From: Tetrahymena thermophila SB210
Lineage: Eukaryota > Ciliophora > Oligohymenophorea > Hymenostomatida > Tetrahymenidae
Direction of reading: 5' to 3'
DNA length: 64,000 nucleotides
NCBI RefSeq assembly: GCF_000189635.1
Contig: NW_002476407.1
Location: 620,001 to 684,000 of the forward strand
Numbering within the stretch: position 1 is the stretch's first letter; each line of letters opens with the position of its first letter. Position numbers and translations under genes: made by a program. The notes beneath the pieces are model-generated. The model was not told where the DNA came from and did not search any database. It saw only the letters and a program-made list of their open reading frames with translations. Shown here piece by piece: positions 1-64,000 of this stretch.

Positions 1-223
1 AAATTGTATAAATAAGAAGATAATTAAGCAAACACTTCAACATAAAATCAAATATACCCATGTAACCTTTTTATAATTTATATTTTTAATATTCTTTATA
101 AAAATAAAAAATTTATTTAAAAAAAAAAATGAAATAGATTAAAAATGTTAAAGAGATTTATATTATTTCAATTTTAATTTTTTTATAATTCTATCTTAAA
201 TAAACAATAGAAATGAGTATTTT

Positions 224-343
224 GTTATCGGCCATACTAAGGTGAAAACACCGGATCCCATTCGAACTCCGAAGTTAAGCGCCTTAAGGCTGGGTTAGTA
301 CTAAGGTGGGGGACCGCTTGGGAAGTCCCAGTGTCGATAACCT
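224..343 (+). rRNA. 5S ribosomal RNA, copy 1
   Basis: A 120-nt block beginning GTTATCGGCC and ending GTCGATAACCT. It carries the usual eukaryotic 5S internal control region (box A-like GAAGTTAAGCGCC and box C-like GGTTAGTACTAAGGTGGG). The two ends are complementary (GTTATCG with CGATAAC) and close helix I. It is followed at once by a T-run, the RNA polymerase III termination signal. The sequence matches Tetrahymena 5S rRNA as I remember it. It is far richer in GC than its flanks, which makes its limits easy to see. It acts in the large ribosomal subunit. Confidence 0.97.
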
Positions 344-464
344 TTTTTATTTTAGAGCTTTTAAATCCTATCTAACTGTATAAAAATATTTTATTTATTA
401 TTTTTATTTTAAAAATCATCATAAATTATATATATATATATTCATACTTACTCTAATTAATTTT

Positions 465-584
465 GTTATCGGCCATACTAAGGTGAAAACACCGGATCCC
501 ATTCGAACTCCGAAGTTAAGCGCCTTAAGGCTGGGTTAGTACTAAGGTGGGGGACCGCTTGGGAAGTCCCAGTGTCGATAACCT
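465..584 (+). rRNA. 5S ribosomal RNA, copy 2
   Basis: A second 120-nt 5S gene, apparently identical to the copy at 224-343 across the whole RNA. It is 121 bp downstream and in the same orientation. Only a few bases upstream (a short T-rich stretch before GTTATC) and the T-run terminator are shared. The rest of the flanking DNA is unrelated AT-rich sequence, so these are separate transcription units rather than a conserved repeat unit. Confidence 0.97.
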
Positions 585-590
585 TTTTTT

Positions 591-1457
591 ACTTAAATTT
601 ATTTTAAAAATAGTAATTTTATGAAGCAATTTATTTTAAAATCTTTAAAAAAAGTTTAATATTATAAATTGTAGAATTAATTATAAAACTAAAAAAAATA
701 AAATTTATCTTCAGAAAGTAAGTATATATGAATATAAACTTCATTCAATATTTATTATTTTCAATAAATAGCTGAATATTAAAAGCTCAATGAATACATT
801 TATTAAATAAATAGTGTTGACTTTACAATAGCGATATACAAATAATCAAAATATATATATATTTCATATTTAAAATATTTAGTTAGATATAGAAATAATA
901 TTATTTAGTAAACTAATTAATATATACTACAATAATTTTACAGGAATAACATGCAATATTGAATAGAGTATTTAAAAATTATTTATTTATTAAAGCAGTT
1001 TATAGGAATATCTATCTATTCTTTTTATAAATTAATCCTAAATTAATAATTTATGATTTTTATGAATTAAAGTAAAAAAAAAAACTTTTATTCTCAAAAG
1101 AATTTATGGTTTTTATGAATTAAAGTAAAAAAAACACTTTTATTCTCAAAATAATTTACGGTTTTTATGAATTAAAGTAAAAAAAACACTTTTATTCTCA
1201 AAAGAATTTATGATTTTTATGAATTAAAGTAAAACAAAAGAATTTAACATTTGTTTCTCTTAAAAAAAAATCTGAATTTAATGAAAATAAAAATTAATGC
1301 AACAATTCTAATCAATAACACCAGAATAATTTTTTAGATATTTTATTTAAAAAACAAAGTTATCAGAAATAATTAAATTACTTTCATTACAAATTAGAAA
1401 ATAGAAATTCATTAAAAGCTGAAGAAAATAAATATCAGAATAAAATAAAGACCTAAA
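591..1457. other. AT-rich spacer with a 52-bp tandem repeat
   Basis: No RNA gene is visible here. Positions about 1051-1243 hold four copies of a 51-53 bp unit (TTATGRTTTTTATGAATTAAAG, then an A-run, then CTTTTATTCTCAAAA). The frame of the following membrane-protein gene stays open upstream of its chosen start to an ATG at 1281, so the last part of this interval could be coding if that earlier start is used. Confidence 0.6.
1051..1243. repeat. Four copies of a 52-bp tandem repeat
   Basis: Successive units start near 1051, 1104, 1155 and 1208. They share a TATGAATTAAAGTA core followed by an A-run and CTTTTATTCTC. The copies are nearly identical apart from small changes in the A-run and at a few bases. 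They lie just upstream of a predicted membrane-protein gene; no function is evident. Confidence 0.85.
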
Positions 1458-3110
1458 ATGATCAAATAAGATTACAAAAGAGAGCATATAGATGGATTTA
1501 TTTATTATACCTTAAAAATAAGTACTTTTCTATAGTATTGGAATTCATATAATATCATAGAAGTAAATTACTTTACAAAAATTTATTTAAATTATTTAAA
1601 TTTCATAAAAAAGTAATATTTTGGTGATAGTTTGAATCTATCAATATTATGTTTTGCAGTAGTCTTCTTTTTAAGAAAATTATTACTAATATTACCTTGT
1701 CAAATATTTTTGTGTTATTCGAAGAAAGATAAAATTAAAATTAAAATTATTCTTTATTTAATTTTATCTTTAGAAAAGTTAGCATTTAGTATAAAAAAAG
1801 ATTATATGATTATTAATTTCTTGAATGAGGGGAACTTTCTATTTCTTAAATTATAATATAATTAGTATATGGCTTGGGTTTAGATAGTTTTTGTTCTGAA
1901 TTTACCCGAAGTATAAAATTTAAAAACTATTTTACAGCTACTTCTTCCTCTACTTTTTAGTGCTTTATTTATATGCGAAATTTAAAATGATGCTTATAGT
2001 TAACCCAAGAGTTTAAATGAATTTATTTGGAGCTATGATTTTAATATCAAAAGGACTAAGTTATTATTACATTAGTGGATTAGATTATTATTCGTGATAA
2101 TCTGCTTTTGTGTATGCTCTTAAATATAAAATATTTTTAAATATTATATTGTTATTACTTTTTTATTAATTATTTTAATAATGATTTGTCAAATATAATA
2201 CCTGAAAAGGATATCTGATACTTAAGTAAGTACAATATTAGTTACATTAATTTTGTTTACTTGGATATCATTTAGTCATACATCTATAGAACTTAGAGAA
2301 GTGAGTGATGAATACTATAAAAAGCAAGAGTTCCTTTAAATAAAGTGCCTTAATGCATTTATAGTTACTACTCTTATTTAAAAATTATATGTTTATTATA
2401 ATATGTTAATTATAGCACATAACGAAAATATTTTTGGTTTTGGTAATTATCTTTGGGTTTACTAATTGCTAATTATACTAGACTTGTTTCTTTAAACAAA
2501 GTTGCTTATAAAGTATATTGTAAATCCATTATTCAACGGACCAGAATATTTTGAAATATATGATATTAGCAATTCATATTATTTAACAGAAAACAAACAT
2601 AAATTTAAAAATTTAAGATTCATCAAGGTCAAATGTTAAAGAGATATCTCTCTAAAGCTTATTTTATCTTCTTTCTATAATTGTGAAATTATAAGAGCTG
2701 AAAATTCTAATAAGAATTTTAGGAAATTCATAGATTCAACACCATATTAGGAAGTATTATTTTAAAATTTAATAGATATCTAAGAATTCGAAGAAGTTAT
2801 TGAAGAAAATTCGATTAATTGTAATATCTTAAAAATTAAATTTGATTACAAAATGAGTTTTTAAGATTTGCTATAATTTTCCAAAATTTTAGTTAAGTAT
2901 AATGCATTCGTTCTTATTACTTGCTCAGGCATTCTAAATGAAATAAATGAAGATAATATTATTTATGCAGATAAGTTTCACGAATTATAAGATAATTTAA
3001 TATATTCTCAAGTATAATCAACAATTTATAGAAAAATCTTATACAATAAATATTTGAAGGATTTTATACCTCTAAATCCAGCCATAGTTCTCTATGACTT
3101 GTACGATTGA
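1458..3110 (+). CDS. Multi-pass membrane protein, unknown family
   Basis: One uninterrupted reading frame of 550 residues in the ciliate code, ending in TGA. I do not recognise a family. The first 350 residues hold five or six hydrophobic stretches long enough to cross a membrane, for example LLLPLLFSALFI, LLFVIICFCVC, YYIVITFLLIILIMI and STILVTLILFTWISF. The last 200 residues are soluble-looking and mixed in charge, ending PAIVLYDLYD. The start at 1458 was chosen as the first ATG of the polar N-terminus. The same frame is open back to an ATG at 1281, so about 59 extra residues are possible. An unnoticed intron of length 3n inside cannot be ruled out. Confidence 0.72.
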
Positions 3111-4770
3111 GTATTTTTAAAGAAATAAAACACTTTAAAATTACTTTTAAATAATAATTATATAACTAAATAATAATAAAAATAATAAAAATATATTAAG
3201 TAAATTGATTAAATTGTAACTTCTTTTTTATATTTTATTTAGTTATATTTTTTAAAAATTTAATTTTTCAAAAAAAGAAATAGTTTTCTCATTAAAATAT
3301 TATTGAATGATTTATTTTATTATTTTATAATTAATTAATATTTTTTAAAATAATATAAAATTCTACAAAATTTAAAAATAAATTAATTAATTTATTTTTT
3401 AATTAAAAAAAATATGTAGCTTCTCAGTTACAGAAAAAATTTGCTGCAAATAGCAATATGTAAAAATTTTAAATATTTTAGTAAAGCTTAATTAAATCTT
3501 TAATTTTGTAGATTAAAAATATTTAATTTTATACTTTGATTATAAAATTTAATGATTCAAACGAATAAGTTTTTATTATTTTAAATATTTTTTAGAATCT
3601 TCAATTCACTTTATAAAAATAAATAAATTCAAAAATATTGGATTTAAATATTTTAGTTGATCTATTAGTTTTTGGATTAAAAATAGCAATAGACTTTAGA
3701 TTTAATTTATATTTAATATATAATATTTTTAGTTATTTGTAATTGAGTTACATTTCAAAAAAAAAAAAATTAAATTCTCCCTTTTAATTGAATTTTTCTA
3801 TTTCTTTGAATATCTTAAAATTAAATTTCTAAGTATTTTGTTACTTTTATTGATTACATATGATTAAATTTTTGCTAAAATTGTCTTTATTTTTGTTTTG
3901 AGCATTAGTAATTTATAGCAAAATTAAAAAGTAAAATATCCTTTACATGCTTGACTCTCTTTCGTAAAAAGTTCAATAAAATGAATTTTAGTTTTGTTCT
4001 TATTTATAAACACTAAAAATGTTCGATAGATAGTATAATTATCTATTTCAATTATTTTTAATAAAAAATGGCTTGAAGTCTGATTTAGATCTATCTTAAT
4101 AAATTTTTTAGATTTATCTTATTTTAAAAATACTGGTATTATATTTTTGATTTTGATAGATAAGAAATTTTTTGATTAAAGTATAGCCAGGAAAAAAAAT
4201 TCTTTTCAAGTTCTTTATGTCAGTCTAAATGTCCAAAGATAATATGCATAAATATATTTACATAAAAGAATTAAAACTTTAAAATGAAAATTATGAAATA
4301 GATCAAATTATGAATATTTCGAAAATTTATTCTTTGTTTATAATCCTTTAAAAGATTTAAGATAATTTAAATTTCGAAAACAAAAGAATGCAAAAACAAT
4401 TAACAATTCCTTAGAGTTGAGTTATTTATTTATTAATTGATTAGATTTTTGATAATAAAACCTCAACCTTTCTTGAAATTATGAAAGTCGCTTAATATAA
4501 TAGATAGAAAATTCACTTTTTTAATCTTTTTATAAGCAAGTTGTTTGTTTTTTTATTCGATTATATATTTATTATAGGTCTTGATTATTTTTAAAAATAA
4601 TAATCTAAGCTTATTTGTTATGATTATAATAGTACAAATCTTTCTAAATGTATGACTACTCTGTAATAATATCCATAAATTTAGGAGAAGATTATTTTTG
4701 CTTTCAAATTATTTAATTAAAAAAAAAATATTGAAAAGCTAAAGTGATTAAAAAAGACAAACACTGCGAA
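3111..4770. other. Intergenic, no feature recognised
   Basis: Very AT-rich DNA between two plus-strand genes. I found no sustained reading frame with coding character, no RNA gene and no clear repeat. Confidence 0.6.
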
Positions 4771-6665
4771 ATGTCTTCTTTAAAACATAAATAAATTACC
4801 AAAAGGCAAGCCAAAAAAAGTTCAAAACAAAAAAACGAAGATGTTATAGCTGTTCTAAAAAAAGAGCTATTTTAGAGTGAAAGAATATTTTTTATTGAAG
4901 GCGATTTAATAGTAAATTTAGATTTCATATAAGGAGTAGATTGTCAACAGATTAAATTCGATGAAGTGAGTCCATTCAGACCTTTCATTTCGTCTGTGTG
5001 GGATAAAAAAAATAATTATTATATGTTTTATAGAGATCCGCGCTGCCCAAAATCGTAACTAGAAAAACTTTATCACATTTTGGATTCACTTGGAAATTAA
5101 TATGCCCATAATGTTTGCTTAGAACTTAAAAAATATTTTGAAGTTATGTAAGACTAACTTTAGAAATATAAATAAAAAAATCATAAAATACAAAGCGAGT
5201 ACAATAAGGAGAAAACCTTTTAATTGGCATAAAAATATCTAAATGAAAAAGTAAAATCCAAATATTTTGCATTTATGGTTAGAACTGGTCAAGGCTACTT
5301 TCTGCATAACGAACTTGTAGGTATTTCTTAAAACCTGATAAACATTCTTGGATTTAAGCCTGATGAATTCGAACACTTAGTTCTTACTCAAGGAGTTCCT
5401 ATGTTCTACAATAAAAGCATGTTTTCTTCATAAAAGCTCATATCCGATTTGAAGATAAAGCAAATATTATATGACTAAGATAAATTAGATTTTATGGAGG
5501 ACATTTAAACTGATTTTTAAACTGCTGATAATTAATTTTTGAATGTTCGATTGAAGGGTAAAAGAGTTATTCTCTAAGAGAGACCAAATGTAATTATTTA
5601 TATATAAATTACAATATGAATTACAAATGTTAAATTAAAATTACTGAACAATTTTTTTAATCTATTAAAAATTAGAATTTCCCTGATGATTTAATAATAA
5701 TAGAAGGAGAATATGATTTTGATTAAATAATCAGATACCTTTTGCTCAGGTAATTAATTATTCACTTATATTCTTTAATTTACTTATTTTTTTAAGCTAT
5801 TTAAACAAACCATCTAATTAATTATGAAATTAGAAACAAAAAACAATAATCTGCCGAAATTTAAGAATACATGACAAAAGTAGATAATTTTCTTATAAAA
5901 TACTACAAAAAAGAAAATTAAGACAGTTCAGAAAACTCGAAATTTGATCATTTAAGGTGTAAATACAGGCCATTAAATGAACATGAATTATAAAGATTAA
6001 AAGACATTAAAGAATAGACTGATATAAATTTAGAAGACTTCGCTGAATTTGAAGAATAATTAGATTTTGGATTTGAAAATCATATTAACGGTAATGGATA
6101 GTAGTAATTTTAAGATTAAGACTTCTTCACTAATTAAGAAGAAATATTAAATGAGTATAAAAATTAAAACAACCCAACTTCAATAGATGAGTAAACTTAT
6201 TGTAATGAAGGACATCAATATTTAAATTTTGATATTAATTCATAGCAAATGATAACTTAAAATAATATAAATATTTTTTAATCAAATTAAAACATTTTTT
6301 AACAACCTTGTTAGAAATAATAAATGCAAAATAGCAACATTAATTACTCTAATTAGCTCAATTTTAGTAACGAATTTGATGTTATCGAAAGAAACTGCTC
6401 TGATGAAATGAATATAGAAGGTGGACATTTCTATTTTAATTTAAGTAATGATTAAGTCGATTAAAATTAAGGTTTTCACTTCTAAAATGAAAATGAATAA
6501 AGTAATCTTGGGTATTCTTAGAATTTATAATTTGATCATGCCTAATAACAATATAAATATTTAGCATATTAGTCTGTTTTGCCTAATTAGCATTCAGAAG
6601 GATATTTCATGTAACAATAATCATTTAAATTGCCAAGTAATAACGAATGGATTTAAAATTATTGA
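4771..6665 (+). CDS. Possible PAS-like protein with Q/N-rich tail
   Basis: Three exons, 4771-5589, 5676-5749 and 5834-6665, total 1725 nt or 574 residues. Introns are 5590-5675 (GTAATT..TTAG) and 5750-5833 (GTAATT..TTAG); each removes an in-frame TGA. The N-terminus is basic (KHKQITKRQAKKSSKQK). Around residues 170-210 a segment (GYFLHNELVGISQNL then NILGFKPDEFEHLVL) resembles the start and central helices of a PAS fold, as in PAS-containing transcription regulators; this is inference from pattern only. The last 240 residues are rich in Q, N, F and Y, like low-complexity activation or assembly regions. A basic N-terminus, sensor-like middle and Q/N tail suggest a regulator, but no catalytic motif is seen. 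Gene structure is more secure than function. Confidence 0.7.
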
Positions 6666-7220
6666 AATTGTCAATCTACCATGCTATTTAATACATAATG
6701 AATTTGAAATATTTCATTTACTAATTACTTTTATAACACTATCACATATAAACAAACAACTAACAAATAAACATTAGTATATCTAAATAATTTTAATCAT
6801 AGTTAATTAATTATTAATTCTATTTACTTTTACTATTTAAACAATAAGTGATAATGATCTTTATTAATTATTAATAATAATAACTTTCTAACTCAATAAA
6901 TAAACTGAATTTTTTTATACAACTTTAAGAGTTGCTTTGAGTTTTATTAATAAAAATTATTATCTTCTTATTGAATATTATTTATCGATTAATTTTAGAG
7001 ATAAACAGAGTAATAAATACTCTTTTTATATTGTATAAGTTTTAACTTTGACATTTATTAAAATGTTTTAGTTTGTTTTATTAATTTTTATAATAATTAA
7101 GTGTAATTAATTCTTAATGTTTTTTTTGTAAAACTTTTTATTATGCCATAATTTAATTTATTAATATTCATATAATTTATTAGCTGTAAAACAAACAGCA
7201 TTTTAATTAATTAAGTAGAA
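6666..7220. other. Intergenic, no feature recognised
   Basis: AT-rich DNA holding the 3' end of the PAS-like gene's transcript and the promoter side of the IQCH-like gene. No conserved element can be named. Confidence 0.55.
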
Positions 7221-10200
7221 ATGTAATAAAAATTATCTTAAAACTAAGAATTAGATTCTTTAAAATCACAGTTATTCTTTCTTTAAGAAAACCAACGTAT
7301 CTATCTCATTTTTTCTCTCTGATTTTATATGTTTTAGCATTTTATTATTATATAAAATTTTTGAATAGCTGATGATTAGACATCTTATGAGTTGTTGATT
7401 ACAAATATAAGCTATAAAATTTAAAAAATATCAGATAAAATTAAATAGGATTTCGAAGAAATAGATGAGGTAATACTTAGATTATTTATGTAGTATCTTA
7501 CTAATATCAATATTCTGTTATTAGAAAAGGGATTTTTAGAAAACATAGGATTAACTGCCCTCTATTTAGAAGTAATAATAGCATTCTTAATCTCAGATAT
7601 TAAGAAATAGCTCTTCAAGTAAAAGTGCAAATCATTAGAATAAAAATTTGACTGGAATGCTTAGCTAAGATAGGAGCCTACAATTATAAAAAGAGTTTTG
7701 TGGTGAAAAGTTTTATAAACTTTAAAAATAGGATAAAAAAAGATATTCTGAGTCAGTAAGTGATTTGTTAAAAAGCGCTAAATTAGAAATGAGCTAATTA
7801 AGCAGAAAGCAATCAACAAAAGTATTGTAAGATTCAAAATTAAGTGAAACTATTGATCACAGTATGCAGCATTCTATATTAAAAATGAGGCTAGCAAGAA
7901 ATAATGTTGTCAAATAAATTTCTTAGAAGCTTAACATAGAAGTACCTTTGTCTCTCTAAACTTCAACTATAAATCCTATTTCTAATTTATCTAATGTTGA
8001 GAATTTATCTTCTATGCAACAAAATTATAATTAATACTCTATGCAATAATAATCTAGTATTATCAATCAATCAGTTTAGCAACATAATGTAAATATTTTA
8101 ATAAATTCAATATATTAATAATAAATAAATAAATGATATATAAATTAGATAAGCTAAATTAGTAGAATTGAAAATTCTATTAACAATAATAGTTCTATAT
8201 TTATCAACGAGGATAGTATGTAAAGAAAATAATTTAATATTATTTTATTGAATAATTAATTATTTTTTAGAATATAGAATTTTTAAGGTTTCTAAGAGAA
8301 TCAATAAAGTTAAGACCATTCCTTATTGTAAAAAAATAAAAAACCTTTCAAACTGAAATTGCATGAACCTAGAATTCTTCCTAAAGAATTAAGAGAAAAT
8401 CCATTTGCTTTAAAACCAATTGTAAAGGAAAAAGATCTTTAAATGGGTATATATGAACTAGTTAACAAAGGTCTTATTCCAAAAGACACTGACATAGAAC
8501 CTGCATTTACTCGAGGATAATCAATATTTTAAGCAAAAAGGATGAAGTAAATTATTTTGATTTCTTTTCTTAGTTATGAATTATTGCTTTTATAATTTCA
8601 ATAGAATATAGGAATAAAAAGTGTAAAAGTATAATAAAGATTCTTTCATCGAAGGAATTTAGAAATATTAAAGATTAGCCATGGTTGATCCTAATAATCC
8701 CTCAATAAATAAAATTAACAACATTGAATTGTAATAAGATGCTAATGATTTATTAAATTTATCAAAAGATAATGATATTTTCATTACAGATAATGTCCAA
8801 GATTAAAAAGAAAAAAATATTGCTATGTAATAGGAAGAAAGTATAGAAATTTAAAATCTACCTATTAGCAACAATCAGAGTGTAATTAATAATTTAGATT
8901 AGAAAACTTTTAATATTAGCAGCTTTATTGAAAATAACTTAAATTCTAAATGTGAAGACTCTGTACAAGTTAACTAATTTTTAAAAGGAAAAAAATAGAT
9001 CAAAATTCATATTAAAAATGGTAAATTGTTTTTTTTTTTTACAGTTTGACACAACTTAAATGTATTTATTAATAATAAAAATAAAAATAAATTAAGGGAT
9101 TTTGATTGATAATGAGCACTTAAAGTACTTAAAAAATTAGTACTATGAAATATGGGGAAATATAGTTCATAATCTATGTAGACTAAAGAATTAATGCGTC
9201 AAATTTCGTATAAATAGCATGCTTATTGATGGCAACCTTATAGCTTACCATTCAAAAGACCTGTTGAAAACTAAAGATGATATTCTTTTGGAGTGTATAA
9301 TGAACAAAGATATTATTGAAAAAATAATTCCTAATAAATCTAAGCAAGCTCATGCAGTCATGATAAAAGCATGGGCTGTAACAAAATTTATGTAGTTTTA
9401 TAAAATAATAAAAGCAAAGAAGGAGTTTAAATAAAAGAAAGAAAAAGTAAATTAAATTTCATCCATATACTATTTATTTTAAGAAAATATGTTTTATTTA
9501 TTTAAAGTCTGAGAATAGGAAAAATAAATTTTAACTTGTTGTTTTTTGGCTCAGATACTTTAGCAAAAAAATATAAATACAGAAAATGTTAAAAGAAAAA
9601 GAAAAAAAATATGAAAAAATAATGTCAGATTTTAAAGATAATTGGGGTAATATAAAAAAGCAAGAAAGATACGAAATACATATTTGCAGCTATTCTTTAG
9701 ATGTAACATTAAAAATATATTTAAGTTAAGTAAATATCATAGTTTTACTATTCATAAAGGTATTTTAGAGAATTACAATGATAAATTTGAATGAAAGGCA
9801 GAATTCTTAAATACTCAGAATTTTTTCCTTATAAGATCCAAATGTAAAAAATATTTTTAATCAAATTAAATTCAAATGGTTTGATTTGATTTGTTTTTCA
9901 TTTGGTTATGATTTAGTTAGAGTTTTATGAATCACAAATAAATTTGTTAATAAAAAAAAAATAATTAATTTTGATTCTTAATTTAATTTAATAAAAAGGT
10001 GAATATAATATACGTCGTTCCTGGAAATCTTTTACAAGATATATAAAATTATTTACAAAAGTTATTTCAAATTAATCATAAAGAAGAGTATTTGAAAAGA
10101 ATCCATTTTATAATCCCTGAGAATATTGATAAATTTCCTTAACACTTTTCTTTATCTAAAATCCTTTATTATTCGCCTATTAGTTTAAAATACATAAAAG

Positions 10201-11969
10201 AATAAATAAAGGGTAAAATTGCTTATATAGTTCCAAGCATACCTAATATAGAAGATAAAAGTATAGGCCTTTATTTAGAAATACCTTTATTATGTGGGAA
10301 TATTGAGAATGTTTGCAAACTGAATAGAAGAGATTATGGAAGAATGCTCTTAAAGGAATTAGATATCCCTCTCACTCATGGAGAAGAATTTATATTTTCA
10401 GAAGGCGAGCTCATAAATAAATTAACGTTAATGATAATAAAAGATGTAAATATCACTACTTATTTTGTTAAATTAAACAATGAAATTAATGGTAGAGGTA
10501 TAGCTCAGATCTAATTAGAAAATGTCAAGTATTTCCGTAAACTTAGAAATAGTATAAATTATCAATTTACAGAAAAAAGAATTATGAAAATCAGAAAAAT
10601 CATAGAAGAAGTAACTAACAAAATTTTTTACTTTTATTTGATAATTTTTTACATATTTGCCTAATATGATTTTTTTTGATTTTGATTTAAATCTTTTAAT
10701 TAAATATCTATAATATCTGTTAATATTTTTTCAAATAATTAATTTTCAGCTAGAAATATTTCAAAATACTTGATTAAAAAAATATTAAGATAATAATTAA
10801 TTAAAAAAAATAATAGATACTACCTTTAAAGCTAGTTCCGTGTATGGATTCTTTGTTTAATAACTACTATGAGTTTTTAAATAGAATTATTGATACAGGT
10901 TGCATAATTGAAGCTGTAACAAATTAAAATATCATAGGTTCAAGCTAAATAACTTTGAAAATAGAACCTAATGGTGATATTTAATACGTGGCTTCATTTG
11001 ATAAAATACTCATACATGATGTAATTACTTGTGGTGTTACCTTTCCATAAAAGAATCTAATAAATTTAGATGTTAATAAATTATGTAGGACTATTGGAGA
11101 AAAAGTATATAGTCGTGATGTTTGGGGATTTGTGAAAATTGATTTTATTACTTTCGCAGAAAGTGAAAAAGAAAAAAAAACTGGTCTAAGAACTTAATTA
11201 TTTTAAATTATAGGAATTGATTGTATGCTAGATTGTAATACAACATCTTATTTCCTTTTTAATTTTCTTTAAGAGGGCTAATCGTTAATTAACAATACTC
11301 AATTCTCTTAAAATAAATAAATTGAAGATCCTAAAAATTTATCTCCAAACTCTAAATTTTATGAATCAAATAAAAAGTAAAATCTACAACCTGCAAATAA
11401 AAATATGCTATAATCTGACGGAGATTTTGATAGGGATAGTAATTAAATACTATCTAATTAACCTTTACAAATTCCATAATATCATCTTAAAGAAAAGTGT
11501 TACACCTACATTCCAATGGTTTTTAACTAAGGACTCAGTAAATTTAATCCAAAATAATTCTTCTAATTGTGTAAAAATCAGTAAATTGCTTTCGATATTT
11601 AGAGCATGAATGGCACAATATTTATTTTACCAGGCTCTCTGTAGAGTGGTATGATTAACATCTTTTGCATAGGTAAAACTAATCTATTTAAAATAAGTTT
11701 TTAAAGAATATTAATTTTATTTCTAATAGGAAATGACTTAAAACTTAGTGTAAGCAATATGGTTGAAAGTTTACACTTTGTAGCTAACAAATTTGGAGAT
11801 TAAATAAAAATTCATTTTGATAAAAAAAAAAATAGGTAATTAATTAATTAAACATAATATTTTAATAAAATTAATATAACTTATCAAAAATAGATAAGAT
11901 AGTTATTACTTAGTAGATGTTTTAGGTAGAGTAAGAGAATTAAACAAAATTCTGTAGCATACTCATTGA
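7221..11969 (+). CDS. IQCH: IQCH-like ciliary/flagellar protein (IQ and ATP-grasp-like)
   Basis: Thirteen exons: 7221-7296, 7369-7469, 7525-8088, 8149-8219, 8271-8546, 8605-9020, 9097-9446, 9508-9702, 9769-9843, 9999-10610, 10754-11672, 11730-11835, 11894-11969; 3837 nt, 1278 residues, every junction GT..AG and in phase. Family features of animal IQ-motif protein H are seen in order: the N-terminal YELVNKGLIPKDTDI element, an IQ-like helix (VVFWLRYFSKKIQIQKMLK) before NWGNIKK and a HICS segment, a QDPN then VNIIYVVPG step, then an ATP-grasp-like half (IAYIVPSIPN, LDIPLTHGEEF, YFVKLNNEINGRG, CIIEAVT, KIEPNGD, WGFVKIDFITF). In animals IQCH is expressed in ciliated tissue and testis. Residues 60-250 are Q/S-rich and poorly conserved. 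The homology is by recall of the family, and the exon 9 and 11 boundaries are the least certain. Confidence 0.85.
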
Positions 11970-12426
11970 AACAACTTAAAATTGACAATATACTTATTTT
12001 ATAATAATATTCTTGCAATTTATATTAATTTTCCTAAACTTTTAATTATTTTTCTTGTTATTTATTTAGTTATTTTATTTTTATGTTAAATTTTGATTCA
12101 AGGTTTGCTCAAATGATCATATTTATTTCAAAAAATTAAATAAAAAAGAAAAAAAATATAATTAATTATTTAATTAGAATGAAAAAATATAGAAAAAAAA
12201 ATAACAAATGAATTAATTAATAATAATAAAAGTAAAATTTGAAAATAAAAAAAATAAGTTTAATTAAGAAAGATAGAAAAAGAAAAAAAAACACGAGTAC
12301 ATTAAAAAGGAAAAAGAAAAATAAACCAAATAAAAAGCTAATAAACAAATTAAAAGAGTTAAATTATATTAAATTCATTTTTTTTACGAAAAATATCACA
12401 ATCCAAAATATATAATCTGTTTTTAC

Positions 12427-12490
12427 TAAAGATAAAGTATAAATTAGAGAGATTAGTGTAATTTCTGATGTACCTTTACAACTGATTTCA
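12427..12490 (-). pseudogene. Relic LRR exon at the array's 3' end
   Basis: This matches the 90-bp LRR exon next to its donor-like GTAAAAACAG but lacks 19 bp from the middle (the part encoding the LGSALAN core). Nineteen is not a multiple of three, so the frame is broken. The start of the unit is also changed. It is the last unit in the transcribed direction and is probably dead, or has been reused as a non-LRR terminal exon. No other terminal exon is obvious downstream of it. Confidence 0.6.
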
Positions 12491-13121
12491 AGAAGGGCTA
12501 AGCGGCTCGAGTGGGTTAACTTTTTTATTTTTTTTTAATTTTATTTTATTTTTATAATATAGGGTAGATGAGGGGTTAGGATAGTTGAATAAAGATATTT
12601 AGATGATGATTGGTAAGGTTAAGATTAATATTTTTTCATTTTTGGCTGAGATTTATTCTACATTTTACTATGTACTGTATAATTAATTTTAGATATAAAA
12701 ATAGTAATAAATCTATCTATATTTTAGGTTAAATTATCTTATTACAAAATAAAAAAATAAAACACATTATTTTCTATTATTCAAATATTTAATATTTATT
12801 CATCCTTTTTTCATCACTTGTTTATCATGATCAGAAATTTATTGTAAAGACAACTAATCTTTTTGATTTAAGACATTTGCTTAATAGTTTCAATTATTAT
12901 GGTCCTTCAATTAATTTTCCACTTAAATTATTAAATAAAGTAAATTACTAAAAAAATTAAATAGAAAAAATATTAAAATTAAAAATAATATTAGAAAATA
13001 AAATAAAAATAAAAATAAATCAAATTAAAAGTTAATAAACAAAATCATAAGAGTTATATTGTTTTAAATTCATTTTTATTACTAAAAATATGACTATCCA
13101 AAACAAATAAACTGTTTTTAC

Positions 13122-16100
13122 CTAAGATGAAGTGTTAAATTAGAGAGATGAGTGCAATTTGCTAAAGCAGTACCTAAGCCTGATGAACCTTTATCACCAA
13201 TTTAATTTTAACTTTTAAATATTAAAGAAAAAATAAATAAATAAATAAATAAATAATTAATTAGTTAGTTAGTTAGAAGGAAAAAATGAAGAAAAAATAA
13301 TAAGAAATGAACTAATTAATAAATAAAAAAGAAAAATTTTAAAATAAAAAAAGGTATTAAATTAAGAACAATAGAAAGAGAAAAAAATGCAAATACAATA
13401 AAAAAGAAAAAGAAAAATAAATTAAATAAAATGCTTATTAACAAATTAAAAGAGTTTTTATGTTTTAAATTAATTTTTATAACTAAAAATATCACAATCC
13501 AAAACAAATAAACTGTTTTTACCTAAGATCAAGTTTCAAATTTGAGAGATTAGTGCAATTAGTTAAAGCAGAACCAAAACCTGAAGCTCCTTAATCACCA
13601 ATTTAATTATAACTTTTTAAATATTGAAAGAAAAAATAAAAAATTAATTAGTTAGTTAGTTATTGAAAAGAAAAAAAATAAGAAAATATAATAGGAAATG
13701 AATGAGTTAATAATAATAATAATAATAAAAGCAAAATTTGAAAATAAAAAAAGGATTTAAATTAAGAAAGATAAAGAAAAAAAAAAACACAAATACAATA
13801 TTAAATAATAAGAAAAATAAATCAAATTCAAATTTAATAAACAAATTAAAAGATATATATTGTTTTAAATTCATTTTTAAAACTAAAAATGTCACAATTC
13901 AAAATAAATAAACTGTTTTTACCTAAGATGAAGTGTTAAATTAGAGAGATGAGAGCAATTTGCTAAAGCAGAACCTAAGCCTGATAAACCTTTATCGCCA
14001 ATTTAATTTTAACTTTTTAGATGTAAAAGAAAAAAAAAAATGAATTAGTTGTTAGTTAGAAAGAAAAATGAAGAAAAGATAATCGGAAATAAATTAATTA
14101 ATAATAATAAAAGTAAAATTTGAAAATAAAAATCTAAGTTAAATTAAGAAAGATAGAATGAAAGAAAAAAAAAAGCACAAGAACATTAAAAAAGATAAAG
14201 AAAAATAAACCAAATAAAAAGCTAATAAACAAATTAAAAGAGTTATATTGTTTTAAATTCATTTATATAACTAAAAGTATCACAATTCAATACAAATAAA
14301 CCAATTTTACAAAAGATCAAGTGCTAAATTAGAGAGATTAGTGCAATTTGCTAAAGTAAAACCTAAGCCTGAAGCACCTTCATCACCAATTTTATTGTTA
14401 CTTTTTAAATATTGAAGAATAAATAAAAAACTAATGAGTTAGTTAGTTAGCAGGGAAAAATAAAGAAAAAATTATAAGAAATGAATTAATTAATAATAAT
14501 AAAAGAAAAATTTGAAAACAAAAAAAGGATTTAAATTAAGAAAGATAGAAAGAAAAAAAAAATGCAAGTACACTAAATAAGAAAATGAAATCAAATAAAA
14601 AGCTAATGAATAATTTAAATGAGTTATATTGTTTTAAATTCATTATTATAACTAAAAGAATCACAATCCAAAATAAATAAACTATTTTTACAGAAGATCA
14701 AGTGTCAAATGAGAGAGGTTAGTGCAATTAGTTAAAGCAGAACCTAAACCTGATGCACCAATTGCACCAATTTTATTGTAACTTTTTAAATATTAAAGAA
14801 AAAATATATTATTAATTAGTTAGTTCGAAGGAAAAAATAAAGAAAAAATAATAAGAGAAATAAGAGATTAATTAATTAATGATAATAAAAACAAAATTTG
14901 GAGAAAAAAAAAAAGTTAAATTAAGAAATATAGAAATAGAAAAAAAAAAAACACACACACATATACAATAAAAAAAGTAAAAATAAATAAAATAAAAGTT
15001 AATAAAAAATTAAAAGAGTTATTTTGTTTTAAATTTATTTTTATAACTAAAAATTTCACATTCAAAACAAATAAACTGTTTTTACCTAAGATCAAGTGCT
15101 AAATTTGACAGATTAGTGCAATTTGCTAAACCAGAACATAAACCTGATGCACCTTTATCGCCAATTTTATTGTAACTTTTTAAATATTGAAGAAAAAATA
15201 TATAATTAAAAAAATAATAATAAAAAAATTTTTTTTTTAAATCAAAATATCCCCTAAACAGAAAAGTAATCTACATATGTATTCTATTTGTATGTAGCCT
15301 TGAAAAAGGCAGTACCTCAGTGTACTAAATACATTTATATAATTAAGAAACATAGCAGAAAAAAAACACAAAAACCAATAAAAAGGTCAAATTAAAAGCT
15401 GATAAACAAATTAATTGAGTTATATTGTTTTAAATTCATTTTTATAACTAAATGTATCACTATCCAAAACAAATAAATTGTTTTTACCGAAGATCAAGTG
15501 TTAAATTGGAGAGATTAGTGCAATTTGATAAAGCAGAACCTAAGCTCGATGAACCTTTATCACCAATTTAATTTTAACTTTTTAAATATTGAGGATAAAA
15601 TATAAAATTAGTTAGTTAGAAGGAAAAAATGAAGAAAATATAATAAGAAATAAATTAATTAATAATAATAAAATGGGTTAAATTCAGAAAGATAGAAAGA
15701 AAGAAAAAAATAAGTACACTAAATAAGAAAAAGAAAAATAAATCAAATAAAAAGCTAAGAAACTTATTAAAATAGTTATATTGTTTTAAATTCATTTTTA
15801 TAACTAAGAGTATCACAACCCAAAAAAAATAAACTGTTTTTACCGAAAATAAAGTTTCAAATTAGAGAGATTAGTGTAATTTGCTAAAGCAGAACCTACT
15901 CCTGATGCACATTTATCACCAATTTAATTGGAACTTTTTAAATATGGAAGAAAAAATATATAATTAATTAGAAGAAAAAAATGAAGAAAAAATTATAAGA
16001 AATGAATTAATTAATAATAAATAATAATAACAAAATTTGAAAATAAAAAATGAGTTAAATTAAGAAAGATAGAAAAAAATATAAGTACATTAAAAAAGAA

Positions 16101-19100
16101 AAAAAAATAAATCAAATAAAAAGCTTATAAGCAAATTAAAAGAGTTATATTGTTTTAAATTCATTTTTATAATTAAAAATATCACAATCCAAACAAATAA
16201 ACTGTTTTTACCGAAGATCAAGTTTCAAATTTGAGAGATTAGTGCAATTTGCTAAAGCAGAACATAAACCTGATACACCTTTATCACCAATTTTATTGTT
16301 ACTTTTTAAATATTGAAGAAAAAATATAGTTAATTAGTTATTTATCAGGAAAAAGTGAAGAAATGAAAAAATAAATAGAAATTAATTAATTAATAAAAAT
16401 AAAAACAAAATTTGAAAATAAAAAAATGAATTAAATTAAGAAAAATACAAAAAGAAAAAAAACACAAGTACAATAAAAAAGAAAAAGAAAAAGAAATCAA
16501 ATAAAAAGATAATAAATAAATTAAAGTTATATTGTTTTAAATACATTTTTATAACTAAAAATATCACAACCCAAAACAAATATAACTTTTTTACCCAAGA
16601 TGAAGTGTTAAATTAGAGAGATTAGGGCAATTTGCTAAACCAGAACCTAAGCCAGATGAACCTTTATCGCCAATTTAATTGTTACTTTTTAAATATTGAT
16701 TGTAAAATAAATAATTAGTAAGTTAGAAGGAAAAAATGAAGAAAATATGATTTAATCAATAAAAGCAAAATTTTAAAATAAAAAAAGTAGTTAAATTAAG
16801 AAAGATAGAAAAACCACAAGTAGATTAAAAAAGAAAAAGAAAAATAAATCAAATTAAAAGAGTTTTTTTGTTTTAAATACATTTTTATAACTAAAAGTAT
16901 CACAATCTAAAACAAATAAACTGTTTTTACAAAAGATCAAGTGTCAAATTAGAGAGATTAGTGCAATTTGCTAAACCAAAACCTAAGCCTGATGCATCTT
17001 TATCACTTATTTAATTGGAACTTTTTAAATATTGAAGAAAAAATAAAATATTAATTAGTTAGTTAGTTATTTATAAGGAAAAAAATAAGTAAATATAATA
17101 AGAAATGAATTAATTAATAATAATAAAAGCAAAATTTGAAAATAAAAAAATTAGTTAAATTAAGTAAGATAGAAAGAAAAAACACTAGTACAATAAAAAA
17201 TAAAAAGAAAAATAAATCAAATAAAATGCTATTAAATTCATTTTAATACTAAAAATATCACAACCCAAAACAAATAAAACGTTTTTACCCAAGATGAAGT
17301 GTTAAATTAGAGAAATTAGTGCAATTTGCTAAAGCAGAACCTAAGCTTGATGAACCTTTATCACCAATCTTGTTGTTACTTTTTAAATATTGAAGAAAAA
17401 ATATATTGTTTATCATTTAGTTAGAATGAAAAAATGAAGAAAATGATATGAATTAATTAATAAATATAAAAGCAATATTTGAGATTAAAAAAAGGAGTTA
17501 AATTAAGAAATATAGAAAGAAAGAAAAAAAATGCAAGTACATTAAAAAAGAAAAAGAAAAATAAATCAAATAAAAAGCTAATAAACAAATTAAAAGAGTT
17601 ATATTGGTTTAAATTAATTTATATAACTAAAAGTATCACAATCAAAAACAAATAAACTGTTTTTACAAAAGATCAAGTGTCAAATTAGAGAGATTAGTGC
17701 AATTTACTAAAGCAGAACATAAACCTGATGAACCTTTATCACCAATTTTATTGGAACTTTTTAAATATTATATAATTAGTTAGTTAGTTAATCCATTAAG
17801 AAAAAAATGAAGAAAATATAGTAAGAAATCAATAAATTAATAATAATAAAACCAAAATTTAAAAAAAAATAAGTTAAATTAAGAAACATAAAAAAACACA
17901 AGTACAATAAAAAATGAAAAAGAAAAAATAAATCAAATAAAAAGCTAATAAACTAATTAAAAGAGTTATGCTGTTTTAAATTCATTTTTATAATTAAAAA
18001 TATCACAACCCTTTACATAATAACCTGTTTTACCTAAGAAGAAGTGTTAAATTAGAGAGATTAATGCAATTTGTTAAAGCAGAACCTAAGCCTTATAAAC
18101 CTTTATCACCAATTAGATTGTAACTTTTTAAATATTGAAGAAAAAGTATATAATTAATAAATTATTTAATTAGAGGGAAAAAATTAAGAAAAAAAAAACT
18201 AAATGAACTAATTAATAATAATAAAATCAATATTTGAAAATAAAAAAATAAGTTAAATTAAGAAACATAGAAAAAGAAAAAATCATAAAAAAATTAAAAG
18301 AGCTTTATTGTTTTAAATTAATTTTTATAACTAAAAATAGAACAATCGAAAACAAATAGACTGTTTTTACCTAAGACGAAGTGTTAAATTAGAGAGATTA
18401 GTGCAATTTGCTAAAGCAGAGCCTAAGCCTGATAAACCTTTATCACCAATTTTATTGTTACTTTTTAAATATTGAAGAATAAATATATTATTAATTATTA
18501 GTCATTTTTTGAGTTGGAAACTAAGTTGATTCGAATCAAATTAATTATATTTTCAAATACTCCTCTATATATAACCTAGGGAAATAATTAATTTCAAACC
18601 CTAAAAACCTAGGGCTCACAAAAAATTTGTTCATTATTTTTGACTAGGTTTTCATATATGCTCTTTCATAATATCATATCGAAAATTGGTGAATCGTAGT
18701 AGTTTCCAACTCAAAAAAATGAGTATTAGTTAGTTATTTAAAAAGGAAAAAATGAAGAAAAAATAATAAGAAATGTATTAATTTATAATAATAAAAGCAA
18801 AATTTGAAAATAAAAAAAATGAGTTAGATTAAGAAAGATAGATAAAAAAAACAAAAATACAATAAAAAAGAAAAATAATAATAAATCAAATAAAAAGCTA
18901 ATAAACAAATTAAAAGAGATATATTTTTTTAAATAGATTTTTATAACTAAAAATATCATAATCTAAAGCAAATAAACTGTTTTTACTCAAGATCAAGTGT
19001 CAAATTAGAGAGATTAGTGCAATTTTCTAAACCAGAGCCTAAGTCTGATGCCCCTTCATCACCAATTGAATTGTAACTTTTAAATATTGAAGAAAAAATA

Positions 19101-19469
19101 TAAAATTAGTTTGTTAGTTAATTAGTTAGAGGGAAAAAATGAAGAAAATATAATAAGAAATGAATTAATTAATAATAATAAAAGTAAAATTTGAAAATCA
19201 AAAAATGAGTTAAATTAAGAAAAATAGATAGATAGAAAAAAAACACAATTAAATAAAAAAAAGAAAAATAAAAATAAATCAAATAAAAAGATAATAAACA
19301 AATTAAAAGAGTTATATTGTTTTAAATTCATTTTTAAAACTAAAAATATCAACACCCAAAACAAATAAACTGTTTTTACCTAAGAAGAAGTGTTACATTA
19401 GAGAGATTAGTGCAATTTGCTAAAGCAGAACCTAAGCCTGATGTACCTTCATCACCAATTTTATTCTAA
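13122..19469 (-). CDS. Leucine-rich repeat protein of 17 identical-size exons (partial)
   Basis: Seventeen exons of exactly 90 bp on the minus strand, at (plus coordinates) 13122-13211, 13523-13612, 13923-14012, 14311-14400, 14692-14781, 15086-15175, 15488-15577, 15844-15933, 16212-16301, 16595-16684, 16931-17020, 17289-17378, 17667-17756, 18034-18123, 18371-18460, 18987-19076 and 19380-19469. Each begins after AG and ends before GTAAAA-type donors, always phase 2, so each exon adds exactly 30 residues. The consensus is YNQIGDKGASGLGSAL then ANCTNLSNLTLDL, a ribonuclease-inhibitor-like LRR; proteins with such repeats are known to me from Tetrahymena. No exon has an in-frame TGA. No signal peptide, first exon or terminal exon could be found, so the gene is incomplete as read. 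LRR proteins normally bind other proteins; the partner is unknown. Confidence 0.85.
15271..15326. other. Three adjoining short hairpins inside an LRR intron
   Basis: In the intron between exons 15086-15175 and 15488-15577 the usual repeat sequence is replaced by a local segment. It contains CTACATA..TATGTAG (15271-15297), GCCTT-GAAA-AAGGC (15297-15310, a GNRA-type loop) and AGTAC..GTACT (15311-15326). The three stems abut. None of the other introns has this segment. It could be an inserted small RNA gene or a remnant of a mobile element. Confidence 0.45.
18502..18722. mobile_element. MITE-like 221-bp element with 22-bp inverted ends
   Basis: The ends TCATTTTTTGAGTTGGAAAC.. and ..GTTTCCAACTCAAAAAAATGA are inverted repeats of 21-22 bp differing by one T. 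The interior has no coding frame but carries two CCTAGGG motifs. The flanks end in TTATTAG on the left and begin GTATTAG on the right, suggesting a short target duplication such as TATTAG. It sits in one intron of the LRR array, and removing it restores that unit to about the normal length (395 bp), which is strong evidence for insertion. Confidence 0.82.
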
Positions 19470-19720
19470 CTTTTTAAATAATGAAAAAAAATAAAAATTA
19501 ATTAGTTAGTTAGAAGGAAAAAGTGAAGAAAAAATAATAAGAAATGAATTAAATAATAATAATAAAAGCAAAATTAGAAAGTAAAAAATTAATTTAAATT
19601 TTGAAAGATAGAAAGAAAAAAAATACAAGTACATTATAAAAGAAAAAGGAAAATAAATCAAATAAAAAGCTAATAAACAAAATTAAATGAGTTTATTTTT
19701 ATCAAGTATAAGTGTTAGAA

Positions 19721-21530
19721 TGAAAAATTAATAAAAAATATCTAATAATAAAAAATGAATAGTAAATTTTAAAAATTAAAAGTGAAAATTATGTTAAAAT
19801 CACTAAACAAGTATTTGTTTTCATAAAATTAATGAAGATAGGTTAGAATTTCTATTAGAACGATAGCATTATAAATAAATTGTAAGTGAAATAAAGAGAA
19901 ACTATTAATAATAATAGTAATATTTATAAATTAAATATACCTCAGATCAATATGGAGAACCTAATGAGATTAGAGTGAAGAGTTTAAAAACTTTTTATAT
20001 TATTAAAATAATTTAAAATAAATTTATAAAAAAATAAATAATTACTTCTTCTAATTTTTTATAATAATTAATCTATTACATAATTTTTTTTCTTCAAAAA
20101 TACTGAATAGAAATTAATAGAAATTTAATTAATTATAAGTGGATAAAAAGAATATTAAATTAATTGAATTTATAAATTTGTTTTTAGTAAGAGATATCAC
20201 AAAAAATTTAGTGTAACATTGATTATTTAATATTAATATTTCTATTTAAAATGTTTACTTCAAAATATAGTAGGAAATAGAGATGAGTAGTTAGTCATAT
20301 GCTGAAAAAATTCTAGTAATTACTGTTCTTAAATTTTATATAAATAATTTTTATTTTGTAGATTTTTCTATTTTAGTATAGTAATGAGGAGAATTTTTAT
20401 ATTATCTCTAATTATTCTCTAGTCAGATTAGTTTTTACTGCTGGTACATGTTATTTAGATATATAGCTTGCATAGATCAAATAAGCGCATTTATGCCTAT
20501 TTAAATAAATAGATTATACATTTCTATATCATCAACAATTAATATAAATGTTAAAAAAAATTAATAAACAAAATATAAGAAATAATTTATTTACTATGCC
20601 AAGTTTTTCTCCTCCAAACATATAACATTGGAGGGCTAAATTTACACATTTTAAAAAATATTTTAACAAAATTTAAATATTAATTTTTTAATAAAATTTA
20701 TTGAAATTCCTCTGCTGATATAATGCACCCAACCCAATAAGCAATAAGCGGAATTTTAATACCAGTATAGTTATTAATGCGTATTTTATTTATTAAAAAT
20801 TATATTTATATTTTAATATGATATTTAATAAAAATAGCATTTTGTATATTTCCTCTTCATAACTAATATAGAAATAAAATTACTTTATTTTAATAAGATT
20901 AAAATTTAAGTACTATTTTGTTCATATATATGGTTATTGTTTTCATAGATATTCTATTAAATAAATATGTTAATTTTATATTTTACATAGACTTTGTTAT
21001 GTCAGAATAAAATATATGAAAGGTGATGAACTAGGAATAGATGAACTTTAGATTGCTAAACTATTTAGCATAGATAAATCACATGATTTGTCAATTACTT
21101 TATTTTAATAAGATTAAAATTTAAATACTAATTTGTTCATATGGTTTTTGTTTTCATAGCTATTCTATTAAATAAATATGTTAATTTTATATTTTACATA
21201 GACTTTGTTTTGTGAGAATGAAATATATATATATAAATAAATAAGTAATAAGAAATAAAGAAGAAATATATTAGATTTAAAGAGAAGTAAAATTAATAAA
21301 CTTAAAGTTTGTTTTAATGAATTTAATAAAGGAAAAATTAAATTCAAATTGAGTTGATTTATAAAGAAAAAAAATAAATTAAAGTAAAAATTGAAAGATG
21401 ATAAATTTTTTTTAAATAATATTAGAGGAGTTTACAATAAATAAGATATAAAATATAAACTACAATTAATTATGTAATTAATTAAACTTATTAGTTTATT
21501 CTTAAGATATTACTTGATAGATTTTTTGTC
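19721..21530. other. AT-rich spacer with one direct duplication and a hairpin
   Basis: This DNA lies upstream of the minus-strand LRR array. A block of about 135 bp at 20881-21018 recurs at 21096-21230 with few changes (shared TACTTTATTTTAATAAGATT and TTTTACATAGACTTTGTT). A perfect 7-bp hairpin CCTCCAA..TTGGAGG is at 20611-20634. No convincing first exon for the LRR gene was found here. Confidence 0.5.
20881..21230. repeat. Direct duplication of about 135 bp
   Basis: Copy one spans 20881-21018 and copy two 21096-21230. They match almost throughout, with small gaps around a TATATATGG stretch. No coding content is seen. Confidence 0.8.
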
Positions 21531-21534
21531 TTTC

Positions 21535-21990
21535 AAGTTTTTTTCTTTTGGATTTGCTAATTAGTATTTTGATTTATTTTCTTAATAATTTTTACTTTTG
21601 GATATTGCTTTTAAGATCTTTCTTACTAGCTTTTTCTTTTGGAAATCGCTCTTAAGTTATTTCAAAATTGTTTTTTTCTTTAAGCAATTGTTATTAAGTA
21701 GATACTTTTCTTATTAGTTCTTTCTTCAGGATTAAGTTTTTAGACTTCTTCCTTTGGTTATTGCTCATAAGATTTATATTATCTTGTTAACTTTGTCTTC
21801 CAAGATATAGTTTAAGATTTCATCCTTATAGCTTTTTCTTTTGGAAATTGCTACTTAGACTTGTCTTAGATTTTATCTCTTGGACTTAGATAATAAGATT
21901 GTCTTATTTAATTTTTCTTTTGGATTTTTGCTATTTAGATTATTTCCTATTAGCTTTTTCTTTTGGAAATTACCTTTAGTTTTTTGGTCT
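21535..21990. repeat. Irregular short repeats with a CTTTTTCTTTTGGAAAT core
   Basis: The plus-strand phrase AGCTTTTTCTTTTGGAAAT occurs near 21628, 21830 and 21953, with variants TTTTTCTTTTGGATTTGCT near 21541, 21586 and 21915. On the minus strand it reads CCAAAAGAAAAAGCT, giving a Pro-Lys-Glu-Lys-type motif in one frame. It marks the left end of the minus-strand coding-like region. Confidence 0.6.
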
Positions 21991-24900
21991 ATTTAGTTCA
22001 TTTCTTAGGGAAAATTAAATAAGACTTGCAATTTATAAGTTATTATCTTATTTATTCACTTTTATTCAAGCATTAGTTTTATGATATGTTTGTTTTATTG
22101 TGTGTAAAATAGTTATTTTATAGAATTTTAGTTTTTATGAAGTTATATATTATTCAACTCCTCTATTGAGTTTATGAATAATCTGCTTAATACTTTTTCA
22201 CCACTTTTTTTTAGTGATATTTTTTTAGTGTGTGAGTGTGTGTTTGTTTGCATTTTTGTTGATGACAATCAAGTTGGATGAGTAATTTATTATCTGCATT
22301 TTCATAGTATTTTTTGTATTTCTACAAATTATACTATAAGGAGGGTCATTTGTTTCATAAAATTTAGCTTTAACATACTTTTCATTAGTAGGACACAACG
22401 GTCAAATTCTTCAATAACATTCAGAGGTATTTCACTTTCAAGTAATTTCTCTTACTTTTTCTTTTGAATTCTTATCTTCTTGGAAATAAAGCTAACTAAT
22501 TTCTACTTTTTGAGCTTGTTTATGTGTTTTTAAGGCACAAATTTACTCAATTTTATATGATTAGCTAGTCATTATTTTTTTCATCTTTATTTCAAGATAT
22601 TTCAAGATTTTTAGAATTCTTCAAAACTGAGTTTTTAAGACTCAATTTTTCTTCCATTTTTGAGTTACAGTATAAAAAAGCTTCTCAGCAATCATATAAT
22701 CTTTACTCGCGATGAAGAGGGAGGATTCGAACATCTGTTGAGAAGAAGATACTTTATATGATTGTTTTTCTTGCATCGAAGTGTCAAATTACTTATTAAG
22801 ATTTTTTAGGTCTTAATTTTCACTGTCACTGATACATATAGAGGTATCTTTTTTAACTTTTCGATCTTTTTTTAGGAGAAGCTGTGAACTCTTTCCTTTG
22901 TATCTAGATTCCTTATTCAAGGTTTCTTTATTAAAATTAGATTTAGCAGAGTTTATTTGATTCTCGTTTCTTCGAAATATAATATTTTTCGTCATATTAT
23001 ATTTAGTTAGCTTTCTTATTTTAGTCGATACAATGGTTTTTTGTTGAAATGGATTAGAATCCGTAAAGATTAATTAGAAGTAAAAATTTTTATTATTGAT
23101 TGTATTTCAATTTAGCTATCAGGAATCAAAGAAGTTGTACAGTAATTTAGAAGAATTCTTAAGAAGCATATGTTAAGTTTTTTGAGTTTAGCATATTAAG
23201 GATTAACTTTGTACATTTAAGAAATTTAGAAAAATTGATTTTTTGAGTCTTTCTTTCTAATTTTCTTAAGATGTATAGCTTCTTTTCTTATAAATTAACC
23301 TGTATTGATTAATTACCATCATTTTGTGAAGATAATTTTGTCTTCTTTTTTTCTTTTAGGACTTTTTGAGGGTCTTAGATAGCTTTATCTATTTCCTTTC
23401 AACTTTTCAAATTTTTCTTCTGAAATACCTACTTTCTTTTTTGGTATTTTATGTGATGGATGTTATTGTTGAATTAGCTTTTTACAGCTATTTTTTTCAT
23501 TACTAATTATTTAAAATTTGAAAAGGCTTTTAGATAAAAGGAGTATTTTTTCTAAAAGTACTCTATCAAATTCATTAAATTTGTCTAATTTCAATTAGAT
23601 TTTCAAGTGTTTTGGCATCGACCACTAGATTTTACTCTAGTATTGTTTGGATCATGCTTATTCAAATTCTCTCTATCAAAAAGTTTGTCTAAGTTTTTTA
23701 ATTCCTAAACATTCTTCTTTCTGAATATTATTCATTTTTTTAGAATAAGTAATATTCATTTTAGGGAAAATTTATTAATTATTTATTTTTTTAAAACTAG
23801 TCTGTTTTAAAAATTTCAATAATTAATAATTAATGAATAAGATGGTATCGGTGCTCATAAATTTTTTCTTTGATCAGTTGATTTTTTACACTTTCTTTAA
23901 GGGATTGTGTTATGATCTTCCTTTCAAAGAAATTCTTTAATCAGTTGATCTTTTATTGTCTTTTTATCAACAATACAGTTTTCTTCTTTTTAAAGTTTTT
24001 AATTTATGTATGTAGACTCTTCTTTTTTTTAATTCAAAGTCCAATTTTCTTCTTCTTAATATTTGTTAAGTTTTTAAAGTTTTTTCAATAAATAAATATC
24101 TGTTCTGATGAGTAAGATGATTATTATTATTTACTTTTATTATGCTTAACAGAATATTTTTTTTACATTTAGAGATTATTTTTTAGATTATCTCATAATG
24201 TATTTATTTTTCGGTAATTTAGTTTATCTTTCAAATAAGCTAAGTTACTGATTAGTTCTTTCATCGTATTAAATGAGAATACTTTTTTTGATTATGAATT
24301 TGTTTTTTATCATAACCAAATAGAGTAAAAAGCAAGCATTTTTTTTTTTTTCATTTAGAGATTTTTTTAGCATACAATTTTGTTAAGTATACTCTTAATT
24401 TGTTATCTCTAAATTTTTGTTTGCTTTTTTATACATTTTACTAGATGCATTTGATTTAAAATCTCTTCAGTATTATTATCATTTATTGCGGAGCTTATTT
24501 CTTATGAAAGAAGTTGAAGAAGAAAGAATGTTGGTTTTTCATTCTTTAAATTACATTTAATTCAAATTTGGAGTTATTTGTAATTTAATATTGAAATTTG
24601 ATTAAATTTTTATTAAAGCACAGACAGAGTGAGTTTTCTTCATAAGACACTTTTAGTTCTTCTCTATTTAGATTTACTTAATGATCGTTTTATCTAACTT
24701 TTCTTGTTTACTATTTTTAGTAATGTTTGATTTTTATTATCTTTATTGTTTTTTTTAGCAAGGAGTTTCAATAAAGTTTTTAGTCGTGTCTATTTCTTTT
24801 ATGATTTAAATCTTCTATTAGTCATTTGCTTTCTTCAATAATGAATCATTTAAATGTTGAGAAAGAAAGAGATTAAGATAATATATTTTTTGATATTGAA

Positions 24901-25739
24901 GAAATTATATAAAAAATATTTTCTCATTTTCGCTGGATTTAAGAGTTAAAATGTTCTTCTAATTTCTTGATAGAATATTTCTATTGCGAGTGGGTTATAT
25001 TAGTTGAACATTCTTCGTACCTCTTAAGTCTAATCTTCTTCAGATTCTAGTTTAAAAGTATTTGTTGCATTTCTGCATCATTTACTTTTAAATTTTGAGA
25101 TTAACTTGCTTTTCTCATTTTATTTTATAAGATTTTTTAAATAATATAATTTTAAGATTTTAGTAGAGAAAATTGTTTGTTTTAATTATTTAATAGCAAG
25201 CAGTAAATGACATTCTTTTCTGAAAATCTTCTTTTCAAGGGAGATTTTATCTTTCGATACTTTGAAATTCTTATTTGGCAAGTGTTTTTTTTGCTTAAAT
25301 CTATTTCAAGTTTAAGAAGTTATTTTTTAGTCTTTAATTTTTGTCGTAGTTTTTCACTTTGGAGTTAGAAAATATTTATCTTATTTCATTATTATTGTTT
25401 GGATAATAATAAAATAGTGTTAAATATTATATTTGCTTTCAAGCAATTAATATCTGATTTTAAGTAGTTTCTTTAAACTAGCTTTTTAGACTCATTTAAA
25501 TCCTTTCTTAAAACCAGTTCTAACTTTTGTCTCATAAGATTTTCAAAGTCAGATAAGATTTTAGTTTAGCATTTTATTATTTAGCAAGTTTGAAGAGAGA
25601 TTCTACTCATGAGAAATGAGAAGGTGAGATATCTTTTATTTTTATTATCTTTCTGCATTTGAGTTGCTACTGTCGTTTCAGACTGCTGTTTGGCAGAAAC
25701 TGATTATTTTTAAGTAAGTTTATTTTCTCCTTATTTTCT

Positions 25740-28170
25740 CTTATACAGCTTTTTTGAGAGTTGCATAAGATATCTTTAGGATATTTTACTCTTACTAGTA
25801 AGTTTTATCTTCGCCTTATTTTTCTCATTTATAGCTTTTTTTAGGAGCCATATTTGATATTTTTCAGGTTTTATTTTATTTTCTTACTATTTTGTTTGTA
25901 AGTTTATTTCACCTTATGTTTTTCATTTATGGTTTTTTTTAGGAACTATATTTGATATTTTTCAGGTTATTTTTGTCTTACTTCGTAAGTTTTATTTCTC
26001 CTTATTTTTTTCAATTACAAATTTCATTATTTGATATCCTTCAGGTTTTATTTTATCTTTCTACTTTTTTTGTAAGATATTTTCACCTTATTTTTTTCAT
26101 TTATGCTTTTTTTAGGAGCATATTTGATATTTTTAGGGTTATTTTCTCCTACATAGTAAGTTTTATCTTCACCCTATTTTTCTCATTTACAGCTTTTTTT
26201 AGGAGCTATATTTGATATCTTTCAGGTTTTATTTTATTATCTTACTATTTTTTTGTTAGCGTATCTTCACCTTATTTTTTTCAATTATGACTTTTATTCC
26301 GAACAATAAATGATATTTTTAAGCTATTTTATCCAAAATAGCAAGTTTTATGTTCGCCTTATTTTTTTCAATTACAGTAAATTGTATTTAATATTTTTCA
26401 GGTTTATTTCATTGACTTCCTATTTTTTTTGTAAGATATTTTCACCTTATTTTTTTCATTTATGCCTTTTTTAGGAGCATATTTGATATTTTTGGGGTTA
26501 TTTTCTCCTACATAGTAAGTTTTATCTTCACCTTATTTTTCTCATTTATAGCTTTTTTTAGGAGCCATATTTGATATTTTTCAGGTTTTATTTTATTATC
26601 TTACTATTTTTTTGTTAGCGTATCTTCGCCCTATGTTTTTCATTTGTAAACTTTTTTTAGGAGTCACATATGATATTCTTTAGGTTATTTTGTCTAGCAT
26701 AGCAAGTTTTTTCTTCGCCTTATGTTTTTCATTTACAATCTACCGTAATTAATATTCTTCAGGTTTTATCTTAATAGCTTCCTACTTTTTTGTAAGATAT
26801 TTTCACCTTATGTTTTCATTTATGCTTTTTTTAGGAGCATATTTGATATTTTTAGGGCTATCTTTTCTTACATAGCAAGTTTTATGTTCTCCTTATTTTT
26901 CTCATTTATAGCTTTTTTTAGGAGCTATATTTGATATTTTTCAGGTTTTTATTTTATTGTCTTCCTACTTTTTTCTTTGGAATATCTTCACTTTATGTTT
27001 TTCATTTATAGTTTTTTTAGTGGTCATATTTGATATTTTTTAGGTTATGTTATCTAACATAGAAAGCGTTATCTTCGCCTTATTCTTTTCAAATGTGGAT
27101 TTATTTAAAGGTTTTATCTTTACCTTTCTACTTTTTTCGTAAGATATTTTCGCCTTATTTTTTTCATTTATGCCTTTTTTAGGAGCATATTTGATATTTT
27201 TGGGGTTATTTTCTCCTACATAGTAAGTTTTATCTTCACCCTATTTTTCTCATTTACAGCCTTTTTTAGGAGTTTTATTTGATATCTTTCAGGTTTTATT
27301 TTATTATCTTACTATTTTTTTGTTAGCGTATCTTCGCCTTTTGTTTTTCATATATATGGTTTTATTCCAAATAATAAATGATATTTTTAAGCTATTTTAT
27401 CCAAAATAGCAAGTTTTATGTTCACCTTATTTTTTTCATTTACAGTAAATTGTATTTGATATTTTTCAGGTTTATTTCATTGACTTCCTATTTTTTTTGT
27501 AAGATATTTTCACCTTATTTTTTTCATTTATGCCTTTTTTAGGAGCATATTTGATATTTTTGGGGTTATTTTCTCCTACATAGTAAGTTTTATCTTCACC
27601 TTATTTTTCTCATTTACAGCTTTTTTAGGAGCCATATTTGATATTTTTCAGGTTTTATTTTATTGTCTTACTATTTTTTTTTGTTAGCGTAATCTTCGCC
27701 CTATGTTTTTCATTTGTAAACTTTTTTTAGGAGTCACATATGATATTCTTTAGGTTATTTAGTCTAGCATAGCAAGTTTTTTCTTCGCCTTATATTTTTC
27801 ATTTACAATCTACCGTATTAATATTCTTCAGGTTTTATCTTAATAGCTTCCTACTTTTTTGTAAGATATTTTCACCTTATGTTTTCATTTATGCTTTTTT
27901 TAGGAGCATATTTGATATTTTTAGGGCTATCTTTTCTTACATAGCAAGTTTTATGTTCTCCTTATTTTTTTCATTTATAGCTTTTTTTAGGAGCTATATT
28001 TGATATTTTTCAGGTTTTTATTTTATTATCTTCCTACTTTTTTCTTTGGAATATTTTCACTTTATGTTTTTCATTTATTATTTTTTTAGTTGCCATATTT
28101 GTTTGATATTTTTCAGGCTATGTTATCTAACATAGAAAGGTTTATGTTCGCCTTTATCAATTTTCGTTGT
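25740..28170. repeat. Higher-order tandem repeat: ~90-bp monomers in a ~360-bp unit
   Basis: Monomers of about 90 bp share the plus-strand phrases TTCACCTTATTTTTTTCATT, TTTTTTAGGAGC, ATATTTGATATTTTTCAGG and a GTAAG-like step. Four diverged monomers form a unit of about 360 bp that repeats. The marker AGGAGCATATTTGATATTTT starts near 26114, 26473, 26833, 27181, 27541 and 27902, so spacings are 359, 360, 348, 360 and 361 bp. Copies of the same monomer type in successive units are much more alike than neighbouring monomers, as in satellite higher-order repeats. On the minus strand some monomers contain an INEKNKVKI-type open segment, but TGA occurs in every frame. Confidence 0.9.
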
Positions 28171-28799
28171 TTTATAATTGATATTTTTAAGAGAATTTAT
28201 TTTCTTACGTTAGTCTGAACGATTTTAATGTTTTAAATAATATATTTTATTATATTATTTTGAGTTTTTATTAATTATTTTTATTAAGCAGTTTAATTTC
28301 TAAAAAGTGTTACCTTTTTTAAATTATTGTTTTTTCTGCTTAAAAGAAAGTTTTTTAGGCTGTCTTATAATTAATAAATTTAAGAACTCTTTTTTAAATA
28401 GCTTCTCAAATGCAGTATATTCTATTCGTCAATTAAATAAGAATATTGGATTGATAGACTTGTTAGGTAGGAGTTGATCTTTCTTTCATTTACTTTTTAG
28501 GAAAATTTAAACCTTGTAGTTTATTTCATTTTTTAAGTGATTTAACCTACTTGATTTAAGAAAGAATCGCTTCAATCAACTTGTTTCAAATCCAATTATT
28601 TCTTTAGAATATAAATTTATTGAAAACTATAAAATCCATTTATTTGGTTCACTTCTCTTAGAATGCATTTGACTTCTTTCTCCTTTGATTTTATATTTTG
28701 AATAGAAGATTACTGAGTATTTTCTACTAATGAATGCCATTCTTTACAGATTATTACAGATGTTTTCATTTTTAATAAATATTTTCTATAATTCATTGA

Positions 28800-29400
28800 G
28801 CATCAGCTTTATTTTGGATCATTATTTTCATCTTTTCATAATAGTTTTTGAATGCATTTTTGATACACTCACTCTTCTTATGAATTAATTATTTTCTTGG
28901 CCTTATTTCCAGTTTAAGCTCAAATTTAAAATGATTTATTTTTCTATTCTTCGCCTTATTTCCAACCAATATTTTCTCCTTTTCATACAGTTTTTGAGAA
29001 TAGTTTTTAAGTATTTTCACTCTTTTATGATTTGAATATCTTCTTGATTTTATTTCTGGTTATTTTTCAAAATCTAAACCATTTTTACTGATTAATCATT
29101 TATTCTTCACCTTATTTTTGGTCATTATCTTCTTCATTTCATAAATTTTTAAAAATATTTTTGAGGTATTCCTATTGTTTATGATTTGATTATTTTCCTG
29201 ATTTCATTTCCAGCTATTTTTAGAGATTAATTCAGTATTTAACTTTTTATATTTCTCCTTGATTCAAACCAATATTTTCCTCTCTTCATCCAGTTTCTGA
29301 GTATGTTTTTTAGACACAACCATTCTTTTATGATTTGATTATCGTCTTGATTTTATTTCTGGTTATTATAAAAATTTAAATCATTTTATTTCTATTTATT
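28800..29400. repeat. Four copies of a ~150-bp tandem repeat
   Basis: The phrase TTTTCATACAGTTTTTGAG followed by TCTTTTATGA and then CTTGATTTTATTTCTGGTTATT recurs with starts near 28827, 28973, 29129 and 29274, about 145-156 bp apart. The copies are diverged. On the minus strand parts read as YEKEKILVGNKAKN-like peptide segments in one frame. It is a different family from the 90-bp repeat to its left. Confidence 0.65.
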
Positions 29401-32251
29401 AAAATGAAATATTTTGTGTTATTATTGAGATTAGCCTTTTACATCTGTAATTTCTCTATAAAGATTTTAAGCTTTAACTGTAATTTTTGGATTTTCAGTT
29501 AAATTTAAATCTTTATAGATTTTTTATATCATTGTTAATATAAAGTGTTTTTATTTATGAGTCAATATTCTTTTTTGACTTTGATAACTATTTTATTACA
29601 TTCTTGTAATTACTACTTCATTTAGTTTTTAGTCTAAACTATTTAATAAAAACTTGCCTGTTTTTATTATTAATCATCAAAATCAACATATCACAAATTC
29701 TAAGAATTAGTGTTTTAATTATTTTTTGGACAATTAAAATCTATTTTCTTTTGTTAAATTTATTCATTAGATCTGTAATGATTAAGTTTTTTTAACTATT
29801 TTTTGGATAATTAAAATCTTTTATCATTTTTCATTAGTTTTATGATATGAAGATTTCTAATAATTTAGAATTTGTGTTTTTTTTCATTTACGCAAATTTC
29901 TATTTTATTATTCTGAAATCAAATATTGGTTCTTTATTTTATTGTCACTTTATATTTGTTTATAATCATTTCGCATTTTGGTAATCATTGTGCAATTTAA
30001 TTCCTTATTTTATTCAAATTTCATCATTTTTGAATTCGTTATTATGGGTATTTTTTAGATACTCTTTTCACTATTTCATAGTGAGTAGCTTTGATTTATT
30101 TTTGGTTTTATTTCACACATTTTTTACCAATTTTTATGATTATCAATGATATCTTGTTTGCGTTAGCTGAACTTTTTATTATAATTTAGTATTTTAACTA
30201 AAATTTAATTTTCTTTTGCACTATTTGATTCGACTGCACATATTTTATAACCTCATTTTCATTAATTCATTTAATTATATTTGTTTTTTAGGCATTTATA
30301 ATTATTTAAACTAATAAATTTAAGGCTGTTTGTATGCGCAATAGTTTCATTTAATACAATTGATCATTATTTCTCAATTAAAACCTATAATCATAATATT
30401 AGATACCATTAAGTTTATTGGTTTTCTTATTTTTCAATCATATTTGTTGAACTCTTCGCATGTCATTTTATTATGTTGTAAATTCAATGTGACTTATAAA
30501 ATAAATGAAATAGTTTTTTTATTTATTTACTTTGTTTGTGAATAATAAAATCTTTTTTCATTTATTTTTAATATGGCATGGTGATTTATTCATAGATTTT
30601 TTATTATTTAATGTTTTTTTAAAACATTAATTTTATTTATCTTGTTTTTAAATCACAAGTTCTTCATTTACTTTTGATTTTTTTATTGACAATAAGCTTA
30701 ATTTTGCCTCTTGAAATAAATCTGTTTGTTGCTTTATTTTTCATCTTCATCCATTTTTGAGATAGTTTCAGATTATTTTTCAAGTTTCATTCATCATCAG
30801 TTCAAGATTTTGATATCTACCATATTGATTATTAAAATACGATTTTCTGAATGCGTATTGTAATTAAATCTTTATGGAATTCAGTTAACTTCTGTAATTT
30901 TTATGTTCCATTTCATTTATTTTAACTTCTAGTTGATTTTATTGTAATCATTACTATTTCCATCTTTCAGAGTCCATTTAAAATATTTGTTAGATAAATC
31001 AAATTTTCTTTAATTGATTTATTTTGTAATGATTTTTTATTTCAGCCATTAATTAATTAGTGATTTGGTTAGAAAGTAGAATGGCTTACTGGCTTTTTAT
31101 CAGTTTTATTTAAGTGAGTAATTAAAGTATGTTATTACTATTAATTAACTAATTTAATTTTTTGATTTCATTTATTAAACTTAATGAATAACAGGAATCT
31201 CGTAATCGCTAATTTTTTAGGTTAGCTTTTATTAGATTTCTAATTATTAATCTTGTAAAGTATTTTACTCTCATCTAATTAAGTTTATTAATTATTAATT
31301 AATTAATTCATAATTAATTAATTTCTTTTCCTCCTTTATTTTCTTCTAATCAATTAATGTGTTGGATTAGTTAATTATAATACTCTTAAGTGATTGTTTT
31401 ACTTTTAATTAATTACTTCCTTAATTAATTAAGTATTTTTATTACTCAGAATGGCCAGTAGATAATTTGTTAATCACCAACTCTTTCTTGCTGAGAATTT
31501 AAAATTACTAACAATTTAAAATTAACTTCTCTTTCTAGTTTTTTAGGTTAGATTGATTAGTTAATTTTTATATTTCAATAAGTTCAAATATATTTTTTGA
31601 AGATACATTTTTTCTTATTGAAATATTTTAAGTTTTCTTGATTAGATTGTATTTTTTTAGGACACATTCTTCTCAAGTTCAGACCTTTCTGATTCATTCA
31701 GGATTTGGTTTTATTGTTTAGATAAATTCATTTCCTTACTGAGTCTTTATCGTCAGTTTCATTGGTAGCAACTTTAGTTTTCTCTTCAATATCAGCGAAA
31801 GAAGTGATCTCTGTGAAAAAGTATTGTTTTTTTTTGTTTTTTTTTGCTTTTTTTTTTTTTTTGTTAATTTTATTATTTTCACCATTCATGGTGCTATAAT
31901 AATATCTTTTCATTCTTATTCCACTATTTCTAATGGTTTAAAAATAATATTTTCTTATTAAAGCATCACTCTTGATTACTTCTAATAAATTAAGAAGGGG
32001 TTCTTTTGCTTTCCAGGCAATGCTATCTTAACATTTGCGTGGTTTTCATAATAAAATTATTTGTAATTTTGGGTTTTTAAGCCTTCGTTACAAAATATTT
32101 TATTACTTCATTTGTATTGTTATTTATTATTTTCTTTCGTTTCTTCTTTTTAGGGAAGATTCAATTGAAATTTTAGCAACAATAAAGCAAAAGAAAAGTT
32201 GAGGAGACATGGTCATCTTAGCAATTTTTTTCTCAACTTTAAAAGCAAAAG

Positions 32252-32367
32252 AGAGAGTACAAACAAACACACGTGATGTACTCTCTGATTTTTTTCTGTT
32301 CAGGGCGTTTAGACTACAAAGCAGGCTTTTATAGCTAAGAGAAAACCGTTTAAGGTGATTTTCTCTT
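32252..32367. other. Paired hairpins, possible structured RNA
   Basis: Two stable stems lie 50 nt apart in a locally more GC-rich patch. AGAGAGTACA (32252-32261) pairs perfectly with TGTACTCTCT (32277-32286). AAGAGAAAA (32337-32345) pairs perfectly with TTTTCTCTT (32359-32367). The linker contains GGGCGTTTAGACTACAAAGC. A hairpin-hinge-hairpin layout recalls H/ACA RNAs, but no convincing H and ACA boxes were identified, and the region also lies in a 118-codon minus-strand open frame. Confidence 0.35.
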
Positions 32368-32519
32368 TTCTCTACTTTTTTTATCCCCTTTCTATTTATT
32401 GAGCAGATTATTATTTTCGATTTCCGGTACCTGCGAAAAGTGCTAAATTTAAAGTGTTTTCTGATAGTAAAGAATTTTTTCAATGCTGTCAGAAATGAAC
32501 AATATTTAATTATAATCTG

Positions 32520-35500
32520 ATTTATATAATAGAAAGACCGTTTAAATTATTAAATAATTAAAAAGGTTACAACTTCTATAGAAGAATATGATTTAATGAT
32601 CATAAAAACACAATTAATTATTATTATAATTATAATAATCGTATTATAATAACATATTCACCCAATAATTCATGTCATGCTGGATTTATTCCCCACTCTA
32701 TCTTACATGAAAAATATCTAAACTAGCCAAATGACAAATTATTATTATCATTATTCTATTTCTAGCTAAATAGATTATAATCCCTTTCATTCAATTCCTT
32801 TGCTTGCGATCCAACAAAGCCCCATATCATCATTTACTAGTTAGTATTATTTTTTTATGACATTTAGATTTCTAGCATTTTTGAAGACTATAAATGAATC
32901 ATTTAATTGACATATTTGATCATTTAAAATAATAGTTTATTCAATATAAAATGTTTTTCTGTCATAGTGCAATACATATAAAAATTATATTAATCATTAC
33001 TAAATGGGAATTTACGAAAAGAGCTCAAGAAATTTATAATATTATTGCGAAATAAGATTTTATTTTTAATTTTGTGAATATCTGATATGAAATAATTCAG
33101 CTTAACTTGCAAGTAACTATAAAAAACATTAATATTAACTTAACTATGAATAGAAAAACTTTAAAACAGCAAAAAGAACAAATGAAATATTTAAAATTCA
33201 TTCAATTCATAGATATATTTATAATGTTTGAGATATTCAATAATTTTAAATATTAAAATGAACAAAATTAGCCATTTACAATAATCGTATTATCAAACAT
33301 AGATTACAAATAAAGTTTTATTATAATTTAGTAATATTTTTTTATTCATTAATTATAATAATTTTGATTAAATCCTATAGAAATTTTATAATAATTTGGT
33401 TATTCTCCCAAACTGTAAAAATGGGAATAATTCCTATTCTATACATCATAGTCTCTCATATAAAATACTATGATTACTTGAATTAAACCTTTTATTTTTA
33501 ATCGATTAACTTTACATTTTTTATTCAAGCAATCAGATTTACTTACCCACTAAACTTCTTAAAACAATTTTATAAAAAATTTTTATTCCCTTTTGATTCT
33601 AAACAGGTGAAATGCCCCTTTGTTTACGCTTGCTTTTTTTAATAAAAATCCTTTATCTGATTCTCTCTGATCTAAATTTATTGGCACTTAATCTTTATAG
33701 GTGCCACTTATAGGTATTGATAGCAAGCTTTACTTTCTAAAATGTTTAGTTTACGCTTCGAATAAGGAAGATGTATTATGAATTCTATTAATTGTAGAAG
33801 TATCATATTAATTTAGATCCTTTTTTGATCATTAAATTCTCCTAAGAAAACAATCTTAAGTGAATAATAAAACATGAGTTTAATCAATTAATTTAGTATT
33901 ACCTTAATAATTTTGTATGCAAATTCAAAAACATTTTAAATTAACAAGCAATACATAAAACAGCAATTTGTTTTTCTATTTTGTTTCATTTTTGATTTGT
34001 TTTTACATTGATTTAAAAAAAGTAGGGGTTCTATAAATTTTAAATTAAATTTTGGATATGGCTTGACTTTTCATAAATTATTGTAGTTAATATAGTAAAC
34101 TAATTACATAATAAAATTAGTCATCAATAGCTTAAGCAGATAAAAAAATCAAAAAACGTTTTATGAATTATTTAGCTAAATGTTTTATTATAGAATATTT
34201 TATTAAAAGCGATTAAAGAAAAAATGCTTTAGAAATATAGAGCTTATATAATGTAAGGAATATAATTATTATTTTTAAAATAATACTTTTTTCCCACTTT
34301 GCAATCTAATTATTGCTTATAGGTTATTAATTTTAAAAAACTCTACTCTTATTCTAAAATAACTCTATTTTCAATTCAAGCTCTAATTAAATAGTGAAAT
34401 TAACTTAGAAGAAAAGAAAACAATATCATTTAATAGGAAAAAAGCTCGAATAGCAGCTATTATAAAGCAATTTAGACAAAAATTTAAATGTAATAAAATT
34501 TATTACTCAAAAGAATTAAATTAATCTTATCCAATTATTTAATTTTATTCATTTAGAAAATTTATCTATAATAAATTTAATTGATTTGATTTAATTTAAT
34601 CTTCTATGTAAAAAAATTCTTTCTACCAAAAGCTTCAGAACAAAAAAAAATGTCTTCTAAAACCTTAATAACGCTCTTAGTTGTTTTCAAATTAATAAAG
34701 TGAATATTTCTTTTTGACTAAAAAACAATAATTTTAACTGTTATAAATATTTTCAAGCAAAAAATGAAGTTTATTAACACTAGTATTCAAAAATATATTA
34801 TTTTAGATAAATTCTTCTATTTAATCTATATTAATTTTTTCATTAATTTATATAGGATATAAAGATATTTCAATTCACTAACAACAATTATTCATTTTAC
34901 TTTTTATAATTTACAGAATAATATTTTTTTAATATTATTTTGTTAAAAAATAAGTTCTAAAAAAATTTTAAGAAATTAATTTATTTTTTAATTTTAAATA
35001 TAAAATTTACTAGAATTTTTTAATTTTAAATATAAAATTTACTAGAAATAAAATGTTAGAAACAAAAATATTAATGTTAAATTATCAAACATTAAGACAA
35101 ACATTTTAAAAATCAATAAATTTAAAAAAGATTTTATTATTTAAATTAATAAAAATATAAAATTTTACAATTAAAAATACTGAAGATAAATTTTTTTTCT
35201 ATCAAAATAAACATAAGATTTAATTAATATTTAAATATTTTATTTTAATGAAGAAAGAATAATAGAACTTTAAAATATTACTTTCAAATTAAAGATAAAC
35301 AAAATTAAATAATAAAATAAATATTCATATACTAATAAATAACAATTGTTTGTTATATTTTATTTTAATTATATTTGTAATTTGGACTTTTTTATTTTTG
35401 AAAAATATAGATTTTAATTATTTTATAATAAATATATTGATTAAAAAATAATCAATAAATTTTTAACTTTTTTATGAACAAATTTGTTAATTAGATTATT

Positions 35501-36696
35501 TAAATTTACAAATTTTAAATGAATAAAATTTTATAAATAATTATATTATTAAAAATGAATAAGATTTAATTCATTTTCAATTCTTTGAATCTATTTTATA
35601 ATATTTAAATTAAAAAAATTTAACAAGAAGTTAATTAAATTTCTTAGACAGAAATTGTCAATAAAAATTAAATTATTTATTTATTTATTAATTTTAAATT
35701 AAATAGATTTTATAATTAAAAATGAATATGATTTTATATTTTCAAATTTTTTAAAGAACAAAATAAAAATAATTATTTTCAAATAAATATTTTAAAAGTG
35801 AATAAAATTTAGATTAAAATAATTTGTAAATCAATATTAAATTCAGTAATATTTTTGATGTTAAAATACATTTTATAATTTATTAAATAATAATTTTTGA
35901 TAATTAGCTAATTCAGTTTTTTTGAAATAAATTGTTTTAATGGTTTTAAATTTTATTTTTTATGTTTAAAATTAATTTCTTTCTATAAAAATGATCGATT
36001 AATCTGATCTATCTATCAATTAATCTACATTTATAATTTTGATTTTTAAAGAATTATATTATTTTGAGCAAAATGATTTAATCAATAGATTTTCTTCAAA
36101 AGAAATGAGTTAGCCTTTTTTGTTGCTACTTTTTAAATGTTTAGACAGAGCAGAATGAATAGTTAACTAAATTTTAAAAAAATTATAAAAGAATTATAAG
36201 CTGGCTAAATATGACGTATTATTTAGATATTTGATTGGAATAAAATCTATTTGTTAAAAATCTTTAAATGGTCCTAAAATCTGTTTTTTTGTTTGTTAAT
36301 AGTAAAATAATCATCAGATTTCTTTTTGTTGTTTCTTAGATCATTTTATTTGATACTCCTTTTCTTAAAATTAATGAATGGTTTTTTATTTAAAATGAAT
36401 TACTCTTCACATTGACTAGTCAGACTCATACTTTAATAATCTTAAGTTTTGCCTTGATTTTTGATTATTGTTATTTTATATAAACTACTTTCAATTCATT
36501 GAAATTATCCATAAGAATTTTTTTAATTTTTGTTAAAAAATATACAAATATAGATAACAAAAAAAAGCAAAAATTTTAACAATTAAAGAGAGAGAGAGCT
36601 ATCACTAAGAAATTAGTTCATTACATAAAAGGAAGAAAGAAAGAACGGCATTTCATTAAAGATAACAAAGATACATACGCTAGCTAACTGAGAAAT
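32520..36696. other. Gene-poor AT-rich region
   Basis: About 4 kb without a convincing gene. A plus-strand frame from an ATG at 33147 stays open about 70 codons but has no distinguishing features. The segment 34960-35050 holds a short local direct repeat (TAGAATTTTTTAATTTTAAA.. type). Nothing else could be supported. Confidence 0.5.
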
Positions 36697-38493
36697 ATGC
36701 AGAATTAAGAAAACTAAATAAAAATTATTAAAAGTATAGGGAAGGGTAGCTACGGCGAGTAAAATATTTGTTCTATAAAAATTTACAAAAAATTAATTGC
36801 TAATGACATAGTTAAAATAAATTTTTATTTAAAAGAGTTTTTCTTTGCGAGGATCAGCTTGGACATAAAATAGCACTAAAAGCAATTAAAAGAAATTTGC
36901 TTGATGATAAATTTATCAATTCGTACAAAACAGAGCTGAATGCTCTAAAAAAATTGTAATCAGCTTAAAATAAATCAACTTTGAATGATATTTGTTATTA
37001 AGCTGATATAGAGAATGCAAATTTGGTTGGATTGTTATCAAAAAGATCTATGTCTTTTGATCAAGAAATGTGCTTTTTAAAAGAATAAAATAGCTCAGTT
37101 AATTGTCAAGATCATCAGGTTAATGCAAAATCCAATATTATCCAATTTGTAAAGAGCATTGACAACTACCCATTTTAGTTCAATAATAAAACTTACTCTT
37201 GCCATGCATTATTTATTGAGTATGCAAAAAATGGCTGTCTAGGAAGTTACTTAGAGAGCCCAAAGCTAACTTTTTTACCCATTAACATTCTGCGTAGAAT
37301 AGCCAAACAGCTTTTTTAAGGTACTAATTATGTTTTAACGTGAATTTAGCTTTATTGATGATAGACACTTCTCTTAAAGAGGTGTTTATATATAAGGTCT
37401 ATTGAATTATAGTTAAATACAATTAGTATCATTTTAATTATATATACCATATTAAAAATTCAATAAAGTTTAATTATATTATATTAAATAAACAAAAGGT
37501 ATACAAGAAATGCATTCAGCGCATTTAGTTCATAGAGATATCAAAGAAGACAATATTGTTTTTGGGGAAGGATATACTCTTAAATTAATAGATCTTTCAT
37601 TCGCTGGACGTAATGATGATGAAGTATGTGGTACACAAAAATATATATCACCTGAAATACTAAAAAAGGAGGTTCAAATGTTAAACTGTAGCTCTTCATA
37701 AAGTAATTCAGTATAGTAAGAATAAAAAGTCTAACAAAAAGAATTGAAGTTTTAGAGATTTGCTAAAATAGATACTTTCGCTGCTGGTGTAGTCCTGTTT
37801 AGACTGGCAACTAAGATTTACCCCTTTGGATCTGCAAGTTAATTTGATTATAAGTATAAGTATATTGTAAGCAAGCAATATGACCAATTTTGGTCAAATG
37901 TCAAATTCATAGTTAGCAGTGTAAATGAAAACAATCCTGATACTCAATTCAATCATTTCTTATAAAATCGTATATAAGAGGAGACTTTATAAGATTTAGA
38001 TACAAGCTCTAATAGTTATGATAGTAATTCAGAAGCAGAAGATAACTAGGAAGAAAATGAAAATCAAAGCAGCAGCAGTTAATCTAATTAAGAAAACCAA
38101 ACTGAAAGTTAAAGCTCCTATAACAGAAAAAAGTCAAATATTACAAACCGTAGCTCTAAAAAGTTATTATCTTACATAAAAAGTAAGAGAGCGGTGAGCT
38201 AAGTTAATTTTTTTTTGACTCCTAATGAATAAGCTTTCTTTTAGTAGTTAATGAGCGAATAAGATTTAAATAGTATTGCTTTATCAAACTAAGAAATAAA
38301 TGAGAGCTATTAATAAAACATTAAAGAACAGATTGAATAGCTAAAAGATTTGATCTAAAACCTCCTCTCTTATGAAATAGATTCGAGGTATGGAATCTAA
38401 GAAGCTCTTAATCACCCTTTCTTCACTTAATTCCCAAATAGCTATGCAAGTACAAAAGATTTGGAATAATTTTTCTCTGTCTTTAATTCGTGA
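36697..38493 (+). CDS. Serine/threonine-type protein kinase with DLS in place of DFG
   Basis: Three exons, 36697-36758, 36836-37320 and 37499-38493; 1542 nt, 513 residues. The first junction rebuilds the glycine loop (IGKGSYGEVFLC, residues about 14-25) across the intron, which fixes both splice sites. Lys36 lies in IALKAIK; residues 60-135 are an insert; the catalytic loop is HRDIKEDN with Asp196; the metal-binding motif is DLS (214-216) instead of DFG; the activation segment ends ISPE (232-235). A FAAGVVLFRLAT segment gives helix F. Residues about 305-400 are a Q/S/E/N-rich insert before the final helices and HPFF. The aspartate of the DFG position is kept, so activity is plausible. No regulatory domain is visible; it may belong to one of the expanded ciliate kinase families. 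Confidence 0.9.
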
Positions 38494-39936
38494 AAACAAA
38501 CAGGATTGACAAGAGATTTATGAGGATTTCTTACATAAAAATCTCTTTAAAGAGCAGTAAATAATTTGAATGAAGAAAGCAAAGCAACTTAATATCATAC
38601 AAAAAATAAATAAATAAATTCTTCTTTGTTTAATAATTAATTAAATAATCACCTTGATAAAAAGAAGAAAAAATTCTATAATAAAAAATAAACAATTAAT
38701 AAATAAATCAGTAGGTTTTTTTAAACCACCAAATAAATATAAAAAATCTTCCATAAAATTAAAATCATCACTCTAACGTTAAAAGCTATATTATCTTTAC
38801 AAATTTCAATTTCCTTTATAATATAAGCAAGAAATAATCAGATTATAAATTAAATAAAGACTTCTTGATTTGCTCGAAATATACTTAAATTATTAAACAA
38901 AAGAAAGAATGTACTAGATAAAGTAGATTATTTATAGATGTGTTCTTTCACTTGTTTATCTAATCTATTCCTTTTAAATAGGCTCTATAATTAAGAATGC
39001 TTAATCCAAGAGCCTCTAGCTATTTCTTAATTGCAAATGTTATTTGTTTATTTGTTTATAAATCTATCTATCTATCATTTACTCTATTTTAACTTGTTAT
39101 AATTCAAATTGCTACCAACTAATTTAACATGATGTCATTCTTAAAATAGACGAAAAGTATTTTTCATATCTATTATAATTTAATCTTAATATTCGCCAAA
39201 AGGTTTTATTTTACTAATCTCACAAAATTTTGATTATGTGTTTGTGCTTCATTCATTATTTTTTTCCCTTCTAAAATACTTAACTTTTTTATTTCAGTTT
39301 CTTTCTATTTTTAATTATCCGCCTAGGTGTTTAAAAAGAAATTTAGGTTTTTGTGTTAATGCGTCACTAATTTCACTCCAGTGTTTAAAATTTACATAAT
39401 CTGCAAAAAATTTCGATTGTTCTAAAATTTCATTCATAATATTGTTTAAGAAGAATGAAGTATTCTCATTTTCTATCTAAGGAAAGAGAGAGATTATAAT
39501 TATTTGTGTTCTCGTTCTCTCAGATAAATGCAAATAGAAGATTTTGCAGTAGACGCAATACTGAAAGTTTAAGAATTTCCCCAAAAATTTGAGGAATTTC
39601 TTTATAGTAGTTAGTTAGGTGGCTAATTTAAATTACTTATCTATTTTTCTCGAGAATATCAATGTTAAATAAATGGATAATTAATTTTTTTATAATATTT
39701 AATTTAACAAATAGTTTTATAAAAGGAAACAAAATTCCAAAATAAATAATATTTTTATAAAGATAAATAAATAAATAAACTAATATCGATCAAAATATTA
39801 TATAATACTAAAATCTTTATTTGTTTATCTCAAAATTAGACCACTCTGTATGCTATTGATACTATAAATACAACAACAGACACAGTGATTTATCAATTCT
39901 GAATTTTCCAAATTAAATATTTACAAAAAAAAAATT
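38494..39936. other. Intergenic, no feature recognised
   Basis: AT-rich DNA after the kinase stop and before the eIF5-like start. No RNA gene, repeat array or sustained reading frame was identified. Confidence 0.55.
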
Positions 39937-40851
39937 ATGGACATTTTTGATAACTACGAAGAAGACGAGTACGATAGGTACAAAGTTATTAAGCCAGTAG
40001 TTTAAAAACATAAGAGATTTTTCTTCATTCAAAATCTTTAAAAACTTGCTGATAATCTTTAAGTTCCTGATACATACTTAGTTGAATATATTTGCATAAA
40101 ATCAAACTGTTAAAAAGAAATTTATCAAAAGTCTAATTACTTAATAAAAACATCACTTTGTTAAGTATAAGTAGAAGAATTAATAAATGAATTTGCTAAT
40201 ACTTACTTGAAATGTTCTAAATGTCATCTACTCGAGTACAAAATCAAAGTAAATTAAGCTAAATCGCTAATATAATCTAAATGCGCTTCCTGCGGTTATT
40301 TAAAAACACACCCATTAAAAGAGGAAATGAATTAATTTATTTTCAACAATCCTCCTGCGATGAAAAAGAAATTTGACATTGAATCAGGTAGAGGATTCTT
40401 AAATGATTACAATCAAGATTTTGACTACTCTGATTAAGAAGATGAAAATATAAATTATTCTTACGAGGATAGTGACTCGCAAAGCGAGATCTAAGAAGAA
40501 GAATACTTCGAAGCTTAAAATTAGGAGAATTCGTAATCTGGAGATATAAGCTTTGAAAATGATTAGGATTAAGAAAATGAGTTAAAAGTAGAGTAATAAC
40601 CTTCTGTAAAGGAAAACGAATATGATGATAATTAAAATACTAATGAATGTGATTCTTGTGAACAGTCCTCTTCTAATTAAAACTATTAGACAATAATTGA
40701 TAGAAAATCCTTTTAAGATGATGTAATTTAATAGAATAGATTTGAGCAATTTATGTAGACAAATTAGTAGATGAATGTTAAAAATTCAAATCGAATTTTT
40801 TAATTATAAAGTGAGAGTTAAGTAAATAACCTTGAAAAAGTGTGTTCCTGA
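39937..40851 (+). CDS. eIF5-like protein: N-terminal and zinc domain without W2 domain
   Basis: A single exon of 304 residues. Residues 10-135 match the eIF5 N-terminal fold by pattern. There is a YDRYK segment with Arg14 where eIF5 has its GAP arginine in FYRYK. A KLADNLQVPDTYLVEYI helix follows, then a four-cysteine zinc site at Cys93, Cys96, Cys116 and Cys119 (KCSKC.. and KCASCGY), then FIFNNPP, a close match to the eIF5 FILKNPP signature. The rest (135-304) is acidic and rich in E, D, Q, N and S. The C-terminal W2/HEAT domain that binds eIF2-beta and eIF1 in true eIF5 is missing. In other eukaryotes eIF5 stimulates GTP hydrolysis by eIF2 at start-codon choice. This could be a divergent paralogue with a new partner-binding tail. 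Confidence 0.85.
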
Positions 40852-41220
40852 TGAAACACAACATTGAATACATAATTTATTACATAAGCAAATTTTTATT
40901 TATTTATTTTCAAATCGTACATTTGTTTGCTTATTGAGTTTATTTATATTTTTTGTTCAATTAATTATAAAAAATTAGTTATTTATTTCTAGCTAAATTA
41001 AAAAAACCATTTATTTTTTTAATAAAATTTTAACCAATTTCTTGAAATAAAATTCATTTTATAGCTCTAATTCATGTATTACTTATTTATTTGTTTAATT
41101 TTTAACAAAATAAAATCAATTTTACTTTATTTCTAAAGAGTATAAGTTGCTAAAAAATTACATTTATATATTAATATTTATTTTTATAATATTTATTTAT
41201 TATATAATCAATTTTCTTTA
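40852..41220. other. Convergent intergenic spacer
   Basis: A 369-bp AT-rich gap between the stop codons of two convergent genes. It must hold both 3' ends; no other feature is seen. Confidence 0.6.
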
Positions 41221-43341
41221 TCAATTCATGTTATAATTTGATAGAGTTTGAGTATATCCTCTTTCGAAGTATATAGAATCGTCTTGAGTAAAAGCATCGT
41301 ATATAGCTTCGTTTTCATTAAGATTTAGGATCCATACATGATCGGCGTTTTTTGCAGTATGAGCTTTCTCAAATATACCTCCAAGTGTTGAGTTAGTGAA
41401 CTAGTCTGGAGGACAAGATTCATCAGTTGGAACTCCCCATGCACCATCTCCAAAATAAACTGTACCATTTTCTGAAATTGTGTTATTTTTTAATGGGAAG
41501 GTCCTTTTGAACATGTGTACATGATTTTCAAAGACTCCTACAAATTTATACTAATCAAACAAAGGAACCCAATAATTTTTCATGTCAATATTTGTTTAGG
41601 CTTTGTTGAATTTAGATTTAGGATTCAAGCAGACAGGATAAATAGGAACATGATAATGAGCAAATTTATAAAATTCTGAGTAGTTTGAGAGTGTTTATTT
41701 CATCCAGTCATTTTAATAGCCTGAGAAAGTATGGAAGTACCCACCTTTTAAATTTAACAATTTAAATAAAATTTTATTTTATATTATAAATTACTATCAA
41801 GAGAAAAGTGGATTGTGTTTCTGATAATATGGTAGTTTAGAGAAGATCTTTCGTTATATTTTGGTATTGTTTTATTCTGACCAAATTATTATGGAGCCCA
41901 TGTAAAATAGAGAGGTCCTTGCTCAGCATTTACTGTTGTGTTATACTAACCTAAAGCATTCCACCCAGCATCATGATTCCCAATAGCAAAAATTAAAGGA
42001 ATAACTCTTCCTATCTTTTCAAAAACGTTCTATTCAAATGAATCATAAAATATATCCCATGAATAGTAACATTCCTTAAATCCATTATCGTAACCTACAT
42101 CTCCACCAAGCATAATAACATCAGGTTCCATTTATATTAACTTAGAAGTTAATTGGTCTCCATTTCCTTCTCTGTATAAAAAATATGCATTTATATAAAT
42201 CATATTTTCTTTAAAAAAAATAATAGTTTTTTTTAAATTTAAAGTAAATATTTTACCTGCTCCAGTCTCCTCCAAAAGCAATTTTTACTTAAACATTCTT
42301 TTATTGTGGTGAAGGTAATGTTTTGTAAGTAGATTATTTCAGTATTGCCTGTGTTTATTTATTTAAAACTGTAACTTGGTATTTAGTATTTGGCTATAAA
42401 TCTGTATATAACCCAACAAATACATTTCTATCACCCTTTTCTTCAATCTTAATACTCTCTTACATTTAAGCTGTAATTTCAAATGTTTACTCAAGTAAGT
42501 TTCCTTAGTCATTAAAAGGTTATAAAATTAAATCAACATCAGTAATGTTCAATCCTGTATGAATGTTAAAAAAAACAGAATCATAACTTGTCTCAGGTAG
42601 GGTGGCATAGAAGTGACATAGATGATTATCAGGGCAAATTTTTTCTTTTTGAATTTAGTAATAGCGAGTAAATTTTGATGAAAAGAAGAAGTCTCCAACT
42701 TGGTATCCATACACATTAAAAACGCACATACAAAGATTCTCAGTAAGAATTTATGGTAAAATAGCCAAACCGAAACCAACAACAGTAAATATCACTTTAA
42801 GGTATCTTCTTTATCCAATATTTAATTTGTTTTACAAAATCAATCCTAAAATTACAAAGCCTCCATTAATATAGTTTGCAGTTTCTATGTTAATTATTTT
42901 ATAGCCATAAGTTAGACCAAATTAAAATGTGAATAATCCAATTAATACCCACAAAGAAATCAATCCTAAAAATTCAAGCAAAAATCCAACTTATTTTGCA
43001 TTTTATTAACTACTTTAATCAAAGTTAACTGTACTACCTTGTATGATTGAAGCATTTAGATTGTTACTTGATTAAAGCTACTAATAAGGAAGTATATGAT
43101 TATTAGAGCTTTATTATTATTGTTAATTTTATTTAAATTGTTAATCGCTTCTATCTACATTTTTTTAATCTTTTGCAGTCAATCTTTGAAGAATAATTAT
43201 TAAAATATATGGAATAAGAGCTATGAATTCTAAATGCCTAAAATAGTTCATAAACCCTTGATGAAAAACTGAGCGATAATCACCATTTCCATCCCAGTTT
43301 GCAGGTGGTACATATTTTTCAATATCTTCAACTATACCCAT
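41221..43341 (-). CDS. Membrane-anchored purple acid phosphatase-like metallophosphoesterase
   Basis: Minus-strand exons (plus coordinates) 42257-43341, 41795-42171 and 41221-41744; 1986 nt, 661 residues. Both introns are short and in phase. Residues 30-215 contain about four hydrophobic spans (such as FIALIPYILIIIL, VGFLLEFLGLISLWVLIG and VIFTVVGFGLAILP). Residues about 230-350 look like the N-terminal beta-sandwich of purple acid phosphatases (TLPETSYDSVFFNIH, LQPNTKYQVTVLN). The catalytic domain follows, with its metal ligands in order: FGGDWS, GGDVGYDN (Asp386), IGNHD (426-429), AHYHVPIYP and ENHVHMF. The family hydrolyses phosphate monoesters at a two-metal centre and usually acts in secreted or vacuolar compartments. 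The multi-spanning N-terminus is unusual and would fix the enzyme to a membrane. Confidence 0.9.
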
Positions 43342-44001
43342 AACTAAATAAAGTTAACAAACGATTATTGAATTAGTAATAAATATATAAAATTGGCAAA
43401 CGAATATTGAATTACTATATATAATTAATAATTCCTTTTTTGCGTATAAAATAATGTTTTTATAAAAGATTATCTTTTATTAAAAACACAATATCACAAA
43501 ATATTTTGTAAATTCATATCAAAAAAAAAAAAAAAATAAATAAACACCAAAAATCATTCATAGCAAATTTGAATTTTATGAAATTCTTATTTTTCAAACT
43601 ATTTAACTGAAGACATTATATAAAATAACATTTTATTTAAAATTTTTATTATATCTATGAAAATAATAATATATAATAAAAAATAAAAACTTTCAGCTTT
43701 TAATAATCCCTCTTTTACTGATATTATAAGCCCCTTCTACTTAAAAATTATTCATTCGTATCATTGAGTTCAATTATTCAATATTTTTTTATCATCGTAT
43801 TTTTGTTTTATTGGAATTTTTAATGAGTAATTTTGTTATATTTTTAATTTAATTTCTTATTATAAATCATTATTGTTAAGGAAATTAAATTTGAGTTATC
43901 TCATTACAACATACTTAGTTAATGTCTTACTTAATAATCTCTATTACCTTTTAATCTGAGCAATTGCTTTAAATACAGATTTAGGGTATCAATTCATTTA
44001 T
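43342..44001. other. Intergenic, no feature recognised
   Basis: AT-rich upstream region of the phosphatase gene. A weak local duplication (ACAAACGATTATTGAATTA and GCAAACGAATATTGAATTA near 43360-43420) is the only pattern noted. Confidence 0.5.
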
Positions 44002-44345
44002 TCATTCAATTTTAATATGCATTTTAGCTTTAATTTAATTAGTTATCATTGTCTTATTGGATTAAACATTAAGTATTTATGTTAAAAAGAAGCTTTTTTG
44101 TTCAATAACTAATTGATGAATTAAATCTTCTTTACTAAAACCAGAAAATTTTATTTCTGTTACTAAAGCTTTAGAATTATCAATTATTATGATACTTTAA
44201 TGATAAATATTAAATTATTTGGTTTTGAGCCAAATTTAAAATTTTCAATAGTAACATATTTAGCTTTTTGAATATTTTCATTTACTTTTAAAATTTTAAC
44301 ACATTTATTTTCAGTATCAGTAATAGTATTAATTAAGATCAATTT
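44002..44345 (-). pseudogene. Short broken gene fragment
   Basis: The minus strand reads as two coding-like halves in different frames. The upstream half has phrases such as DTENKCVKILKVNENI and VTIENFKFGSKPNN. After a one-base shift the second half continues with IIIDNSKALVTEIKF and SKEDLIHQLVIEQKSFF, ending in TGA at 44002-44004. No initiating ATG or intron explains the shift. No family is recognised. It is probably a remnant of a gene lost beside the lectin duplication. Confidence 0.4.
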
Positions 44346-44519
44346 ATTAATTCTAATTTTTTATAAAACAATTTAAATTTTAAAAACTAACTTAAAAATT
44401 AGAATCTTACATTTTAAATTATTGAACTTCAAACGAACTATTTCTAAAATGTTTAAATATTATCAATTATATCGTTGTAGTGTATTTAAATGAAGTTACT
44501 AAAATATTATTTAAAAGAT

Positions 44520-46830
44520 TTACAAACCCTTAAAAAAAATAAACTTTTCTAGAAGATAGTAGGATTATCTTTAGAATTATTAAGATAGATTATATAAAAA
44601 AAATTTTTATTTCCATCACAATAACATTTTTAAAAAAGTATCTTTGGATATTAATTAAACTCAATAGTGAGATTAAGTAAAGCTATGAGTTATTATTTTA
44701 TTTTTCTCAGATATAATAAGATTACTATAAAAATCTTGTGATATTGATTTTGTTATTCTTTTAATTTCTCAAGTATAAAATTACTAATTAATTTTTTGAA
44801 TAACTAAAATTTGCATGTTAAAAAATATAATTTAGAATATGTTTGTTTACTTTAAAAAAAACAAAATAAATTAACAATAAAATAAAATCTATTTTTAAGA
44901 TGAATTTAATCTTTATAAATTGAATACGTTTTTGTTTTATGAATTAGTATTTCTTTGTTTAAAATATTTCTTTTATTCACTTTATTTTTCATTTATAATT
45001 AATTCTTATACTGGTTTACATAGTATTTTTAAAAAAATTAGTACAATTTTCTTTATTCTCAAATATTTGTGATTATAATTTTATTTGAGTTTATCATCAA
45101 AATATTTTTTATGCATCAGAATCTTTTATTAGTCAATAAAAACCTAATTAGATTTAATTAAAATTAAATTTGATTGCCTACTAAATTACCACATTTCAGA
45201 ATAATTTTAATTAAATACCTCATTTAAGTAAATAGCATTGAATATTTTAGATATTCTTTTAATTTCTCAAATAAATAGTAAATAATAAATAATAAAATTA
45301 TAAATTGAGATTTGGAAAAATCGAATTTTATGTAAAATAATTAAAATTAAAATATCATTATAATTTGAAAATTAAAAAAAAAATAATAATAATTAGATAA
45401 AACTTATCTTTAAACTAATGAATCCATTTTTCAATAAATAATTTGGCTAATTCCCTCCAAAATAATTCCCTCAAGGTAAATACCCTCCATAATAAGAATT
45501 TTAACAGCACCCACCTCAAACTCAACAAGGATATTAATAGTATCCTCCTTAACAATAAGGATATCAACAATATCCTCCTTAACAATAAGAATATCAACAA
45601 TATCCTCCTTAACAATAAGGATATCAACAAAATCCTCCTTAACAATAAGGATATTAACAATATCCTCCTTAACAATAAGGATATTAACAATATCCTCCTC
45701 AAAACCAGTAGCAATATCCTCCACAGAATTATCCCCCCAATGCTCAACAAGGCTCTTATGGTTAATATCCTCCTCCTCCCTAATAATTTGGTAACTAGCC
45801 TCCTCCACCTTAATTTAATGGCTAGTCATAAAATACTAGTTAAGATTAAACATAGTGTAATAATAACCATCCTAATTACACTAAAGATAGATTAGAATAA
45901 GGCAAAACATTAGACCAAGACAAGTGGCTAGTTTCCTAAAATTAAAAATTCTAAGCAGGAATTTAAGAAGATGGTAACTTAGTAGTTTTCTCTTTAGTTA
46001 ATAACTAGCGTATTTGCACATTTTCATCAATGAACAAAAAATAGGGAACTGCTCCTCATAAATTGGCATTATTTTCAAATGGTAACTTGGAAATAAAAGA
46101 ATATCGTAATGCTGTATTGTGGTAATCAGATACTACTAATTAAGGTACTGGTCCATATATTCTTATCATGCAGAATGATGGTAATTTAGTATTGTTTGAT
46201 AGAAATAAAAATGTCACATGGAATACAAATACTAAAAGTAATTACCCTGTTACTGATTAACCTAAGTGCAACAACAATCATGGTAATTACACAAAAGATA
46301 GATTGAAATAGGGTAGCAGATTAGAATAAGACAAATGGTTGGTTTCTTAAAACTAGAAGTATTATGCAGGAGTTTAAGCAGATGGTAATTTAGTAATTTC
46401 TACTAATTAAAACTTCAGTCCTTACAGCTGTATTTGGTAATCTATGACTAAGAAAAAAGGAAATGCACCTAATTGCTTGGTACTTGAAAGTAACGGCTCA
46501 ATGAGAGTTTAAGATTATCGTAATGCCACATTGTGGGATAGCGATACCTTAAATTAAGGTATGGGTCCTTTTACTCTTATCATGTAAAATGATGGTAACT
46601 TAGCTTTATTTGACAGAAATGATAGAATTACATGGTGTACTAATACATCAAGAGAATGAATTTGTATCAATAAATATATATTTTGATAAAAAGATTTTAA
46701 AAATTGTTGTGAATTATCCATTTATTTATATATTTTGTGAATATTTTTAATAGAAAGCAAGTATTCTCATTAATTTAATATTTTAACATCTAATTATTTT
46801 ATTAACAATAAATAAAAAATTACATTCTTT
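44520..46830 (+). repeat. Lectin segmental duplication, copy 1
   Basis: About 2.3 kb including lectin gene 1 and its flanks. The upstream DNA (AGTAGGATTATCTTTAGA, TTTATTTCCATCACAAT, TTCTTATACTGGTTTACA) and the downstream DNA (ATTTTGTGAATATTTTTAAT, GCAAGTATTCTCATTAATTT) recur in the same order in copy 2. The two copies are direct and almost adjacent. Confidence 0.88.
45418..46659 (+). CDS. B-lectin protein 1 with N-terminal Pro/Gln/Tyr repeats
   Basis: An intronless frame of 413 residues. Residues 1-146 are a proline/glutamine/tyrosine region with about six copies of QGYQQYPPQQ. There is no signal peptide (MNPFFNKQFGQ), so the protein is probably cytosolic. Two bulb-type (B-) lectin domains follow, at about 147-283 and 284-413, each opening CNNNH.NYTKDRL. 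Their mannose-site-like motifs have the form Q-x-D-x-N-x-V-x-Y/F, as in QNDGNLVLF, QEDGNLVVF and QADGNLVI. The tip strands include NAVLWQSDT and NATLWDSDT. The design recalls Dictyostelium comitin, a vesicle- and actin-associated mannose-binding protein with GYP-rich repeats, but in the opposite domain order. Many glutamines here are TAA or TAG, so the gene is invisible in the standard code. Confidence 0.92.
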
Positions 46831-48256
46831 TTTATTAACTGCAGTTTTATGTTTTGATTAAATTAGGTGTATAAAGTTAAAAAGATAAATGGACATCATT
46901 TTATACCCTTAAAAAAATAAAATTATTTAGGAAATAGTAGGATTATCTTTAGAGTGATTAAGATAGATTATAAAAAAATGTTTATTTCCATCACAATCAT
47001 ATTTTTAACTAGGTATCTTTGGATTTTAGTTAAACAAAATAGTAAGATTAAATAAACTTATGAGTTATTATTCTATTTTTCTCAAATAGAAAAAAGGTTA
47101 CTATAAAAATCTTGTGATATTGATTTTGTTATTCTTTTAATTTCTCAAGTATAAAATTACAAATTAATTTTTTGAATAACTAAAATTTGATTGCAGACTT
47201 TAAAAAATATAATTTAGGATATGCTTGTTTACTATAAAAATAAAATAAATAAGCAATCAAATAAACTCTAGTTTGAAGATGAATTTAATTTTTAAAAAGT
47301 TTACATAAATGTTTGAAGAATTGATAAACACAAGTTTTAATTTTTTTATTAATTAAATATGTTTTTATTTTAATATATTTGAATTCATTTTTCTTTATTT
47401 TAAATTTTTATTTTACTCACTTTATTTTCATTTATAATTAATTCTTATACTGGTTTACAAAGTATTTTTTTTAAAATTAATACAATTTTCTTTATTCTCA
47501 AATATTTGCGATTATAATTTATTTTGAGTTTCTCATCAAAATATTTTTTATTCATCAGAATCTTTTCTTATCCAATAAAAACCTAATTAGATTTAATTAA
47601 AATTAAATTTGATTGGCTACTAAATTACCACATTTCAGAATAATTTTAATTAAATGCATTATTTAATTAAATAGCTTTGAACATTTATTACCATAAATAT
47701 TCACTTATTTTTTAAATCTTAATATTTGTACAAATAAATACTCTCACAAGAAGAATTGCGAAAAACAAAATTAATACACAGCTTATTCAGCTATATTTAT
47801 AAAATTTAGATTATATTATTTAGATATCCATTTCATTATTTTAGTTTTTATAAACATTTACCTATCTATATCCTAACTGATGATAATAATAAAAAGGACA
47901 TTTAGATTAAAATTACTTTGCTAACTAGATAGACTTATAAATTGTAAAGTGATTTTATGTTTCTTAAATGAAAAATACAAGTTACACATAAAAGTGTTCA
48001 ATATTTTCTTTTATAATACATTCTTTATATCCTTTTATTATTTACAGAGAATTATAATTTGGGATATTTGGAAATTTGTTTTTTAGGACTATTTTAGATA
48101 TTCTTTTAATTTCTCAAATAAATAGTAAATAAAAAAAAAATTATAAATTTAGATTTGGCAAATCAAATTTTATGTAAAATAATTAAAATTAAAATATCAT
48201 TATAATTTGAAAATAAATAAAAAATAAGCAATTAGATAAAAATTATCTTTAAACTA
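46660..48256. other. Spacer between lectin genes 1 and 2
   Basis: It holds the 3' flank of copy 1, a gap of about 75 bp, and the 5' flank of copy 2. Relative to copy 1, the copy 2 flank contains about 400 extra bases (roughly 47692-48090) just before the shared block TTTTAGATATTCTTTTAATT. The extra segment has no evident terminal repeats or coding frame. Confidence 0.75.
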
Positions 48257-49610
48257 ATGAATCCATTTTTCAATAAATAATTTGGCTAATTCCCTCCCTA
48301 AAACCCTCAAGGTTAATATCCTCCATAATAAGGATTTTAACAGTACCCACCTCAACAAGGTTATTAATAGTATCCTCCTTAACAATAAGGATTCTAACAA
48401 TATCCTCCTTAACAATAAGGATATCAACAATATCCTCCTTAATAATAAGGATATTAATAATATCCCCCTCAAAACTAGTAGCAATATCCTCCACAGAATT
48501 ATCCCCCCAATGCTCAGCAAGGCTCTTATGGTTAATATCCTCCTCCTCCTCCCTAATAATTTGGTAACTAGCCTCCTCCACCTTAATTTAATAGCTAGCC
48601 ATAAAATACTAGTTAAGATTAAACATAGTGCAATAATGACCATCCTAATTACACTAAAGATAGATTACCACAAGGCAAAACATTAGACCAAGACAAATGG
48701 CTAGTTTCCTAAAATTAAAAATTCTAAGCAGGAATTTAAGAAGATGGTAACTTAGTAGTTTTATCTTTAGTTAATAACTAGCGTATTTGCACATTTTCAT
48801 CAATGAACAAAAAATAGGGAACTGCTCCTCATAAATTAGCATTATTCTCAAATGGTAACTTGGAAATAAAGGACTATCGTAATGCTGTATTGTGGTAATC
48901 AGATACTACTAATTAAGGTACTGGTCCATATATTCTTATCATGCAGAATGATGGTAATTTAGTATTGTTTGATAGAAATAAAAATGTCACATGGAATACA
49001 AATACTAAAAGTAATTACCCTGTTACTGATTAACCTAAGTGCAACAACAATCATGGTAATTATACTAAAGATAGAGTGAAATAGGGTAGCAGATTAGAAT
49101 AAGACAAATGGTTGGTTTCTTAAAACTAGAAGTATTATGCAGGAGTTTAAGCAGATGGCAATTTAGTAATTTCCACTAATTAAAACTTCAGTCCTTACAG
49201 CTGTATTTGGTAATCTATGACTAAGAAAAAAGGAGATGGACCTAATTGTTTGGTAGTGGAAAGTAACGGCTCAATGAGAGTTTAAGATAAGCGTAATGCC
49301 ACATTGTGGGATAGCGATACCTTAAATTAAGGTATGGGTCCTTTTACTCTTATCATGTAAAATGATGGTAACTTAGCTTTATTTGACAGAAATGATAGAA
49401 TTACATGGTGTACTAATACATCAAGAGAATGAATTTATATCAATAAACAAATAAATAAATATATTTGCATTAAAATATTTTAAAAATTGTTGTTAAATAT
49501 CCATTTATTTATATATTTTGTGAATATTTTTAATATATAGCAAGTATTCTCATTAATTTAATATTTTAACATCAATCTAATTATTTTATTAACAAAAAAT
49601 AATTAATTAA
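46896..49610 (+). repeat. Lectin segmental duplication, copy 2
   Basis: The second copy of the lectin segment, about 2.7 kb. It is collinear with 44520-46830 apart from the ~400-bp extra piece upstream and a gene shortened in its Pro/Gln repeats. The lectin-coding halves of the two copies are nearly identical. Confidence 0.88.
48257..49432 (+). CDS. B-lectin protein 2 with N-terminal Pro/Gln/Tyr repeats
   Basis: An intronless frame of 391 residues, a recent duplicate of the lectin gene at 45418. It differs mainly by a shorter Pro/Gln/Tyr repeat (residues 1-124, about four repeat units instead of six), consistent with repeat slippage. The two B-lectin domains begin at about 125 and 262 and keep the same QxDxNxVxF-type motifs and tryptophan tips. 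It has no signal peptide and the same C-terminus (WCTNTSRE). The near-identity of upstream DNA suggests the two genes share regulation. Confidence 0.92.
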
Positions 49611-49985
49611 AAATTTAAAGGAGTAAAGAAATATCAGATTTAATTCATTTAGAACATATATATATATATATTGATTATATATTTGGTGATAAATTTGTAA
49701 ATAATTGGAAAAATAAAGTTACTCAGCTTTAATGGAATACCCTAATTTACTATAATTTAATAATTAAAGATAGATATTTATTTTAATTTCTCAATTTTTT
49801 ATGGATAATCTAAAATGTATTTAAATTTTAAATTAGTAAGTCTGGTGTTTTATAATTATTATAAAAAAAGATTGAATCTAAACCAAAAAAAGTAAAATTT
49901 TTTAGAATATTTCAAAAATATATATCCTTCTTAATCAAAATATTAATTAATAATAAAGATTCTATATAGAATAAAATTATTAGCA
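49433..49985. other. Spacer between lectin genes 2 and 3
   Basis: Contains the 3' flank of duplication copy 2 and then unrelated AT-rich DNA with a short (TA)n run near 49661. The upstream region of lectin gene 3 does not match those of genes 1 and 2. Confidence 0.6.
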
Positions 49986-51446
49986 ATGAACCCTTTTTAC
50001 AACAATCAATTCAACTAGTTTCCTCCGTAAGCTAATTAGAATCTTTATGGTTAATTTCCTCCTTCGTAAGGATTTTAATAATATCCTCCTCCTCCTTAGT
50101 TTCAAGCTTAATAAGGCTAATATCCTCCTTAAAACTATCCTGGATTCAATACTCAACAAAATTAATAATACCCTCCTCCTCCGCAATTCTCAAACTAACC
50201 TAACAATTAAAGCTCTAATCAAGCTAAGTGCAACAATGATCACCCTAATTATACTAAAGATAGATTGATATAAAGTTAAAGATTGGAACAAGACTTATGG
50301 CTAGTATCTCAAAATTAAAAGTTTCAAGCAGGTGTACAAGAAGACGGAAACTTAATAGTTATGTCAATGGCTAATAACTAACCCATTTGTGTGTTTTCAT
50401 CTTTAACTAAAAAAAAAGGGGATGCTCCATACAATTTGTAGCTATGCTCAAATGGAAATCTGGAACTTAAAGATAAGCGCAATGCTACTTTATGGTAATC
50501 AGACACTGTAAATTAAGGTTAGAGTCCTCACACTCTTATAATGTAGAATGATGGTAACTTAGTATTATTTGATAGTAAAAAGAATACTATTTGGTGCACT
50601 AATACTACTAGCAATACACCAGTAACCGGCTAGCCTTAATGTAATAATAATCATGCTAATTATACAAAAGATAGGATGCAATAAGGCAAAAGATTAGAAC
50701 TAGAAAAATGGTTAGTTTCATAAAACTAAAGATTTTATGCAGGAGTCTTAGATGATGGCAACTTAGTAGTTTCTACTTCTCAAAACTATAGTCCTTAAAC
50801 CTGCATATGGAATTCAAACACTAAAAAGAAAGGAGATGGTGGGTTTTATTTGTCTGTTAAAGGTAATGGCAATTTAGAACTTTAAGATAAACGTAATGCC
50901 ACCGTTTGGTAATCTTATACTGTAAATTAAGGTTCGGGTCCTCATATTCTTATAATGTAGAATGATGGTAATTTAGCATTAATTGATAGTAAATAAAGTA
51001 TTATTTGGTGCACTAATACTGCTAGCAATTTTGGAGTTCCAAATCAACCTAAATGCAACAATAGTCATGCTAACTATACTAAAGATAGGTTATAATAGGG
51101 TGGTAGATTAGAGCTAGAAAAATGGTTAGTTTCACAAAACTAGAAATATTATGCAGGTGTTTAAGCAGATGGCAATTTAGTTATTTCTACTAATTAAAAC
51201 TATAGTCCTTATAGTTGTATATGGTCATCTATGACTAAGAAAAAAGGTGATGGTTCTTATTATTTATCAGTTAAGGGTAACGGCAATGTAGAAATATAAG
51301 ATAAGCGTAATGCTACTATATGGGAAACTGACACTTTGAATTAGGGATAGAGTTCTCATATGCTTATAATGTAGAATGACGGTAACCTAGCTTTATTTGA
51401 TAGAAATTAAAGCATCGTATGGTGCTCTAATACAGCAAGAGAATGA
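49986..51446 (+). CDS. B-lectin protein 3, three lectin domains
   Basis: An intronless frame of 486 residues, paralogous to the two genes upstream but more diverged. The Pro/Gln/Tyr region is short and irregular (residues 1-81, with GYQ-like and YPPPP blocks). Three B-lectin domains start at about 82, 219 and 357, each with C-N-N-D/N/S-H and later QNDGNL(V/A)L(F/I) motifs. Domains 2 and 3 resemble each other most (shared LELEKWLVSQN and KKKGDG), suggesting internal duplication. It has no signal peptide. Tandem lectin domains usually raise avidity for clustered mannose. Confidence 0.92.
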
Positions 51447-52954
51447 AATAATAATAATAAATGAATATAAAAAGTAGAATATAATTATTTATTACTGTAT
51501 TACCTTTTCATTTGATTCTGTCTTTTTTATTAATTAATAAGAATGAGTTTTAGATATAAAATAAATATTTTTATGATACTTCGGTTTTTGTTCTGAGGAG
51601 TTAAAAAGGTATTACGGTAGTGAATCTTTTTAGGTTATGTTATTTAGGATAGATTTAGTGAACAATAATTTTTAATATATTTAAAGATTTTATTTAAAAA
51701 AATAAAATTTAATTTTTAGCAGCATTCATTTTTTATTCTCTCACTATTTATTTTGAATAATATTATATAAACATTTTTAATAACTAATTCCTAATTTTTT
51801 TGGATTTAATCTTATTAATTAAATCTAAATAATTAATATATTTTTTAATTAATAAAATATTTTGTTATCGCAAACAAACAAAATAAATAATTTTTTTAAA
51901 TTAAATTAAGAAACGAATTAACTCATAAATTAATTTACAATATTCACTTTTGATCTCATTTTAAATTCAGATTATTTTTGATTTGAGAGTCTTTAAAATT
52001 AAAAACTTATTTATAAATTTAAAAATTTATTATTTATATACCCCATTAAGCGATTTATATTTCTTGCATAAGAAAAAGATATTTTATTTATTTATTGATT
52101 TGCATAATCAATTTTTTAAAACATTAAAATAGATAAAAATAAAATGAAATTACTCAAAAGCCAGTGTTTTATTTACAAGTTTAAATAACTTAAAGTAATT
52201 ATTTTTAGATAAATTAATTAAATAAAAATTAAATTACTTTGCAGATGAAAAAACTGAAATTTAAAAAAAACTAAGATCTTTGAATTTTTACAAAATATTA
52301 AATTTCAGTTTAATTGGGTTTAATTAAAAGTAGTATCTTATCATAAAAACAAACAAACCTTTTTAAAAAATTGTTTGAAAAAAAGTATGAAAAAAAACTT
52401 CTATAGCATAATAATAGTAAATTAATTAATTTACTTTAAAAGAATACTTTTGACTTTTTATGAAGAAAATGTTTTAATACATTCTAAATTTATTTGAGTT
52501 TTTATTTGTGTTAGTAAAATACTATTAGTTAACTTAAAATATTTTATGAATATATATAAATTGTTTACTTGATCATACTGTATATAATAAATAAATAAAT
52601 CATGATTATACTAGTTAAAAAACGCTCAAAAAATATCTAAACTTTAATATAGATAATTATCTAATTATAAATTTTGATTTCTTACAATTGAGGTGAATAA
52701 TATAATTAATTATATTCATATCAATCAAAATTTAAAAACAGAAAGATACTAGAAATTAATATATTTAAAAAAAATCCAGTAAGTATATTTTTGTTGATTA
52801 ATATTGATTCTAAGATGAAATAACAGCAACGCAACTAATTTATTATACAAGAGAGAGAACTATATATCTCATATTTATAACATAAAAATAATTCATAAAT
52901 AAATTTATAAGAAAAATTATAATAGCAAAAAATTAACATAAAATAAAATCAATA
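51447..52954. other. Intergenic, no feature recognised
   Basis: A 1.5-kb AT-rich spacer between lectin gene 3 and the surface-protein gene. No reading frame, RNA gene or repeat family could be supported. Confidence 0.55.
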
Positions 52955-54211
52955 ATGAAAAAAATATTAGTCATTTGTTTGATATATCTATCTATATCAC
53001 TTGCCTAAGAAGATTGTAATTCCAGTTGTATTTGTAATCCAGGTTCAAATGTGTGTGCCTCTTGTGTATAACCTGATGTTTCTACTATGGATTAAAATAA
53101 CAAATCTTGTTAATGTAACGATGGATACTATGTGAGTTCTATTAGTCCTTTTTAATGTAGCTAGAGTATTGCAGGACCAAGTAATACACCAACTACTCCT
53201 ATTGACCCATGCTAGGTTGCTATCGGAACATTAACAGGAAATATCTTAGTCCAAACTAGTTGTTTCATGGATGTTGATCCCGTTTCTGATTCTCATACAG
53301 TCATTTCTTAATTTAATTTACAATTCGACTCTCATTCTGCTATGGACGATTCATGTAAAGCTAAATACTATGCCATCCCCTACTATTTACCTTCAGGTAA
53401 AAATCCAAAAGTTGATAAATTTATTCCTCTAGATTAACCCCACTGGTAGGTTTTAAGTGATAAATGGGGAGGAGTTTAAATGAGCTGGAGTCTTACTGAA
53501 GCTTACAATTATGCTAATTCTATTGACTCTACTTCTGATCCTAATTAATTTAATCACATTATAATGCTTTAAATGAACATTATGGTTAATGGAAAAGTCT
53601 ACAGACATCATCACTATGATGTAATTGTCTATACTGATAGAAATGAAGTACAGACTTTTAATGTTGATGTAGATATTCAAAGAACTCAAGACTGTACTGG
53701 TTCATGTGTAATTGTTGCTGATTTAGATGTAGCTGGATATATTTGTGCAGATCAATCTTGCAGTGTCTAAAAAGTTGCTGATTCAAATGGAAATTTCGAT
53801 TACACAGTAGGAGATACTTTCTATGCTAAAATTTGGTTTAAGGATGCAACATTTACTAAGCATTTGACATTAAACAGATTATACTACATGAATTAATCAG
53901 GTTTAGTTAGTGATTAAACAAAACTTGCTTCCTCTTAATGGGATAACCAATCTTTAATTGTAACATTACCACTTGTACAACCAAGCCCTTCTAATTAAAT
54001 TTAGGTTTAAATGTTGATTGATCCTAACTCAAGATTAAGATCTTTACAAGCTTCAAGTTCTTCTTCTACTTCATAATCATCAACTAATGCTGTAAGTTAG
54101 TCTTTCTAATTCAGTGTTCAAGGAGGATAACAAGTATAAACATCAACAACCTATAGTGCTAGCTTACTTTTTGGAGTATTGAATTTATTGGCGTTAATTC
54201 TTTTAGTATGA
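52955..54211 (+). CDS. Secreted, probably GPI-anchored cell-surface protein
   Basis: An intronless frame of 418 residues. It starts with a clear signal peptide (MKKILVICLIYLSISLA, cut near residue 17). A small cysteine-rich, EGF-like segment follows (CNPGSNVCASCVQPD, CQCNDGYYV). Residues about 85-360 form an unrecognised, Thr/Asp-rich extracellular region with paired cysteines (CTGSC, CADQSC) and a RHHHYD segment. A serine-rich stretch (SLQASSSSSTSQSS) precedes a hydrophobic C-terminus (SLLFGVLNLLALILLV) with no charged tail, the classic layout of a GPI-attachment signal. Such proteins are abundant on ciliate cell and ciliary membranes. It is not one of the classical immobilisation antigens by any motif I can see. 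Confidence 0.85.
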
Positions 54212-55539
54212 AATTTTAAATATTTTAATGAAAAAAATAAAATAATTAAAAATGAATTATAAAGTTTTTATATCTTATTTTGAATAACAGATATATATAT
54301 ATATCTTGTGATAATTTACATTAATATTTCAATTAATATAATTTTAAAAAGTATTTTAAATATCAATCAAAAAATACAATAAAAGTTAACATAATTATTG
54401 ATTTTTATGTAAAATATGATAAAGTTATCTTAAGAATAAAATAACAATTATTTTTTATGCAAACAATATTGAACTTTCAAATTACGAATAGAAACAATTG
54501 GATTTAATTAAGAATTTATCAGTTAATTCAACTAAAAAATAATAACAATAAATACATAATTAAATTTGATTTTTATTATCAACCTAACATAACAGAAAAA
54601 TAATATCTCTTGATTATCTAAGCTAACGCATTCTTCTTTATAAAATTATAAATCTTAACACATTAAAATTTTACAAATCAAGTGAATTCAAAAAATTAAA
54701 AAATTATTAAAAAAAGTATTTTGATCTTAGATTTTATTTTATTTGATTTATTACAATTTAAAAAAAAATTTGACAAAGTATTTAATTATTTTAAGAATTA
54801 ATTAAAATAAAAAAATATTTGTTAGATTTTTCTTAGATTTCTATTAATTATTTTTAAAAAAAATTTTTTATAATAAATGCATATTTTTGGTATTTAATTT
54901 ACTTTGTTTTTCAAAATACAAATCATAGATTTTTAGGGATTGTTTTATATCTATTTAATTGCATAAATTAATATAAAAAATAAAATTATTAATGATTTTA
55001 AATACTTGAATATTAATGTTGATAAGCTATGTTTAAAGATATGAATTTATCGTTTTGCTATACAATTAATAAGCTCTGAAAGTTTAGTAAGTTTAAATCA
55101 TAAAATTAATTAAAATATCGTTATCAGTTTTTTTTTTTGACATAATCCTGATAAACAATAAAACCTTAAAAATTAAAAAAACATCATGAAATTAGTTAAA
55201 TATTGTTGAATGTTATTTATTACTAAATATTTATTTTTTTATATTTGAAACTAAAAATTTAATAAAAGAATTTTAAAAAATTGATAATTTGATGCCATTA
55301 ATCGTGATTATAAAATAATTTTTAGTTAAATAAGTTGAAGATAATTTTTTGTAATTATTTACTTAACTTTGTTTTTGATTTTTATTAAAAATAATAATAA
55401 AAAGATTTGGTTAAAGATATGATAGGATTTGAAAGTAATAATTTAAATGATTACTTTTATCATAAAGTAAATAAATATAATTAATATTTACAATATGATT
55501 TATTTAAATTAAACATTTCTTTTTTTAAAGCTTTTTAAT
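54212..55539. other. Convergent intergenic spacer
   Basis: A 1.3-kb AT-rich region between two convergent genes, with no supported feature. A short (TA)n run follows the surface-protein stop at about 54291. Confidence 0.55.
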
Positions 55540-58500
55540 TCATTCATGCTGAGAATCTTAGAAAGGATCATTTGGATCATTCTGGAATTATGAATTTGTT
55601 TTTTAAGTGTAATTTGTTTATTCAGCTAAAAGTTATTCATGCTCTTATGCAATATTTAAATAATTTATTTAACTGCTTTAGTTATTAACGTGGTTATTTC
55701 TATTATTGTTGTTATTTACATTTTGATGGTTACTATTTGTTTGATTACGGTTATTTTATTAGTATTAAGAGTGGTCATCTTCATTAGAAATCTATCCTTA
55801 GCTCTCTACTTCTTCTTCATCTTCTAACATATAATTATTTTAATTAGCTGCAACTTTTTTGTATAAATGTAATATTAAATATTTATTATGTTCTATAAAA
55901 AATATAAATAAATACCTGCTTCTTGATCTACGTTACTATTATAAACATTAAAATCATTTGCAACTACATTTTTAAATGCTTTACTTTTATTTGAAAGCTG
56001 ACTTTTTGAAACATCGCCTGTTTGTTATTCATAAAAACAAAAAAATTATTTTATAAATATAATATAATTTTTATTACTTTTGATGGAGTTCTTTTTTCCT
56101 GTAGGGAAAGTAACTTTTGATTCTTATTTTGGTAGGTTATTTTGGCTATTTTGTTTAGAAAATTCTTAATTAGAATCAGATTAATCTTATAAATCTTTTG
56201 CATTCATCTCTGTTAATGTATTATATCTCTCTTAGTTAAATATCTTAAAAATTGAATCTATCTTAATTTAATCTAGACTTTGATTCTCTTCATACAATTT
56301 TATAAATAAACATTCTTATTCTTAAGAATTAAGCTATATTTCTAGTTGGTCAAGAGCATACAGAAGTTATTTCTTGTCGCAACAAAGAGAACCATTAATT
56401 TTTTTTGATGCTGGGTCTCTTTAAAGCATATCAAGTAAACCTCCTTTTTGCTTATTTAATTACTTTATAAAATGCTTAGTAAAACATTCTTTTATTTATT
56501 TAATTATAAATTTATTACCTATGTTACTTTAACCATGTCTCTTATTTCTTATTATTAAGAAACTATAGTGTAATTTTCAAGTAAGTGCCTTAAAACGCTT
56601 TTTACAACAGAAATATTATTTCTTTAATTTGGATCAAATGTTATCCAATCTTAGCTATTATCTTCTATCAAATATCTAGAAAGAGTAAGAATTTATCCCT
56701 CGTCATTCATTTTAAAAGGATATCTTTTAAAGTTAAAAATTTTGATCTTAAATTTCAAATCATTCATTAACCATTTTTTTCTAAATAAATAATATAAAAT
56801 AGCATTTAAAAATTAATACTCTTAAAATGCGTTGTAAATCTCTTGCAAGCTTACATCTTAATATTAATACTCGTCCTTAAATAAAAACTTTTTATTTAAA
56901 AAAATATTAACTAATTGCTAATCAATTAAATAACTTTTCATTTATAAAATAAATAAATACCTTTTCAAGTTAGTTCAAGGTGATTCTTTATAATTTAAGT
57001 TTGTACTTTAAATTTTCTCCTATTTACTAAATTTCTTCAGAATTTACTTTTTACAATCTTTTTCTTGAAAGATTTTATATAGAACCTTACTCAAAATTAG
57101 TTTAGAAAGAGCGAGTAGAAATATTTGTATTCTATCTCACACTTCTTCTATGATTAATTTATCGGCTAGAGAGCTCTCCTGGAGAATTATTATTTTCTAT
57201 ATCATTTATAGTTGCTTAAGAACTAATTATATCAACCTTAGTATATCTTCTATCTTACTAAAGACGCTCTAAGTCTTATCTCATTTTATAAATCAAATCC
57301 CTTTCCTTATCTAACATATTTTATAAATCTTATTTTTCTTTTACCTCAGCAGAGAGTTTATCTAATAAATCAGCTTCTTTTTCCCTAGATCTTTTTTCGG
57401 CATCCATAATCCTTTTGTCCTTTTACTAAATTTAATGAGTTAGTAAACTGATTTCTTGTTACTTTTTATCTAATTCTATTTTTAACTACCCTTCGACAGT
57501 AAACTAAGAATTCTTTTTACCATTGTTCACAAAAGGATCATTTCCTTTAAAGCTTTCAATTTCCCTATCTTTTTCAACTAGTATTCTTTTTTACTACTAA
57601 TTTTCATGCTTTTAATTTCTTAACTACTTTTCTAGAGTTTCAATCACTATCTTTTTTTTTAAATGGTTAAGAAATTGTTTTGTTATTAAAATTAAAAATG
57701 TGTTTGTATTAATCGGGTGAGGTGGGTAGCTAAAAAAATTTATATATTCTAGTAGCACTTTTTCGTGTATTTTTAATTATATATGCCACAGAATTTTCAT
57801 AAAAAAATTTTACTTTTTACCTACCCTTAACCCCCTTAATAGATATTAAAAGCAAAGCAATATTATCATTTTTTTTGTTTTGTAAAATAATTTTTTGGTA
57901 AATGAGCTAATACTTTATTTTTTTCATCAAGAATACAATATCTTTATAGCTAAATTTTAAGCTTTTTGTATCAATCAAAAAGTATAAATATATGTTTTAT
58001 TTTTAAACTTCTAATCCTTCATTTTTGAAGAATTGCTTTATTTTTAATATCTATTTAATGATAATGTTAAAATCAATATTTTTTTATAATAAATACTCTT
58101 TAGGCAAATATTTCTTCCTCCTATCTTTTTAGATTAGCTGCCATTTAAATGTTATCTTGCTTAAGCAAAGAGAATGCTTAGTTGTAGTTGCTATTTGGGT
58201 CTCTTTGAGATCCATCTACTTCTTAACTATCATTTATCTTTAACCTTATTTTAAAATATTCGCTAAAATAAAATGTGTATCTAACTATTTTAAATACCTT
58301 TCATCTTTATCTAATTTAATTTGCTATTCTAACATTCTTCTCAATCTCAAACATTCTTCAGAATACATTTTAAGTTAAACCTATTTTTAAATTTAGTCAA
58401 ATATATAAATAAAATGATAGATATCTATTTAATGTTTGAATACTTCTAATTCTTTTATTGATGTCAATTTAACAGACCTTTGTATTTTTTAAAGGTCTTG

Positions 58501-59469
58501 CTCTTTTGCCTTTGCTTCATTTTAAAGTTCAGTTATTTATTTCTTCAAGTTAAAGATTAATGTAGCCTAAGATTACTTTTATTTTATAAATTGAATTAAC
58601 TCTAATTTTAAAAACGCTATATTACTTTATTTAAACTAGGAGTTGAATTAGCAGACTCTTTAAATAATTATTTATACTTAGATTATTCTATTTCATATGG
58701 ATTGATTTATTCCTTTTTACAAATCCTAAATATTTCCTCCTTTTATTAAAAAAAATAAATTATTAAAGCTAAATAAACTCTTCCTATCATATTTAAATTA
58801 CTTTCATTCCTATTAACTTGGTTTTAAGTGAGTGATTCTCTTAAACAAGAATATTTTGATTATTTTTAGTTTTAAGTAGCTCATCATACAAAACCTCCTT
58901 ATCAAACATAATATTCTTAGGAATTATCTTACTAAAATCTTTATTAGAGTACCTTGATCCAATAACAGACCTAGAATTTAAAACGATTTTTATGTTATTT
59001 AGTGCATGTAAAATATAATTGAATTTTAAATAATCAAACATGTTTTTTAATTTATTTATCTACCCTTTATGAAATGATGACAGTGATTTGCTAAAATCTT
59101 AGTTACTACCTGGTGGATTAAAACCTAAGTCTCTTTAAGCCTGGTTGTAAAAGCTTGAAGTCATATTGACTGTTCTAAATTTATAATTTATAATGTAAAT
59201 TTTTTCTACTATTTTTGTAATAATCTTTTTTTGCAAGTTACCTAAATTATGATTAACTTGAAGAGCCTCTCAAATCAAAATATTGCTAATTTCCTATGAA
59301 TAAAAAAAATTAATTTATTAGTTTAATTCTACTATATATATACCTCTTCTGGATCCCTTTTATGTTGAAACCTTTTCTCTGTTTGGTAGATTTGAAGATT
59401 TATTTTAAATAATTTCTTCGCTTTTGTTGCCTCTCTTTTTATTGAGCGAAGTACCTGGTCTATTTTCAT
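55540..59469 (-). CDS. Large coiled-coil protein, unknown family
   Basis: Ten minus-strand exons (plus coordinates) 59344-59469, 58802-59266, 58626-58739, 58298-58566, 58097-58244, 56961-57650, 56519-56875, 56078-56450, 55916-56017 and 55540-55853; 2958 nt, 985 residues, all junctions GT..AG and in phase. The N-terminal 200 residues are helical but not heptad-like (GSRYSNKDFSK, LGFNPPGSNQDF). Residues about 260-560 are strongly coiled coil (VIETLEKQLRNQ, MDAEKRSREKEADLLDKL). Residues about 620-720 form a compact region (RYPFKMNDEGQ, WITFDPNQRNN). The tail is acidic and then N/Q-rich. No catalytic motif is seen; a cytoskeletal or basal-body role is only a guess. The fifth intron (57651-58096) is unusually long at 446 nt. 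Confidence 0.85.
57709..57840. other. GC-rich complementary blocks within a long intron
   Basis: Inside the 446-nt intron of the coiled-coil gene, the plus-strand blocks CGGGTGAGGTGGGTAGC (about 57710) and ACCTACCCTTAACCCCCTT (about 57819) are partly complementary (GGGTAG with CTACCC, then G-runs with C-runs). They frame about 100 nt of AT-rich DNA. Such GC-rich paired ends are rare in this window and could mark a structured intronic RNA. Confidence 0.3.
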
Positions 59470-60027
59470 CCGCCTACAAACAAAGTTAAGAAAATGATTT
59501 AGTGACTCTCTATTTTTTGCATAGTTTTAAATAAAAAATATATTGTTTTTACACTATCGTTTATATTTTCCATGTAGTCTAAAACTTGATTGCTTGCTTG
59601 GTTTCTTGCTTGATTTGTATAAGATATTTAATAAATTTTAGAAGTTCCAATATTTTAGGTTTATAATAATTAATATATTAATTAATATTTCAGTAATCTA
59701 TATTTATTTTAATTAATAAACTAGTAAGGAAATAATTTATTTATTGATTGATTGATGTGAGTATTATAAAGTTTTTTTATTTATTTGAACTATTTCTTTC
59801 AATTTATTTGCTATTTCTTTTCAACTGTGTAGAAATAAATATATAAATAGTGGTATTTAATTACATAAAAGTCTTAGATTTAAAAATACAATCATATAAT
59901 TAGTTAACAAGAGTAACTAAGTAAGTTTGTTTTTAAGTAACTTTATTTTTTGATAAATAAAGGTATTTTATAAATAAATTAAAAACAATTAAAATAAATT
60001 AAAATTTAATCTTTTTTTATATGAGCT
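59470..60027. other. Spacer between two minus-strand genes
   Basis: About 560 bp of AT-rich DNA. It holds the 3' end of the RAD17-like transcript and the promoter side of the coiled-coil gene; no specific element is seen. Confidence 0.55.
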
Positions 60028-62699
60028 TCACCAGCAATCTTCAATGTCATCTTCAATTATTTCCCTTGTTTAAAAAATTTATTTAATTTATAAAATTATA
60101 ATTATTTTAGATTTTAAATACTTCTATATAATTTCTTTTCTAAACACAACTATGCTCTTTTGAGGTATTAGTCCATTTTGTTTATTAAATTACAAAGATT
60201 ACTCATTAGCTCCATCAGATAATTAATCAAAGCCTATACTGTCTATACTATTTGTATTTTCTTCTATTTATTTTTGCTGATTCCAACTTCCTTTTAATTT
60301 TACAAAATCCTATGCAAGAACCTAAGGATTTATACTTAGATGATGATTGAACTCTAACACGTATTTAGATAAGGTAATATAGGGAATCTATTTTTTTAAT
60401 GCATTCTTTCTTTATCTTTTCTCTGTTTCCAAATTGCTTAGTTAACTCTTTGCTATACTTTAGTATTTTTTCTTGACATCCTTATTTTTTTATAATATTT
60501 CTAAATTTTAGAGCTTAAAATAATAATTAAAAAAAATAAATTAAAATTCTTACTTTTCCATTTAAATTATTAAGCATAACACCTTAACCAACAATCAGAC
60601 TTGATAAATAACTATTTTCCTCTTTAACTATTTCATACTGTATTTAAAATAAACAAAACAATATCTATTAAGATTTTTTAAAAAACTACTTTTTCATTAA
60701 AATTAATTCTATCAAAAATATCACACAAAACATAATTGTTTGCTTAATTCACTACATCTTCTATATTGGCATAGAAATCTAAATAATTTTGTTGAATAGA
60801 GTTTCTAAAAAAGTCCTGGCTGCAATTAATCTGCTATATCATTTTTAAAGGATCAAAGTAAAACTCGGTTTTTCCTGAAAGGAGTTCTTCTTTCGTCATT
60901 TATCTTGGATCTTCCTTAGATCCTTTCATTTTTCTCTTATTATAGAGAAATTTTCCGATAGTGTGAAAAATAGTGAACTCGTTATCTTTCTTTTATAAAA
61001 TAAATTCATATTTTACTCTTTTAGATTAAAAATAAATACCTATTTTTCTTTTTTATTAGCCTCTTTCTAATTTTCTCCCTTTTTTTTATTTTTTATAGAA
61101 AGAGAAGAAGGAATTTTGCTATAAGAAGCCATTCTAAGTTAATTTAAAGCATTAGAAAGATCTCCATTAGCAGTATTAACTATATCTTGAATTATTTCGT
61201 TTCTCTGATAGCCGCTTAGAGCTTAAAATTTTATATTGTTACTCATTTATTTTTAAATAAACTGCTATATTTCCTTATCAGAAGGTCTAGGTAAGCTTTT
61301 AATTTTTATATATATTTGTTTAAAAATGAAATACTATTAAGTTTGATTACTTTATTTCTGTAGTGCAGTTATTGTAAAACTCTGGACACTAATCTTTAAA
61401 TAACTTATTTATCTAATAAGGTCTATTTAAGAATAAATTTATTATTTTATCTTTTAAATTCAAGCAAAACAAATTTACGAATAAATTGAATTGTTGAGGA
61501 TAAATATTAATGGATTCCTTTTTATCCTTGATTTAATATATCTAGTATTTATAAATTCGCTTATTCTTTTTAAATCATAAAAAGAGGCATTTTCTGGTAG
61601 CTCTTGCATTACTATCACTTCATTCCTATTTATAATTTATTAAAGATCATATATATTATTTGATTGATTGATTTATTATTTGCTGATGATTTATTACTTG
61701 TATAAGCTAGCACTTTATGACCTGCTTAAAGCATATAAAAGCAAGTCAACTGGATTTTCTAAATAAGAAGTATTTGTTAAAGCTCTAGAGTTTTCATCAT
61801 CCATATCATTATCTGCACTTTACTGCAATTTTCTCATTCTATTTAGATGAAGTATTTGCATTTTAAACTTTTTCTCAACAATATAACTAATTAGAGTTTT
61901 TTTGCCAATTCCAGAACTGCCTAATAAAAATAAAATATTTTTGCTACCCCTAGCTAAATCATTAAAAAAGGCTTCTACTTCCTTATATTTCTTTGTGCTA
62001 ACTACTAAATCTTCCTATTAAATTAAAAATGAATTTATAAAACTCCTATTTATCTTTCTATACTTAAGAGGATGGCACTTCTAGCAAAGGAAATGCTGGC
62101 TCTCTTTAAACTACTTATTGTTATTTTTATATTTTAGACTCAAATGAATGACCATTTTAGGAGCTGCTATGCATTATCTTGCGAGACTAAAGTTAAGAAT
62201 TCGAATTATTTAAGCTGCTATTATATTCGGAGTTTTTAACTTTATTATTATGAGAGGATTGCTTCATATGAGAGTCTTCTTCATCTGAGTCATCTGACAA
62301 TATTTTTTTTATGTTTGTCTTCACTTTTTTAGCCTTTATTTATTTATATCGTTTTTGTAAATTAATGAACGTATTGAAATATTATATTTGAAAAGCTAAA
62401 TTTATTACTGGAATATATAACGGCTGACTATTTTATGAGTTGAGTATTGAATTATTAGAGTTTTCTCTTGAAAAACATCCATTTTAATTTGTTTATTCTT
62501 AAATTTTGGACTTAAAATTAAACCCATTTGCAGAATTTTCTGAGTCAGTTCTAATTTCCTCATTCTACTAAGTATTTGAATTCTACAATTCTGTAATTTG
62601 CCCTATAAGTTGCTTATTTTTAAATTTGTTAATGAAATCTTCATCTTCGCTCTCGCTATCATCACTTTCACTATCTGAGTATGTATTTTTGTTATTCAT
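60028..62699 (-). CDS. RAD17: RAD17 checkpoint clamp-loader ATPase
   Basis: Minus-strand exons (plus coordinates) 62409-62699, 62064-62333, 61479-62014, 61351-61422, 61040-61295, 60690-60989, 60554-60637, 60122-60513 and 60028-60064; about 745 residues. The introns at 62334-62408 and 60065-60121 are each 3n long and TGA-free, so their removal is not proven. The N-terminus is acidic and Ser-rich (SDSESDDSESEDED). The AAA+ core has Walker A GSSGIGKKT in KNILFLLGSSGIGKKTLI, then NPLIFILNN as the sensor-like strand, and DIVNTANGDLSNALNQL as the lid. The RAD17-typical stretch FTIFHTIGKFLYNKR and SIQQNYLDFYANIEDVV follow. The C-terminus has IVVFRKEII and EDDIEDCW, like the iVER-type motif and acidic tail used with 9-1-1. 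RAD17 replaces RFC1 in the complex that loads the 9-1-1 clamp at damaged DNA. Confidence 0.9.
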
Positions 62700-63514
62700 T
62701 ACTTTGTAAATTTTAATTTCTAAATTATTCTTCTTGACTGATTTTTACTTGATTGATATTGAAATGCTGTATCAGGAATGAAATGATAAAATCTTAGAAA
62801 ATTAAATTATTTAATAATTTATAGATAATGCGCTTTTTAATTCTAAAATTATCAATATTATTTTCATGGATAAAAAAAGCGAGGAAATCATTCAGAAATG
62901 ATTCGATTTAATTAAAAGCAATTTGAATTTTTAAAAGTACGCCAAATTTGAAAGAAAAATATTTTCTAAAAATAAACTAACAAGCAAAAATCATTTCGTA
63001 AGTAAATAAAAATCAACAATTTTAAAAAAAAATTTTTAAAGTTTTATTATAATTTAAATTAATTTTTGGTTAATAAAAAAAGTAATTTTAATATTTTAAT
63101 TTAAGCTCAAGAAATAAAATATTATTTAATTTAATTTATCAAAAATCAACAAGAAAAGAATTAAATAAAAATGGCATTAAAATTTAATCAATTTTTATTA
63201 TGAAAACAAATCTATTTTAGAATATTTTTTAAATAATTAATTTGGTAAAATATTTTAAAAATTAATTGACTTAAGTTATATTTAATAAATGATTATAATT
63301 ATTAGTAAATTAAATATTATAAAATAAATAAAATGCTAACTCCTAGAATTAATTAAATTTGCAATTTTATTTAAATAGTGATCTACAGTTTATTTATTTA
63401 TTTATTTTATAAAAACAAACACTTTCGTCATTTGTTTATATTGAATTATTTTAATTAAGAGTTTTTGAACTATATTTGTAAAGGATATTGGTTCGTATAC
63501 ACACAGTAAGAAAA
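62700..63514. other. Divergent promoter region
   Basis: About 815 bp between the starts of the minus-strand RAD17-like gene and a plus-strand gene. Both promoters must lie here. It is AT-rich, with a poly-T/A patch near 63020-63050; no specific binding site can be named. Confidence 0.55.
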
Positions 63515-64000
63515 ATGAGCGTTGAGAGATCAAGGACAAGCTATTCTTCATTAAATGAAATAAATGGACTAGTTTTAGATTAAGAAAAAGAATACTACGA
63601 TCTGTTAAATATACATATTAAATCCTTAGATCAAAAAGAGCCTATACAAATAGACTTTAATTCAGAATTACATAGCTTTTTACATGCAAATCTATTGAAG
63701 CCTTTTGATACCTAAACACTAAAAATGAAATATTTAAATGTTATATTAGAACCCAGGGTTGTAAAAATCCTCAGAATTTGCTTTTGGAATATTTTATGCG
63801 GCAGATTTCCTGAGACAGTGGATATTTTAGTCCAAGAAGAGGTATAAAAATATTATAAAAAGAAACTTAGCAGATTATATATTAAACTGCTGCAATCGCT
63901 ACCCTAACCTAAAGATGAATTGTTAAATTATGTTATATTCACTATCTCTTACTTAATACACTTTTGCTTCTATAAGTATTTTCCTCCTCAAAGAGAATTT
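63515..64000 (+). CDS. FAM227-like protein, 5' part (runs off the window)
   Basis: A frame open from ATG at 63515 to the window end, 162 residues seen. It starts MSVERSRTSYSSLNEING. The section with WNILCGRFPETVDILVQEEV, then YYKKKLSRLYIKLLQSLP and the pattern LPQPKDELLNYV..FPPQREF resembles the conserved core of FAM227 proteins, which are associated with motile cilia in animals. This is pattern recall and the C-terminal half is missing, so the family call is moderate. No intron is needed within the visible part, although AGAGG before GTATAAAAAT at about 63842 could be a donor. Confidence 0.6.

Follow-up and report, generated by a model that had tools for sequence, protein, structure and literature searches.

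The window (the whole 64,000-nucleotide stretch of DNA analysed here) carries on its minus strand (20081-12831) an apparently complete 20-exon gene, predicted to encode a protein of 568 residues made of leucine-rich repeats (LRR) only. As judged from its DNA, this is very probably an ordinary gene and an intact member of a published family of LRR genes with 90-bp exons, and its array would have arisen by duplication and exchange in the germline. A start exon, an exon 2 and a terminal exon were located by comparing the window with related loci in the same genome, and together with the 17 exons of the array (Table 1), each of which codes for one LRR, they give a single open frame of 1,707 bp. 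Under the ciliate code (code 6), the 1,704 coding bases preceding the stop contain no frameshift and no TGA, and all 19 introns are usable. Most likely, splicing keeps all 20 exons in their genomic order and yields a single mRNA.

Table 1. Features of the LRR gene and its surroundings in the window.
Feature	Position	Strand	Basis
Exon 1, 36 bp, start codon	20046..20081	-	alignment with family copies
Exon 2, 50 bp, phase 2 at end	19941..19990	-	family alignment
Array: 17 exons of 90 bp and 16 mutually similar introns	13122..19469	-	
Array exon starts	19469, 19076, 18460, 18123, 17756, 17378, 17020, 16684, 16301, 15933, 15577, 15175, 14781, 14400, 14012, 13612, 13211	-	
Terminal exon, 91 bp, TGA stop	12831..12921	-	family terminal exon
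5' module conserved in other LRR arrays of the genome, from the upstream region through exons 1 and 2 into intron 2	19696..20284	-	
Insert in second array intron, 19-bp terminal inverted repeats	18505..18718		
Broken LRR unit outside the gene: internally deleted exon remnant followed by intron-like sequence	12136..12491	-	
G+C-rich 24-bp repeat-element remnant, joined to the broken LRR unit 3' of the gene	12492..12515	-	

An earlier note on this DNA had described 17 TGA-free exons, each exactly 90 bp long, phase 2 at either end and embedded in mutually similar introns, and this description was borne out. The exons run from 19469-19380 to 13211-13122 on the minus strand, 17/17 are phase 2 on both sides under code 6, and none of the 17 has an in-frame TGA. 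The other two frames carry TGA in 15/17 and 7/17 exons, so the lack of in-frame TGA is not compositional. AG precedes every exon (within TTTAAAAG or TTTAAAAAG at 16 of them and TCTAAAAAG at one), GTAAAA follows directly 3' of all 17, and G+C is 0.29-0.37 in exons and 0.13-0.20 in introns. Fifteen of the 16 array introns are 246-312 bp long; the second is 526 bp because of its insert, for which one further partial copy was found (85% over 144 bp). Unit identities are mostly 80-90%, units 11 and 17 excepted, and an alternation of two unit types was rejected (even and odd separations differ by -0.19 identity points, P 0.68). The extent that had been proposed is roughly the span of unit homology (about 12136-19705), but it misses the start exon, exon 2 and the terminal exon, takes in a broken unit downstream of the gene (12515-12136) and leaves the strand unstated. 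Besides the 17 exons, a six-frame profile scan of the window returned only a stub at 12463-12440 (E 0.033), the rest being short with E of at least 1.9; no tRNA genes were found within the window.

The same sequence, which the earlier note had suggested looking for elsewhere, was found genome-wide. With a strict splice-site pattern, 3,337 occurrences were counted at a spacing of 90, as against 31 at 91 and 46 at 87; reversing the pattern as a control gave 7, 8 and 6, respectively. Of the 275 full-length exon matches from the window and 20 further sampled loci, 263 are exactly 90 bp, and none of 265 exons of 90 bp contains an in-frame TGA; the 20 loci were drawn from the best matches to one window unit, and this exon sample leans toward the window because the model used to find matches was built on the window's own exons. 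The host genome looks like the macronuclear genome of Tetrahymena thermophila: C4A2 telomere repeats cap contig C4 at both ends, and telomerase exons are identical, along the printed stretches, to PDB 6d6v, which we take to be from T. thermophila.

Striking as it is, the architecture of the window gene has been published before for this species. Xiong et al. (2019, PLoS Biol, PMC6564038, cited throughout from excerpts) describe thousands of T. thermophila LRR genes with 90-bp exons and phase-2 introns; for their origin the authors put forward unequal crossing over, to which retrotransposition may have contributed. Their group III is marked by tandem arrays of at least three exons, each exactly 90 bp long, and by six conserved leucine positions per exon, and its genes are pericentromeric or subtelomeric in the micronuclear chromosome. 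Intron length in young LRR genes peaks at 257 bp, compared with 56 bp for the usual intron of the species.

The ends of the gene are also shared across the family. The 5' module has at least 43 matches besides itself (from the 40 candidates scored out of 650; most frequent core 20284-19696) and is present in 18 of the 20 sampled loci, with 13 copies aligned. ATG is kept at the family start position in 12/12 other aligned copies; in the window gene it is ATT, and the next codon has turned into an in-frame ATG. The terminal exon is common to 11 other aligned array ends (30 array ends examined, the window's own included). The 24-bp remnant was considered as the last exon of the gene and rejected, the terminal exon having been found upstream of it.

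A dead or unexpressed array, that is, a gene-like repeat no longer in use, would account for the lost family start codon, the insert in one intron, the similar substitution rates of exons and introns, and the broken unit and element remnant directly downstream. We consider this reading improbable, given the replacement in-frame ATG, the 19 usable introns, the conserved terminal exon, and a frame free of frameshifts and of TGA before the stop. It also sits poorly with the distribution of indels relative to the unit consensus: exons have 0 in 1,440 bp (16 units), whereas introns have 66 events in 4,163 bp (15/16 units, the insert-bearing one excluded). Had exons gained indels as fast as introns, 22.8 would be expected in them (P about 1e-10); taking the quietest intron stretch as the yardstick lowers this figure to 6.4 (P 0.0016). 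Stop-making changes number 7 in the 265-exon sample against 60.5 expected. Purifying selection is seen here on frame and stops only. It is not shown on residues, because divergence from the consensus is about equal in exons (0.098 per site) and introns (0.103), and the nonsynonymous/synonymous ratio relative to expectation, although 0.70 for the window, comes to 1.16 across all 265 sampled exons.

For an ordinary gene of this family, one exon-plus-intron unit would have been repeatedly duplicated and ectopically exchanged in the germline, as proposed in PMC6564038, and the uniform phase-2 cassette layout may be a trace of how the array was made. The window's layout is that of textbook exon shuffling via symmetrical exons. 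Unequal recombination, which had been put forward for this locus, is supported as family history by the excerpts of PMC6564038, which propose unequal crossing over, and is weakly echoed here (exon identity 80.2% within arrays vs 77.3% between arrays; 265 exons, all compared within one assembly). As present activity it is not supported here: mean identity is flat over separations 1 to 9 (Spearman -0.137, P 0.086, non-significant), and among 34,980 exon pairs there are only 2 with an identity as high as 96.6%. The array shows little trace of recent exchange. Because similarity barely drops with separation, simple stepwise unequal crossing over is a misfit unless the events are old or scrambled. 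The same flat profile and scarcity of near-identical pairs weigh against a length-variable locus, at which unit exchange would still alter exon number and strains or clones would differ in count. Such a locus seems rather unlikely, although repeat number ranges from 1 to 51 in T. thermophila LRR genes, differing even among close paralogues (PMC6564038), exons are more alike within arrays than between them, 69/265 exons have their closest match within their own array (label shuffles: mean 3.3%, highest 6.8%), and array exons 15 and 17 are 96% identical.

Outside the window, a young repeat element of about 394 bp was observed inside 90-bp exons, at a position that does not vary. Its body is 394-397 bp long and 99.0-100% alike among eight two-ended copies and carries a tail of 3-21 (ACAT) units, while identity in the adjacent host LRR sequence is just 74-94%. 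In 8/8 of these copies (L021-L027 and L036; L020, which is without the element's left end, was excluded) the site is the same, at about nt 7-19 of the exon, and the element is flanked by locus-specific duplications of 11-13 bp that carry the sequence of the exon at that locus. Exact copies of the element's end motif number 39 in the genome, the window remnant at 12515-12492 among them. This remnant is a candidate for the 54-bp tail of the REP retrotransposon, which adjoins group III units and for which the excerpts of PMC6564038 count 169 tails. The exon's AAATT lies within 6 bases after the motif in 33/39 exact copies genome-wide, and two of the six misses, those of the window and L023, on reading also fall within an LRR exon. 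Because the query for L020-L027 spanned the element-exon junction, the insertion-site evidence free of that bias is L036 together with the 33/39 count. A tRNA-like look of the element end (B-box-like GGTTCGAATCC, by eye) was unsupported, ARAGORN finding no tRNA gene in 10 loci; a comparison of 4 of them with Rfam returned nothing at E of 1 or below. We tentatively raise the possibility that the 90-bp LRR exon is a fixed landing site for a young, short retroelement-like repeat, whose insertions would help to drive growth and scrambling of arrays. The bold step here is that an identical target in the same register of every unit might let insertions seed breakage and exchange between units. If the element does aim at one position of the LRR exon, the published proposal that retrotransposition has a part in building the arrays could be tested concretely.

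The predicted protein matches Pfam LRR_6 (1.2e-46), and a Pfam match to T6SS_HCP (7.8e-08) was taken as a chance match to a repetitive protein. Leucine frequency is 0.95-0.97 at positions 12, 16, 22, 25 and 27 of the 29-residue exon and 0.89 at position 29 (n = 265). Sequence relatives in the PDB include RanGAP (E 2.1e-05), DRC5 and other LRR proteins of solved assemblies. Repeat type and length are shared with RanGAP/ribonuclease-inhibitor-like LRR proteins, but the RanGAP and DRC5 matches are weak and function is not transferable. Hydropathy, used in place of a dedicated predictor, indicated no signal peptide or membrane segment (19-residue maximum 1.11, N-terminal 9-residue maximum 0.23). 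The ribonuclease-inhibitor/RanGAP-like repeats probably bind other proteins inside the cell.

There is no support for isoform diversity via alternative splicing at the window locus. A splicing generator would produce many LRR isoforms by skipping 90-bp exons, any subset remaining in frame, and all 17 exons are indeed interchangeable in frame. A published RNA-seq study of T. thermophila (2012) found that introns of cassette-exon events average 279 bp, the longest among four classes and close to the array's 246-312 bp and the 257-bp peak of young LRR genes (PMC6564038), so that such events might lie in LRR genes. Nevertheless, we regard the generator as very improbable: splice sites are uniform, no weak or competing class was seen among the array exons, and a retained intron hits a stop in 15/16 cases. 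Cassette exons make up just 139 of 1,474 alternative-splicing events over 24,725 genes in the RNA-seq study, the main text of which contains neither LRR nor leucine. Short reads are also easily misplaced among near-identical exons, by which apparent skipping could be mimicked.

The likeness to lamprey VLR receptors, which had been drawn for this locus, lies in the LRR unit as the element from which a repertoire is composed. In the germline a VLR gene is incomplete; cassettes from its neighbourhood are added somatically to complete it, and its product is secreted or anchored. The window gene, in contrast, is complete in the genome from ATG to TGA, with no assembly from partial cassettes, and its protein lacks a signal peptide or membrane segment by hydropathy, so the parallel is weak.

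The closer likeness is to the group III genes as described in the excerpts of PMC6564038. Shared with these are tandem exons of exactly 90 bp (17 consecutive ones in the window gene) and phase-2 introns in the same species, many copies genome-wide, long introns alike at the DNA level, six conserved leucine positions and an element remnant adjoining the units (24 bp in the window). The conserved start exon, exon 2 and terminal exon are additions here, unmentioned in those excerpts, and the full gene model that they provide enables DNA-based annotation of the family's genes. Against group III as excerpted, nothing essential differs, the window introns being somewhat above the published peak length.

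The architecture described in the earlier note, namely 17 LRR exons of exactly 90 bp that are phase 2 on both sides and free of TGA, was confirmed. TGA fell in the coding frame of none of the 17 exons (compared with 15/17 and 7/17 in the two other frames). Across 16 units (one exon plus intron each), indels were absent from exons (0 in 1,440 bp), compared with 66 events in introns (4,163 bp, 15 of the 16 units), and substitutions relative to the consensus were nearly equal in exons (0.098) and introns (0.103).

The gene proved larger than the note had allowed, with a start exon, a second exon and a terminal exon added. The region 5' of the array was repeated elsewhere in the genome (at least 43 further matches) and was present in 18 of 20 sampled loci bearing other arrays. 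A 13-copy alignment of this region revealed that the start exon is short and carries a GT donor, and that a 50-bp second exon ending in phase 2 follows it. In the window copy the ATG of the family reads ATT, and the following codon is now ATG, therefore a start in the same frame is kept. At the other end, alignment of 11 array ends identified a common terminal exon that closes other arrays. The resulting model comprises 20 exons (1,707 bp, 568 residues), and its predicted product is LRR over its full length (Pfam LRR_6, E 1.2e-46), is similar in sequence to RanGAP, DRC5 and further LRR proteins, and shows no membrane segment in its hydropathy profile. The locus is apparently an intact gene of the published 90-bp-exon family. 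The gene would most likely be transcribed with all exons spliced in order, yielding one LRR protein that probably binds partners within the cell.

Coordinates of features in the window (window numbering)
Feature	Position	Strand	Remarks
Array of 17 exons, each exactly 90 bp	19469 to 13122	minus	AG and GTAAAA borders and phase 2 on both sides, 17/17
Terminal exon	12921-12831		contains TGA; matches terminal exon of other arrays
24-bp element remnant	12515-12492		3' of gene, joined to a broken LRR unit
Insert in an array intron	18505-18718		19-bp terminal inverted repeats; 1 other partial genome copy (85% over 144 bp)
Stretch in another array intron	~15220-15345		appears unlike common intron sequence; its unit aligns to others at only about 70-77%
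Two tandem 5S rRNA genes	224-342, 465-583		116.2 bits each
Tandem array	25769-28154		period about 360 bp, sub-periods 86-99 bp
Open frame inside that tandem array	26291-28000	plus	open under code 6 (ciliate genetic code)
Protein kinase domain	36985-38490		open frame under code 6
eIF-5/eIF-2B domain	39889-40848		open frame under code 6
B_lectin domain, two similar open frames	45073-46656, 47972-49429		30-bp tandem repeats near both 5' parts; likely a tandem gene pair

The note had proposed a search for the same intron sequence elsewhere, and a single array unit gave at least 290 matches in the genome (101.0 Mb, 445 contigs, the window lying on one of 977,500 bases). Two features jointly indicate the T. 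thermophila macronuclear genome: one contig (C4) has C4A2 telomere repeats on both ends, and the exons for telomerase reverse transcriptase match PDB chain 6d6v_A, a T. thermophila structure, without differences in the exon stretches compared. The pattern TTTAAAAAG-N90-GTAAAAA occurred 3,337 times, compared with 31 and 46 times at spacings of 91 and 87 bases, and reversed-pattern controls (90, 91 and 87 bases) gave 7, 8 and 6. Within the sampled loci and the window, 263 of 275 full-model matches were exactly 90 bp long; among all 284 matches, 265 were 90 bp, 12 had another length and 7 had no nearby splice pair.

Exon symmetry is best read as a trace of array growth, and the array's own record on duplication and exchange is mixed. 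Mean exon identity was 80.2% within arrays and 77.3% between them (84.4% internally and 78.7% to other loci for the window array), and 69 of 265 exons had their closest relative within their own array (shuffles average 3.3%), both of which count for duplication within arrays. However, identity was flat across separations of up to nine units (trend not significant) and an identity of 96.6% was reached by just 2 of 34,980 exon pairs, which counts against recent exchange. Unequal recombination between units, as the note had suggested, is weakly supported by these data as the history of the arrays and is not supported as present activity at this locus. The ratio of nonsynonymous to synonymous changes relative to expectation was 0.70 for the window but 1.16 for the sample as a whole, values that do not demonstrate selection on residues; stop-making changes were rare in the sample (7 vs 60.5 expected).

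The note had also raised alternative splicing of the array exons, an idea kept alive by one detail: in the available text of a 2012 RNA-seq study (139 cassette-exon events among 1,474 events, PMC3274533), introns of cassette-exon events average 279 bp, near those of LRR arrays and far above the genome norm of 56 bp (available text of PMC6564038). The window locus, however, offers nothing in its favour, and no title among the matches listed concerned later work on alternative splicing of such exons. In-order splicing of all exons would remain the preferred reading.

The 24-bp remnant 3' of the gene belongs to a motif with 39 exact genome copies. In eight loci outside the window with both ends present (L021-L027, L036), this motif terminates a 394-397-bp element with an (ACAT)n tail, whose copies are 99.0-100% identical; neighbouring host LRR sequence is 74.4-94.3% alike. 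In all eight, the element occupies a single fixed position of the 90-bp exon and is flanked by 11-13-bp duplications whose letters match the local exon. Seven of the eight loci were retrieved with a junction-spanning query, which favours a fixed-site outcome; AAATT followed within 6 bases of the motif in 33 of the 39 exact copies, a count free of this bias. The ~394-bp element is a young, retroelement-like repeat, and the pattern suggests that it inserted repeatedly and independently at a single exon target. The words SINE and tRNA are absent from the available text of the 2019 paper (PMC6564038) and, as whole words, from that of the 2016 germline genome paper (PMC5182062), and no title among the matches listed concerned such an element in Tetrahymena. 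This element, which appears to target the LRR exon, is the part most deserving further attention.

The array architecture is already known in print, and only one paper on the same subject matched (Xiong et al. 2019, PLoS Biol, PMC6564038). The available main text leaves alternative splicing, lampreys and variable lymphocyte receptors unmentioned. As far as that text goes, it describes arrays of exact 90-bp exons in ten Tetrahymena species, with more than 98% of the introns preceding these exons in phase 2, and, for T. thermophila, at least one such exon in 1,500 of 1,874 LRR genes, with intron lengths of the youngest LRR group peaking at 257 bp. It proposes that such arrays were made by unequal crossing over, possibly with the REP retrotransposon.
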